Shown here: piece after piece, positions 1 through 53,099 of the stretch
Layout of the letters: each line of letters opens with the position of its first letter
Position numbering within the stretch: position 1 is the stretch's first letter
NCBI GenBank assembly: GCA_030445775.1
Contig: JASUTC010000005.1
Location: 1 to 53,099 of the forward strand
DNA from: Thermotogaceae bacterium
GTDB taxonomy: Bacteria > Thermotogota > Thermotogae > MWEM01
Length of the DNA stretch: 53,099 nucleotides
Direction of reading: 5' to 3'
The notes under the pieces: model-generated
Seen by the model: the letters and a program-made list of their open reading frames with translations, nothing else
The model's database searches: none
Told to the model about the DNA's origin: nothing
Made by a program: the position numbers and the translations under genes

Positions 1-84
1 ATTTTGCACCACGAATACCCAAAATTTCAAAAACCAAATCAATAAAACGCTGAATTTATCGTGTTTTTTGTCTCTGAAAAAGGC

Positions 85-113
85 TTGAGAAGTCATATGT
101 ATCATGCTATGAT
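85..113 (+). promoter_or_regulatory. Sigma-A-type promoter
   Basis: The sequence shows TTGAGA at 85-90, a 17-base spacer and TATGAT at 108-113. This is near consensus with ideal spacing. It would start transcription near 120, ahead of the 29-codon peptide ORF at 151 and probably the MFS exporter at 386, because no terminator lies between them. Confidence 0.6.
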
Positions 114-150
114 TATATCATGAGCTAAAAAGAGAATGAGAGGGATTGAA

Positions 151-240
151 ATGAAGAGAATTCTTATATTATTGGTTTTATTGATTCTAGCGGTGTTTGT
201 TTTTGCTGGTGATGATGATGCCAATGTTCGAACGGATTAA
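151..240 (+). CDS. Putative 29-aa secreted peptide precursor
   Basis: A short ORF with a purine-rich ribosome site (AGGG, six bases before ATG) encodes MKRILILLVLLILAVFVFAG followed by nine mostly polar residues ending VRTD. The first 20 residues are a textbook signal peptide: Lys-Arg, a long Leu/Ile/Val core and an Ala-Gly end. Cleavage would leave a mature peptide of only nine or ten residues. After the TAA at 238-240 the same frame stays open through a proline-rich stretch (NIPPPPVSS) to TGA at 304-306, so a 51-residue protein broken by one stop codon is an alternative reading. It sits between a good promoter and an MFS exporter. I recognise no family; function is unknown and it could be a decayed gene. 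Confidence 0.35.
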   Translation: MKRILILLVLLILAVFVFAGDDDANVRTD

Positions 241-323
241 AATATACCACCACCGCCAGTTTCTAGTGAGATAACAGTTGAAGCTAGTGCGTCAAGCAAT
301 ATGTGAGTGAAAGGAGAAGAACG

Positions 324-389
324 ATGGGAAGAGATAAAGCGAAAGATGATTTATATGAAAAAAAGAAGCTGGAGAAGGAGATAGTATGA
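324..389 (+). CDS. 21-aa leader peptide coupled to MFS gene
   Basis: A 21-codon ORF beginning MGRDKAKDD and ending KEIV is preceded by AAGGAGAAG with good spacing. Its stop codon overlaps the MFS start codon in an ATGA arrangement at 386-389. The peptide is very hydrophilic (Lys/Glu/Asp). The MFS start is preceded by GGAGAAGGAGATAGT inside this leader, so both coupled and independent initiation are possible. It may be a real leader that feeds ribosomes to the exporter gene, or simply an ORF made by a purine-rich untranslated region. No homologue comes to mind. Confidence 0.35.
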   Translation: MGRDKAKDDLYEKKKLEKEIV

Positions 390-1699
390 AAAACAAAAAC
401 ATCGCATTATTATTAACTGGGATGGGGGTATCAGAGCTTGGTTCTCAGATTCAATCCATAGCGATACCACTTTTTGTACTGAAACTTACCGGTTCGGCAA
501 CGTCAATGGGACTTGTTTTGCTTTCAAGTGTAGTGGTGGGATTGGGTATGATGCCATTTTCTGGTGTTATCAGTGACAGGTGGAACAGGAAAAATGCACT
601 CGTTGTTCTCGATTTATTGAATGGCTTTATCTTGCTTGCACTCGCTTACATCGCATTTAAAAATAGGCTCACCCTGGAGTTGTTAATCGTTACAACAATG
701 ATAAGGAGTGCGATTGGTGCCCTTTTTCAGACTTCTTCAAGTGCCATTCTGGTTGATATCGCTGATCAGGACAATTTGAGAAGTGTGAATTCAATTGCAC
801 GAACTCTAAATTCTGTTTCCTCGCTTGCAGGTCCAGCTATTGGTGGGGTTCTATACGGTTTTTTTGGTATAACGATTATTCTTTTTGTAAATGCCATTTC
901 ATTTATATTATCTGGAATCAGCGAGATGTTTATTCAATACAAGTACAATCCTTCACATTCTGAGAGATTGTCGGTTAAAACATTTTTTACCGAATTTAAC
1001 GAAGGGATAAAGGCAATAAAGACTATAAAGGGACTTTTTGTCATGCTTCTTTTTACGGCTTTATTGAATATGATAGATGCGCCAATTATTCCCATTTTTT
1101 TACCGTTTGTCGGAAAACAGGTGTTGGGTTTTTCGGCAACAAATATTGGTTTGATTACAAGTGCTTATACGTTTGGTGCTTTGATATCTGGAATGGTTAT
1201 GGCTACCGCTTTGAAGAAAACCGATTCAAAGAAATTGTTCAACTTTGGAATTATAACCGCACCTCTTTTTCAAATCGTATTCGCTTTTATGATATTTCCC
1301 AAAACTCTAGCACTCATAACCAGCACAGTCACGGTATCAGTCTTTTCACTTGTGTTGTATTTCATGATGGGGTTCTCCGATTCATTTGTTAATATACCTG
1401 TGTATACAAAGATTCAAATGATTATTCCAGAAGAAGTAAGAGGTAGAGTCTTTTCAATTATGAGTATTCTTTCATCCGTATTTATGCCACTGGGTTATTT
1501 GATTTATGGTTTTTTATTAGACAACACAACGCCTCATTATTTGCTACTTGGTGTGAGTGTTATCACTTTGATTTTCAGTCTGGTGTTAAAGCGTTTTATT
1601 CCATGGGAGTCTTTTCCTGACTTTATCACCAAAAATGACGAAAGTGGAACAACAGCCTTAGCCGGTCAGGACGCACCCCTTGACCCGGAAGATTTTTGA
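386..1699 (+). CDS. MFS exporter (MFS_3 / EntS-macrolide efflux type)
   Basis: This 437-residue protein has the length and hydrophobic pattern of a twelve-helix major facilitator. An MFS motif-A-like loop, GVISDRWNRKN at residues 60-70, follows the second helix, and a second, weaker version (EEVRGRVFSI) lies in the C-terminal half. The sequence most resembles the MFS_3 group of drug/siderophore exporters (EntS, MefA types), which use the proton gradient in the inner membrane. The C-terminus carries an acidic tail (TTALAGQDAPLDPEDF). It is the last gene of a short unit with the tiny peptide ORFs upstream, so export of the upstream peptide is conceivable, but the family mostly moves small molecules. 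The substrate cannot be told from sequence. Confidence 0.85.
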   Translation: MKNKNIALLLTGMGVSELGSQIQSIAIPLFVLKLTGSATSMGLVLLSSVVVGLGMMPFSGVISDRWNRKNALVVLDLLNGFILLALAYIAFKNRLTLELLIVTTMIRSAIGALFQTSSSAILVDIADQDNLRSVNSIARTLNSVSSLAGPAIGGVLYGFFGITIILFVNAISFILSGISEMFIQYKYNPSHSERLSVKTFFTEFNEGIKAIKTIKGLFVMLLFTALLNMIDAPIIPIFLPFVGKQVLGFSATNIGLITSAYTFGALISGMVMATALKKTDSKKLFNFGIITAPLFQIVFAFMIFPKTLALITSTVTVSVFSLVLYFMMGFSDSFVNIPVYTKIQMIIPEEVRGRVFSIMSILSSVFMPLGYLIYGFLLDNTTPHYLLLGVSVITLIFSLVLKRFIPWESFPDFITKNDESGTTALAGQDAPLDPEDF

Positions 1700-1767
1700 A
1701 TATTTTCTATTAAAAATGGAAAGAACCATTTGAAACTTGCCAAAAACAACAAGGCAACAAAATAAAA

Positions 1768-1887
1768 ATGAATGAAAGTTCAATCACATTTTCACTATCT
1801 GATAAAACACTTAACATACCAGCCGCTTTTGATTACTTTACTACAGAAAGCGAGAATTTTGTTATCCTTTCATCAGAAAATAGATGA
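1768..1887 (+). other. Doubtful 39-codon ORF in the gap after the MFS gene
   Basis: The 254-base gap 1700-1953 holds two small stem-loops (1714-1731 and near 1737-1759) without U-tracts and this ORF, which starts MNESSITFSLSDKTL. It has no clear ribosome site. It may be a remnant of a longer gene; I would not count it as functional. Confidence 0.12.
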
Positions 1888-1953
1888 TTGCTATATCAAC
1901 CTTATATGGTAGATAAATATAGAATCAACCTATCTTGGGTTAATCGGCTGCCC

Positions 1954-3099
1954 TCAATCCACCCTCTTCAAATAAAACTCTCCTCGATCAAGGCGGAATT
2001 GGAAGATGTTGACATCATTGGCATGATAGTCTCTGTATTTGTCGTTGGAGATGATGTGGTATTTTTTTTCGTAAGCTGTTTTTAAGACCAGCTCATCTGC
2101 CGGGGAGTGGAAAAAAACGTTTGGGTTGTTTATGAAAGCATTTTCCCAGTAGTCTCTTCTTTTTCTTACAATAAAATCCGCATTGGCATCAAAGATAAAT
2201 ATTAAGGGAAAATAAAGTATATCGTTGATACCTAAAATATTCAACAACTCTTTTAATCTCAAAGGGTCCGGTTCGATCAAACCGGAAAACATGATATTAC
2301 TCCCATCGATGACGACGCCGGTTTTTGGTTTTTGTGTCATCAGCCTTCTTAAATAGGGATGGACGGAGTGCGTTCTTAGATGCTCAATCAGGGAGTCTTT
2401 TTGATGGGGTTCCAGTGATGCATAAAAGTCTCTTATCCATTTTATTTCCAGTTCCTTTAATCGGTAAATATCCATTTTTTGTATTTCTTCCAGGATTTCT
2501 CTTTGGATTTTGATATCCTGAGAATCTGAAAAGGGAGTTGTTTGGGTTCCAAAAGGTGAACCGTCATAGGATAAGGTTTTAAAGGCAGCTTCCAATTCAA
2601 TGGGATCTTTAAAGTAGTCGGAAATATCCGTTCTTTTTATCGCTTGGGCTATTCTTGTGTTGAACTGTAAATAGGTGTATTCGGAGGAGTTGATATTCAA
2701 CTGTCTCTTTGCGTAATTGATCAGACCTTTTGAGGGCAAGTAAAAGTGTCTTGGGGCTGTATAAAAGAGAAATGGCGATAAAGTCCAATCATCACATTCA
2801 AGGATTTTTAGTGCTTCTTTCAACCTGGTTTTAAATTTTGAAGTGCCGTAGAGAATCTCATCGAGGGCAATAACGATACTGAGTGTGTCATTTAGTTTCA
2901 GTTTTTCGAACAATCCCTCATCACATTTTTTCAACAACGCCCGAAGTTCTTTTTTTGAAATATTCTTGAGTCTTTCTCTTGAACAGTTTGTTCTGATGTA
3001 TTTTGATTTTGCCCGTAAATCGCTTAAATTTTTCAAATACTGGGCATCGTAGGCAATATCTTTCAATTCCTTCTTCAACTTGGGATCACATTCCTCCAC
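1954..3099 (-). CDS. NYN/Zc3h12a-like (Regnase-type PIN) ribonuclease
   Basis: The C-terminal third is a NYN (PIN-like) nuclease domain of the Zc3h12a/Regnase kind. VVIDGSNIM at residues 262-270 supplies the first metal-binding Asp (D265), IFDAN carries D304, SPADE carries D335, and ISNDKYRDY at 350-358 carries the D353/D357 pair typical of this family. These enzymes cut single-stranded RNA with a magnesium ion. Residues 1-250 are largely helical and charged and I do not recognise them; they may bind RNA or a partner. The gene overlaps the preceding AEC transporter by 14 bases and is the last of the operon begun by the ABC-2 permease and mnmG. A tRNA- or mRNA-directed RNase role is inferred from the fold and the mnmG link only. 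Confidence 0.75.
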   Translation of the reverse strand: MEECDPKLKKELKDIAYDAQYLKNLSDLRAKSKYIRTNCSRERLKNISKKELRALLKKCDEGLFEKLKLNDTLSIVIALDEILYGTSKFKTRLKEALKILECDDWTLSPFLFYTAPRHFYLPSKGLINYAKRQLNINSSEYTYLQFNTRIAQAIKRTDISDYFKDPIELEAAFKTLSYDGSPFGTQTTPFSDSQDIKIQREILEEIQKMDIYRLKELEIKWIRDFYASLEPHQKDSLIEHLRTHSVHPYLRRLMTQKPKTGVVIDGSNIMFSGLIEPDPLRLKELLNILGINDILYFPLIFIFDANADFIVRKRRDYWENAFINNPNVFFHSPADELVLKTAYEKKYHIISNDKYRDYHANDVNIFQFRLDRGEFYLKRVD

Positions 3100-4039
3100 T
3101 TACAATGGAGAACCAGATGGGATAAGTGAATAAAAACAGAAAGGTCGAATAGAACACGACTGCACTGGTGAATTCTTTTTCCTTTTCGTGACTATTTGTC
3201 TCGGAAAGACCTTCTACAAGGATAGCAGTGTTGGCAGCTGTTGGCATTGCCAATTCAAGGACAAAGATTTGAAAGACCAAACCTTCCATTCCGATTAATT
3301 TCCCAACAAAAAGCGCCAATACCGGGGGGAGGAATAGTTTCATAAGGGAAGCGGGTAAAATACTGAACAGATTTTTTAATTTGATTGGGATTCGAGATAA
3401 ATTAACTCCGACTACCAGCAATATAACAGGAATAGCACTGTCTTTCAGCATACTGACATAATTAACTGCAGGTTTGGGTAAATCCTCCAACCAGTTGAAG
3501 CCTAAAGTTCCCAATGTCCAAGAGATGATTACCATGTAAAACCATGGAATCCTTAAGATGTTCATCAACCCTTTTTTGATCTGTCCCTCCCCCTTTGAAG
3601 AAAGCAACATCGTACCAATGATGGGTAAGAGGACATTATTCGCACTTGCCATGATGACTGCCAAGGGAATCGCCTGAGGACCAATGGAGTATTCAAGGAC
3701 CGGATAGCCGAGGTAACCTGTATTGGAAAAGGAATTGGTATAGGACCAGAGAATAAAATTTTTCCCCGTGATTTTGCCAAAGATCCAATAAATGATCACA
3801 ATCGCAAAGATCACAATAAGCGTTCCGAGAAAATAACGCCAAATCATATCCAAAGTAGGAACCTGCTCGGTGATATAGGTAAAGATTAAAACGCTTCCAA
3901 ATAAGTAAAAAGCAAGTTTTGAAAGCATGACTGATTTATCTTTAAAAATCTTGCCAAAGATAAATCCGGTAATGAAAATGGAGAAGACCGGAATAATGGA
4001 AGCAAACGAATGGGAAAAAATACCTCCCCAATTACTCAT
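3086..4039 (-). CDS. Auxin efflux carrier (AEC) family transporter
   Basis: This 317-residue membrane protein has about ten hydrophobic segments and the layout of the AEC/Mem_trans family, which in bacteria includes malate and malonate permeases. It shows the family's conserved mid-protein region (TNSFSNTGYLGYPV, residues about 101-114) and a C-terminal region rich in small residues (AMPTAANTAILVE). The start codon overlaps the mnmG stop by four bases (ATGA), and its 3' end overlaps the NYN nuclease gene by 14, so it is the middle gene of a tightly coupled group. An organic-acid substrate is likely from the family but unproven, and the reason for coupling with mnmG is not apparent. Confidence 0.85.
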   Translation of the reverse strand: MSNWGGIFSHSFASIIPVFSIFITGFIFGKIFKDKSVMLSKLAFYLFGSVLIFTYITEQVPTLDMIWRYFLGTLIVIFAIVIIYWIFGKITGKNFILWSYTNSFSNTGYLGYPVLEYSIGPQAIPLAVIMASANNVLLPIIGTMLLSSKGEGQIKKGLMNILRIPWFYMVIISWTLGTLGFNWLEDLPKPAVNYVSMLKDSAIPVILLVVGVNLSRIPIKLKNLFSILPASLMKLFLPPVLALFVGKLIGMEGLVFQIFVLELAMPTAANTAILVEGLSETNSHEKEKEFTSAVVFYSTFLFLFTYPIWFSIVSGGM

Positions 4040-5919
4040 TTGTTGCCCTTGCCTTTATTTCTATGTCTTAAGAAAAAGATGATGTTGGCAATGTCTGCCG
4101 GATTGATGCCGGGTATTCGAGAAGCCTGTCCCACGGATGAGGGTTTAATACGTTCCAGTTTTTGCTTTGCTTCTGTAGCCAGGTTTTCAACCATGGAATA
4201 ATCCACTTCGGAGGGGATCAGAAAATTCTCCATCTCTTCAAACTGTTTGATTTCTCTAAAAGATCTTTCGATATAGCCTTCATATTGGATCTCTATATCC
4301 ACTTGTTCAATAACTTCTTCATCTTCAATGGGGTGATCATCCCACGCTTTTATCATGGAATAATTGATATCAGGTCTTTTTAACAAATCAATGAATCTTT
4401 TGGATTCTTTTAGTGGAGAAGAATTATTTTTTACAAGCAAATCGTTGATTTCGTCGCTTTTCCTAACGGGTACTTGTGATAATCTTTCGACCTCTTTTTT
4501 TATTCTATGTTTTAAATCTACGGTTTTTTGATAAAATTCTTCGGGAATGAGTCCAAAACGATAACCGTATTTCGCCAATCTCAAATGGGCATTATCATGT
4601 CTTAGAAGAAGGCGATATTCAGCCCTGGAGGTTAAAAGACGATAGGGTTCATCCGTTCCTTTTGTGACGAGATCATCAATCAATACGCCCAAATAGGATT
4701 CATTCCTTTTTGGGAACCAGTGCTGTTTTCCTTCGATTTTTAACACAGCGTTTAATCCGGCAATGAAACCTTGCCCGGCGGCTTCTTCATAGCCGCTGGT
4801 CCCGTTGACTTGCCCAGCGAAAAACAAACCTTCAACGGATTTTGTTTCAAGATAGGGTGTTAACTGCTCGGGAAGGATATAATCGTACTCGACTGCGTAT
4901 GCCGGTCTAACAATTTGGGCATTTTCAAGACCCTGTATGGAACGAATCATCTCTTCCTGCACGTTAAAGGGCAAACTGGTACTTAAACCCCCTATATAAT
5001 ATTCTTCATTCCTTCTGGTTTCCGGTTCGATGAAAAGCTGATGAGAATCTCTATCATGAAATTTCAGTACTTTATCTTCAATAGAAGGGCAATATCTGGG
5101 GCCTATTCCCCCGATCAATTTGATATCACCGTACAGGGGTGAGAAGTGAATGTTTTTTTGAATAATAGCGTGAGTCTTTGGGTTTGTTCGAGTAATGTAA
5201 ACCGGCCATTCATCCGAAAGGACTTTTTTCTGTGAAAAGAAGGAAAAGGCCAAGGGGGTATCAGAAGTTGTTTGCTTTTCCATTACATGAAAATCAATGC
5301 TGGTTTTTTTAATTCTCGCCGGTGTTCCCGTTTTAAAACGATCGATTTTTAATCCGATTTCCTGGATGGAGTCTGAAATCAGATCGGCTGAAAACTCTCC
5401 CAATCTACCGGCGGGTAACTCTGTTGGACCGACAAATATCTTTCCTTTGATAAACGTTCCAGCTGTAATAATCACACATCGGCTGGTATAAACTTCTCCA
5501 AAGTGAGTTCTAACACCGGTTACTTTAGAACCGTTTACCAGAATCTTTTCCGCCAGCCCATATCTTAAATAAAGATGATTTTGTTTCATCAGACTTTTTG
5601 TCATTGCTTCACTATAATCATATTTATCGATTTGAGCCCTTAGTGCGTGTACTGCAGGTCCCTTTCCGGTGTTTAACATTCTAACATTTGTCATGGTAGC
5701 ATCCGTGTTTTTGGCCATTTGTCCGCCAAGGGCATCAATTTCTCTTATGACAACCCCTTTTGCAGGACCTCCAACAGATGGATTACATGGTGCCCAAGCA
5801 ACTGTGTCTAAATTTAAATTTAAAAGGAGTGTTTTTTTATCCAACTTGGCAGAAACTAAAGCAGCTTCTACTCCTGCATGACCGGCTCCAACTACGATAA
5901 CGTCAAAATCTTTATTCAT
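4036..5919 (-). CDS. mnmG: tRNA uridine-34 carboxymethylaminomethylation enzyme MnmG (GidA)
   Basis: The 627-residue protein is full length for MnmG. The N-terminal FAD-binding Rossmann motif is VVGAGHAGVEAAL at residues about 9-21, and the conserved PCNPSVGGPAKG (45-56) and GLFFAGQVNGTSGYEEAAGQG blocks are intact. With MnmE it makes the cmnm5/nm5 modification of the wobble uridine in several tRNAs, using FAD and methylene-THF. mnmE is not in this window. The gene follows the ABC-2 permease by 31 bases and overlaps the AEC gene. An AAAGGA sequence lies unusually far (about 14 bases) from the ATG. Confidence 0.97.
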   Translation of the reverse strand: MNKDFDVIVVGAGHAGVEAALVSAKLDKKTLLLNLNLDTVAWAPCNPSVGGPAKGVVIREIDALGGQMAKNTDATMTNVRMLNTGKGPAVHALRAQIDKYDYSEAMTKSLMKQNHLYLRYGLAEKILVNGSKVTGVRTHFGEVYTSRCVIITAGTFIKGKIFVGPTELPAGRLGEFSADLISDSIQEIGLKIDRFKTGTPARIKKTSIDFHVMEKQTTSDTPLAFSFFSQKKVLSDEWPVYITRTNPKTHAIIQKNIHFSPLYGDIKLIGGIGPRYCPSIEDKVLKFHDRDSHQLFIEPETRRNEEYYIGGLSTSLPFNVQEEMIRSIQGLENAQIVRPAYAVEYDYILPEQLTPYLETKSVEGLFFAGQVNGTSGYEEAAGQGFIAGLNAVLKIEGKQHWFPKRNESYLGVLIDDLVTKGTDEPYRLLTSRAEYRLLLRHDNAHLRLAKYGYRFGLIPEEFYQKTVDLKHRIKKEVERLSQVPVRKSDEINDLLVKNNSSPLKESKRFIDLLKRPDINYSMIKAWDDHPIEDEEVIEQVDIEIQYEGYIERSFREIKQFEEMENFLIPSEVDYSMVENLATEAKQKLERIKPSSVGQASRIPGINPADIANIIFFLRHRNKGKGNK

Positions 5920-5950
5920 TTATCTTTTTCATTTCCTTTCTAATTCAATT

Positions 5951-7087
5951 TCATTTTGTTTTGATTCTAAAGATGATTAACGATGCTATTAATGATGCTC
6001 CCAGATATGAGAACAGGTATATTGATTCGTTTAGTAAAGACCCCAAAGGTTTACCTGCAATCATTAACTTTCTTAAAACATCCGTTAATACGGTTATGGG
6101 TAAAGCAGGTGCGATAAACTGCATCGCTTTCGGCATTTGTGAGATGGGAAAGAAGACGCCTCCACCGAGAAACATGAGAAATACAATGGCAGCGGCGATA
6201 CCCATAGAAACATCTCCGTTAGGTGAAAAAACAGAGATTAACAGACCAAGAGACAAATAGGTTAACATGCCGATAGTGAGTAACAACCCCACAATGAGGA
6301 TGGACCCCTCAAAATTGATATTTAGTATATAAATGCTTCCCAATAACAAAGAAATCGTTTGAACAAGCCCCAAGACGGAATGGGCACAATATTTACCCAA
6401 AACGTATGAAAGCCTGCTGGATGGTGTCACTATGAATCCGTCAATAATACCCTTATCCTTTTCTCTGCTGACGGACCCGGTAATACCGATGAGCATTGTG
6501 GAAAGGATAACAAATGCTAACACTCCCGGAGCCATCACATCCGGATAATCTAACGTGTTGTGCTCAATGCCTTCAACTCTTAGTTCCGGGACTTTAACGT
6601 CTCTGGAAGGTTTCATTTTTTCATCCATATCCATCTCTATCATGGCACCGTATTCTATTTCTCCCAAAGCGGTTCTCAGTAATTTAAAAATCGTGACGCT
6701 TTCCAAAAGCGAGGCGCTGCTGGGGATATACGAGATATAAGTATCGTTACCTTGTAGCATATTTGCTGTAAATCCAACGGGAATGACAATCAGTCCATCT
6801 ATTTCACCCTTATCTAAAGCGGTCAAAGCCTGGTCTTTATCAGTTATTTTGTAGATATTTTCTTGTTTCAAAAAGCCTAAGATAAAATTAGCCAAGTATT
6901 TGCCCAAAAATGTTCGATCTTCACCCAGAACACCTATGGAGATATCATCTAAAGCCCTTTCAGTAGGAATGAACATCAATGAAACAGTTAATAAAAGAAA
7001 GGGTGTAATGATGAGAATAGCAAAATAAATAGGGTTTCTGATAATGTATTTTAGCTCTGTTAAAAAATGCTGAAAAAAGGAATTCAT
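5951..7087 (-). CDS. ABC-2 type transporter permease
   Basis: One N-terminal membrane helix, a large external domain (residues about 45-190) and five or six C-terminal helices give the standard layout of ABC2_membrane_3 permeases of the YhgE/LinM kind. The segment EKDKGIIDGFIVTPSSRLSYVLGKY is the cytoplasmic coupling region typical of these proteins (here about residues 210-234). I chose ATG at 7087 because AAGGTG lies six bases upstream; the longer reading to GTG at 7096 would put the start inside the ribosome site. It has its own extended -10 promoter. No ATPase subunit is adjacent, so its partner must be encoded elsewhere. Substrate unknown; the family includes drug, lipid and polysaccharide exporters. 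Confidence 0.85.
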   Translation of the reverse strand: MNSFFQHFLTELKYIIRNPIYFAILIITPFLLLTVSLMFIPTERALDDISIGVLGEDRTFLGKYLANFILGFLKQENIYKITDKDQALTALDKGEIDGLIVIPVGFTANMLQGNDTYISYIPSSASLLESVTIFKLLRTALGEIEYGAMIEMDMDEKMKPSRDVKVPELRVEGIEHNTLDYPDVMAPGVLAFVILSTMLIGITGSVSREKDKGIIDGFIVTPSSRLSYVLGKYCAHSVLGLVQTISLLLGSIYILNINFEGSILIVGLLLTIGMLTYLSLGLLISVFSPNGDVSMGIAAAIVFLMFLGGGVFFPISQMPKAMQFIAPALPITVLTDVLRKLMIAGKPLGSLLNESIYLFSYLGASLIASLIIFRIKTK

Positions 7088-7125
7088 AATTATCACCTTG
7101 AATAAGATTAAAAATCTACATGGGG

Positions 7126-7134
7126 ATTATAACA
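7126..7134 (-). promoter_or_regulatory. Extended -10 promoter for ABC-2 permease operon
   Basis: On the minus strand TGTTATAAT lies about 40 bases before the permease start and after the terminator of the upstream lipoprotein gene. No good -35 element is visible, as expected for an extended -10 promoter. Confidence 0.5.
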
Positions 7135-7172
7135 GAAATCGAGTGTGATTATAATAGCAATCACTAAAAATG

Positions 7173-7204
7173 AAAAAGGCCCCAGGTTTTCCCGAGGCCT
7201 TTTT
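7173..7204 (-). terminator. Intrinsic terminator of the lipoprotein gene
   Basis: On the minus strand AAAAAGGCC and GGCCTTTTT form the base of a long stem around an AAAA loop, with G-U pairs allowed in the upper part. It lies 20 bases after the stop codon at 7225. The A/T arms on both sides could let it work in either direction. Confidence 0.8.
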
Positions 7205-7224
7205 CTATCGTAATTAAAAAAGTG

Positions 7225-8841
7225 TTAATAGATTGAGTAAGGGCTTAGTTCGACGGAATAAACCGGATTAGCGGGGAAATGATATCGTTGTTGTTTCAGA
7301 TATTCTACAGAGTATTCTGTAGTTAGCTCAAAAGAGGGGATTACGTCTAAATGATAATTTCCTGATCGTTCATAATTATTAAACTTTAAACCGAATCGAA
7401 GATCATTTTGTTGGGAATGTAAGAGGTTTGACATTGATAATGTACTATCAAGATGTAGAGAAGGAGTCAGTGAACAATCACTTGTATTCATTGTCCCTGT
7501 TGCGGAAACAATTTTGAGATCTCTCCTAAAGTCTGCATATGGAACCCATTGTGAAGGTTCGTTCCAATCCTTTGCATCAACTCTTAAGGAATAATAGGTA
7601 TCATCAAATTGATAAGTTACGTGTGAGTCAATCCGACCTTCTCCCTCGCTTTGGTTGGAAAAACCAAATCTTACATGACCGGTAAGCGGGATTCTCAATC
7701 CATCAAAAACAATGGGTTCGGAGAAGAAATAATTTTTGGATATCTCCCTTTCCGAAGCGTTAACTTCCATGGTGATGTTTCCCTTGACTGCATAAATTGG
7801 GTGATAAAAGAAACGTATTAAGTCGTCATTCAATCCCATTTCCAAATCAATATCAATGAAAGAAAGAATGATTTGAATGGGTTCGTGTGAGTAGACTCTA
7901 ATTGTAGAATTTTCACTTTGAGATTTATGATCAATTTTCCCGGACCAAAGAACAAAACCTTCGCTGGTCCTGTTGCCAATCAGATAAGGTTCATCGGGGT
8001 TTGACCCATAAATATCTTTGTACTTCGTTCCTCGGAAGAATTGTGAATACTCCGATTCATCCATTTCAACAAGGTGGAGTGTTCTGATGCTTCCTGTTCC
8101 CTCAATACTTTCGATTTTCTTAATGGGGCATCCCATGGTGTTGTTGTAAGAAGGACCTAAAAACAGTAAATCATCTTTGGTGATTTCCAGATTTAAAGTC
8201 CCTGTATTAATGTCGATGGTTCGCTCACCTGGATCATAAAGATTAGAATCGGGTAAGGCTTTTTCATCGATACAAATTTTATTGGCATCGTTAATGGTCA
8301 TAATCGGGTAGTTTTTTTCTTTGTTGCCCGGGATGGTTCTGAATGTTGTTGATCTATCCTGCGCGTTGTTGAGCTCAATAAAAACAACATCGGTTAAATT
8401 CCTACTTTCGGAAAAAGTAGTGTTTGTGGCCGAAAGTTTTATGTCCCAGTTTTCATCACCATTCAGATCCAATGCCTGTCCATTCGTTAAAGTATGCAAA
8501 CTGATTGTTTTACTTGCTTCAGAGGTGTAAAATACATTTTTAAATGTTATGGTGTTTTGTGAAACAGAAATAAAATCCAGGCAAGAATAATCTTCTTGAT
8601 AATCGTCATTTGCTTCCTTTAACATTCTAATGCCGATAGCATCCGTAGTGCTGAACATGGATAATTTGGGATTTTCAACAGAAAATAAAATCTTTCCATT
8701 TCTGAAAAATCCCACCTTCAACTCTTCTAATGACAAATATGGATCCGGAATCGGATCATCATTCCTGTTCATACAAGAGGAAAGCCCCAAGGCTATAATA
8801 ATCGATAGAATAATAAACAAAAAAGTGGTTTTACTCTTCAT
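7225..8841 (-). CDS. Large secreted lipoprotein, unknown function
   Basis: A signal peptide with lipobox LSSC (Cys23) marks this 538-residue protein as a lipoprotein. The mature part is polar and rich in Asn, Ser, Tyr and Thr with alternating short hydrophobic runs, which suggests mainly beta structure. I recognise no catalytic motif. It is a single-gene unit with its own promoter (8871-8901) and terminator (7173-7204), and a strong ribosome site (GGGGGGA seven bases before ATG). Likely a cell-surface or periplasmic protein anchored by lipid; possibly an adhesin or a lineage-specific surface protein. No signs of frameshift or truncation. Confidence 0.7.
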   Translation of the reverse strand: MKSKTTFLFIILSIIIALGLSSCMNRNDDPIPDPYLSLEELKVGFFRNGKILFSVENPKLSMFSTTDAIGIRMLKEANDDYQEDYSCLDFISVSQNTITFKNVFYTSEASKTISLHTLTNGQALDLNGDENWDIKLSATNTTFSESRNLTDVVFIELNNAQDRSTTFRTIPGNKEKNYPIMTINDANKICIDEKALPDSNLYDPGERTIDINTGTLNLEITKDDLLFLGPSYNNTMGCPIKKIESIEGTGSIRTLHLVEMDESEYSQFFRGTKYKDIYGSNPDEPYLIGNRTSEGFVLWSGKIDHKSQSENSTIRVYSHEPIQIILSFIDIDLEMGLNDDLIRFFYHPIYAVKGNITMEVNASEREISKNYFFSEPIVFDGLRIPLTGHVRFGFSNQSEGEGRIDSHVTYQFDDTYYSLRVDAKDWNEPSQWVPYADFRRDLKIVSATGTMNTSDCSLTPSLHLDSTLSMSNLLHSQQNDLRFGLKFNNYERSGNYHLDVIPSFELTTEYSVEYLKQQRYHFPANPVYSVELSPYSIY

Positions 8842-8870
8842 TTTTATTCCCCCCCTATTTAATTAACTCT

Positions 8871-8901
8871 ATTATAACATGATTTTATTTACTTTTTTCA
8901 A
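8871..8901 (-). promoter_or_regulatory. Promoter of the lipoprotein gene
   Basis: Minus strand: TTGAAA (8896-8901), 19-base spacer, TATAAT (8871-8876) extended to TGTTATAAT (8871-8879). It sits 30 bases upstream of the start codon. Confidence 0.6.
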
Positions 8902-8953
8902 GTTATTCTTGCTAACTATGACAGTTCAATTTTTAATAATAAGGAATATGTAC

Positions 8954-8959
8954 TATAAT
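8954..8959 (+). promoter_or_regulatory. -10 element for pepD-M18 unit
   Basis: TATAAT at 8954-8959 lies 38 bases before the pepD ATG, with no convincing -35 partner. The spacing to the start codon and the divergent promoter 55 bases away support a role. Confidence 0.4.
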
Positions 8960-8996
8960 AGGTTGAACTTTACATATTCTACGGGAGGATGATAAT

Positions 8997-10469
8997 ATGT
9001 CAAAACTTGAAGCAATTGAGCCTCAAGCAGTTATTAGAAATTTTGAAAAGATTAGCGCCATTCCACGTTGCTCAGGAAGTGAAAAGGAAATCAGTGATTT
9101 TTTAGTTCAATTTGCAAAAGATTTAGGGTATGAAGCCTATCAAGATAAGGCTTGGAATGTGGTCATAAAAAAACCTGCATCTGAAGGATATGAGAATATT
9201 GATCCCGTTATACTTCAGGGGCATATGGATATGGTATGCGAGAAAAATAAGGCTACAGTACATGATTTTTCAAAGGATCCGATTCAATTGGTAGTGGATG
9301 GGAATATTCTACGCGCTTCAGGTACAACTCTTGGTGCGGATGATGGAATTGCTGTAGCTTATTGTATGGCCATTCTTGAAGATAAAAACCTGCCTCACCC
9401 CCCTCTTGAAATCTTAATCACCACCCAAGAAGAAACAGGTCTTGTGGGTGCGATGAAGTTGGAGGGTGAAAAACTGACGGGCAAAACATTGATCAACATA
9501 GATGGTGAAGAAGAAGGGGTTTTTCTCGTTAGTTGTGCCGGTGGAGTCAGGACGAAATTGATTCTTCCTTTGAAAAAGAAAAAATCTAAAACGGATGAAA
9601 TCACAATGGAATTGTCCATAACAGGATTAAGGGGAGGACATTCCGGAGGAGACATTCACAAAGGTCGGGGGAATGCCAATAAACTAATGGGGCGACTTTT
9701 ATATGAACTGAAGAGGACAGTGAAGTTCAACCTCTACGCACTCGAAGGCGGCGCCAAAATGAACGCCATCCCAAGAGAATGTTCAGCCATTTTGGGATTT
9801 AAAAAAGCAAATATTGAAAAGGCCAAAGAATTGGTCGAAAGTCTTGAGAAGAAGATTACCGCGGAATTTAAGAAGACAGATCCAGATTTTAAAATTCTAT
9901 TTGATGAGGTTAATGAGCTTCCAAAAGGTAAAACTTTACCTTTAAAAAAATCAGCGAAAAATAAGATTATTCATCTTTTGTTAAATATCCCAAACGGTAT
10001 CAATAGCATGAGTCAGGATATAGAAGGCTTGGTAGAAAGCTCAAATAACCTGGGCGTTATTACATTTGAAGGTGATAAAATTCTTTTCGAAAACTCGACA
10101 CGGAGCTCCGTAGAAAGCAAAAAGATTGAAATAAACAGAAAATTGGAAGAACTTGCAAATTATACCGGTTGCGATTTTGAAAACGATTCGGATTATCCCG
10201 GATGGAAATATCGAGAAGATTCCAGATTAAGAGAGCACATGAAGAAGGTTTATCAGGATTTATTTGGTAAAGAGCCGATTGTTGAAGCTATTCACGCGGG
10301 ATTGGAGTGTGGTCTTTTTCTCGATGTGATCAGGGATGATCTTGACATGATTGCCATTGGGCCAAATATGCACGATGTCCACACTCCCGATGAACATCTT
10401 GAATTGGATTCGGCAGGAAGGGTTTATTCCTTTTTAATTGAAACCCTTAAAAGAATGAAGGAGATGTAA
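8997..10469 (+). CDS. pepD: Aminoacyl-histidine dipeptidase (M20, PepD)
   Basis: The 490-residue protein matches the length and motifs of the PepD branch of M20 zinc peptidases. QGHMDMVCEKN at residues 74-84 gives metal-binding His76 and the following Asp78; TLGADDGIAVAY (111-122) gives the bridging Asp; TTQEETGLVGA (142-152) gives the catalytic Glu pair; the late GPNMHDVHTPDE block holds the last His ligand. The enzyme cleaves Xaa-His and other dipeptides in the cytoplasm. GGGAGG seven to eight bases before the ATG is a strong ribosome site. It is followed three bases later by a second peptidase, and the pair probably completes breakdown of imported peptides. Confidence 0.93.
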   Translation: MSKLEAIEPQAVIRNFEKISAIPRCSGSEKEISDFLVQFAKDLGYEAYQDKAWNVVIKKPASEGYENIDPVILQGHMDMVCEKNKATVHDFSKDPIQLVVDGNILRASGTTLGADDGIAVAYCMAILEDKNLPHPPLEILITTQEETGLVGAMKLEGEKLTGKTLINIDGEEEGVFLVSCAGGVRTKLILPLKKKKSKTDEITMELSITGLRGGHSGGDIHKGRGNANKLMGRLLYELKRTVKFNLYALEGGAKMNAIPRECSAILGFKKANIEKAKELVESLEKKITAEFKKTDPDFKILFDEVNELPKGKTLPLKKSAKNKIIHLLLNIPNGINSMSQDIEGLVESSNNLGVITFEGDKILFENSTRSSVESKKIEINRKLEELANYTGCDFENDSDYPGWKYREDSRLREHMKKVYQDLFGKEPIVEAIHAGLECGLFLDVIRDDLDMIAIGPNMHDVHTPDEHLELDSAGRVYSFLIETLKRMKEM

Positions 10470-10472
10470 TCA

Positions 10473-11771
10473 TTGAAGGATATTTATTTAAAAGAAGCAG
10501 GAGAATTAATTAGTTTCATTGAAAAGTCACCCAGTCGGTTTCATGCAGTTGAAGCTGCTCATCTTGTCTTGAATGGGGCTGGTTTCCAAGAGTTGGATAT
10601 CAAGGAAAAATGGAAAATGAAATCGGGTGGAAAGTATTACGTCACGAAAAACGATTCTTCAATGGCAGTTTTTATCGTAGGAAATAAACCCGTGTCTAAT
10701 GCCGGTTTTAAAATAATCGGTTCACATACTGATTCACCTGCTATTAGAATCAAACCCAACCCTGAAATGACTGTTGGCGAAACCTATCTAAAGTTGAACA
10801 CTGAAGTTTACGGTGGCCCTATTTTATACTCATGGTTTGACAGACCTCTTGGTCTTGCTGGCAGAGTAGCCATTCAGGATGAAGAAACCGGAAAGATCAT
10901 TTCAAAACCGGTGAAGGTGGATAAAGTTAAAACAATCATCCCCAGTATAGCCATTCATATGAATCGGGAAGTTAATTCAGGTTTTACAGTAGACAAGCAG
11001 AAAGACCTGCTCCCATTTATCACTTCAATAGAAGAGATAACAAAGAAATTTGATTTAAAGCAAATGTTATCCGAGCAATTAAACGTTGAAAAAGAGCGTG
11101 TACTGGATTTTGAATTGTATTTATACGATATGGCTCAAGGTCAGATTATAGGGTTGGATAATGATATGATTTCCTGTTCTCAAATGGACGATCTGGCGAT
11201 GGTTTATGCCTCTCTTAAGGCTTTGATTGAAGCCCCTGTTGGTGAATCAACGAAAATAGCCATGTTTTTCGATAATGAGGAGATTGGTAGTAAAACAATG
11301 CAGGGAGCCGATTCACCATTGCTAAGTTCAATTCTTGAAAGAATTACATTAGGTATGGGTGAAGATCGCGAATCGTATTTAAGAGCTTTGGAAAATTCTT
11401 TTGTCATTTCATCAGATATGGCACATGCCTTGCATCCAAACGCGCAGGAAAAACACGATCCAACAAATAAACCGTTGATTAATGGGGGACCGGTTATAAA
11501 AATCAGTACAAATTTCAGATATACCAGCGACAGTGAATCAGCTGCTTATTTTGAATCTTTGTGTAAGCTAGCAAATGTTCCTGTACAGCGTTTTGTTAAT
11601 CATTCCAATGAACGTGGTGGAAGTACGATTGCGCCTATAACAGCTGGTAGATTGGGAATTCCGTCGGTAGATATTGGAAATCCCATGCTCTCCATGCATT
11701 CTATTAAAGAATTATGTGGTGTAATGGACCACCATTACTTGATTAAGGTTTTCCAAGAGTTTTATAAATAA
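10473..11771 (+). CDS. apeB: M18 family aminopeptidase
   Basis: A 432-residue cobalt/zinc aminopeptidase of family M18. GSHTDSPAIRIK starts at residue 83 (metal His85, Asp87), a FFDNEEIGS block supplies the catalytic Glu pair, MAHALHP and the C-terminal HSNERGGSTIAPITAG and SMHSIKE blocks complete the active site. It removes N-terminal, mostly acidic or neutral, residues from peptides and usually forms dodecamers. The start is TTG at 10473, with AAGGAGA about eleven bases upstream inside the end of pepD. It is co-transcribed with pepD and closed by a strong terminator. Confidence 0.92.
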   Translation: MKDIYLKEAGELISFIEKSPSRFHAVEAAHLVLNGAGFQELDIKEKWKMKSGGKYYVTKNDSSMAVFIVGNKPVSNAGFKIIGSHTDSPAIRIKPNPEMTVGETYLKLNTEVYGGPILYSWFDRPLGLAGRVAIQDEETGKIISKPVKVDKVKTIIPSIAIHMNREVNSGFTVDKQKDLLPFITSIEEITKKFDLKQMLSEQLNVEKERVLDFELYLYDMAQGQIIGLDNDMISCSQMDDLAMVYASLKALIEAPVGESTKIAMFFDNEEIGSKTMQGADSPLLSSILERITLGMGEDRESYLRALENSFVISSDMAHALHPNAQEKHDPTNKPLINGGPVIKISTNFRYTSDSESAAYFESLCKLANVPVQRFVNHSNERGGSTIAPITAGRLGIPSVDIGNPMLSMHSIKELCGVMDHHYLIKVFQEFYK

Positions 11772-11790
11772 ACTCATCATTACACAGGTC

Positions 11791-11834
11791 AAAAAAACCC
11801 ACCTGCTTCTTTAATCAAAAGGTGGGTTTTTTTT
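11791..11834 (+). terminator. Strong intrinsic terminator
   Basis: An 11-base perfect stem (AAAACCCACCT at 11794-11804 with AGGTGGGTTTT at 11820-11830), a 15-base loop and a run of eight Ts end the peptidase unit. Confidence 0.92.
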
Positions 11835-11945
11835 ATTTTTACAAATGCCATTTGCAAAAAGCTATGAAATAACGAAAGGCTTAAAAATGTAAATTTAACT
11901 TCATTTGTATTATAGCATAGATTTAAAAGAATCAAGTGGAAGTCA

Positions 11946-11954
11946 TGTTATAAT
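11946..11954 (+). promoter_or_regulatory. Extended -10 promoter of the flagellar superoperon
   Basis: TGTTATAAT lies 34 bases before the fliQ ATG, after a terminator, with no clear -35. It looks like a housekeeping promoter and not a sigma-28 site. Confidence 0.55.
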
Positions 11955-11987
11955 GAATTGTTGAGAATGGTAAAAAGGGGGAGTCCT

Positions 11988-12254
11988 ATGACAGTAGAAT
12001 CAATGTTAGATGTTGTTAGAGAAGGTGTCTATACGATACTTATAACAACAGCGCCCGCTTTGATTCTGGCTTTGGGTGTTGGGCTTTTGATAGGGATATT
12101 CCAAGCAGTTACATCCATCAACGAGCAGACCCTTACGATGGTACCCAAAATATTGGTTGTCTTTCTAACTCTTGCCTTTTTAGGCGGATGGATGCTGGAA
12201 AATTTAATCGATTATTTCACACAGATCTTCAATTATTATTTTGCCTTAATTTAA
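11988..12254 (+). CDS. fliQ: Flagellar export gate protein FliQ
   Basis: An 88-residue protein with two long hydrophobic helices, the exact size of FliQ. The start at 11988 (MTVESMLDVVREGVYTIL) is preceded by AAGGGGGAG with six-base spacing; the longer TTG start at 11958 is less likely. FliQ is part of the FliP5-FliQ4-FliR1 gate of the flagellar type III secretion apparatus. The conserved AVTSINEQTLTMVPK loop is present. It is the first gene of a long operon; unusually, fliO and fliP are not upstream, since a peptidase unit and terminator are there instead. Confidence 0.93.
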   Translation: MTVESMLDVVREGVYTILITTAPALILALGVGLLIGIFQAVTSINEQTLTMVPKILVVFLTLAFLGGWMLENLIDYFTQIFNYYFALI

Positions 12255-12255
12255 T

Positions 12256-13041
12256 TTGAACATGGATATTACTCTGCAGAACTGGTTTTTTTTCAGGTTT
12301 ATGACTTGGATAGCGATTCTTTCAAGATTTTCAGGCTTATTTGTCGTAGCTCCTTTTTTTTCCGGGAATTTATTTCCGCTCCGGGTGAAGATACCGCTAA
12401 CAATTACCCTTTCTTTTATCGTTCTTTATTTTGTTCCTGATTATATTCCCATGGATTTACCGATTGGAGACACCTTTGCAATTATTTTAATTAATTTCTT
12501 ATACGGACTATCAGCCGGTTTAGTAGCAAATCTGATGTTTTTCGGTTTGTTATTCGCAGGAGATATCTTTGGTTATCAATTGGGTTTTGCTGCAGCCAAT
12601 ATCTTTGATCCACAGAGTCAAACGCAAAGTGTTATAGTGAGTCAATTAGTCTTCTTGACGGGGACTTATATTTTTACCATCATTAAAGGGCCTGTGATTC
12701 TTCTGGGAATACTAATTGACAGCTTTAATCAAATACCTGCAGGGATCATGGCCTTTGATCAAGATATTGCATGGAACATTTCCATCGTTCTGGGAGAGGT
12801 GTTTGTGTTTGGCATGAAAGTCGGGATGCCTATCATTGTTTTTATGTTGTTGGTAACGGTTGTCTTGGGAATTATGGCCAAGTTGTTGCCGCAATTGAAT
12901 GTCTTTATTGTGGGAATTCCTTTAAAGATATTGGTTGGGTTAATAATTCTTATTGGCCTTTTACCTATTCTTGCGGAGACTATGGTAAGATATACACGTG
13001 AACTGGGGGATTGGATATCAAATACGATGAATTCCTTTTAA
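12256..13041 (+). CDS. fliR: Flagellar export gate protein FliR
   Basis: A 261-residue (or 259 if ATG at 12262 is used) polytopic membrane protein with the FliR pattern of about six helices and the conserved early block ILSRFSGLFVVAPFFSG and AGDIFGYQLGFAAANIFDP. It caps the FliP/FliQ ring in the export gate. Neither TTG 12256 nor ATG 12262 has a good ribosome site; being one or seven bases after fliQ, initiation is probably by coupling. The end overlaps flhB by 31 bases. Confidence 0.92.
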   Translation: MNMDITLQNWFFFRFMTWIAILSRFSGLFVVAPFFSGNLFPLRVKIPLTITLSFIVLYFVPDYIPMDLPIGDTFAIILINFLYGLSAGLVANLMFFGLLFAGDIFGYQLGFAAANIFDPQSQTQSVIVSQLVFLTGTYIFTIIKGPVILLGILIDSFNQIPAGIMAFDQDIAWNISIVLGEVFVFGMKVGMPIIVFMLLVTVVLGIMAKLLPQLNVFIVGIPLKILVGLIILIGLLPILAETMVRYTRELGDWISNTMNSF

Positions 13042-14144
13042 ATGGACAAAAGAAGAAACTAAAAATTGATATTCAGTTTTTTGCCAAAGATCCTGATAAA
13101 ACTGAGAAAGCTACACCGAGAAGAAGACAGAAGGCAAGGGAAGAAGGTCAGGTTTCCTATTCTAAAGACCTTGCTATGGCCATTGTGTTTCTCGGCGTGA
13201 TTGTCATGCTGCGATTGATGATTCCCATGGTTTATAAAGGAATGGAGCAAATGCTTACTTTTTTCTGTGCTTTACCTAATATGGGAAATTATAGAGAATA
13301 TACAGCATTGGGAGAGTATATTTCTTTAACGGGACAAGATTTAATGTGGGGGTTGGTCATCATTTTGCTCTCCGGAGTTGCTATGGCTATCGTAACTGGT
13401 TTTGCTCAAACAAAAGGTTTACTTGTTTTCAAAAAGGCCTTTAAATTTGACTTGAACAAGATTAATCCTATAGAAGGATTTAAACGATTGTTTTCCTTGC
13501 GTTCTGTGATAGAACTCCTGAAAAATCTCGCGAAGCTTGCTTTGTTAGGCTTTATCGGGTATTCATTCATTAATGGTATTTGGTCAATTCTTTTTTTATT
13601 ACCTGATTATTCTATTGAACAATCTCTCGTTTTTTTGGCTGATTCACTGTATCAAATGGCTTTGAGAATTGCCTTGGCTTTAATTGTATTGGGCTTTGTT
13701 GATTTTTTCTACCAAAGATGGGAATTTGAACGGGATATCAAGATGTCAAAGAAAGAAGTTAAAGATGAAAGAAAAGATATAGAAGGGAACCCTGAGATTA
13801 AACGAAAGCAGCGACAAATGATGTCAGAAATGTCGCAACGCCATATGATGGAGGAGGTGCCATCGGCCACGGTCGTTGTAACAAACCCGACTCATTTATC
13901 CATTGCCATCAAGTTCGAACTGGATAAGATGAATGCTCCGCTTGTTGTGGCTAAAGGCGCTGATAATATTGCATTTAGGATAAGAGAAATAGCAAAAGAA
14001 TATCATGTGCCTTTCTATGAAGATAAATTACTGGCACGTGAACTTTACGAAAGAGTGGAGATTGGAGAAGAGATTCCGAATGACATGTACAGAGCAGTTG
14101 CAGAAGTATTGGCCTTTGTATTCAAGAATTCCGGGAAGGTGTAA
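13011..14144 (+). CDS. flhB: Flagellar export switch protein FlhB
   Basis: A 377-residue protein with four membrane helices (about 55-230) and a cytoplasmic domain bearing the self-cleavage motif NPTH at residues 292-295 (cleavage between Asn292 and Pro293). The N-terminal IDIQFFAKDPDKTEKATPRR region is typical of FlhB. It controls the switch from rod/hook to filament substrate export. The start is TTG at 13011, inside fliR, with a GGGGGA just upstream; the N-terminal ten residues are therefore uncertain. flhA follows after three bases. Confidence 0.95.
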   Translation: MDIKYDEFLLNGQKKKLKIDIQFFAKDPDKTEKATPRRRQKAREEGQVSYSKDLAMAIVFLGVIVMLRLMIPMVYKGMEQMLTFFCALPNMGNYREYTALGEYISLTGQDLMWGLVIILLSGVAMAIVTGFAQTKGLLVFKKAFKFDLNKINPIEGFKRLFSLRSVIELLKNLAKLALLGFIGYSFINGIWSILFLLPDYSIEQSLVFLADSLYQMALRIALALIVLGFVDFFYQRWEFERDIKMSKKEVKDERKDIEGNPEIKRKQRQMMSEMSQRHMMEEVPSATVVVTNPTHLSIAIKFELDKMNAPLVVAKGADNIAFRIREIAKEYHVPFYEDKLLARELYERVEIGEEIPNDMYRAVAEVLAFVFKNSGKV

Positions 14145-14147
14145 CAG

Positions 14148-16262
14148 ATGAAAAATATGGATGTAATTGTTTCATTAATGGTTGTTGGCATTATCTTTTT
14201 AATGATTTTGCCCGTTCCCACATTTTTATTAGATTCTTTTCAAATGATTAACATCTCCTTTTCCCTTGTCATTATTTTGGCGACAATGTATGTGAGATCA
14301 GCTCTTGAGTTGTCTTCTTTTCCCAGTATCTTGTTAGTGGTTACATTGTTGCGTTTGTCTTTGAATATAACTTCCACAAGACTTATCTTGTTGAATGGGA
14401 AAAATTTTGACGGGAAAGTCATTAAAACCTTTGGTAACTTTGTTGTCAGCGGTAATTACATTGTTGGTTTGATCATCTTCTTAATTCTTGTTATTATTCA
14501 ATTCATCGTCATTACAAAAGGTGCTGAGAGAATTTCCGAGGTTGGGGCACGTTTTACTCTCGATGCAATGCCTGGCAAACAAATGAGTGTGGATGCCGAT
14601 TACAATGCGGGATTGATTACCGAAGATGAAGCGCGAAAAAAAAGGGAAGACATCAGAAGAGAGGCCGATTTCTACGGTGCAATGGATGGTGCAAGTAAAT
14701 TTGTTCGTGGAGATGCTATTGCCGGCATCATCATTGTTTTTATCAATATTATAGGTGGGTTAATCATTGGGGTTGTCCAACTGGGTATGGAGATTGGGGA
14801 GGCAGCCCAAGTATTTACTCTGTTGACTGTTGGAGACGGTTTGGCTTCTCAGATTCCCGCATTACTCATATCCACATCAAGTGGTATTCTCGTTTCAAGA
14901 TCTGCCTCAGAATCAAACTTGGGTAATGATATGCTTCGTGAATTATCCAGTGAAACGAAAGTGTTGTATTTAACCGGTGGTGTTTTGGTTTTTTTGACAC
15001 TGTTTACTCCCTTACCGACTTTTCTTGGTCTTCTTATAGGTGGAGGCCTTATTCTTGTTGCCTATTTTTCCTCGCAAAAGGAAAAGGAAACAGCCGTCGC
15101 TGCTGCAGGTGGTGGAGGTGGTGTTGGATTTGCCGGTTTGGAAGGTCCAAAGCCAAAAGGCCCATCAGCCGGTGGTGAAGCAGAAAGAGCAGAAGCACCT
15201 AGTGCGCCATCTTTAACCTCTGCTGAAGAAGTTTCCGAGATCATTCAATCGGATACGCTGGATGTAGAGTTTGGTTACGGGATTCTTCCTTTAGCTGATC
15301 CCGGGCAAGGTGGGGACTTGTTGGACCGAATCACCATGGTCCGAAAGCAAACGGCTTATGAATATGGTCTCATTTTAAGTCCTATCAGAGTTAGAGACAG
15401 TGTTTTGTTAAAAGCAAACGAATATATGATAAAATTAAAAGGGACCGAATTAACTAAATATGAGCTATGGCCGGATAGATTGTTAGCTATTAATCCGGGT
15501 ACTGCGCAGGGAGTTTTACCTGGTATAGCCAGTAAAGAGCCTGCTTTTGGATTAGAAGCTTATTGGATTGATGAAAGCCAGAGGGATCAAGCAACCAGTC
15601 AGGGTTATACCGTCGTAGATCCCCCCAGCGTATTTGCAACACATTTTTCAGAAATTGTGAAGCAGCACGCTTATGAATTGCTGGGTAGAAAAGAAATGGA
15701 TCTGTTGATTAAAGGTTTAAAAGAGAATTTTTCTGAGCTTGTAGATGAAGTGATACCTGATCTTTTGAAGATTTACGAAGTTCAAAGGATCCTTCAAAAC
15801 CTTTTAAGAGAAAGGGTTTCAATAAGAAACCTTCCGCTGATATTTGAAACGATTTCGGAGTATGCGGAGAAAACAAAAGATATTGATTATCTGACTGAAT
15901 TCGTGAGAAGAGCGCTTAAAAGGCAGATTTGTATTGCAAATCGTTCAGATGACGGACAAATTCATGCGGTTGGGATTGACCCTAATTTAGAAAGACAATT
16001 GTCTTCTCAAATAAGAGAAACTGAAGATGAGAGATACCTCGCACTCAACCCCGATTTGATGCAGCAGTTGATAGACAGATTTTCAAAAGGCGTGGAAAAA
16101 ATCATGCAAAAAGGGTACATGCCTGTTATCGTTTGTTCGGGGAACATAAGAATTTACTTGTATAAAGCTCTCGAGAAATCACTCCAGAGTATAGCATTTA
16201 TTTCCTATGAGGAACTTGTTGATGACATTCCCTTTAGTGTAGAAACGGTGATTAAAATATGA
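14148..16262 (+). CDS. flhA: Flagellar export gate ATP/PMF-coupled protein FlhA
   Basis: At 704 residues with about eight N-terminal helices and a large cytoplasmic C-domain this is full-length FlhA. The cytoplasmic FHIPEP loop region is recognisable (DAMPGKQMSVDADYNAGLI, residues about 144-162), and the nonamer-forming C-domain carries PLADPGQGGDLLDRI. A long Gly/Ala/Pro-rich, low-complexity linker (about residues 315-355, with a GGGGG run) joins the two halves; this is longer and more repetitive than I expect from the family. It couples proton flow to export. The stop overlaps the flhF start by four bases. Confidence 0.96.
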   Translation: MKNMDVIVSLMVVGIIFLMILPVPTFLLDSFQMINISFSLVIILATMYVRSALELSSFPSILLVVTLLRLSLNITSTRLILLNGKNFDGKVIKTFGNFVVSGNYIVGLIIFLILVIIQFIVITKGAERISEVGARFTLDAMPGKQMSVDADYNAGLITEDEARKKREDIRREADFYGAMDGASKFVRGDAIAGIIIVFINIIGGLIIGVVQLGMEIGEAAQVFTLLTVGDGLASQIPALLISTSSGILVSRSASESNLGNDMLRELSSETKVLYLTGGVLVFLTLFTPLPTFLGLLIGGGLILVAYFSSQKEKETAVAAAGGGGGVGFAGLEGPKPKGPSAGGEAERAEAPSAPSLTSAEEVSEIIQSDTLDVEFGYGILPLADPGQGGDLLDRITMVRKQTAYEYGLILSPIRVRDSVLLKANEYMIKLKGTELTKYELWPDRLLAINPGTAQGVLPGIASKEPAFGLEAYWIDESQRDQATSQGYTVVDPPSVFATHFSEIVKQHAYELLGRKEMDLLIKGLKENFSELVDEVIPDLLKIYEVQRILQNLLRERVSIRNLPLIFETISEYAEKTKDIDYLTEFVRRALKRQICIANRSDDGQIHAVGIDPNLERQLSSQIRETEDERYLALNPDLMQQLIDRFSKGVEKIMQKGYMPVIVCSGNIRIYLYKALEKSLQSIAFISYEELVDDIPFSVETVIKI

Positions 16263-17638
16263 AGATAAAAAAGTATGTCGTAGACGATGTTAAGACGGCT
16301 TTAAAGCGAATCAAAAATGAACTTGGAGAAGATGCAGTGATACTTCAAACCCGAAAGTTTAAAAAGGGTGGCTTTTTAGGGATTGGAAGTAGTGTCAAAT
16401 ACGAAGTTACTGCCGTTGCAGATGATAAGGAAAAGAGAAACGATTCAAAAAAACAGGAATCAAAAAACGAATATGATGGATGGGTTGACAGCAAAAAATT
16501 GTATGAGTTAAAAAAGATCCTATCTCAAAACAGTATGATTAAAAACGAAAAAGTCCAGCAAACAACAAATCCTGTTAATAAAAGAAATGATTACAACCCT
16601 TCTATTCCGGAAATCGATTATCAATATCCCGCTAAAAGGGTGAATAATCAAAATTATTATCCTGAAAAAAGTTGGAATACTATGAACAGCCATTCTAAGA
16701 CTCGAGAAGAAACCAGTGGAGTTTCTGTGACCGAACACAAGTCTATCAATGAAATGAAAAAAGAGATGTTATCCATGAAACGGTTGATGCAGGATCTTTC
16801 CTTGAAGATGGATAAAGAATCCTATTTACCCGGTATTCCGGAAGAGTATAAAAAGATATACAAAGCGTTAAAAAAACACGAGTTAAACGATGATATCGCC
16901 AGAAAGATTGTTGAATCATTGAGAATAGTGACTCAGGATAAGAATTTCAGTACTTTGGACTTTGAAAAGAAGTTTGTTGACATTCTACACCCGATCATTA
17001 AAACAGACAACCCCTTAAAAGAATACGATAAAGGAGATATCATCTTTTTCGTGGGTCCAACAGGAGTGGGTAAGACAACTACGCTAACCAAAATTGCAGC
17101 CATGCTTTCTTTGGAAATGCGCAAAAAAGTTGGAATATTAACCATTGATACTTACAGGATAGCTGCGGTGGATCAGCTGAAAACCAGTGCAGATATAATG
17201 GGAATTGAAGTTGGAGTGGCTTATAACCCAGGTGAGTTAAGAAGTATGTTGGAGAAGTTTGTCAACTATGATCTGATACTTGTTGATACAGCCGGTAGAA
17301 GTCAGAAAAATGAGATGCAAATGTCCGAATTGACCAGGTATTTACAGATTGTAAATCCCAAATACATTTTTTTAACAGAAAGCATGAACGTCAGGAAGGA
17401 TGATTTGTTTGACATCATTGAACAGTTTTCGGTAGTCTCTCCCACGCATATTATACTAACGAAGTCAGATGAGACGAGTTATTACGGTTCGATTGTTGAG
17501 ATTACCAATAATTATGACATACCTGTGGCATTTGTGACAAATGGACAGAGGATTCCGGAGGATATTATGGTTGCTGATTCAAAAAGACTTGCTTCAATTA
17601 TTGTCAAAGAGGTGTTGAAAAATGCCCGATCAAACTGA
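16259..17638 (+). CDS. flhF: SRP-family GTPase FlhF
   Basis: A 459-residue protein with a basic, poorly conserved B region (residues about 55-160), an N domain and an SRP-type G domain: P-loop GPTGVGKTTT at 266-275, DTYRIAAVDQL at about 297-307, and DTAGR at 343-347. FlhF places and licenses flagella at the pole, with FlhG as its activator. Its N-terminal KYVVDDVKTALKRIKNELGED is typical. It overlaps flhA by four and flhG by 17 bases. FlhF with FlhG points to controlled number and position of flagella. Confidence 0.94.
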   Translation: MKIKKYVVDDVKTALKRIKNELGEDAVILQTRKFKKGGFLGIGSSVKYEVTAVADDKEKRNDSKKQESKNEYDGWVDSKKLYELKKILSQNSMIKNEKVQQTTNPVNKRNDYNPSIPEIDYQYPAKRVNNQNYYPEKSWNTMNSHSKTREETSGVSVTEHKSINEMKKEMLSMKRLMQDLSLKMDKESYLPGIPEEYKKIYKALKKHELNDDIARKIVESLRIVTQDKNFSTLDFEKKFVDILHPIIKTDNPLKEYDKGDIIFFVGPTGVGKTTTLTKIAAMLSLEMRKKVGILTIDTYRIAAVDQLKTSADIMGIEVGVAYNPGELRSMLEKFVNYDLILVDTAGRSQKNEMQMSELTRYLQIVNPKYIFLTESMNVRKDDLFDIIEQFSVVSPTHIILTKSDETSYYGSIVEITNNYDIPVAFVTNGQRIPEDIMVADSKRLASIIVKEVLKNARSN

Positions 17639-18470
17639 AACACTTAAACAAGTTGTTGCAAGTCAGAGTCTTGAAATCATATTAGTTGCTAGTGGTAAAG
17701 GCGGTGTTGGAAAAAGTGTAATTGCTACCAATCTGGCGGTTTCACTGGCCAGAAACCAAAAAAACGTGCTGCTCTTTGATGCCGATGCCGGCTTTGCCAA
17801 TGCCGATATTCTTTTAGGTGTAACGACTAAAAACACCTTGAGAGATTACTTAATCAGCGATATGGAATTGAAGGATGTGATTTATCCCACACGATATGGT
17901 GTTTGGCTTTTAAGCAGTGGAACGGATGTACAAGACTTAATCGCATTCAGAAAGGAACCAAAGAGTAGATTTATCGATGATTTCATGCACATGGCTTTGG
18001 ATATGAATTACGCCATTGTTGATACGGGTGCCGGGTACACTGAAGAATTGTTATCTTTTTATTCGGCAGCTGATAAGCTGTTTTTGGTGACAACTCCTGA
18101 ACCGACGGCGTTAATGAACGTATATACTCTGGCAAAGGTATTGTCCAGCAACGGTATTTTCCCTGAGCTTTACCTGATAATGAATCAGTCCAGAAATACT
18201 TCAAAGGATATCAAAGTATTGGACAGGTTTTCATATGTTATTGAAAAATTTGCCGGTTGGAAAGTTCAAGAAAGATTTATTTTAAGAAGCGACAAGACCG
18301 TCAGTAACAGTGTTATCAAACAAGTACCCTTAATTGAGCTCTACCAGCATTCGCAACCGGCACAAACGATAGCACGATTGACTGATCAAGTGTTAAAGGA
18401 TGAATTGGAAGAGAAAAACGATGATGGTGGTTTTCTCACTAAAATCAAAAAACTTTTTGGAATAAAGTAG
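17622..18470 (+). CDS. flhG: MinD-like ATPase FlhG
   Basis: A 282-residue MinD/ParA-type ATPase. The deviant Walker A motif GKGGVGKSVIATNLA starts near residue 25 with the signature Lys26 and Lys31; LFDADAGFANADILLG follows as switch I. A basic/amphipathic C-terminal segment (FLTKIKKLFGIK) may be a membrane-targeting helix. FlhG stimulates FlhF GTPase and limits flagellar number. The gene overlaps flhF and precedes two PilZ proteins, linking it to c-di-GMP control of motility. No truncation seen. Confidence 0.92.
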   Translation: MPDQTETLKQVVASQSLEIILVASGKGGVGKSVIATNLAVSLARNQKNVLLFDADAGFANADILLGVTTKNTLRDYLISDMELKDVIYPTRYGVWLLSSGTDVQDLIAFRKEPKSRFIDDFMHMALDMNYAIVDTGAGYTEELLSFYSAADKLFLVTTPEPTALMNVYTLAKVLSSNGIFPELYLIMNQSRNTSKDIKVLDRFSYVIEKFAGWKVQERFILRSDKTVSNSVIKQVPLIELYQHSQPAQTIARLTDQVLKDELEEKNDDGGFLTKIKKLFGIK

Positions 18471-18480
18471 GCTGTCCATC

Positions 18481-19107
18481 GTGGAAGAAAAAGATCGGAA
18501 GCTATCCTATTTAATGTCACTTGGACATTGGGAAGTATCTTTATTAACAGAATCCAAGACAATTTCAGCAGTCTACATTGGTAAGTACAAGCGAAATTTA
18601 CTTTTTGAAACTACCAAGCTTTTTGATAAAGCTGAACTGACCGACAAAAAATTGGATTTTAAGATCTTTATGCCTACCTTTTTCATCTCTGGGTTGGGGA
18701 AGTGTGTGAAAATTGCAGAGATTGAAGGCAACCGTGATGAGATGGTTATGAGATTTATGTTAGAGCCTGAAAGGTTAAGGATCAAGCAACAAAGATATTA
18801 TAAACGTTTACCAATCCTTGAAAAAGCTACCTTTGATTTGGAACATCAAAGGGTGAATGTTATTGTAAAGGATATTTCTTTACAGGGGATTGGTTTGTAC
18901 ACAACGGAAAGGATCAGAGGAGAATCGGGTATTCTTAACTTTGAAAAGAATGATTTAAGCTTAAAGGTTCAAAAAGTGCACGAATTTACGGATTTCAACC
19001 TTTTTCAATATGGGATGAAGTTGATGCCGGATCAAAGCACAGATCAGCTTAAAGACTTCCTGTTAAAGATTCAGAAAAGAATACGCTCGATGGATTTTAT
19101 CCTGTAA
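18481..19107 (+). CDS. PilZ-domain c-di-GMP receptor
   Basis: This 208-residue protein has a C-terminal PilZ domain with both c-di-GMP-binding motifs: RxxxR as R105-Y-Y-K-R109, and DISLQG at 131-136 matching D/N-x-S-x-x-G. The N-terminal half is a smaller beta domain that resembles a YcgR-N-like module but I cannot assign it firmly. The start is GTG at 18481, ten bases after flhG, with no strong ribosome site. A role as brake or modulator of flagellar rotation is inferred from the neighbourhood. Confidence 0.8.
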   Translation: MEEKDRKLSYLMSLGHWEVSLLTESKTISAVYIGKYKRNLLFETTKLFDKAELTDKKLDFKIFMPTFFISGLGKCVKIAEIEGNRDEMVMRFMLEPERLRIKQQRYYKRLPILEKATFDLEHQRVNVIVKDISLQGIGLYTTERIRGESGILNFEKNDLSLKVQKVHEFTDFNLFQYGMKLMPDQSTDQLKDFLLKIQKRIRSMDFIL

Positions 19108-19129
19108 AAAAACGACTTGAAGGATTGAT

Positions 19130-19885
19130 ATGATGGATTATCTAAATTCAAAAGTACCAACTGAATCTGTACTATCCATTGGGAAACCTTTGTTGTTGGA
19201 TATATCAGATCCTGAACTTGCCGGAGTTTATAAGAGCAGTATTTTTGAATTGGATTTTCAAAAAAAGGTAATGACTATCGGTATGCCAAGTTACAAAGGT
19301 CAATTTGTGCCAATACCGGCGGGTGTTAGTGCTTATGTCAAGATGTTTGACAGAAGCTCAATGTTTGTTTTCATGTCAAAAGTGATTTCTTATGAAAAGA
19401 ACAAAGAGGGATTTCTAATCACCTATATGACAATACCCGATCAGGCCAGAAAAGTTCAAAGACGGCAATTTGTCAGAATACCTTTTTTCCAAAAGGGCGT
19501 CTTTACCTTGGAGCCATATCCGCCTAAACCTAAACTTGAAGAATTAAGCAGTCAAGAAACAGAACAAAAAAGGGGAAAAGAGATCACAGAACAATATTTT
19601 ATCACCAAGGATTTAAGTGCCAATGGTTTACAAATAGTGACAAAACCCAGGTTGAATGCGGGAGAAAAGATTTATATTAATTTGGAAATTGGTGGAGGAA
19701 TTGGACTTGAAAATCAAGAATCAAAGATCGTTAGAAGGGATATGTCTGTGGATACCTCCAACAATATTTACGGTGTTCAGTTCCTTTCCATGTCAAAAAG
19801 TAAAGAGGATAAAATGGTAAAATATATTTTTCATCTTCAGCAGGAGAGAAGGAAGAAAGAAAAACAATTGAAAGAGGGGAGCTAA
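19130..19885 (+). CDS. YcgR-like flagellar brake, PilZ domain
   Basis: A 251-residue protein with an N-terminal YcgR-type domain (residues 1-105) and a PilZ domain with R112-Q-F-V-R116 and DLSANG (about 161-166). In YcgR/MotI proteins c-di-GMP binding lets the protein contact the stator or switch complex and slow the motor. A Gln/Glu/Lys-rich insertion (about residues 130-152) between the RxxxR and DLSANG motifs is longer than usual. AAGGA five bases before the first ATG supports the start at 19130. It is the second PilZ gene in a row, so the two may have different affinities or partners. Confidence 0.85.
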   Translation: MMDYLNSKVPTESVLSIGKPLLLDISDPELAGVYKSSIFELDFQKKVMTIGMPSYKGQFVPIPAGVSAYVKMFDRSSMFVFMSKVISYEKNKEGFLITYMTIPDQARKVQRRQFVRIPFFQKGVFTLEPYPPKPKLEELSSQETEQKRGKEITEQYFITKDLSANGLQIVTKPRLNAGEKIYINLEIGGGIGLENQESKIVRRDMSVDTSNNIYGVQFLSMSKSKEDKMVKYIFHLQQERRKKEKQLKEGS

Positions 19886-19889
19886 GCTT

Positions 19890-20504
19890 ATGTCAGTTTA
19901 TGATAAATTAGAACCATTTCATTTTGAAGCCTTAAAGGAAATAGGAAATATAGGGACGGGTAATGCGGCTACTTCTTTATCAACCATGATGAATAAGAAA
20001 GTAGAAATAACGGTTCCAGATGTATCTGTGGTTGAAATTTCCAAAATCCCTTTTATGTTTAAAGACCCTGAAAAAGTTACTGTTGGAATTCAAATGAGCT
20101 TTTTTGGTGACTTGAATGGTCAACTTCTTTTAATCTTCGATTCGGAACCTGCCAAACAAATACTAAAATTATTGATTGGTCAGAGAAGTGATGATTTAAC
20201 TCAAATGGATGAAATGCAGCGTTCCGTTTTTTCGGAGTTGGGAAACATCGTTTGTGGGTCCTATCTGGTTTCACTGTCCCAATTTACCAATCTGAATTTG
20301 AATTCTGAGGTGCCGCAGGTGACCTTTGATATGGTTTCAGCCATTGTTGCTGAATCATGTTTGACATATGCTGAAGAGGAAGATAAAAGTATTGTGATTG
20401 AAACAGAGTTTGAAATCGAATCTCAGGTTAACGTAGAAGCTTATCTTTTCCAAATTATGGAACCCAACTCCATCCCAAAATTGTTAAATAGTATCGGGAT
20501 GTGA
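19890..20504 (+). CDS. cheC: CheY-P phosphatase CheC
   Basis: A 204-residue CheC with both pseudo-symmetric active sites intact: EIGN at residues 17-20 within ALKEIGNIGTGNAA, and ELGN at 116-119 within FSELGNIVCGSYL. CheC removes phosphate from CheY and binds CheD, coupling receptor deamidation to CheY-P level. It lies four bases after the PilZ gene and five before cheD, as in Thermotoga and Bacillus. Confidence 0.95.
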   Translation: MSVYDKLEPFHFEALKEIGNIGTGNAATSLSTMMNKKVEITVPDVSVVEISKIPFMFKDPEKVTVGIQMSFFGDLNGQLLLIFDSEPAKQILKLLIGQRSDDLTQMDEMQRSVFSELGNIVCGSYLVSLSQFTNLNLNSEVPQVTFDMVSAIVAESCLTYAEEEDKSIVIETEFEIESQVNVEAYLFQIMEPNSIPKLLNSIGM

Positions 20505-20509
20505 ATTGA

Positions 20510-20998
20510 ATGGGACAAAAGAAGATCATCGGTATTGGTGAATATGTAGCTGCAAAAAACCCCCAAATTTTGGTAACCCTTGGTTTGGGATCCTGTGTGG
20601 GAGTTTGTTTGATTGACAAAAAGGCCGGTGTGGGAGGTTTGATCCACGTTATGCTACCTGACAGCGGAGGGAAAAACGTTTCAAAACCTGGTAAATACGC
20701 CGATACGGGTATACCGATACTGATAGAAGATATGAAAGGATTAGGTGCTACAAGCGGTAATTTGGAAGCCAAAATCGCCGGAGGAGCAGCCATGTTTCAA
20801 AAAAAGGGTTCCACAATGGAAGTGGGAAAGCGAAATGTAGAAGCTGTGAAAAAGATCCTTGCAAAGTTCAAAGTAAGGATTCGTGCAGATGATACAGGAG
20901 GTAATCGAGCGAGAAGTATTGAGTTTAATATCAGTACCGGGATTTTAAATGTCAGAAAGGTTGGCGGAGGGGAGAAAACAGAAGTTTCTCAGATTTGA
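20510..20998 (+). CDS. cheD: Chemoreceptor glutamine deamidase CheD
   Basis: A 162-residue CheD with catalytic Cys29 in LGLGSCVGVCL and His46 in GGLIHVMLP; the following Thr is in a GLGATSGN-like region. It deamidates receptor glutamines and is inhibited or redirected by CheC. Translation starts six bases after cheC. Receptors and cheA/cheW are not in the window. Confidence 0.95.
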   Translation: MGQKKIIGIGEYVAAKNPQILVTLGLGSCVGVCLIDKKAGVGGLIHVMLPDSGGKNVSKPGKYADTGIPILIEDMKGLGATSGNLEAKIAGGAAMFQKKGSTMEVGKRNVEAVKKILAKFKVRIRADDTGGNRARSIEFNISTGILNVRKVGGGEKTEVSQI

Positions 20999-21008
20999 GG
21001 TGTTGTAA

Positions 21009-21752
21009 ATGAATTCTTTTTCCTACGAAAAGTATCAGAAAAAAATGTCTTCAACAGAAATGATTCAACATTTTCTTCCGCGAATAAAAGCAATTGCGAT
21101 TTCTCTAAAAAGCTCATTGCCTGAAAACGTAGAGTTGGATGATTTGATACAAGAGGGATTAATTGGCTTATTAAATGTTCGTGAAAGATACGACCCATCC
21201 AGGGGAGCAAGTTTTTTTACCTTTGCAATGAAACGTGTTCGAGGCGCTATGTACGACTATCTAAGAAAAATAGATTGGATTCCCCGTAATACCAGACATT
21301 TGATGAAAAAAGTTGAAGAAGCAATGATCGAACTCCAAAGTGAAGACGGAGAATTTCCCAGTTCAGAACGAATTCAAAAGCATTTGGGATTAAGTGAAAA
21401 AGAAGTTACTCTCGCTTTGAACGAAATGTCGAGAAGGCAGTTGTTGAATTTAGACGGTTTTTTGTCAGATGATGCAGATGATTTTACCGATTTTTTTTCA
21501 TCCAAGTCCAACACTCCTGAAGAAATCTATTTCAAAGAAGAACTTACCGAACATCTTAAAGAAGAAATTAAGGAATTAAAGGAACGAGAACGTCAGATTT
21601 TATCCCTATATTACGTCGAAGAATTGAATTTCAAAGAAATAGCTAAAATATTATCGGTTACCGAATCGAGAATTTCACAGATTCATCGGAGTATTATGTT
21701 GAAATTAAAAGACCGAATGAACCAGTTCCTTGGAAGACAAGAGGCGGATTAA
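21009..21752 (+). CDS. fliA: Flagellar sigma-28 factor (FliA/WhiG type)
   Basis: A 247-residue FliA/WhiG sigma factor with regions 2, 3 and 4 in order: DDLIQEGLIGLLNVRERYD (region 2.1-2.2), RVRGAMYDYLRKIDWIPR (2.4-3.0), and a region-4 helix-turn-helix LNFKEIAKILSVTESRISQ. It directs transcription of late flagellar and chemotaxis genes. Its place at the end of the core flagellar block, ten bases after cheD, is shared with Thermotoga. An anti-sigma FlgM is not seen here unless the small next gene is one, and that does not resemble FlgM. Confidence 0.95.
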   Translation: MNSFSYEKYQKKMSSTEMIQHFLPRIKAIAISLKSSLPENVELDDLIQEGLIGLLNVRERYDPSRGASFFTFAMKRVRGAMYDYLRKIDWIPRNTRHLMKKVEEAMIELQSEDGEFPSSERIQKHLGLSEKEVTLALNEMSRRQLLNLDGFLSDDADDFTDFFSSKSNTPEEIYFKEELTEHLKEEIKELKERERQILSLYYVEELNFKEIAKILSVTESRISQIHRSIMLKLKDRMNQFLGRQEAD

Positions 21753-21753
21753 A

Positions 21754-22062
21754 ATGACCGGACCAGTAGAAATGCAAACAAATTTCATAAGGGCACCTCA
21801 AACGGCTCAACAGATCGGCAATCAATCAAGTGCTGAAAACGCGGTATATACAACAATTGCTCAAGAACAGTCGGAAGAAGCCAAAAGACAAACTGAATCG
21901 ACCAGAAATTCAAAAAAAAGCGAGCAGGAAGAAACCAAAAATGCCACAGATGAGCAGAAAAAAAATGCCTATCTTCAACGGGATATGAAGGCGAAAAAGA
22001 ACAGAGAAGAAAAAATCGTTGAAGATGAATTCAGAGGACATTTTTTGGATATTCACTTATAA
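21754..22062 (+). CDS. Small charged protein after fliA, unknown
   Basis: A 102-residue, highly charged and low-complexity protein (Gln/Glu/Lys/Asn), predicted disordered or coiled over residues 35-90 with a conserved-looking end (EDEFRGHFLDIHL). I chose ATG at 21754, one base after fliA; a TTG at 21730 would add eight residues. The position is like that of small unknown genes after fliA in other Thermotogae and Bacillus (ylxF/ylxL-like positions), but I cannot assign a family. The C-terminal ...HxLDIxL motif resembles the end of Bacillus YlxL-type proteins (membrane-less here); weak. Confidence 0.6.
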   Translation: MTGPVEMQTNFIRAPQTAQQIGNQSSAENAVYTTIAQEQSEEAKRQTESTRNSKKSEQEETKNATDEQKKNAYLQRDMKAKKNREEKIVEDEFRGHFLDIHL

Positions 22063-22118
22063 AGACTTGAAGACTATTTGTTTAAGAGGTTTAAAAAAAT
22101 TGACTTGAGGTGTTTGAT

Positions 22119-22634
22119 ATGTCAGATGTTAATATGAGCCTGGGTTATTTGATGGTCACCAGAACTTCAGAAAATGAATATGTTGGTGGAATTATGGTGA
22201 CGGATCCTTATGCTATTCCTGTAGAATTTAAGTATTCCGAGCCGATCAAACCCACAGGACTCCAAAAAATATTGTACGGTAATTCCATCGAAAAATATCT
22301 TTTAGTGGATGTTATCGCAAAAAAACTGTTGCAGAATATTGAGGAAAAACCAAAATTCATTTTAATAGAAGATGCGAGATTATTAGATATTCAGTTTAAA
22401 ATGCCGATTATACACATTAGTATCCCGACAAAAGAAAATGAGGCAGCAAAAGAAATTAAAGTACGTGAGGAATTATCGAAAGAAAGTCTTGAAAGTGGTT
22501 ATGCTCTTGTTTTTAACGGTACCCTTACCAGTGATGATATCAAATGGCTTGAAAGGATATCCGACGAAATAGATATTTTGGAACCTTTCCATAGGCTCAA
22601 GGAGGCTTTGAGTTACGTTTGTTCAGAAGAATAG
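22119..22634 (+). CDS. Conserved-looking protein, unknown function
   Basis: A 171-residue mixed alpha/beta, soluble protein starting MSDVNMSLGYLMVTRT. GAGGTG six bases before ATG 22119 makes this start better than GTG 22110. The block MVTDPYAIPVEFKYSEPI and the later LYGNSIEKYLLVDVIAKKLL suggest a defined fold, but no catalytic motif is visible. It comes 56 bases after the preceding gene and overlaps the next unknown gene by 16. Flagellar or cell-surface function is suggested only by the operon. Confidence 0.6.
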   Translation: MSDVNMSLGYLMVTRTSENEYVGGIMVTDPYAIPVEFKYSEPIKPTGLQKILYGNSIEKYLLVDVIAKKLLQNIEEKPKFILIEDARLLDIQFKMPIIHISIPTKENEAAKEIKVREELSKESLESGYALVFNGTLTSDDIKWLERISDEIDILEPFHRLKEALSYVCSEE

Positions 22635-23602
22635 GCCAATATTTCAAAGATATAACTGAAACGATTAAAAGGGAACGTGGCAAACTTCAGATCAATTCTG
22701 GCCCTATTGGCTTTAAACTTAAAACCCAGAACTTTTCTTCTGCAAATGATGACATTGATATCAAAGACTTACAGACACTTCGTCAGATGTTTACTCCAAT
22801 TGATATTCAAGATAAAATACCGGAACTTGTCGTTAAGGGAGAATCAGAGTACGCTCATTCGCTGGGGGTGTCTTCAGCTACGATACATTTTAGGGTTGTT
22901 TTAAAAAGATTGACAGAACACAATCTAAACATATCGATTAAAAGTTGTTCCTGTGGATTTGAAGAAATATTGGGTTTTAAAGAACTTGAAATTAATCGTT
23001 TTCTAGAGACAAAACTTAAGGAAACTGATTTTGTTAAAGATGAAATGAATGAACTTCCGCTAAAAGAAACAAATGAGATAGACAATTTTCAACTTTCGAT
23101 TCAGGAGGAATTGTTTATAAGCCACAAGGCAAATGTCAATAACTGTCAAATGAAAACTGAAGTAATGGTTGATGATCTAGAAACAGAATTTGACCAAAAA
23201 CAAAAAGCTGCCTTTCACTTTGAAAATTCAACGGGTTTTAATGCATTCGTTGAGTCATATTCCCCAACGATTACTGTCAATTGTAATCATAGTCTTGGAT
23301 GCGTGATGAGATTTCCGATTAAGAGATATAAAGTTTCAAAGATTGGTTATGAGAGAGACGAGCTTAAACGGGCTCTAAGTTTTATCTTAAAAAGATATAA
23401 AAATGCCGGTCAATTGGTTATCGTGGGTATTTATAAGAACGTTCCCGTTGATACCGCCGAAAGGCTGACATTTACAAAAAATGGGGAACTCTTTTTTTAT
23501 TTAAAAAAAGGAAATAGAAAACGTTCCATTTTATTGGATGTATTGGTTGTTAAAACAAAAGAGGGAAGATATCATGTTGGTCCAATCATTAGAAAAGCTT
23601 AA
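22619..23602 (+). CDS. Conserved-looking protein, unknown function
   Basis: A 327-residue soluble protein beginning at TTG 22619 inside the previous gene; GGAGG lies 13 bases upstream, a rather long gap, so the start is uncertain. Its three cysteine-bearing points (SCSCGFEE, about residue 108, NNCQMK, and VNCNHSLGC) might bind metal. The C-terminal third (PIKRYKVSKIGYERDELKRAL to HVGPIIRKA) looks like a beta-rich domain. No family is recognised. It ends 29 bases inside mfd, so translation is coupled to mfd. Confidence 0.55.
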   Translation: MFRRIGQYFKDITETIKRERGKLQINSGPIGFKLKTQNFSSANDDIDIKDLQTLRQMFTPIDIQDKIPELVVKGESEYAHSLGVSSATIHFRVVLKRLTEHNLNISIKSCSCGFEEILGFKELEINRFLETKLKETDFVKDEMNELPLKETNEIDNFQLSIQEELFISHKANVNNCQMKTEVMVDDLETEFDQKQKAAFHFENSTGFNAFVESYSPTITVNCNHSLGCVMRFPIKRYKVSKIGYERDELKRALSFILKRYKNAGQLVIVGIYKNVPVDTAERLTFTKNGELFFYLKKGNRKRSILLDVLVVKTKEGRYHVGPIIRKA

Positions 23603-26600
23603 GAGCAAAAAAATCTCAAAAAGAAGCGTTATTGTTGCAGGCGAAACCGGTTTTTACGATAAGTTGCCTGAGATCATACATGCTTTGATGGAAAATATCC
23701 AAGGACCGAAGGTGATTGTACTTCCTGACTTAAAAACCTATCGACGATTTTTAGATTCTGATAATCAAGATTGTTTTGATTTGTTCCCCCCCTTGGATGT
23801 TTTACCCTTTGAACCGGTAGGGGCATCTTATTCAACTTTAAGATCCAGAATGAAAACCTTACTAAACGATCAAAATGATTCAAAACCTATTGTAACCACA
23901 TCTTTGGGGTTACTACAAAAAACCCTCAGCACACAGGAACTAAAGGAAAAGATGTTGCCTGTTAAAGTGGCTGAGAGGATCGGAATGGGTAAGATCAGAG
24001 ATTTTTTAAAAGAAACAGGGTATGAACATGTCTTCACAGTAAAAAATCCCGGGGAGTTTTCGGTTAAAGGATTTATTGTAGACTTTTTCCCGCTTCATTC
24101 AGAAAGTCCCATAAGAATTGAGTTTTTTGATGACGAAATTTCAGAGATAAGAAGCTTTCACCCTGAAAGTCAGAGAATGATTGAAAGACTCGATCATTGC
24201 CTTATTACTCCTGCGAAAGAGTTGATCTTTGATCAAGACAATGAGACGGCCTTTTCAGAGAGAATAAAAAAGCTGAAGGACAAATATCCAAACAGTGAGT
24301 TTTTAGAAGACCTTGAACAGCATCCATTAGATTATTCTGCTCTTTCTGCACTTTTTTTAAAAGAATCCGTCCCTGCTATTTCCCTCTTTTCTGAACGGAA
24401 ATTTATTTTTGTGGACCTTGAAGATTCTTTAGAAGCGATCAAACAGTATGAAAAAGACCTTTTTGAAATCTTTCCGGGGACTGAATATCGAGAAATCTAC
24501 TTTCACTTTTTAAGAATAAGTGAATCCATGCTCTTACGAGTCGGTGAATGGATTAACTTAACAAAAATAGAACCTCAATTTGATGATGCCTCTGTGAATT
24601 TTGGGGTATATGAGCTGATAAAACTCAATACAGATGGTATCAAGTCCTCAAAAAAAATTAGAAAAACCTCGAAATTTTTGGAATATGAAACGGAAAAAAT
24701 CATTGATGAAGATAATTTGGAAACCGGGACGCTCATTGTTCATGAGGATTACGGTGTAGGTAAATACAAAGGAAATGAAGTCATAACCAATTATGCTGGA
24801 ACTCGTGAATACCTTAAATTGGAATATGCCGACGAAGTAATCATCTTTGTTCCTGTGGAAAACATCGACAGGATTCATACCTATGTGGGTGATGAAAACC
24901 TTGTCAAACTGACAAATTTAAAAAGTAAGACCTGGTCCAACACAAAAAAGAAAGTGCGAGAAGACATTGAACAAAAGATAGGAGAGCTGATCAAATTATA
25001 TGCTATCAGGACACATACCCAAGGACTTTCCTTAACTGGAGAACCTGAGTTAGAAAATAAGTTTTTCGACAGCTTTCCCCATATAGAAACAAATGCACAA
25101 GATAAAGCTATAGAAGAAGTGTTTACCGATATGGAAGCCTCCCAACCCATGGATAGGCTAATTTTTGGAGATGCCGGCTCAGGGAAGACAGAAGTTGCCA
25201 TGCGAGCTGCATTTAGAGCGGTATGCTCAGGCTATCAAGTCGCCATGTTGGTTCCTACTACCGTCTTAGCCAAACAACATTTCACCCAGTTTCATCAGAG
25301 AATGTCCGAATTTGGTTTAACTGTCAAACTGTTGGATCGATTTGTCACATCGAAGCAAAGAAGTGCCATCATCAAAGGGTTAAAAGAAGGATCAGTTGAT
25401 ATTGTCATCGGAACTCATTCCCTTCTATCCAAAACAGTCAAACACAATAATCTGGGGTTGTTGATCATAGATGAAGAGCAGAAATTCGGTGTGCTTCAAA
25501 AGGAAAAGATTAAGTCATTCAAGGAGAAAATAGATGTTTTAACGCTTTCTGCTACCCCTATACCACGCACATTGTATATGGGATTATCCGGTATAAAAAA
25601 CATGTCTATCATTGATACACTTCCTCCAGGAAGAATTCCCATCGAGGTGACAAGCTCGCCTTACAATGAAAAATTGATAAAAACGGCGGTTTTAAGGGAG
25701 GTCTCCAGAGGAGGACAGGTGATTTACGTTCACAATCGAGTAGAGGATATCGACGAGGTTTTCGAAGGCCTGCAAAGGATGATTCCCGATATCACCTGTG
25801 GACTTGCACATGGTCAAATGAGAAAAAGTCAATTTGAAACGTCGGTAAAGGCCTTTTACGAAGGTGAAACGGATATGTTGATCTGTACGACGATCATCGA
25901 AAGTGGTGTGGATATACCCAATGCCAACACCCTTATCATAGACGATGCCCACCGGTACGGGTTGTCACAGCTTTATCAACTGAGGGGTAGAGTAGGCAGG
26001 AGTGACAGAAGAGCGTATGCCTATTTCCTCTATCCAAGAAAAACGCGGTTAAAACCGGAAGCTGTTTCCAGATTAGATGCGATAGTATCTTATCATGGTG
26101 CCGGCAGTGGCCTTCAATTATCCATGAGAGATATGGAAATAAGAGGGATTGGCAATATCCTTGGAATGGAGCAGCACGGAGAAATCAATACCATTGGATT
26201 ACACCTTTATCGACAGATTCTTGATGATGTCATGGTGAAACACGGACTGAAAGAAAACAAACAAGAACAATCAGTTGAGGAAAAATCATCCCTTAACGTT
26301 GAATTGAAAGGGTTTTATTTTGAGCTGCTCATTCCCGAAGAGTATATTGATAACAACATCGAACGAATGAAAATATACAGAAAGATTGCCCTCAGTGAGC
26401 GATTAGAGGATTTTGATGATATCCAAAAAGAGATCGAAGACAGATTTGGAAAAGCTCCGGAACAAATTAAAAGCTTGCTTTATTATTCAAAAATGAAGTT
26501 CCTGGCAGGGGCGTTGGGCATTAAAACAATTGAAAAAATAACAGGTACCGGACAATATCGATTGATGTTCAAAGACATCAAATCAGCGGACCTTTTTTCT

Positions 26601-26738
26601 CTTGGAAAACACAGAGGTTTTATCAACCGTGAAGAACAACAAGCCATTATCTTTTCTAAAAATGATTATGAGTTGTACCAGATTTTTAGTGAAAACTATG
26701 AAGGAGATGACCATGATTGGATAAAAAAGTCCGAGTAA
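23574..26738 (+). CDS. mfd: Transcription-repair coupling factor Mfd
   Basis: A 1054-residue Mfd: an N-terminal UvrB-like region, the RNA-polymerase-interacting domain (LIVHEDYGVGKYKGN), and a RecG-like translocase with Walker A GDAGSGKTE near 532-540, DEEQ near 633, TLSATPIPRTLYMG, and the TRG/GRVGRS block. It removes stalled RNA polymerase and recruits UvrA. The protein is about a hundred residues shorter than E. coli Mfd, mainly at the N-terminus. I chose ATG 23574 (GAGGGA nine to eleven bases upstream) over an upstream start at 23538. It overlaps the unknown gene by 29 and the MBL gene by 22 bases; its presence in a flagellar operon is unusual. Confidence 0.95.
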   Translation: MLVQSLEKLKSKKISKRSVIVAGETGFYDKLPEIIHALMENIQGPKVIVLPDLKTYRRFLDSDNQDCFDLFPPLDVLPFEPVGASYSTLRSRMKTLLNDQNDSKPIVTTSLGLLQKTLSTQELKEKMLPVKVAERIGMGKIRDFLKETGYEHVFTVKNPGEFSVKGFIVDFFPLHSESPIRIEFFDDEISEIRSFHPESQRMIERLDHCLITPAKELIFDQDNETAFSERIKKLKDKYPNSEFLEDLEQHPLDYSALSALFLKESVPAISLFSERKFIFVDLEDSLEAIKQYEKDLFEIFPGTEYREIYFHFLRISESMLLRVGEWINLTKIEPQFDDASVNFGVYELIKLNTDGIKSSKKIRKTSKFLEYETEKIIDEDNLETGTLIVHEDYGVGKYKGNEVITNYAGTREYLKLEYADEVIIFVPVENIDRIHTYVGDENLVKLTNLKSKTWSNTKKKVREDIEQKIGELIKLYAIRTHTQGLSLTGEPELENKFFDSFPHIETNAQDKAIEEVFTDMEASQPMDRLIFGDAGSGKTEVAMRAAFRAVCSGYQVAMLVPTTVLAKQHFTQFHQRMSEFGLTVKLLDRFVTSKQRSAIIKGLKEGSVDIVIGTHSLLSKTVKHNNLGLLIIDEEQKFGVLQKEKIKSFKEKIDVLTLSATPIPRTLYMGLSGIKNMSIIDTLPPGRIPIEVTSSPYNEKLIKTAVLREVSRGGQVIYVHNRVEDIDEVFEGLQRMIPDITCGLAHGQMRKSQFETSVKAFYEGETDMLICTTIIESGVDIPNANTLIIDDAHRYGLSQLYQLRGRVGRSDRRAYAYFLYPRKTRLKPEAVSRLDAIVSYHGAGSGLQLSMRDMEIRGIGNILGMEQHGEINTIGLHLYRQILDDVMVKHGLKENKQEQSVEEKSSLNVELKGFYFELLIPEEYIDNNIERMKIYRKIALSERLEDFDDIQKEIEDRFGKAPEQIKSLLYYSKMKFLAGALGIKTIEKITGTGQYRLMFKDIKSADLFSLGKHRGFINREEQQAIIFSKNDYELYQIFSENYEGDDHDWIKKSE

Positions 26739-27577
26739 CCGTTCTTATGGACGATTTGGCCGGAAAGATGCGTAATATTCGTGCGCATCACGGATTATCT
26801 TTTCTGTTTGATATCCAATATCCCGGTGGAAATACATTCAGATTGTTGTTTGATTCAGGAACCAATGGTCAAGATCTTATCAACAATATGCGAATTCTGG
26901 AGATTGATCCCGATACCATTGATGCTGCAATGATCACGCATAAACATTATGATCATTTGGGAGGATTACCTCAAGTTCTGGAAACAAGAAGAAATCCCTT
27001 AACAGTTGTTATTGGTAACGACTTTTTTGTTCCTTCCTTTTCAATCAACCCCTGGAAGTTTGCAGGTGCTGTGTATACAAAAGCAGAGCTGGAAAATAAA
27101 GGTGCCCTTTTTGTTGACATACGCACGCCATTTGAAATTTCCCCGGATTTATTTATCAGTGGGAAATTTAAAGATATTGATCGTCAATTTGAGAATATAC
27201 AAGGTTACACCAGAATTGTAAACGGGGAACCGGATGAAGATCATCAACAGGAGGAAATTGCCCTTTATATCACTGAAGATGAACGTGTACACGTGTTCTC
27301 AGGTTGTTCACATTCTGGTATCGTAAATATCTGTAGGGATGCAATGCGAAAAACCGGAAAAGAAAAGATCGGGTTAATCATGGGAGGATTTCACTTCGTC
27401 AATTTATCCATGGCGTCTATTAATGACAATATCAAAGAACTCCAAACCTTTGAACCGCTGGCTGTTTTGGCAGGACATTGTACGGGTTTTACAGGTCTCT
27501 CCCTATTATTTAACACTTTCGGGAAACGTTTTTCGAGATACGCTTGCTCGGATAGGTTCAATTTAATCAGAGACTAA
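26717..27577 (+). CDS. MBL-fold metallo-hydrolase (PTPS-like / TM0207 type)
   Basis: A 286-residue metallo-beta-lactamase fold protein with the metal motif THKHYDHLGG at residues 74-83 (His75, His77, Asp79, His80), and later CSHSGIVN and LAGHCTG histidines. It looks like the group annotated as dihydropterin-aminobenzene phosphate synthase-like proteins in bacteria; its substrate there is not firmly known. The start is TTG 26717 inside mfd, with AAGGAGA upstream. It ends the superoperon: no terminator is seen but a new promoter follows. Confidence 0.82.
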   Translation: MDKKVRVTVLMDDLAGKMRNIRAHHGLSFLFDIQYPGGNTFRLLFDSGTNGQDLINNMRILEIDPDTIDAAMITHKHYDHLGGLPQVLETRRNPLTVVIGNDFFVPSFSINPWKFAGAVYTKAELENKGALFVDIRTPFEISPDLFISGKFKDIDRQFENIQGYTRIVNGEPDEDHQQEEIALYITEDERVHVFSGCSHSGIVNICRDAMRKTGKEKIGLIMGGFHFVNLSMASINDNIKELQTFEPLAVLAGHCTGFTGLSLLFNTFGKRFSRYACSDRFNLIRD

Positions 27578-27663
27578 ATCGTTTCACAGTATCTCCCGCC
27601 TAACCGTAACATATACGTAATTAAAAATTTGTTGAAGTTTTTCTAAGCTGTCATAACACCATG

Positions 27664-27692
27664 TTGACTAAAAAACTATTTTCGGTTATACT
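27664..27692 (+). promoter_or_regulatory. Strong promoter of the ffh-ribosomal operon
   Basis: TTGACT (27664-27669), exactly 17 bases, TATACT (27687-27692). It lies 30 bases before the ffh start and is one of the best promoters in the window. Confidence 0.75.
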
Positions 27693-27721
27693 CACTGTGG
27701 CTCTTAGGAGGAGTGAGTGTT

Positions 27722-29047
27722 TTGTTTGAAAACTTGCAGGAAAAACTCTCAAAGGCTTTTAAAAGTTTAAAAGGCCAGGGAAAAATAAGTGAAAAGAATA
27801 TTAAAGAAGCCATCAGAATGGTCAAGATGTCTTTGCTGGAAGCTGATGTAAACTATAAGATAGTCAAGGGTTTTATTGCCAAGGTAAAAGAAAAAGCCAT
27901 GGGTGAAGAGGTTATGAAAAGCCTCACACCTGATCAGCAATTCATAAAGATCGTTAATGATGAATTGACGAAACTGATGGGGGAAAAAACTGAAAAGCTA
28001 AAATTTGTTCACAGACCTTCCTACCTGATGATGGTTGGACTTCAGGGAAGCGGTAAAACAACAACCGCTGCAAAATTGTCCAGAAAGTTAAAATCAGAGG
28101 GCAAAAAGATTTTACTGGTGGCAGCAGATGTTTATCGTCCTGCGGCTATCAACCAGCTTGAAGTTTTGGGAGAGGAAATTGGTGTAGATGTATTCGCGGG
28201 AGACCGAAAAAATGCATTGAAGATTGTGGAAGATACTCAGGAATTGGCAGTTAAAAAGAACGTCGATTGTGTCATTTTAGATACTGCGGGTAGGTTGCAC
28301 ATTGATGAAAAGATGATGGACGAACTGGAAAGTATCAAAAAAATGGTTAATCCCGATGAAATCTTGATGGTTATCGATGCAATGATTGGGCAAGATGCTT
28401 TAACAACGGCAAAGAGCTTCAATGAAAGACTTGAGGTGACTGGGTTTGTCCTGACAAAGCTTGATGGAGATGCCAGAGGTGGTGTTGCCCTTTCCATCAG
28501 AGAAGAAACGGGAAAACCCATTAAGTACGTTGGAGTCAGCGAAAAAACAGATGGTATTGAGGAATTTCATCCCGATCGAATGGCCAATCGAATTCTTGGG
28601 ATGGGGGACGTGTTAACCCTTATTGAAAAGGTAGAACAATCCGTAGATCAAGAAAAGGCAAAAGAAATGGAGAAGAAGTTTAAAAAGGCCCAGTTTACCT
28701 TTGATGATTTTCTCGATCAGTTAAAACAGATTCAAAAAATGGGGTCTCTTTCATCGATATTGGGGATGCTGCCCGGAGCCAATAAAATAAAAAATCTCGA
28801 TGTAGATGAATCACGACTGACCCGCATTAGTGCCATTATTCAATCGATGACCAAAAAAGAAAGAAAAAATCCAAAGATTATCAATTATTCAAGAAAAAAA
28901 AGGATAGCCAGTGGAAGTGGACAACCGTTGTCTGAAGTGACGCGTTTGTTGAAGAATTTCGAGGACATGAAAAAGATGATGAAAAAAATGAACAAAGGGA
29001 GCTTCAAGGGACTAAAGGGAATATCAGGTGGAGGGTTCCCATTTTAA
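27722..29047 (+). CDS. ffh: Signal recognition particle GTPase Ffh
   Basis: NG GTPase plus methionine-rich M domain. P-loop GLQGSGKTTTAAKLS starts near residue 106, DTAGRLHIDE follows, and the M domain ends in FKGLKGISGGGFPF. SRP targets membrane proteins at the ribosome. The reading can begin at GTG 27713, but that abuts the AGGAGGAG ribosome site; TTG 27722 (giving MFENLQEKLSKAF, as in Thermotoga Ffh from memory) is about ten bases from it and is preferred. Transcribed with rpsP 61 bases downstream, the usual Thermotogae order. Confidence 0.96.
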   Translation: MFENLQEKLSKAFKSLKGQGKISEKNIKEAIRMVKMSLLEADVNYKIVKGFIAKVKEKAMGEEVMKSLTPDQQFIKIVNDELTKLMGEKTEKLKFVHRPSYLMMVGLQGSGKTTTAAKLSRKLKSEGKKILLVAADVYRPAAINQLEVLGEEIGVDVFAGDRKNALKIVEDTQELAVKKNVDCVILDTAGRLHIDEKMMDELESIKKMVNPDEILMVIDAMIGQDALTTAKSFNERLEVTGFVLTKLDGDARGGVALSIREETGKPIKYVGVSEKTDGIEEFHPDRMANRILGMGDVLTLIEKVEQSVDQEKAKEMEKKFKKAQFTFDDFLDQLKQIQKMGSLSSILGMLPGANKIKNLDVDESRLTRISAIIQSMTKKERKNPKIINYSRKKRIASGSGQPLSEVTRLLKNFEDMKKMMKKMNKGSFKGLKGISGGGFPF

Positions 29048-29108
29048 GACAAACGTGTATCAAAAAAATAAATCGTAAAAAATAAATTTAGAGGAGGTAA
29101 ATTTAACT

Positions 29109-29420
29109 GTGGTAAGAATCAGATTAACCCGTATGGGTAAAAAGAAGATGCCATTCTACAGAGTGGTTGTTATTGATCAGAAAAAAAGAAGAGATGGGGC
29201 TTATATCGAATCCTTAGGTTTTTATGATCCATTACGAGATCCTGCTTTAACAAGGGTTGATGTTGATAAGGCCGTTGACTGGTTGCTGAAAGGTGCGCAG
29301 CCTACAGAAACTGTAAGAAGTTTGTTTAGAAAACACGGTGTTATGGATCGTTTCACAAAGGCTAAGAATGGTGAAGCAGCCGTTCAAAAAGAAGAAGATG
29401 GAGCTGTAGAAGAAGAATGA
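29109..29420 (+). CDS. rpsP: 30S ribosomal protein bS16
   Basis: A 103-residue bS16 with the family start [20 protein letters not shown] and an acidic C-terminal tail ([11 protein letters not shown]) beyond the core of about 85 residues. Start codon GTG, preceded by the strong AGAGGAGGT. The end overlaps khpA by four bases. Confidence 0.97.
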
Positions 29421-29647
29421 AAGAAGCGCTCGAAACCATCGTAAAGGGGATTGTAAAAAATCCGGATGAGGTTGACATTTTTGAAACAGAAGAAGATGGA
29501 AACGTGGTATTCGAGTTGGTACTCAACCCTGAAGATGTAGGACAAATCATTGGGAAAAACGGCAGGACCATAAAATCCATTAATATCCTGTTGAATTCCT
29601 TGGCAGGGGCGAAAAACGAGAAGTTTATTTTAAAGGTAAAACGGTGA
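29417..29647 (+). CDS. khpA: KH-domain RNA-binding protein KhpA
   Basis: A 76-residue single KH domain with the GxxG loop in [12 protein letters not shown]. KhpA (YlqC) pairs with KhpB in many Gram-positive bacteria and in Thermotogae lies between rpsP and rimM; it binds RNA in ribosome or mRNA control. Four-base overlap with rpsP. Confidence 0.93.
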
Positions 29648-29659
29648 AGAAAACAATAA

Positions 29660-30228
29660 ATGATTTATGATTTACGGAGCATTACATCGGATAAAATTGC
29701 CATTGGCATTGTAAAAAGCACTCACGGCTTAAAAGGTGAGGTAAAGGTAAAGGCATACACCAATTACATGACGGTCTTTGAAAGTGGAATGGAGTATTTG
29801 CTTTACAATAGCGAAAGAAAAAGGCATTTAATCGCTAAGGCTGATACAATCAAAAACTCAGGTAAACTGTTGATCGTTCGATTTGAAGGTTTCGAAAGTA
29901 TAGAAGATGCAAATAAAATTTCAGGATTTGAAATTTACATATCCTTGGAACAGTTACCTGAGATTGGAGAAGATGGATATTATTTTTATCAGCTGTTAGA
30001 CAGTCAAGTTATCGATGAAAATGATCAGCTGATTGGTCGTGTTGTTGATATCATCGAAACAGGCAGTTCTGATGTATTATCGGTGTTTCCTGAAGATTGC
30101 GATCAGGAGCAGGAACCTGAAAAAGAGATCATGATTCCAATTGTTCAGGATTTTATTGTTAGGCTTGACAAGGAAAATAAGCGGATCAAAGTCCGTATAC
30201 CGAAATATTATAAAGGGAATGTTCTGGA

Positions 30229-30232
<4 letters not shown>
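29660..30232 (+). CDS. rimM: 16S rRNA processing protein RimM
   Basis: A 190-residue RimM with the N-terminal beta-barrel (IAIGIVKSTHGLKGEVKV) and a PRC-barrel C-domain (YYFYQLLDSQVIDENDQLIG; EIMIPIVQDFI). It binds S19 and helps 30S head assembly. ATG at 29660 has no good ribosome site, so coupling to khpA 12 bases upstream is likely. Overlaps trmD by four. Confidence 0.95.
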
Positions 30233-31531
<1,299 letters not shown>

Positions 31532-31591
31532 TAAAAAGGTCATTAATAAATGAAAGAAGAATATAAAAATAAATGTTAGGAGGTTATAATT

Positions 31592-31948
31592 ATGTCGGAT
31601 GCTCTCATACGTGCAATAGAACAACCGGATTATAAATCGGTTACACCCTTCAGAATTGGAGACACGATTAGGGTACATCAGAAAATCAAAGAAGGGAACA
31701 AAGAAAGAATTCAGAAGTTTGAAGGAATTGTTATCCAAAGGCGCGGAGGCGGAATGGGTAAGACTTTCACCGTTAGAAAAATTGGAGCCAATGGAATAGG
31801 TGTAGAAAAGATTTTTCCGATTAATTCCCCATCTTTGGAAAAAATTGAAGTGGTCAAAACCGGTAAAGTCAGAAGGGCTAAAATATTCTACATCAGGGAT
31901 ATTGTTGGAGTAGTTAAAATTAAGGAAAGAAGAAAGAAAAGAAAATAA
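31592..31948 (+). CDS. rplS: 50S ribosomal protein bL19
   Basis: A 118-residue bL19 with [20 protein letters not shown] and [18 protein letters not shown]. It lies at the 30S-50S interface. Start ATG 31592 has AGGAGG eight bases upstream. Followed by a hairpin at 31964. Confidence 0.97.
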
Positions 31949-31963
31949 AATAGAGTAATTTAC

Positions 31964-31984
31964 GGGAGCCTGAAAAGGGTTCCC
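31964..31984 (+). promoter_or_regulatory. Hairpin between rplS and lepB
   Basis: GGGAGCC (31964-31970) pairs with GGTTCCC (31978-31984) with one G-U pair and a seven-base loop. There is no T-run after it, so it is probably an mRNA-stability or attenuation element and not a full terminator. Confidence 0.4.
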
Positions 31985-32011
31985 TCTTCCGTTATAGGGG
32001 CTGATATCATA

Positions 32012-32836
32012 GTGAAGAAAGAAAAGACATCAATCAAGGAAAAGGCTAAACGTGAAACGGTAGAATGGGGTAAGGCTTTAATTTATGCAGTTGTTGCCGT
32101 TATTATTATCAGACTTTTTGTTTTTGAAACCATGATGGTGCCTACCGAATCAATGGTCCCCGCGATCATTCCACAAGACCGTTTGTTCGTTGAAAGGATC
32201 ACTTTTCAAGCTAGAGAGCCGGAGTACGGCGAAATTGTTGTTTTTTGGACTCCTTTTGTTGATAAAGAAGCTCAAAAGATGCTTCGTGCTTTTGACCATT
32301 TTATGGACATGTTCTCTCCAAGTGAATTTAAAGGACATGTTAAATACGTCAAACGGCTAATTGGTAAGCCGGGAGATATTGTTGAATTATCACAAAATAT
32401 CGAAAATTCAGGATACCGGGTCTTGATCAACGGAGAAACGCCTAATGGTTTAAAGGATATCAGTTATGAGCGAGCAGCTATTTTTACGGATCCGAATTTC
32501 TACAGAAAGATGGCTTATCCTGAGGAATATCCCTATCTCAGTACTCAGGAAAAGAATCTGTTTAACTATTATAATCAGGCATTAGATTACAAAGAAGCCT
32601 ATGAAGAAGTATTCTCGGGTTTAAAAGTTGAAGATTATGCCTGGTATGATAAAGAAAGCGGGAAGGTAAAGGTCAAAGTTCCGGATGGTTTGTATTTTTT
32701 TATGGGAGATAATTCAGCCCATAGTTTTGATGGTAGATATTTTGGTTTTGTCCCTAAAAAGAATATTGTAGGAGGGCCCTTATTGATTTTCTGGCCGATG
32801 AATCATTTTGGCCCCGTCAATAAAAACGTGAAATGA
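32012..32836 (+). CDS. lepB: Signal peptidase I
   Basis: A 274-residue type I signal peptidase with one N-terminal helix (about residues 20-38), catalytic Ser47 in VPTESMVPAI, the general-base Lys114 in KYVKRLIGKPGD, and the GDNS..SFDGRYFGFV block near 243. An insertion of about 50 residues (roughly 160-215) before the last box makes it longer than Bacillus enzymes. It cleaves Sec/Tat signal peptides at the outer face of the inner membrane. The start is GTG 32012 with no strong ribosome site. Next gene follows after one base. Confidence 0.94.
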   Translation: MKKEKTSIKEKAKRETVEWGKALIYAVVAVIIIRLFVFETMMVPTESMVPAIIPQDRLFVERITFQAREPEYGEIVVFWTPFVDKEAQKMLRAFDHFMDMFSPSEFKGHVKYVKRLIGKPGDIVELSQNIENSGYRVLINGETPNGLKDISYERAAIFTDPNFYRKMAYPEEYPYLSTQEKNLFNYYNQALDYKEAYEEVFSGLKVEDYAWYDKESGKVKVKVPDGLYFFMGDNSAHSFDGRYFGFVPKKNIVGGPLLIFWPMNHFGPVNKNVK

Positions 32837-32837
32837 T

Positions 32838-33692
32838 ATGGAGGATAAATGGTATCCCGGGCATATCGCTAAAGCAAAAAGAAGAATTGGGGAAAAGGTC
32901 AAAGCAGTAAATGCCGTAATAGAGATGATTGATGCAAGAATCCCCTATTCTGGGAGGGCTTATGAGTGGCGAAAACTCTTTTATAACAAGTTTAATATTA
33001 TTTTGTTGACCAAGAGTGATTTAGCTGATCAAAAGGTTACTGAAAAATGGGTTCATTATTATCAAAAACAGGGCGTTTACTGTATTTCTTTATCTTTAAA
33101 AGATGATCCTTCAAGAATAAAAAAAAGACTACAACAGATCAGAGGAAGAATCCCGTCCAAATCTCCTTATAAACGAGCCATGATCACGGGTATTCCGAAT
33201 GTCGGTAAATCGACACTCATCAACAAAATCTTAAACAAAAAAAGTATGAGAACCGGGAATACGCCGGGAGTAACAAAGGGCTTGCAATGGATAAACGTCA
33301 GTGATGATTTCCTTTTACTGGATACTCCCGGGATTTTATATTCCAATTTGTACAGTGATGCTGTAAAATATAAATTACTGCTTACTTCAGGGATCAAGGC
33401 AACGGTCGATATTATAGATTCGGCACTGGCATTTGGTATTAAGCATTTAATGGAACACTATCCCGAGATTCCTTTACAGATATTTGGAGAGGCACTTAAT
33501 CCGGATGAAATTGACATTATGAGATTATATGAGAAATTATGTCAAAAAAGAGGTTTTTTATTGGCAAAAGGAGAATTTGATATTCAGCGTGCCAGAACGA
33601 TATTTTTAAAGATGTTTCAGGATGGAACAATTGGTAAAATTAGTCTTGAGACACCTGATTTATTACTATCCGAAACAATGGAACAATTGTGA
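32838..33692 (+). CDS. rbgA: Ribosome-assembly GTPase RbgA (YlqF)
   Basis: A 284-residue circularly permuted GTPase: G4 LTKSDL (57-62) comes before the P-loop GIPNVGKST (118-126) and G3 DTPG (162-165). RbgA acts in late 50S assembly. N-terminal WYPGHIAKAKRRI is typical. It ends the ffh operon; an extended -10 motif for the next gene lies a few bases after its end. Confidence 0.95.
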   Translation: MEDKWYPGHIAKAKRRIGEKVKAVNAVIEMIDARIPYSGRAYEWRKLFYNKFNIILLTKSDLADQKVTEKWVHYYQKQGVYCISLSLKDDPSRIKKRLQQIRGRIPSKSPYKRAMITGIPNVGKSTLINKILNKKSMRTGNTPGVTKGLQWINVSDDFLLLDTPGILYSNLYSDAVKYKLLLTSGIKATVDIIDSALAFGIKHLMEHYPEIPLQIFGEALNPDEIDIMRLYEKLCQKRGFLLAKGEFDIQRARTIFLKMFQDGTIGKISLETPDLLLSETMEQL

Positions 33693-33695
33693 TTA

Positions 33696-33704
33696 TGTTA
33701 TAAT
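33696..33704 (+). promoter_or_regulatory. Extended -10 promoter of cheY-like gene
   Basis: TGTTATAAT begins three bases after the rbgA stop and lies 24 bases before the receiver start, with TAGGAGG as ribosome site in between. No -35 is evident. Confidence 0.5.
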
Positions 33705-33727
33705 CAACCACCTTAGGAGGGAAAATC

Positions 33728-34105
33728 ATGAGATTTTTGATCGTTGAAGATGACCCGATAACCACAAAAATGTTAAAAACTATTTTATCCGAATATGGAG
33801 AATGTGATTTTGCGGACAATGGAATAGATGGTTTGGATCGGGTGATTGAAGCAGGTGCCAGGAATGAACCTTATGATCTTGTCACTTTGGATATCATGAT
33901 GCCCAGAATGGATGGGCATGATGTATTGGCGAGAATTAAACGACTGAGAAAGAACAACTCACCGAAAGTCGTCATGATAACTGCCCTCGGTGATAAAAAG
34001 AATATTCAAAAAAGTTATGTCCGCGGATGCGATGGATATTTGATCAAACCTATTGAAAAAGAAGCGATTGTTACAAAATTAAAATCTCTGGAATTAATCG
34101 ATTGA
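33728..34105 (+). CDS. Single-domain CheY-like response regulator
   Basis: A 125-residue receiver domain with all key residues: acidic pair Asp8/Asp9, phospho-acceptor Asp55 in LVTLDIMMPRMDG, Thr85 in MITA, and Lys107 in YLIKP. It has no output domain, as in CheY, but it is not next to a kinase, so its partner is unknown. It is transcribed separately from its own extended -10 promoter. Its stop codon abuts the stop codon of the convergent hyuB gene with no space. Confidence 0.9.
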   Translation: MRFLIVEDDPITTKMLKTILSEYGECDFADNGIDGLDRVIEAGARNEPYDLVTLDIMMPRMDGHDVLARIKRLRKNNSPKVVMITALGDKKNIQKSYVRGCDGYLIKPIEKEAIVTKLKSLELID

Positions 34106-35683
34106 CTACTGTGCCTTTTTAAATCCCCCACCACCTGGGGTTTCAATTCTCAGTTTATCCCCTTTTTTAAGAAAAAGACTAAATTTCCCAGGGAGCTGTT
34201 TTATTTGCTTATCCTTGCATATTAACAGGTTGTTCCCGGCTTTGCCATTCTCTCCCCCAAATAACCCATATGGAGAAAATTTTCTTCTTTCGCTCAGCAT
34301 AGTACACTCAGCGTCATTCAGGAGAGTGAATTCTCTGATTAAACCATTTCCGCCCTTATGAAGTCCATTTCCGCCACTGTTATGACGAATGGCATAATTG
34401 GTGATTCTAAATGGATACTCATATTCGATAGCTTCTACCGGTGTATTAAGGGTGTTTGTCATATGGGATTGTATGGCATTCTCTCCATCTTCCCTTAAAC
34501 TTGCGCCTGTTCCTCCTCCCATTGTTTCATAATAGGCAAAAGCCTGACCACTATCAGACTTAATGCCACCAATGGTAAAATTATTCATGGTTCCTTGACT
34601 TGCAGCGGGGATTTTCTCCGGGACAGCTTGTGATAAAGCTCCGAGAACACAATCTACAATACGTTGTGAGGTTTCCACGTTGCCCCCTGCTACAGCTGCA
34701 GGATATGTTGCGTCAACAATTGAACCGGGTTGAGTGATAATTGTTAAAGGGGACATACAACCTGCGTTTGCGGGAATATTTTCCTTTACTAATGCTCTAA
34801 AGACGTACAAACATGCAGATGCTGTTATGGCATAAACTGCATTAACACTTCCTTGTATTTGTTTTGAACTGCCCGTGAAATCAATAATAGCTTGGTCTTC
34901 TTTGATTTCCACGCCGACTTTTATTTTAATTTTTTCATCATCCACACCATCTGAATCCAGATAATCTTCAAAGAGATATAATCCGTTGGGAATGATTTTT
35001 AATGTTTTTCTCATGATTTTTTCTGAATATTCCATAAGAGCTTTTGAATAGAGAACGACTGTTTCTTGGCTGTTTTTTTCAATTAATTCGCTGATTCTTC
35101 TGATTCCTATTTTGTTGGCCATGAACTGTGCAGCAAAATCTCCTTGACGCTCGATCTTAGTTCGAACGTTGCTCAGAATTAAACTCAAAACATCTTCATC
35201 GATTTGATAATTCTTCATGATTTTCAACGCCGGGATGATCAGACCTTCTTGATAAATAGACCTTGACAGTGGCATGGAACCCGCACTCATGCCACCAATA
35301 TCCGCGTGATGCGCTCGATTTGCAACGTAAAACAAAGGCTGTGTGGAGTCTTCTTTTGTAAAGACCGGGGCGACAATGGTTACATCCGGTAAATGTGTTC
35401 CGCCTTTGAAAGGATCGTTTAAAATAATCATATCCCCGGGATTAATGGATACATTTTGAATTGCCGCTTTAACGGACATGGGCATTGATCCCAAATGAAC
35501 CGGTATATGAGCAGCTTGATTCACCATATCTCCTGATGCATTAAAAATGGCACAAGAATAATCTCTCCTCTCCTTTATGTTTGGAGAAAATGCCGTTCTG
35601 TTTAATGTGACACCCATTTCTTCTGCAATTGCGGAAAACTTATTTTTAAAGATTTCCAATTTAATCGGATCAACCATCATCAA
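34106..35683 (-). CDS. Hydantoinase/oxoprolinase beta subunit (HyuB family)
   Basis: A 525-residue protein of the hydantoinase B family. Typical blocks are MVNQAAHIPVHLGSMP, DMIILNDPFKGGTHLPDVT and a Gly-rich end (ETPGGGGFKKAQ). With HyuA it forms ATP-dependent N-methylhydantoinase, 5-oxoprolinase or acetone/acetophenone carboxylase-like enzymes. It overlaps hyuA by four bases (ATGA). Which ring or ketone is attacked cannot be told; the absence of a gamma subunit argues against acetone carboxylase. Confidence 0.9.
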   Translation of the reverse strand: MMMVDPIKLEIFKNKFSAIAEEMGVTLNRTAFSPNIKERRDYSCAIFNASGDMVNQAAHIPVHLGSMPMSVKAAIQNVSINPGDMIILNDPFKGGTHLPDVTIVAPVFTKEDSTQPLFYVANRAHHADIGGMSAGSMPLSRSIYQEGLIIPALKIMKNYQIDEDVLSLILSNVRTKIERQGDFAAQFMANKIGIRRISELIEKNSQETVVLYSKALMEYSEKIMRKTLKIIPNGLYLFEDYLDSDGVDDEKIKIKVGVEIKEDQAIIDFTGSSKQIQGSVNAVYAITASACLYVFRALVKENIPANAGCMSPLTIITQPGSIVDATYPAAVAGGNVETSQRIVDCVLGALSQAVPEKIPAASQGTMNNFTIGGIKSDSGQAFAYYETMGGGTGASLREDGENAIQSHMTNTLNTPVEAIEYEYPFRITNYAIRHNSGGNGLHKGGNGLIREFTLLNDAECTMLSERRKFSPYGLFGGENGKAGNNLLICKDKQIKQLPGKFSLFLKKGDKLRIETPGGGGFKKAQ

Positions 35684-37665
35684 AAGCCTCCATTCTTTTT
35701 TCCCACGATCAAATTTCCATAAGCGTCCACTCGAACGGTTCTGGAAGGGGGAATAACGATTGTGGAAGAATACTCTACGATAATAAGGGGCCCAGTCAGC
35801 TGATTACCAAACTGCAATTTGCTCCTGTCAATGACTTTTGTAGCTACAACCAACCCGTCAAAAACACAATCTTTTGTAAATATAAATGCATCATTGTCTA
35901 CAGCAGTATTAGATTGCTTTTGTTTATCTAAATCGGGTTTTTCGTTTTTCCCATAGGCTCTTATTCTAACATTAACAATTTCGCAGGCTTTATCCTTGTT
36001 GGAATAGCCATAACGTTTTTCATGAACTTGATCGAAGGTATTTCTTATGTCATCACCATATTCTACGATCAATTCATAAGATTGACCCTTATATCTCATA
36101 TCAACAAATTGGTCGATGAAAATGTCATTTGGCGCGATTCCTTCCAAAGACAGGTCACTGATGGCTTTTTTGCGTAATTCTTGAAATTCATCATTTAAAG
36201 TTTCTTTGGGAATTGGGTAATCTACCATGATGGTTTTAGAATAATCTCGAATGCAATCTGCCAACAACATGCCTTTAGCGGATAATATACCCGGGTCTTT
36301 TGGGATGAGTATTCTTGGAATATTGAGTAAATCAGCCAGAAAACAAGCGTGCATCCCACCGGCACCTCCAAATGAGCAAAGTGTAAATTCTGAGGGATCG
36401 TAACCCCTGTCCACAGAAATGACGCGAATCGCCTTTTCCATGACCGTATTTGCAATATCACAAATTCCTTCCGCCAATTTTACCTTTGATAAGCCCGTTT
36501 GTTCTGATAGATTGGAGAAGTATCGCTCCAACCGTGTTTTTGCCAAAGGCATTGTTCCGCCTAAGAATTGTTCCGGTATGAGCCTGCCCAAATATAGATT
36601 GGCATCCGTTACGGTAATTTCATTTCCGATGCCGTAACAAATAGGGCCAGGGTCTGCTCCTGCGCTTAATGGTCCCACTTTTAAGGCTCCACCCTTATCT
36701 ACATAAGCGATCGAACCGCCTCCTGCACCTACGGTGTGAATTTCTATCATAGGTACCTTTAAAGGATAATTTGAAACGGTAGATTCTACATTGATAGGCA
36801 ATTGACCGTTTATTAGGGATACATCTGTAGAAGTTCCTCCCATATCAAAAGAGATGATTTTGTCATATCCGGTTTGTTTAGAGATTTCAAAAGCTCCAAC
36901 AGCACCACCGGCAGGCCCTGAAAGAATAGTTCTTACCGGTTCTTTGGAAGCGGTTGTTGATGAAATTCTACCTCCGTTGGATTGCATGATAACCAGGTTT
37001 TTATCGCCGATGTTTTTTTCCAAATTTCCAATATAATTTTTCATAATCGGTTGGACATAGGCGTTAACAACTGTTGTGGAACAACGTTCAAACTCCCTAA
37101 ATTCAGGCATGATTTCATGGGATAAAGAACAGGCGATAGGGCCTTCGCAGATTTCATGGATCACATCTCTCATGGCTAATTCATGAACTGGATTGACAAA
37201 AGAGAATAAAAAGCAAATGGCAACGGATTCAACTTTCAAGTCATTTAGCTGGCCAGCTACTTTCTTGGCTTCATCAAAGTCAAAAGGTTCAATGATTTCA
37301 CCGCTTTTTGATACCCTGCCCGGCACTCCGAATCTTAAGGGGGCCTTAACCAAATGTTCAGGGCGTTTGACAAACAGGTTGTATAACTCCGGCCTGTTTT
37401 GACGGCCAATCTCAATAATATCCTCAAACCCACGATTCATAATGATGGCGGTTTTGGCTCCTTTTCTTTCCAAAACCGCATTTGTAGCAACGGTGGACCC
37501 GTGAATCAGCTCTTCTAAATTGTCCGGCGCGATCATGGATTTTCCTTTCAGAACAGCCTTTGCCGGATTATCCGGTGTAGAAAGCACTTTCAGAATCTTA
37601 AACTTACCATCTTTGACATAGACAAAATCAGTAAATGTTCCACCTGTGTCTGCACTGATGATCAT
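35680..37665 (-). CDS. Hydantoinase/oxoprolinase alpha subunit (HyuA family)
   Basis: A 661-residue ATP-binding subunit with ADTGGTFTDFVYV at residues 5-17 (phosphate loop of the actin/ASKHA-like fold), a GSTVATNAVLERKG block, a central ILSGPAGGAVGA and FDMGGTSTDV. It phosphorylates or activates the substrate for ring opening. The start overlaps the HAD gene by four bases. As the paired HyuB is fused in other bacteria to form 5-oxoprolinase OplAH, a role in pyroglutamate or hydantoin scavenging is possible; inference only. Confidence 0.9.
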   Translation of the reverse strand: MIISADTGGTFTDFVYVKDGKFKILKVLSTPDNPAKAVLKGKSMIAPDNLEELIHGSTVATNAVLERKGAKTAIIMNRGFEDIIEIGRQNRPELYNLFVKRPEHLVKAPLRFGVPGRVSKSGEIIEPFDFDEAKKVAGQLNDLKVESVAICFLFSFVNPVHELAMRDVIHEICEGPIACSLSHEIMPEFREFERCSTTVVNAYVQPIMKNYIGNLEKNIGDKNLVIMQSNGGRISSTTASKEPVRTILSGPAGGAVGAFEISKQTGYDKIISFDMGGTSTDVSLINGQLPINVESTVSNYPLKVPMIEIHTVGAGGGSIAYVDKGGALKVGPLSAGADPGPICYGIGNEITVTDANLYLGRLIPEQFLGGTMPLAKTRLERYFSNLSEQTGLSKVKLAEGICDIANTVMEKAIRVISVDRGYDPSEFTLCSFGGAGGMHACFLADLLNIPRILIPKDPGILSAKGMLLADCIRDYSKTIMVDYPIPKETLNDEFQELRKKAISDLSLEGIAPNDIFIDQFVDMRYKGQSYELIVEYGDDIRNTFDQVHEKRYGYSNKDKACEIVNVRIRAYGKNEKPDLDKQKQSNTAVDNDAFIFTKDCVFDGLVVATKVIDRSKLQFGNQLTGPLIIVEYSSTIVIPPSRTVRVDAYGNLIVGKKNGGF

Positions 37666-38309
37666 AGAAGTTCCTCAATAGCCATTTTTGCTTCTTTTAA
37701 GGAAAGTACTTGTATGTGGGCATTGGAGAGGTCTTGACTTCCATCATCGCTTTGAAAGCCGATAACAGTCATCCCAGCTCTTTTTCCAGCTTTAACACCA
37801 TTTGTCGAATCTTCTATGACAAGACATTCTTCAGGTTTCAAGTTTAATTCTTCGGCCGCTTTTAAAAAGATATCCGGAGCGGGTTTAGAGCGATCAATAT
37901 GATTGCCGCAAACAACGGTATGAAAAGAATCCAAGATGCCAATCTTTTCAAGGATTAACAATACAAATTTCTCATCCGTTGAAGAAGCTACTGCAAGCTT
38001 TAATTCTTTGTCTTTTGCCCAATCCAATAAATCATAAAGATGTTCCATGGGATAAAGTTTAGCGGATTTAAAAAAAGTCATATGTATATCTTCTCTCAAT
38101 TGATTCATTTCTTTTACAGATTGCTCTAAGGAAAATCTCTTCTTTAAAACGCTCAACATTTTTTCATCAGTCGTCCCGACAAATTTGGTATACTCATCGT
38201 CTGTTAATGAAAAACCCAATTCTTTGAATAATTTGCCATTTAATGTCTTATAAAGAGGTTCACTGTCAATCAAAACTCCATCCATATCAAAAATTAACCC
38301 TTTTATCAT
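37662..38309 (-). CDS. HAD-superfamily phosphatase (beta-PGM-like subfamily)
   Basis: A 215-residue HAD hydrolase with a C1-type cap: motif I FDMDGVLIDSEPLY (7-20), motif II VASST near 109-113, motif III Lys in RSKPAPDIF, motif IV VIEDSTNGVKAGKRAG. Such enzymes act on sugar phosphates or phosphoglycolate. TAGGAGG before the ATG is a strong ribosome site. It heads the operon with hyuA/hyuB, which is not an association I know, so either a metabolite-repair role or chance grouping. Confidence 0.85.
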   Translation of the reverse strand: MIKGLIFDMDGVLIDSEPLYKTLNGKLFKELGFSLTDDEYTKFVGTTDEKMLSVLKKRFSLEQSVKEMNQLREDIHMTFFKSAKLYPMEHLYDLLDWAKDKELKLAVASSTDEKFVLLILEKIGILDSFHTVVCGNHIDRSKPAPDIFLKAAEELNLKPEECLVIEDSTNGVKAGKRAGMTVIGFQSDDGSQDLSNAHIQVLSLKEAKMAIEELL

Positions 38310-38340
38310 AAAAAAACCTCCTACCTACTTTTTCTCTTTG

Positions 38341-38349
38341 ATTATAACA
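38341..38349 (-). promoter_or_regulatory. Extended -10 promoter for HAD-hyuAB operon
   Basis: TGTTATAAT on the minus strand about 32 bases before the HAD start codon; no clear -35 element. Confidence 0.5.
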
Positions 38350-38419
38350 AAAAATGTAACGAGAGGATTGAACAAAACTTAAACTGAATTGATGTTTTAT
38401 GGATTCAACTTCAATCATG

Positions 38420-38428
38420 TGATATGAT
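38420..38428 (+). promoter_or_regulatory. Extended -10 element before aldo/keto reductase
   Basis: TGATATGAT, an extended -10, 73 bases before the start. Further down, TTGACA at 38459 is followed by an inverted repeat TATGCT/AGCATA (38466-38471, 38487-38492) but no -10 at suitable distance, so this region may hold a second promoter or an operator. Confidence 0.35.
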
Positions 38429-38501
38429 TAGATTATCAATCGTCTTAAAAGTTTCCGTTTGACAGTATGCTTTTTGCGTTTGAAATAGCATAACAAAAGG
38501 A

Positions 38502-39359
38502 GTGAAAAAGATGGAAAAAAGAATCCTGGGAAGAACTGGTAAAGAACTTTCGATTATTGGGTTTGGTGGAATACTGGTAATGGATGAGACGGCAAGTGAA
38601 TCCGAAAGACTTGTTAAAAAAGCCATAGATAAAGGGATCAACTACTTTGATGTGGCTCCAAATTATGGCAACGCACAAGAGATGCTTGGTCCCGCGTTAA
38701 AGCCTTATCGGGATGATGTGTTTTTAGCCTGTAAATCTGAATTAAGGGATTATGATGGCGTTATGAGCGATTTTTCGGAATCACTGAGATTGTTAAAAAC
38801 CGACCATATTGATTTGTATCAACTTCATGCTGTTACTACGGATGAGGATGTGGATAGAATCTTATCAAAAAACGGAGCCCTTAAGGCCTTTTTAGAGTTA
38901 AGGGACAAAGGAGTCATTCGATATATTGGCTTTTCAGCTCATACTGAAGAAGCTGCTTTGCGTTTACTGGAAAGCTTTGATTTTGATACCATTCTGTTTC
39001 CGTTTAACTGGGTCACTTGGAACAAAGACGATTTCGGGAAAAAACTCATGTCAGTGGCTCGTGAAAGAAACTTGGGCATATTGGCTTTAAAAGCCCTTGC
39101 AAAAAGAGCACTTACCAAGAATGAAAAGAGAGCTTATCCCAAAGCCTGGTATTATCCGGTTGAAACATTTGAAGAGGCTCAAAAGGCCTTAAGATTTACC
39201 TTGTCACTTCCCGTTACGGCTGCCGTGACGCCCGGACACGAGAAGTTTTTCGACTGGGCTTGTGAGATTGCAGATGATTATTCTCCTATTACAGATGAGG
39301 AGTTGAAAGAATTAAAGGAAAAGGCAACTGAATTAACTCCTATTTTTCCTGAAAATTGA
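38502..39359 (+). CDS. Aldo/keto reductase
   Basis: A 285-residue TIM-barrel AKR with the catalytic tetrad Asp47, Tyr52, Lys75 and His106 in FDVAPNYG, LACKSE and YQLHAV. Family members reduce aldehydes and ketones with NADPH. The C-terminal ferredoxin-like Cys cluster found in some Thermotogae AKRs is absent. It is a single-gene unit with AAAGGAG before the ATG. Substrate unknown. Confidence 0.9.
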   Translation: MKKMEKRILGRTGKELSIIGFGGILVMDETASESERLVKKAIDKGINYFDVAPNYGNAQEMLGPALKPYRDDVFLACKSELRDYDGVMSDFSESLRLLKTDHIDLYQLHAVTTDEDVDRILSKNGALKAFLELRDKGVIRYIGFSAHTEEAALRLLESFDFDTILFPFNWVTWNKDDFGKKLMSVARERNLGILALKALAKRALTKNEKRAYPKAWYYPVETFEEAQKALRFTLSLPVTAAVTPGHEKFFDWACEIADDYSPITDEELKELKEKATELTPIFPEN

Positions 39360-39407
39360 TTTGCATTCGATTGATCACTTTCAGTTTCTTTAATTTTGTT
39401 GTTTTTA

Positions 39408-39416
39408 TGGTAAAAT
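39408..39416 (+). promoter_or_regulatory. Extended -10 element
   Basis: TGGTAAAAT about 42 bases ahead of the small exported protein gene at 39458; no -35 identified. Confidence 0.35.
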
Positions 39417-39457
39417 AAATACATTAGACGTTAAAGTCAATGAATAAGGTTGATGAG

Positions 39458-39952
39458 ATGAAAAAATATGTTTGCGTTTTTATTCTTTTCTTTTTAACAT
39501 TCTATGGTTTCGCTGTTCAATACAGTGATGATTATTTTGGATTGTCTCTTGAATTTCAAAAAGCTGATTTTATAAAGAGTTTTGAGTCTAAAGAGTATTT
39601 TAAAAGCGATACAATCAGTTTTATTTTTACCTATGGTCCTTCCTTTTCAGGTCCTGTCAGATTTCAAATTGGAGCTGGTGTCCACGAACTTTCAGATTAT
39701 TATCTTAACGGCGGGATAGAATTGAGGGTTTTGGAATTTTTAAACACCGTGAAGGGAAGAATCTTTGGACTATATTTGAATGCGGATCTCAAGATGGGTT
39801 TAGATTATGTGGAAACAGCTGTAAAAGGTAAAATCTTCATCCCTTTTTCTGCGGTTGGAGGTTTACAGATAGGTTTTGGGGTGAATCACAATATAGAACC
39901 GCTTTTTTCTATCGCATATTCCGGGGGGGTTTATCCTCTTCAAACAAAATGA
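39458..39952 (+). CDS. Small exported protein, possible outer-membrane barrel
   Basis: A 164-residue protein with signal peptide MKKYVCVFILFFLTFYGFA. The mature part alternates hydrophobic and polar residues with aromatic girdle residues (for example SFIFTYGP, IFGLYLNADL), which suggests a small beta-barrel or beta-sandwich at the outer membrane or toga. I chose ATG 39458: an AAGG lies before it, while ATG 39440 has none and would spoil the signal peptide. It is followed after 34 bases by a small lipoprotein gene, likely co-transcribed. No family recognised. Confidence 0.6.
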   Translation: MKKYVCVFILFFLTFYGFAVQYSDDYFGLSLEFQKADFIKSFESKEYFKSDTISFIFTYGPSFSGPVRFQIGAGVHELSDYYLNGGIELRVLEFLNTVKGRIFGLYLNADLKMGLDYVETAVKGKIFIPFSAVGGLQIGFGVNHNIEPLFSIAYSGGVYPLQTK

Positions 39953-39986
39953 TTAAGAACACATATCATAAAAAGGGGGAATTAAT

Positions 39987-40358
39987 GTGTTTAAAAAAAT
40001 GAGCTTTTTGATTGCTTTAGTGTTGATTATTTTTGCTTTTAGCAGCTGTTCCGTGGTATTTCAGTCCCAAGATGGTAATTTGGGTTATTTTCCACAAGCT
40101 TCAGGGAGACCGGTGGGAAGTTTTTCTGAATCCGGAGAATTGTGGTACATCATTAGTCCCATGCTTTTTAATTTGAACGATACCAATCTTAAACTCGACC
40201 AACTGATAAGAACCGGTTTATCCCCTTATCGTGCTGATTTCGCCAAAGAGTTAAAAATTATTGAGGGCTATACTTTCGTTGATTTTGTTATCAGTTATTT
40301 TGTACCCATTATTGGAAGGGAAACAATTACAGTTGAAGGGGAAGCTTATCAACAATAA
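39987..40358 (+). CDS. Small lipoprotein (TRL-like?)
   Basis: A 123-residue protein with signal peptide and lipobox FSSC (Cys21). The end of the mature part (EGYTFVDFVISYFVPIIGRETITVEGEAYQQ region) faintly resembles TRL-family lipoproteins, which is only a suggestion. GTG 39987 is preceded by AAGGGGG with seven-base spacing. It ends just before a terminator at 40364, so it closes the unit with the exported protein upstream. Confidence 0.6.
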   Translation: MFKKMSFLIALVLIIFAFSSCSVVFQSQDGNLGYFPQASGRPVGSFSESGELWYIISPMLFNLNDTNLKLDQLIRTGLSPYRADFAKELKIIEGYTFVDFVISYFVPIIGRETITVEGEAYQQ

Positions 40359-40363
40359 CAAAC

Positions 40364-40391
40364 GAGGGGGCTTTTACGCCTCCTTTTTCTT
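40364..40391 (+). terminator. Intrinsic terminator hairpin
   Basis: GAGGGGGC (40364-40371) pairs with GCCTCCTT (40378-40385, using G-U pairs) around TTTTAC, followed by TTTTTCTTT in all. The T-tract runs up to the ribosome site of the next gene, whose start is at 40398 or 40404. Confidence 0.7.
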
Positions 40392-40397
40392 TGGGAA

Positions 40398-41741
40398 ATG
40401 AAAATGAAAAAATTCGTATGTTTAGGTCTTGATTGTGCTGATCCCAAATTAATTTTTGAAGAATTTTCCAATGATTTACCGAATTTATCCAATCTGATGA
40501 AAAATGGATCGTATTCTCCCTTGAAGTCAACCATTCCTCCCATAACCGTTCCCGCTTGGATGAGTATGTTAACCGGAAAAGATCCTGGAGAATTGGGGCT
40601 TTACGGATTTCAAAACAGATTGGACAGGTCTTATGAAAATATCCTGATACCAAACGCTGCAATGGTAAAATACGATACGATATGGCAAACCCTTTCAAAA
40701 ATGGGATTTAGTTCATTAATCATTGGTGTGCCATTGACTTACCCCCCAAAACCTTTCAAGGGGAATATCATTACGAGTTTTTTTACGCCATCCGTTAAAA
40801 GTAATTACACTTTTCCAAAAAGTCTGAAATACGAAATAACTTCGTGGGTGGATCGTTATCTTTTTGATGTGGAAAACTTGAGGACTGTTGACAAAAAAAG
40901 TGTATTGAGGGACGTCTACGAAATGACAAAGAACAGATTCGAGATTGCCTACAGACTTTTAAGAAATAAAGAGTGGGATTTTTTCATGATGGTTGAGATG
41001 GGAACGGACCGGATGCATCATGCTTTTTGGGCACATCATGATCATACTCATTCCAAACATGATCCGAACAGCCCTTTTATCGATTCAATTTTTAAGTACT
41101 ATCGATATGTGGATAAAAAGATCGGTGAGTTACTTGAAATACTACCCAAAGATACAAACGTTTTGATCGTGAGTGATCACGGAGTACAGAAGATGAAAGG
41201 CGGTATTGCCATCAACGATTGGTTAATGGATCATGGTTTACTGACGTTAAAGAGAAAACCAAAAGCGATCACAAGGATAGAACAGTTGATAACAGAAGAA
41301 ATAATTGATTGGGGGAAAACTTCCTGCTGGGCATTTGGTGGTTATTACGGAAAATTGTTTATCAATGTAAAAGGTAGAGAGACAATGGGGTTAATCCATC
41401 CTGAAGAATTGAAGGCTTTTAAGGATGAGTTAGAAAAAAACATTTTTGATATTAAAGATGAAAATGGAAGAACTATGGATACTAAGATCTACAGGCCGGA
41501 GGCTATTTACAAAAAACTACGGAATATTCCACCGGATCTAATGATCTATTTTGGTAATTTATCTTGGAGAGCTATCGGAACGATTGGAAATGACAGTATC
41601 TGGATACATGAAAATGATACTGGTCCGGATGATGCCAATCATGCCCAGCATGGCATTGCCATATCATCCAGCAAGCATTGCCCAAAAAACATCACACAGG
41701 TTTACGATCATATTCTTAACCATTTTATTAGTGCCCAATAA
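40398..41741 (+). CDS. Alkaline phosphatase-superfamily phosphodiesterase
   Basis: A 447-residue protein of the type I phosphodiesterase/nucleotide pyrophosphatase family. The early block LGLDCADP gives a metal Asp, TIPPITVPAWMSMLTG contains the nucleophile Thr, EMGTDRMHHAFW gives Asp and His, VSDHGVQ gives Asp-His, and HAQHG near the end gives the last His. Such two-metal enzymes hydrolyse phosphodiesters. No signal peptide, so a cytoplasmic or membrane-associated action is likely; substrate unknown. ATG 40404 is better spaced from GGGA and would remove two residues. It starts just after a terminator and has no visible promoter of its own. Confidence 0.83.
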   Translation: MKMKKFVCLGLDCADPKLIFEEFSNDLPNLSNLMKNGSYSPLKSTIPPITVPAWMSMLTGKDPGELGLYGFQNRLDRSYENILIPNAAMVKYDTIWQTLSKMGFSSLIIGVPLTYPPKPFKGNIITSFFTPSVKSNYTFPKSLKYEITSWVDRYLFDVENLRTVDKKSVLRDVYEMTKNRFEIAYRLLRNKEWDFFMMVEMGTDRMHHAFWAHHDHTHSKHDPNSPFIDSIFKYYRYVDKKIGELLEILPKDTNVLIVSDHGVQKMKGGIAINDWLMDHGLLTLKRKPKAITRIEQLITEEIIDWGKTSCWAFGGYYGKLFINVKGRETMGLIHPEELKAFKDELEKNIFDIKDENGRTMDTKIYRPEAIYKKLRNIPPDLMIYFGNLSWRAIGTIGNDSIWIHENDTGPDDANHAQHGIAISSSKHCPKNITQVYDHILNHFISAQ

Positions 41742-41780
41742 CAGTACCCTCCTCTCTTTCTTTTGTCTCAATCTTAAATA

Positions 41781-41789
41781 TGATAGAAT
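41781..41789 (+). promoter_or_regulatory. Extended -10 element of MerR-methyltransferase gene
   Basis: TGATAGAAT with a poor TTTTGT-like -35 (41761-41766). It lies 35 bases before the start codon. Confidence 0.4.
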
Positions 41790-41823
41790 CAATTAAACAT
41801 CCTTTTCATTGGAGGAGTATAAA

Positions 41824-43047
41824 GTGAAAATCGGTGAATTTGCCAGAAAATTTGACGCAAGAATTGATACCATTCGATATTATATTGACAACGGGATGAT
41901 CTTACCCGAAAAATTACATAGCCAATACCGTTTTGATGATAAATGTGTGGAAGATATGACCTTGATCAAGGAACTTAAACAGATGCGTTTCAAGATAACT
42001 GAAATCAAAAAGATCCTTTCTTTCAAAAGATTAACAAACCTCATAGATAAAACGAACTTGGAATACTATGCCCAGTTTTTCAATGAAAAGAAAGAAGACC
42101 TGATTGAAGAAAAGAAAGAGATTGAAAAGGCCATTAAAGCGGTTGATGAAAAGATAACTGAAATTGAGACTGTAAAGAAAACATTGAAAACCAAAATTGG
42201 AATTCCTTTGCAGTTCTTCAATCTGCTTTACTGTCCAAGATGCCAAAAGAATCTAAAACTCTACAATGCCATTGTAGACGGGAATTCTATTTATAACGGA
42301 GAACTTCATTGTGATTGTGGCTATCTGGCATTAATACAAGATGGGATTATCATCGATCATAACATCGGCGAATCTTATAAGAAGGTTATGGAAGTGAATA
42401 AATATTCCCCTGAAGCGTATTTGGAACAGACGGATACACTATTTATCAGTTTTACTCAAAAGTCGTTTCAATGGGTGATCAAACGTCTCGATTTGGAATC
42501 CCTAAACAATCAGATAATTATGGAAATCGGAACGGGAAATGGCATGGTCATGACAAATGTGATCAAGGAAATTGCAAAATCGAATTATTTTATTGCCACG
42601 GATAACAGTTTGGAGCAATTAAAAAGAACTAAATCCCTGATGGAAAAAAACGGTATTGGACAAAATTCTATATTTATTGCCTCCAATTACAATGAAATCC
42701 CGTTAAAATGGGGAAGTGTAGATATTGTTTTGGATATTTTTGGCACCACCAATCAAGTCTTCCATCAGGAAGAATTTTTATTTGAACATATTAAACCTTA
42801 CTTGAAACAGGCTGGCACCCTTTTCGGAACGTATATTTATTTGAAACCCAGTTCCTCACAGTTTAAACCCAACTTCAGGAAGTACAGAAAGTATTTCATG
42901 TTGGAAGCCATCAAAACCTCACTTAATGACTTTGAAATCGAAGATGCTTCCACATTTGGCTTCACAACTTCCAGAGGGGATTTGATCAATGTACTGGGCG
43001 AAGGATCCAAGATCCATCAATGGGCCTGTCAAGCAAAAAAGCTTTAA
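41824..43047 (+). CDS. MerR HTH - zinc ribbon - SAM methyltransferase fusion
   Basis: This 407-residue protein joins three parts. Residues 1-70 are a MerR winged helix (VKIGEFARKFDARIDTIRYY; typical Y-I-D-N-G-M turn). Residues about 75-125 form a Lys/Glu coiled coil, the MerR dimer helix. Residues 137-140 and 163-166 (CPRC and CDCG) are a four-Cys zinc ribbon. From about 215 it is a class I methyltransferase with the SAM loop EIGTGNG at 234-240 and the Asp-containing ATDNS. I chose GTG 41824, six bases after GGAGGAG; the longer TTG start would include that ribosome site. The target of methylation and the sensed ligand are unknown; autoregulation and self- or drug-modification are possibilities. 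Confidence 0.85.
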   Translation: MKIGEFARKFDARIDTIRYYIDNGMILPEKLHSQYRFDDKCVEDMTLIKELKQMRFKITEIKKILSFKRLTNLIDKTNLEYYAQFFNEKKEDLIEEKKEIEKAIKAVDEKITEIETVKKTLKTKIGIPLQFFNLLYCPRCQKNLKLYNAIVDGNSIYNGELHCDCGYLALIQDGIIIDHNIGESYKKVMEVNKYSPEAYLEQTDTLFISFTQKSFQWVIKRLDLESLNNQIIMEIGTGNGMVMTNVIKEIAKSNYFIATDNSLEQLKRTKSLMEKNGIGQNSIFIASNYNEIPLKWGSVDIVLDIFGTTNQVFHQEEFLFEHIKPYLKQAGTLFGTYIYLKPSSSQFKPNFRKYRKYFMLEAIKTSLNDFEIEDASTFGFTTSRGDLINVLGEGSKIHQWACQAKKL

Positions 43048-44138
43048 AATTGTCCTTGGGGAATCTGTTGGGTGATACAATGAATATTTCCGCCACCCAG
43101 AAGAACTTCCCTGGAATAAACGGGTATGACTTGTCTTTCAGGGAAATGACTTTGAATCTTGTCAATAGCGCACTCGTCTTCTGGAACATCAAAAACCGGC
43201 AGAATAACAACATGATTGGCAATGTAGAAATTGATGTAAGAGCCTGTCAGTCTGTCCCCGGGAAATCTCTTTTTTGCTGATCCCTCTTGCAAACCCAAGT
43301 ATTCTTTTTCATTCATAAACATCGGCTGAGGTTGTCGTATTTTCTCCACGACGATAGGTTGTCCTTGCGCATTCACTTCGTTATTTAAAATCTCAAATGC
43401 TTTTTGACTGATGGGATGTTGGGGATCAGTTGTATCATCGGTCCATGTCAAAAGAACCACCCCGTCCGGGGCAAAACAGCAAAGGTTGTCCACATGTCCG
43501 TTGGTTTCATCGTTGTAAACACCTTGAGGAATCCATATGATTTTTTCAATCCCAAGATAATCCCTGAAAATGGCTTCCATTTTTGCCTTTGTCATCGTTG
43601 GATTTCTATTCTCGTTGAGCACACATTCTTCTACAGCGATTAAAGTTCCCTTTCCATCCACATGAATCGCCCCACCTTCCAATACAACCCGGGGTTTGTA
43701 ATGATCAGCTCTTAAAAAATCAAATAAACGCTGGCATACCTTGCTGTCTTTTTCCCAGTGTTCATATAAACCGTCTGTTTCGCCTCCCCAGGCGTTGAAA
43801 TCCCAGTCAATGCCTCTGAGAGTTTTTGTTTGTCTGTTTTTGATAAAAGTGGGGCCGATATCTCGCATCCAAGAATCGTTGTATTCTAGTTCTATCATTT
43901 GAACTGCAGGAGAAAGAAAACGTCTGGCAACACCGAATGATGCCTTTCGTGTCCCCATGAAAACCTTTTCAGATGTGGAAATCAAATTTGCAACCGTTGC
44001 AAATGTTTTAGCTGCAGGAATGGCATTCTCTCTCCAACTATCACTTCTATACGGCCAGAGCATTAAACAACCGGAATGGGGTTCAAATTCTGCAGGCATG
44101 ATAAAGGCATCATTTCTCGGTTTTGTTTTCAGGTGCAT
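43044..44138 (-). CDS. aguA: Agmatine deiminase
   Basis: About 364 residues of the porphyromonas-type peptidylarginine deiminase/agmatine deiminase family. Blocks: MPAEFEPHSGCLMLWPYR near the start, NDSWMRDIGPTF, EGGAIHVDG, NGHVDNLCCF and the nucleophile Cys354 in GGGNIHCITQQIPQ. It converts agmatine to N-carbamoylputrescine and ammonia. ATG 44138 (MHLKTKPRNDAF) is preferred to TTG 44177, which would overlap the previous gene. It is the last gene of the transporter operon. The usual next enzyme, N-carbamoylputrescine amidase or carbamoyltransferase, is not in the window. The stop codon overlaps that of the convergent MerR gene. Confidence 0.94.
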   Translation of the reverse strand: MHLKTKPRNDAFIMPAEFEPHSGCLMLWPYRSDSWRENAIPAAKTFATVANLISTSEKVFMGTRKASFGVARRFLSPAVQMIELEYNDSWMRDIGPTFIKNRQTKTLRGIDWDFNAWGGETDGLYEHWEKDSKVCQRLFDFLRADHYKPRVVLEGGAIHVDGKGTLIAVEECVLNENRNPTMTKAKMEAIFRDYLGIEKIIWIPQGVYNDETNGHVDNLCCFAPDGVVLLTWTDDTTDPQHPISQKAFEILNNEVNAQGQPIVVEKIRQPQPMFMNEKEYLGLQEGSAKKRFPGDRLTGSYINFYIANHVVILPVFDVPEDECAIDKIQSHFPERQVIPVYSREVLLGGGNIHCITQQIPQGQF

Positions 44139-44151
44139 TTTTATCACATTC

Positions 44152-45138
44152 CTAATCGTCAAATAGCCAGCAAGCAACGGAGTGGTTGTCTGTAATTGGC
44201 TGTAGTTGTGGCATCTCTTTTTTACAACGTTCCATCACTTCCGGACATCGGGTGTTAAATGGACACCCTTTGGGTGGATTAATTGGACTTGGGGGTTCAC
44301 CTTCAAGATGGATTTTATCAAGTTTTCGTTGTTTTGGATCCCAATGAGGAATGGATTTCATCAGAACGCGGGTATACGGATGTGAGGTGTGATGAAAGAC
44401 CTCGTCTGCTCTACCCGCTTCCATAACACTTCCCAAATACATGACCATGATGCGATCACTCACATGATGAATCAAATCCAGATCATGGGAAATGAAAAAA
44501 TAGGCCATTTGTTCTTGCTCTTTTAATTCCTGAAGCAAGTTGACAATTTGACTTTGCACAGAGACATCCAAGGCAGAGGTGGGTTCATCACAGACAATGG
44601 CTCTGGGTTTTAACGCCAAGGCTCTTGCTATGGATATGCGTTGTCTTTGGCCGCCGCTGAACTCATGGGGATATCTGGCAGTGTATTCCGGATACAGACC
44701 CACTCTTTCCAGAAGGTATTCAATGTACTCGTCTCTTTCTCGTTGATTGGGATAAATTTTGTGTACATCCAGGGGTTCTCTGAGAATATCCCCGATGGTC
44801 ATGCGTGGATCTAATGAGCTGAAAGGATCTTGAAACACCATTTGAAAATCTCTTCGAAAGCGTTTCAACTGATGTTTGTCAACAGCCTTTTCAAGATGGA
44901 GTAGTTTCTTTTCCGGAGTGATATATTCAAGTGTTCCACCTGTAGGTGTATAAATGCGGGTAATGACTCTTCCCAGTGTTGTTTTTCCACATCCGGACTC
45001 ACCAACAATTCCCAAGGTCTCATTTTCGTTAAGTTCAAAGTCAACACACTCCAAAGCTTTTACATGTCCGGCAGTTTGAAGAAAGATACCCTTGCGTATA
45101 GGAAAATATTTTTTTAGATTTGTACCCTTTACGATCAT
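44152..45138 (-). CDS. oppF: Peptide ABC transporter ATPase OppF/DppF
   Basis: A 328-residue ABC ATPase with Walker A GESGCGKTT, ABC signature SGGQRQR, Walker B AIVCDEPTSAL, and the oligopeptide-type C-terminal cysteines (GCPFNTRCPEVMERCK) that can hold an iron-sulfur cluster. Overlaps the oppD gene by four bases (ATGA) and lies 13 bases before aguA. Confidence 0.94.
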   Translation of the reverse strand: MIVKGTNLKKYFPIRKGIFLQTAGHVKALECVDFELNENETLGIVGESGCGKTTLGRVITRIYTPTGGTLEYITPEKKLLHLEKAVDKHQLKRFRRDFQMVFQDPFSSLDPRMTIGDILREPLDVHKIYPNQRERDEYIEYLLERVGLYPEYTARYPHEFSGGQRQRISIARALALKPRAIVCDEPTSALDVSVQSQIVNLLQELKEQEQMAYFFISHDLDLIHHVSDRIMVMYLGSVMEAGRADEVFHHTSHPYTRVLMKSIPHWDPKQRKLDKIHLEGEPPSPINPPKGCPFNTRCPEVMERCKKEMPQLQPITDNHSVACWLFDD

Positions 45139-46127
45139 TGGCTTTCAACTCCGTCTGTTTTGTTTTGTTTCAAATACAACCAACAGGAACAAACATGCCC
45201 ATTCTCAAAAGCGACTGGATCAGGGTCTTTCTGTTTACATATTTCCATCGCATGGGGACACCTTGGATGAAATCTACACCCTTCAGGAAATTCAAAGGCA
45301 CGTGGTACAGTTCCTTTAATAAATGGAAGGATTTGCCCTTTCATTTCTCTTTTCAACCTCGATGCCAGTAAGCCCTTAGTGTAAGGGTGTTTGGGATGAT
45401 CGAAAAGTTCTACTACATCCGCCTTTTCTACAATTTTGCCCGCATACATGACATGAATTCTATCGGATAATTCAGCAACTACTCCCAGATCATGGGTGAT
45501 GAAAATAATGGAAGTGTTGAATTCATTCTGGAGATCACGCATTAAATTTAAGACTTGAGCTTGAATGGTTACATCTAATGCAGTAGTGGGTTCATCGGCA
45601 ATCAAGACTTTTGGGTCACAGGCCAACGTTAAAGCGATGAGCATTCGTTGCAGCATCCCTCCGCTCATTTGATGAGGATATTCATCATATCTGTTTTCTG
45701 CTTCCGGAATGCCTACTTTATTGAACATAGCTATGATTTTATCACGAATTTCAGGTTTGTTTAATTTAGAATGAACGGCAACCGCCTCTGCCGCTTGATC
45801 GCCAACAGTGTACAACGGATCAAAAGCAGACATGGGTTCCTGGAAGATCATTCCAATTTCTTTTCCCCTTAATTTGTGATAAGCCTTGTTGGACAAACCA
45901 ACCAGTTCTTGGCCGTGATATTTGATGCTTCCTTCAATCATTGCAGGTGGACTTTTTAGTAAACCCAAAATAGTTTGGGCGGTGACACTTTTGCCACAGC
46001 CGGATTCTCCTACTAAAGCCAGAATTTCATTCTCTCTCAGCTCAAAGGAAACATCATCCACAGCTTTGACAATCCCTTCATCCGTTTTAAAAAATGATTT
46101 TAAATGTTCTACTTGAATTATACTCAT
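45135..46127 (-). CDS. oppD: Peptide ABC transporter ATPase OppD/DppD
   Basis: A 330-residue ABC ATPase: Walker A GESGCGKSVTAQ near 39-50, the signature MSGGMLQRM, Walker B VLIADEPTTALD, and the C-terminal CRFHPRCPHAMEICKQ cysteines. Forms the ATPase pair with OppF. Overlaps oppC by four bases and oppF by four. Confidence 0.94.
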   Translation of the reverse strand: MSIIQVEHLKSFFKTDEGIVKAVDDVSFELRENEILALVGESGCGKSVTAQTILGLLKSPPAMIEGSIKYHGQELVGLSNKAYHKLRGKEIGMIFQEPMSAFDPLYTVGDQAAEAVAVHSKLNKPEIRDKIIAMFNKVGIPEAENRYDEYPHQMSGGMLQRMLIALTLACDPKVLIADEPTTALDVTIQAQVLNLMRDLQNEFNTSIIFITHDLGVVAELSDRIHVMYAGKIVEKADVVELFDHPKHPYTKGLLASRLKREMKGQILPFIKGTVPRAFEFPEGCRFHPRCPHAMEICKQKDPDPVAFENGHVCSCWLYLKQNKTDGVESQ

Positions 46128-47221
46128 ACTTTATCAACCGTCCTGTAAGGATCTAAGGCATCTCGAAGAGCATCTCCAACAAAATTAAAGGAGAGAACCG
46201 CCAAGATGATAAACAGACCCGGTATCATTAACCAGGGGTGTGCCTGAATATCTGATAGAGATTGTGCCTGTTTAAGCAGTAAACCCCAGCTGGTCATGGG
46301 TTCCTTGATCCCAAGACCAAGAAAACTGATGGAACTTTCTCCAAGGATCATCCCGGGGATTGAAAGAGTGGAGACCACCACAAGATACGTTACAGTATTG
46401 GGGATCAGGTGTTTTGTGATGATCTTGAAATTGGATTGACCAATCACCTGAGCAGCTAAAATGTATTCCTTTTCACGGAGACTGAGTACCATTCCTCTTA
46501 TTACTCTTGCCACACCCATCCAACCGATGAATGATAAAACGATAACAATTCCCAAATAAACGGTAGTACTCGGCCATGTGGGCGGTAACAACATTGCCAG
46601 TGCCAACCAAAGGGGTATTCGGGGAAAAGACCTCAGTATTTCAATTAAACGCTGGATAACAACATCAATCCATCCTCCATAATAACCCGAAAAGGCTCCA
46701 ACAACCGCTCCTATGACCACTGCTATTAATGTACCGATCAATCCAGCGGTTAGTGAAACTCTCCCGCCAATCAACACTCTTGAGAATAAGTCTCTTCCGA
46801 AGCGATCACCACCGAACAAGTACAATACGGCATCATCCTGAAGCCCGATTCCAAACAAGTGAATATCCGTTTCCCAAAGTCCCCAAAATTTATAAGTGTC
46901 ACCACGAACAAAAATACGGATCGGATAAATTTTTTCCTCATCTTTGACATATTTGACGGCAAAGGTCACCGGATCTCTGCTTTTTGTCATACCGTAAACA
47001 TGGGGGCCGATGAACTCCCCATCCTTTCTCCAATGAATCTTAGTCGGTTCACTAAAAGTGAAATCCCGCTTTGTGCTTTGATAGTTATAAGGTGCTAAAA
47101 AATCAGCAAACAATATCATCAAATAGAGAAGGATTAATATGATCATTCCTATGATGCCCAACTTGTGCTTAAAAAAGGCCTTTCGAACTCTAAGCTCTGT
47201 ATTTCCCTTCAATTTTCCCAC
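46124..47221 (-). CDS. oppC: Peptide ABC transporter permease OppC
   Basis: A 365-residue permease: one N-terminal helix, a large extracellular insertion (about 45-140; longer than in enteric OppC) containing the DKDREFTS-like segment RDLFSRVLIGG after it, then five helices with the EAA loop in the region RVIRGMVLSLREKEYILAAQ. It forms the channel with OppB. It follows oppB with one base between. Confidence 0.92.
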   Translation of the reverse strand: MGKLKGNTELRVRKAFFKHKLGIIGMIILILLYLMILFADFLAPYNYQSTKRDFTFSEPTKIHWRKDGEFIGPHVYGMTKSRDPVTFAVKYVKDEEKIYPIRIFVRGDTYKFWGLWETDIHLFGIGLQDDAVLYLFGGDRFGRDLFSRVLIGGRVSLTAGLIGTLIAVVIGAVVGAFSGYYGGWIDVVIQRLIEILRSFPRIPLWLALAMLLPPTWPSTTVYLGIVIVLSFIGWMGVARVIRGMVLSLREKEYILAAQVIGQSNFKIITKHLIPNTVTYLVVVSTLSIPGMILGESSISFLGLGIKEPMTSWGLLLKQAQSLSDIQAHPWLMIPGLFIILAVLSFNFVGDALRDALDPYRTVDKV

Positions 47222-47222
47222 C

Positions 47223-48176
47223 TCAACTCATTCTAATTCTTGGGTCAAGTACCGCCAGTAAAATATCCGCCAGAAGATTACCAATCTGTGTAATAAAGGC
47301 GATAAACATCAGAAAGGTCATGACCAGATATTGATCATGATTCAGCAGTGCGGTGTAAAAAAACGGTCCCATGGTGGGAAGATTTAAAACAATGGCTGTG
47401 ATGACTGTTCCGCTGAAAATATTTGGCAGTTCCATACCAGCTATACTGATCATGGGATTTAAAGCGTTTTTAATCACATGTTTTCTAACCTGTTTTTCCG
47501 GTAATCCCCTTGCCCGTAATGAATTGACAAACGGTGCCCCCAACATGTCCAACATATTGCCTCTCATGACTCGCATTAGCCCCGCCAGACCTGAAAGACC
47601 GATGACGGCTATGGGAAGCCACACATGCTGCAATAAGTCATAAAATTTGGCCCAGGTTAACGGCGCTCCGATAAATTGAGAGGAGAAGAGGCCGCCGCTT
47701 GAATTGGTGAGATACATTAGAATGAGGGCGAAGAAAAAGTTTGGAATTGAAATTCCGATGAAAGCCACAAAGGTTAGGATATAGTCCCACATCCTGTAGG
47801 GGTGCAAAGCGGAGAATATGCCCAAAGGAACAGCCACAATCCATTGGAATAAAATGGTTGATAAGGCAATGCTGATGGTCCAGCCCATCCTCTCCCAGAT
47901 CAGATCGATCACCGGGCGTTTAAAAGCAAAAGAATAACCGAAATCCCCTTTGGTAATGATTTGTTTGAGCCACATGACATATCGGGTCATAGGGGGTTGA
48001 TCAAGCCCCAAACGTTCTTTTATCAATTCAATTTGTTCAGGGGATATTCTTGGATTTTCAAGATATTGAGAGACAAAATCTCCGGGTTGCAGTTCCGTTA
48101 AAAAGAAACATATAAATGAAACAATGAACATCATGGGAATGATAATCAAAATCCTTCGTATGATAAAAGAAGCCAT
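47223..48176 (-). CDS. oppB: Peptide ABC transporter permease OppB
   Basis: A 317-residue permease with six helices and the EAA-loop VNSLRARGLPEKQVRKHVIKNA. It begins 99 bases after the binding-protein gene, behind a stem-loop. A weak purine site precedes the ATG (AAGGAGAG, about eight bases). Confidence 0.92.
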   Translation of the reverse strand: MASFIIRRILIIIPMMFIVSFICFFLTELQPGDFVSQYLENPRISPEQIELIKERLGLDQPPMTRYVMWLKQIITKGDFGYSFAFKRPVIDLIWERMGWTISIALSTILFQWIVAVPLGIFSALHPYRMWDYILTFVAFIGISIPNFFFALILMYLTNSSGGLFSSQFIGAPLTWAKFYDLLQHVWLPIAVIGLSGLAGLMRVMRGNMLDMLGAPFVNSLRARGLPEKQVRKHVIKNALNPMISIAGMELPNIFSGTVITAIVLNLPTMGPFFYTALLNHDQYLVMTFLMFIAFITQIGNLLADILLAVLDPRIRMS

Positions 48177-48205
48177 CTGACACTCTCCTTAGCTGTACAA
48201 TATAA

Positions 48206-48226
48206 CGGGCGCTTTTTAGGCGCCCG
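48206..48226 (-). promoter_or_regulatory. Perfect stem-loop between binding protein and oppB
   Basis: CGGGCGC (48206-48212) and GCGCCCG (48220-48226) form a seven-base perfect GC-rich stem around a seven-base loop. On the minus strand it is followed by TTATATT and not a T-run. It is probably a stability or partial-termination element giving more binding protein than permease. Confidence 0.7.
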
Positions 48227-48274
48227 AATAATACTATCGTCTTTGTTTAACAGTAATAATTGATCAGAATTTGT

Positions 48275-50020
48275 TTATTTTCTGAACATTGTATATACTG
48301 CGTAAGCCAAGGCGCCATCTGCTGTTTGATGGAAATTGCCAAGAGTCTTGGAAACACCCATTAAGTCCATGCCTTTACAGACGTAGATGAAAGGAACGTA
48401 TTCAGCATAGAGTTCTTGCCAGATACCGTACTGGACTTTTCTTTCTCTCGGGTCCATGGCAGTTTGTCCGATTTCAAAAGCGTAATGAATCTGTTTTTCC
48501 CAATCGTACATATTGCGCAGATCAGCATAAGGTTCCTTTGTTTCTGGATTCATGGTATCAAAATGGCAATAGTAAAGAGAATATCCCGGTGACCATATGG
48601 CTTTTCTCAACTGAGGATCCGGTTGATTGCCAAATGCCCACAAACAGGCTTCAAAGTCTCCGCTAAGAGCTTTTTGGGCCAACAATGAACCATCAATAAC
48701 CTGGAGTTCACATTTTACCCCGATGGCTTTTAAACTTTCAGAGAATATATATGCTGTATCTTGGTAGGCCTGGTACGTGGAACAGATTAGAACAAATTCC
48801 AGTGTTTTTCCGCTTTCCAGATTCCTCCAACCGTCTCCGTTTTTGTCAACCAGTCCCATTTCGTCCAATAATGCTTTTGCTTTTTCAGGATCAAAAGGTC
48901 TTCTTAAATCTTCAATAGCAGGATTATAGAAAGCTTTATTTGCCGGAAGTACAGGCACTCCTCCCAAAACAGCCAAAGTGTTGAAGACTTCTTCAATTAT
49001 ACGTTCTCTATCTAATGCAAATTCCATAGCAGCTCTGAAGTTTTTAAGACTGAAGAGTTCTGCCAATTCTTCGTTTTTGGCATTGAAATTAAAAGAAATA
49101 TGAATAGGACTGGGAGTGGGATTTGTGGGTTGCGCTCTGTAAACCACAAAAGGCCCACCGTCAAGTTCCATTTGTTTCAGAACCGGGTAATCTACTGCTT
49201 CGATGGTCATATAGTCAATTTCTCCGGATCTGAATTTTGCGCTTTGAACCTGTGCATCTTTTACAACCAGGTATTCCAATTGGTCAAAATAGGGGAGTTG
49301 ATTGCCCCATCGGTCCACTTTCCAATAATATTCATTTCTTTTTAAAGTGACCTTCTGATCAACAATATACTGATCCAATACAAACGGTCCCGTTCCTACG
49401 ATCTCGTTCAAAGGGGTATCGGTTGTCCAGAGTTCATTTACAGAACCCGGATCATTTTCATCGATTTTATCCTTCAATATATGAGAGGGATAAATCGAAG
49501 CATGAGACAAAACAGTAAAGAAGGGACCATAAGGCGCAGGCAGATATGCCTTTAATGTTTTATCATCGACTTTTTCAAATTTGACAACTTCGCCGTTGAT
49601 GGTAAATCGAGCGATGGAATTCCCTTCTGCGAATTTGTTTAAGAGGAAATTTTCGAAGGTAAAGATAACATCATCAGCTGTGAATGGTTCTCCATCTGAC
49701 CATTTGACATCTCTCAAATAGAACGTGACCTCTTTGTTGTCAGCACTGACTTCCCAAGACTCAGCCAATGCAGGTTGCAGAGCATTGGTGACCGGATGCA
49801 TTTCCACAAGCGCATTAAGGAATTGTCCTGCAATCGTATATGCAACTCCGTCTAATGTTCCATAAAAATTAAATGATTGAGGAGAACTGGTCACCGAAAG
49901 GGTTAATGTGCCTCCAAGCTTTGGTTGCTCCGGGGTCAGTAATTCATCAACAACAGCTGGAACCGCCATTAATGAAACAGCGAAAAGGACCAAAGTAAAC
50001 AAACAAACAAGTTTCTTCAT
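48275..50020 (-). CDS. oppA: Extracellular solute-binding protein, SBP family 5
   Basis: A 581-residue periplasmic binding protein with signal peptide MKKLVCLFTLVLFAVSLMAV, no lipobox Cys. The SBP_bac_5 hallmarks are present: GGTLTLSVTS, TFYLRDVKWSDGEPFTADDV, and DKTLKAYLPAPYGPFFTVLSH. It captures peptides or related solutes and passes them to OppBC. Its substrate could include agmatine-type guanidino compounds, as aguA ends the operon, but this is inference. AGGAGGT before the ATG is strong. Confidence 0.92.
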   Translation of the reverse strand: MKKLVCLFTLVLFAVSLMAVPAVVDELLTPEQPKLGGTLTLSVTSSPQSFNFYGTLDGVAYTIAGQFLNALVEMHPVTNALQPALAESWEVSADNKEVTFYLRDVKWSDGEPFTADDVIFTFENFLLNKFAEGNSIARFTINGEVVKFEKVDDKTLKAYLPAPYGPFFTVLSHASIYPSHILKDKIDENDPGSVNELWTTDTPLNEIVGTGPFVLDQYIVDQKVTLKRNEYYWKVDRWGNQLPYFDQLEYLVVKDAQVQSAKFRSGEIDYMTIEAVDYPVLKQMELDGGPFVVYRAQPTNPTPSPIHISFNFNAKNEELAELFSLKNFRAAMEFALDRERIIEEVFNTLAVLGGVPVLPANKAFYNPAIEDLRRPFDPEKAKALLDEMGLVDKNGDGWRNLESGKTLEFVLICSTYQAYQDTAYIFSESLKAIGVKCELQVIDGSLLAQKALSGDFEACLWAFGNQPDPQLRKAIWSPGYSLYYCHFDTMNPETKEPYADLRNMYDWEKQIHYAFEIGQTAMDPRERKVQYGIWQELYAEYVPFIYVCKGMDLMGVSKTLGNFHQTADGALAYAVYTMFRK

Positions 50021-50067
50021 AAAAAAACACCTCCAAGATTAGTGAAAACCTTAAAGCCAAATCGATT

Positions 50068-50073
50068 GTTATA
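50068..50073 (-). promoter_or_regulatory. -10 element of the opp operon
   Basis: TATAAC on the minus strand, about 48 bases before the binding-protein start. The -35 region would fall at 50091-50096, over the palindrome 50093-50107. Confidence 0.4.
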
Positions 50074-50092
50074 AAAGACTTTCACGGTATGA

Positions 50093-50107
50093 ATGACTTA
50101 TAGTCAT
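50093..50107. promoter_or_regulatory. Palindromic operator candidate
   Basis: ATGACTTATAGTCAT is a perfect 6-3-6 palindrome, embedded in a larger imperfect repeat GGTATGA...TCATACC (50086-50110). It covers the expected -35 position of the opp promoter, so a dimeric regulator could block or assist transcription there. The rest of the 332-base gap 50021-50352 holds only the two promoters and the 18-base tandem repeat. Confidence 0.55.
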
Positions 50108-50220
50108 ACCAATTGATTACAGAATTTTCTGTTAACGATGAATAGCGGAAATAATTATAACGTAAACGAAAAAGAAACACAATTCATGAAACAGACAATA
50201 AAACCTTTTAATTAGAGAAT

Positions 50221-50256
50221 ATTCCTGATTAAGTGGATATTCCTCCTTAAATGGCA
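50221..50256 (+). repeat. Tandem 18-base direct repeat upstream of GH3 gene
   Basis: ATTCCTGATTAAGTGGAT at 50221-50238 is followed at once by ATTCCTCCTTAAATGGCA at 50239-50256; 13 of 18 positions match. The period (18) puts both copies on nearly the same side of the helix (about 1.7 turns). They sit just upstream of the -35, where an activator would bind. Confidence 0.5.
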
Positions 50257-50267
50257 GGAATTGACAT

Positions 50268-50296
50268 TTGTACAAAGAAAGATAATTTGTTATAAT
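50268..50296 (+). promoter_or_regulatory. Promoter of the GH3 gene
   Basis: TTGTAC (50268-50273), 17 bases, TATAAT (50291-50296), extended to TGTTATAAT (50288-50296). A TTGACA at 50261 is out of place for this -10. It lies 57 bases before the start codon. Confidence 0.6.
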
Positions 50297-50352
50297 TTAA
50301 CTTAAAAGAATATATGTTATTACATATTGGGTTGAAAAAGGGGGCAAAAACT

Positions 50353-51903
50353 ATGACTTTGGAGGAAAAGATTGGGCGTTTGTTTTTGATCGGTATTATG
50401 GGTAAGGAGCTCACTGAAGAAACAAAGGTGTTAATTGATAGAGTTCAACCGGGTTTTATCATACTATTTCAGCGGAATATTCAATCAAAGGCTCAACTAA
50501 AACAATTGATATTGGATATTAAACAACACGTTAAAAGACCTATAGTATTTGCGATTGATCAGGAAGGTGGTATCGTGACACGTCTGGAAGAAGGGTTTAC
50601 TATCTCACCCGGTGCAATGGCAATCAGTGCTGCCAATGACTCGCAAAATGCCCTGGAAGCGGGTAAAATCTTAGGGCAAGAGATGCGGAATATGGGAATC
50701 AGTTGGAATTTGGCTCCGGTTGTAGACATTAATGATAATTATTTGAATCGGAGTACGGGTGTCAGGGCATTTGGAGATACCGTTGAAAGAGTATGTGAAT
50801 TTTCCAAGGCTTTTTATAAAGGCCTTAAGGAGTCAGGTTGTGCCGCTTCAGCGAAGCATTTTCCAGGAAACGGAAGTATAGAAGCAGATCCACATTTGGA
50901 CATGCCGGTTTTGAACAAATCATTGGATGAACTGATGGATCATGAGCTGATTCCCTTTAAGCAATTGATTGATAAAGGAATAGAGTCAGTGATGATTTCT
51001 CATGTATACCTGCCTGAGATTATGAAAAATAAAGTTCCCTCTGTCATTTCTTCAGAGGTGATGCAAGACATTTTAATCAAAAAACTTGGATTTAAAGGAG
51101 TTTTAATCAGTGATGATCTGACGATGGGTGGGGTTGCCAATTTCTACAATGTTGAGGAGGCATCTTATCATGCCCTTATGGCGGGGATGGATGTGATTGA
51201 TATCTGTCATGACGGTGAAAAAATGATCAGGGCTCACAATTACTTGATTGAGCAGGCATCCAAGAATCAGGATGTTATGGAAACTGTAAACAGATCATTT
51301 GATAAAGTTGACCTGTTCATTAAGCGTTTTTCAGTTCCCGTTTCTGAGATCAATACGGATCATGTAGGATCCAATGAAAACATTAATCAAATGCAACAAA
51401 TAACAGATCAAACGATCACGGTTTATAAAAATGAAGATCAACTGGTTCCTTTACCCCAGAATATCGGTAAGGGTGATTTGATCTGTTCAGTAAAACCGTT
51501 ACGTCAATCTTTGGTTGAAGATGAAAGGTCAGGAACGTATGTGTCAGCCTTTTTACAGGATCGATTTCCTGAAGCGGAACAACTTCGCTTTGATGCCAAA
51601 ATAACAGAAGAAGCAGTTGATGAGCTGACCAAGGATAAAACAGGCAGAACAGCTGTTATAATGACGGAAAATGCCTATTTGTTTCCCGGACAGAAGAAAC
51701 TGGTTCAATTGTTGAGAGATCGATACAACCGTGTACTGCTGATCGCGCTCAGAAATCCTTACGATGGTGGGATTAGTGGTATTAGAAATTCAGTGTTTTC
51801 ATACGGCTACAGTTTACCCAATCAGAAGGCATTAATCAAAGTGTTAAGGGGAGAGATAAAGGCTCAAGGGCGTTGTCCGGTTCAAATACCGACGATTAAT
51901 TGA
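50353..51903 (+). CDS. GH3 family beta-N-acetylhexosaminidase-like enzyme
   Basis: A 516-residue GH3 enzyme. DQEGGIVTRL is typical of NagZ-type; KHFPGNG at 168-174, the acid/base-type Asp-His in EADPHLDMP nearby, and the nucleophile Asp in SDDLTMGG near 253-260. The C-terminal 180 residues form the second alpha/beta domain also found in Bacillus NagZ. Without a signal peptide it would act on imported muropeptides or sugars inside the cell. The start ATG 50353 has AAGGGGG with eight-base spacing; the longer reading from 50314 is less likely. Confidence 0.88.
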   Translation: MTLEEKIGRLFLIGIMGKELTEETKVLIDRVQPGFIILFQRNIQSKAQLKQLILDIKQHVKRPIVFAIDQEGGIVTRLEEGFTISPGAMAISAANDSQNALEAGKILGQEMRNMGISWNLAPVVDINDNYLNRSTGVRAFGDTVERVCEFSKAFYKGLKESGCAASAKHFPGNGSIEADPHLDMPVLNKSLDELMDHELIPFKQLIDKGIESVMISHVYLPEIMKNKVPSVISSEVMQDILIKKLGFKGVLISDDLTMGGVANFYNVEEASYHALMAGMDVIDICHDGEKMIRAHNYLIEQASKNQDVMETVNRSFDKVDLFIKRFSVPVSEINTDHVGSNENINQMQQITDQTITVYKNEDQLVPLPQNIGKGDLICSVKPLRQSLVEDERSGTYVSAFLQDRFPEAEQLRFDAKITEEAVDELTKDKTGRTAVIMTENAYLFPGQKKLVQLLRDRYNRVLLIALRNPYDGGISGIRNSVFSYGYSLPNQKALIKVLRGEIKAQGRCPVQIPTIN

Positions 51904-51905
51904 TT

Positions 51906-52589
51906 TTATAAATTGAAACGAATTTCCACGGCTTTACCCAGAAAAAGGCATTCTCTTTCCCATTCTTTTGGCTTAAAAAAGATGGGATCATAAGCACTGT
52001 TCTCGCTTAAAAGCCAGATCCCTTCTTTTGTAAGGTACAGTCTTTTTAACAATGCTTGATCGTTGTTTACGATGACAAGGGCGATATCCAGGTTCCTGAA
52101 TTGTTCGATGCGTATCCTTTTAATTAAAGCAATGGAGCCATTTCTAATCAATGGTTCCATACTGTCTCCGTGTACACTTACTGCAAAATCCGCATTGGCT
52201 CCGTATATATAATCCTCCGCTTTTTCCTGTGCCAGGATATTTGCCCCGGCACCCGTTAGACCAAGCAACGGAATTTGTTCCTGTAAATACTCAAAGACAT
52301 TTCCGGCGTCTATCCCTTTTTGTTTCAGATAATTACGAATTTGAAAGATCTCTTCATCTTCTCGGTCTGTTGTCTTTGACGGATCCAATTCTTCACTGAC
52401 TCTTAAAAGATATTCAAGAGAAATTTCGAATAAATTGGATAACTTGATCAGAACTTTTTTTGAGGGCTTTCGAATGCCCCTTTCATAAGCGGAAATTGTT
52501 GACATGTTCAATCCCAACATCTTTGCCAACTCATTCTGATTGATCCCTCTTTTTTCTCTTAATTCTTTTAAAAGGCTTTGTATAGACAC
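51906..52589 (-). CDS. XRE HTH - S24 peptidase repressor (LexA/CI type)
   Basis: A 227-residue repressor: N-terminal HTH_3 (VSIQSLLKELREKRGINQNE ... STISAYERG), a linker, and an S24 autoproteolysis domain with the Ser143 of HGDSMEP and Lys182 of ALLKRLY. A likely self-cleavage Ala114-Gly115 lies in GLTGAGANILAQ. Such proteins repress until RecA* or another signal promotes cleavage. The start is GTG 52589, with AAGGAG about 12 bases ahead; a longer ORF reaches 52652 but has no site. Its promoter overlaps a palindrome (see 52651), so it probably represses itself and the divergent promoter. No phage genes are near, so it is likely a host SOS or stress regulator. Confidence 0.88.
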   Translation of the reverse strand: MSIQSLLKELREKRGINQNELAKMLGLNMSTISAYERGIRKPSKKVLIKLSNLFEISLEYLLRVSEELDPSKTTDREDEEIFQIRNYLKQKGIDAGNVFEYLQEQIPLLGLTGAGANILAQEKAEDYIYGANADFAVSVHGDSMEPLIRNGSIALIKRIRIEQFRNLDIALVIVNNDQALLKRLYLTKEGIWLLSENSAYDPIFFKPKEWERECLFLGKAVEIRFNL

Positions 52590-52628
52590 CTTTATGATTT
52601 CTCCTTTTCTGCCCTTTCGTATGGAATA

Positions 52629-52656
52629 ATTATAGCATAAAAACGAATTCATACAA
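52629..52656 (-). promoter_or_regulatory. Promoter of the XRE-S24 repressor gene
   Basis: Minus strand TTGTAT (52651-52656), 16 bases, TATAAT (52629-52634) with TG extension. The -35 element is one half of the palindrome 52651-52668. Confidence 0.6.
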
Positions 52657-52668
52657 AATGTATTGTAT
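52651..52668. promoter_or_regulatory. Operator candidate for the repressor
   Basis: ATACAAAATGTATTGTAT is a palindrome with arms ATACAA and TTGTAT. Its inner ten bases ACAAAATGTA recur exactly at 52705-52714, over the -35 and spacer of the divergent plus-strand promoter. The pair looks like repressor-binding sites for both promoters. Confidence 0.55.
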
Positions 52669-52701
52669 TAAAGAGTTAAAAATAAAAAAGAATAGAATAA
52701 C

Positions 52702-52730
52702 TTGACAAAATGTACGAATTGGTATATAAT
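52702..52730 (+). promoter_or_regulatory. Perfect consensus sigma-A promoter
   Basis: TTGACA (52702-52707), exactly 17 bases, TATAAT (52725-52730). Both hexamers match consensus fully. A copy of ACAAAATGTA (52705-52714) overlaps the -35, so it is probably repressed by the adjacent S24-type protein. It points toward a terminator 40 bases downstream and then pfp. Confidence 0.85.
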
Positions 52731-52770
52731 TGTTTTGAAAGACAAAAGACAATAACCCCAATAACTTCCC

Positions 52771-52794
52771 AACCCCCTCCCCGGGGGTTTTTTT
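52771..52794 (+). terminator. Intrinsic terminator right after the consensus promoter
   Basis: AACCCCC (52771-52777) pairs with GGGGGTT (52783-52789) around TCCCC, followed by five more Ts. It lies about 34 bases from the predicted start of transcription. Confidence 0.85.
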
Positions 52795-52798
52795 GCGG

Positions 52799-52829
52799 TT
52801 GCCTCAATAATTATAATGTCTGATATAAT
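52799..52829 (+). promoter_or_regulatory. Probable pfp promoter
   Basis: TTGCCT (52799-52804), 19 bases, TATAAT (52824-52829) with TG extension (TGATATAAT). This lies beyond the terminator and would serve pfp whatever happens upstream. Confidence 0.55.
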
Positions 52830-52899
52830 AGAGGGAATGCTATAAAAAAGTTGTTAAAACTTATAACACACACAATTTTTGAATGGAAGTGATGAAGAA

Positions 52900-53099
52900 A
52901 TGGCAAAAAATCTTGTATACGCGCAATCCGGTGGAGTTACACCGGTTATTAACGCATCCGCATATGGTGTTATATCAGCAGCACTGAATTCTAATTCAGT
53001 GTATAAAGTATACGCAGCGAAAAATGGCATACAAGGTGTTTTAAACGAAGAACTATTTATATTAAACGAGGAAAAAAGGGAAGAGATTGAAAAAATGGC
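52900..53099 (+). CDS. pfp: PPi-type 6-phosphofructokinase (start only)
   Basis: Only the first 66 codons are in the window. MAKNLVYAQSGGVTPVINAS matches the N-terminal phosphate-binding region of the PPi-dependent (not ATP-dependent) phosphofructokinase that Thermotogae carry. It converts fructose-6-phosphate to fructose-1,6-bisphosphate using PPi. The 5' untranslated region from 52836 is about 60 bases and has a weak ribosome site. The gene continues past the window. Confidence 0.85.
   Translation, partial: MAKNLVYAQSGGVTPVINASAYGVISAALNSNSVYKVYAAKNGIQGVLNEELFILNEEKREEIEKM

Follow-up and report, generated by a model that had tools for sequence, protein, structure and literature searches.

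The window, i.e., the whole stretch of 53,099 nucleotides which was analysed, encodes on its minus strand (51906–52589) a repressor of 227 amino acids with an HTH_3 and a peptidase S24 domain (Pfam matches of 2.9e-18 and 3.3e-19, respectively). The start is likely the GTG at 52589 and not the ATG at 52652, as judged from comparison with orthologs. In an alignment to LexA, an Ala-Gly scissile bond (A115-G116) and the Ser/Lys dyad (S144, K183) were found to be retained, and these residues are invariant in three repressor orthologs. The promoter of the gene (52629–52656, minus strand) consists of TTGTAT (52656–52651) and TATAAT (52634–52629), separated by 16 bp, with an extended -10 (TGC); the orthologs possess the same arrangement. 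A putative operator, O1, which is the palindrome ATACAAAATGTAT (52651–52663), lies over the -35 of this promoter, and a second one, O2, TTGACAAAATGTACG (52702–52716), over the -35 of a promoter on the plus strand. The centres of O1 and O2 are 52 bp apart.

The plus-strand promoter, TTGACA-17-TATAAT at 52702–52730 (-35 at 52702–52707, -10 at 52725–52730), could be read directly, as had been claimed in the original prediction, and the window contains no second perfect -35/-10 pair with a spacing of 16–18 bp (0.05 pairs expected from shuffles). It is followed on the same strand by an intrinsic terminator, AACCCCC-TCCCC-GGGGGTT-TTTTT (52771–52794), with a stem of AACCCCC and GGGGGTT and a U-tract. 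The predicted default transcript extends from about 52737 to 52794 and has 58 nt, within the 55 to 60 bases proposed before. Its 5' half (52737–52770, plus strand; GAAAGACAAAAGACAAUAACCCCAAUAACUUCCC) is unpaired and C-rich in the predicted fold, and the terminator hairpin follows. No open reading frame is present within 52737–52794, where ATG, GTG and TTG are absent, and no match was obtained among 4227 Rfam models.

Comparison at the level of family and order comprised three genomes, namely that of the window (G000) and two of a sister genus (G001 and G002). Orthologs of the repressor with 43–44% identity were found in both G001 and G002; in all three genomes the repressor gene adjoins a copy of the RNA gene or is located within about 1 kb of it, while the other neighbours change. 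The small-RNA promoter was matched without mismatches by one copy in G001 and two copies in G002. In the sister genus the unit consists of TTGACA-nnn-TGTnCGA-TATAAT, a C-rich transcript of 72–88 bases and a terminator; the four copies in the three genomes have TTGACA-nnn-TGTnCGAnT-TATAAT in common, as well as a terminator and a C-rich body, TTGACA-nnn-TGTnCGA being invariant (4/4), and the terminator stems of the other family copies are equivalent to that in the window. G002 shares the layout of the window (an operator at the repressor promoter, TTGACAATTTGTCCGATTCAGGGTATAAT, a C-rich transcript, and AACCCCCTTCCGGGGGTTTTTTT), with a further RNA copy away from the repressor (C334:825). In G001 the RNA gene is situated about 100 bp past the repressor gene, in convergent orientation, with promoter and operator as in the window. 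The RNA body is weakly alike between the genera, since the scores with G000 were reached by 55, 111 and 402 of 2000 shuffles, respectively; orthology within the family rests therefore on promoter, operator, terminator, position and the linkage to the repressor. A presumed second copy in G000 (C50:20421) was rejected as just a terminator beside a ParA/Mrp-type gene, as was a DNA match in G001 (C44), which is an unrelated terminator. A scan of the genome collection with the single repressor as query yielded no matches. The end of contig C88 and the start of C334 in G002 share 700 bp with 97% identity, which points to a recent duplication or to the presence of two strains in the bin.

A ten-base repeat, ACAAAATGTA, had been noted over the -35 of the RNA promoter and inside a palindrome on the -35 of the repressor promoter. 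Both positions were corroborated (52653 and 52705, the only occurrences in the window), but the putative operator unit appears to be an 11-bp palindrome, (K)ACA-nnn-TGT(M), instead of the repeat. With 0.27 occurrences expected and at least two in 4 of 100 shuffles, the repeat by itself says little beyond chance; O1 and O2 are convincing because of their conservation in relatives. The comparison of related genomes, which had been suggested as a check, showed KACAnnnTGTM at both the repressor and the RNA promoters in 3/3 genomes, with a palindrome of the same class as O1 at the repressor promoter of G001 and G002. The proposed layout of a repressor-controlled switch is thus found again, since operators, promoter and terminated transcript recur with the repressor ortholog in G000, G001 and G002, which represent two genera. 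We infer from these positions that the repressor binds O1 and O2, and would be autoregulated and hold the RNA promoter off.

When both strands were counted, YDKACANNNTGTMYG exceeded the reversed pattern in G001 (10 vs 2) and G002 (11 vs 3); no over-representation was present in G000 (4 vs 7). Sites on both strands in G001 and G002 occur at the repressor promoter and, at the loci of RNA and solute-binding protein, upstream of the solute-binding-protein gene, which is divergent from the RNA gene and has a Moco riboswitch. A broad operator regulon was rejected, as most of the remaining pattern matches fall inside coding sequences; the only other site on both strands in G000, a perfect palindrome at C88:22844, is the terminator stem before an infC-like gene. 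The Moco (molybdenum/tungsten cofactor) riboswitch, RF01055, is located directly upstream of the solute-binding-protein gene (L003:2368-2506, L075:1250-1389 and L019:25-164), and a putative S24-type operator lies about 110–150 bp further upstream at these loci. In G001 (C12:53556; L027), an operator-like sequence, TTGACAATATGTCCG, precedes a Cas3-like gene by about 290 bp; it could be a further member of the regulon or a chance match.

Homologs of the RNA with the core AATAACCCCCAATAA were found in nine genomes of f7, another family of the same class. A first covariance model, built from the four family copies and run on 103 genomes of the class, gave 104–137 bits for these copies and weak matches in f7 (best E per genome about 1e-3); its most distant matches, in other families, proved to be no more than terminators or promoters of consensus type. 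A second model with nine sequences as input recovered the nine f7 genomes, which belong to three genera, with E values of 2e-18 to 2e-15; as five of the nine were in its training set, this result describes a distribution and is not independent proof. Its weaker matches outside f7 look like terminators. The f7 homologs contain an invariant core of 22 nt, AATAACCCCCAATAAAATCCCC, and the alignment of the f7 RNA with that of the window, TATAATAGTTTTAGAAGACAATAACCCCCAATAAAATCCCC versus TATAATTGTTTTGAAAGACAA(AAGACAA)TAACCCCAATAACTTCCC, suggests that the latter holds a duplication of 7 nt. Similarity of the body between G000 and G050, and between G000 and G034, was above all of 2000 dinucleotide shuffles, and between G000 and G035 it was reached by 16 of 2000. 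The option of a small regulatory RNA, one of those originally considered, has thus gained weight, since a short C-rich transcript ending in a terminator recurs in the three genomes (two genera) and homologs of the RNA occur in a third lineage.

All nine f7 copies are preceded by TTTAAG-N5-WTTAAG-N10-TAWAAT, which looks like a promoter activated by a response regulator. The box overlaps the 3' end of an upstream PHP-type gene, the last codon of which varies (L, F, H, Y) although the box stays; therefore, conservation here appears to act on the DNA and not on the protein. Transcriptional control of the RNA is thus probably different between the lineages, and would offer a clear example of regulation being rewired while the RNA stays fixed.

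The combination of promoter and intrinsic terminator yielding a short transcript, which is present in the window at 52702–52730 and 52771–52794, was likewise found in 12 related copies. The RNA gene is conserved independently of its neighbours; pfp, flagellin, GNAT, the repressor gene or PHP/DUF368-like genes may adjoin. This bears on the possibility that the short transcript represents terminated mRNA of pfp (or, in f7, of the DUF368-like gene), the gene being switched on by release of termination. The unit in the window does point in the same direction as pfp, whose start is about 105 bp further downstream, and the RNA of most or nearly all f7 genomes examined is found immediately before a DUF368-like gene, which makes a cis role possible in that family; yet in G034 the two are kept apart by about 780 bp of repeats (tandem repeats of about 170 bp, L193, reverse strand), downstream genes vary among pfp, DUF368-like and none, and the fold shows no evident alternative antiterminator pairing. 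The gene next to the RNA in G001, and next to each of the two copies in G002, is convergent, no co-directional gene follows, and pfp is downstream in the window alone, which makes a leader of pfp unlikely, and pfp has its own plausible promoter-like TATAAT downstream of the terminator (52824–52829). These contexts, and the TATAAT, speak against readthrough into pfp and against an antiterminated leader, both of which the original prediction had listed, and the leader of pfp was rejected; a cis-acting attenuator, of pfp or of the f7 gene, is considered very improbable. What the locus probably contains is a regulatory RNA not described before, and not a region that controls pfp.

Phage repressors, including those of Marinitoga viruses, are about 30–33% identical to the repressor, and phage switches typically have divergent operators that cover -35 boxes. 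The locus could therefore perhaps be the remnant of an immunity switch, with a CI-like repressor, a decayed lytic promoter and a short transcript without function. However, no phage genes adjoin in the neighbourhoods which were read; the neighbours in the window are a GH3 hexosaminidase and pfp, with no divergent (Cro-type) protein gene between them. Promoter, operator and terminator have been kept in two genera, a duplicated RNA copy occurs away from the repressor, and homologs of the RNA body are found in f7 under a different promoter, so that such a remnant appears improbable.

The best explanation, to which we assign a probability of about 0.7, is a switch of two genes, namely an autoregulated HTH_3 and S24 repressor and a stand-alone gene for a trans-acting C-rich small RNA, which it would repress and which is probably released by damage. 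In such a switch the repressor would sit on both operators and keep the consensus promoter of the RNA off by covering its -35; DNA damage, or a related trigger, would inactivate the repressor by RecA-stimulated self-cleavage, and its loss should lead to a strong burst of the RNA of about 58 nt and of new repressor, followed by a reset. The unpaired C-rich 5' half of the RNA could then pair with G-rich stretches of target mRNAs.

Release by DNA damage is probable in view of the intact catalytic residues of the S24 domain. The repressor itself scored 41.3 bits with TIGR00498 (LexA), below the equivalog cut-off of 110.95. No match over the cut-off was obtained in G000, G001 or G002, the best ones being UmuD-like proteins, and canonical LexA was thus dropped as the controller; 9 of 14 control genomes, with Thermotoga maritima among them, did yield matches over the cut-off. 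As the three genomes are 86–93% complete, the absence of LexA in all of them is suggestive. It is possible, if rather doubtful, that the RNA is real but responds to something other than DNA damage, with the S24 domain serving for dimerisation or the sensing of another stress, as reported for IrvR (PMC7101444). S24 regulators with RecA-independent control exist; confidence in this view overlaps that in the two-gene switch released by damage, because the two differ only in the trigger. The pattern scan revealed no operators at repair genes, in agreement with another trigger; against it, neither the dyad nor the cleavage site has been lost, and the lack of a canonical LexA in the three genomes leaves room for a damage regulator.

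Control of a small RNA by a DNA-damage repressor is known from IstR-2 of enterobacteria, which is governed by LexA, but that system has a winged-helix operator, a large SOS regulon and an unrelated RNA. The C-rich small RNAs RsaE/RoxS of Firmicutes pair by unpaired C-rich motifs with G-rich ribosome-binding sites; their regulators differ from the repressor of the window. The csRNAs of streptococci, which are controlled by CiaR, have 51–202 nt, their own promoter with a regulator box, a terminator, and several copies per genome, and their unpaired stretches were proposed to pair with start regions of mRNAs (PMC3091779). The RNA described here is similar in its own promoter bearing a regulator site, terminator, several copies and unpaired stretches, and the f7 box is an exact instance of the csRNA search rule (PMC3091779), with no relation of sequence established. 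The rule (NTTAAG-N5-WTTAAG 10 bp upstream of the -10) is absent at 52690–52730; unlike the csRNAs, the window copy has a strong consensus promoter under a putative repressor operator. Another counterpart is FddR of Francisella, a co-opted phage S24 repressor which is autoregulated and has a tiny regulon, itself and a divergent unit (PMC13148647). Phage origin, a palindromic operator and a lineage devoid of canonical SOS control are shared features (PMC13148647), but the divergent partners of FddR are protein genes (an uncharacterised gene and dinB) instead of a small RNA, and the operators differ (GTG-N11-CAC vs KACA-N3-TGTM). A phage-type repressor with an RNA as its main visible target would extend this type of minimal damage response to an RNA output. 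Few small RNAs have been reported from the deep-branching Thermotogota group, with 12–13 putative ncRNAs in T. maritima (PMC3636130).

The leader of umuD, GGAGGGGAAUGUUAUUGGGGG, was the best single candidate target in G000 (10+5 bp with one bulge, the candidate pairing segments being AAUAACCCC/GGGGUUAUU). The leader of the operon begins with GGAGGGGAAUGUUAUUGGGGGAAGUGUUU, a start deduced from an upstream TATAAT. The predicted duplex of -31.3 kcal/mol was matched by 1 of 1000 shuffled leaders and by 0 of 1000 shuffled RNAs; umuD was examined as it was a match of the LexA model, and a scan of the whole genome is expected to yield some partner of about this strength. Among the 12 sites of GTTRTTGGGG outside the RNA gene in G000, umuD ranked second, behind a tandem repeat of GGGGTT only; the seed is not enriched in this genome (13 vs 26 for the control), and the site is not shared by G001 and G002, where umuD follows disA without a comparable leader. 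The predicted pairing with umuD is thus a lead and not a result. The wider proposition must be tentative, namely a new small-RNA family in Thermotogota-class bacteria with an exchanged controller (a self-cleaving, phage-derived repressor versus a CiaR-like response-regulator site); in the lineage of the window, which appears to lack canonical LexA, a minimal DNA-damage switch would have this RNA as its main output, and the RNA would act on the umuDC mRNA for error-prone repair.

At the umuD locus of G000 (C23, about 14426–14960; L169), umuD, a DUF72-like gene and umuC form a cluster, and within the umuD leader lies GGGGAAGTGTTTAAAACACTTCCCC, an almost perfect palindrome that could serve as an operator or as a weak terminator. 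Another recurrent promoter or operator, TCTGTACTATATGTTATAATACAGA, was noticed at G000:C6:2902 (L017), G002:C29:2292 (L025), G000:C23:119291 (L035) and G001:C26:30675; it precedes a GntR-type regulator in L017 and L025 and is probably the operator of that regulator. Finally, TTGACAAAATGTCTTATATGACATATAAT at G001:C10:46283 (L015), which contains a different palindrome, ATGTC-N5-GACAT, is located before a gene for a small HigB/RelE-like toxin.
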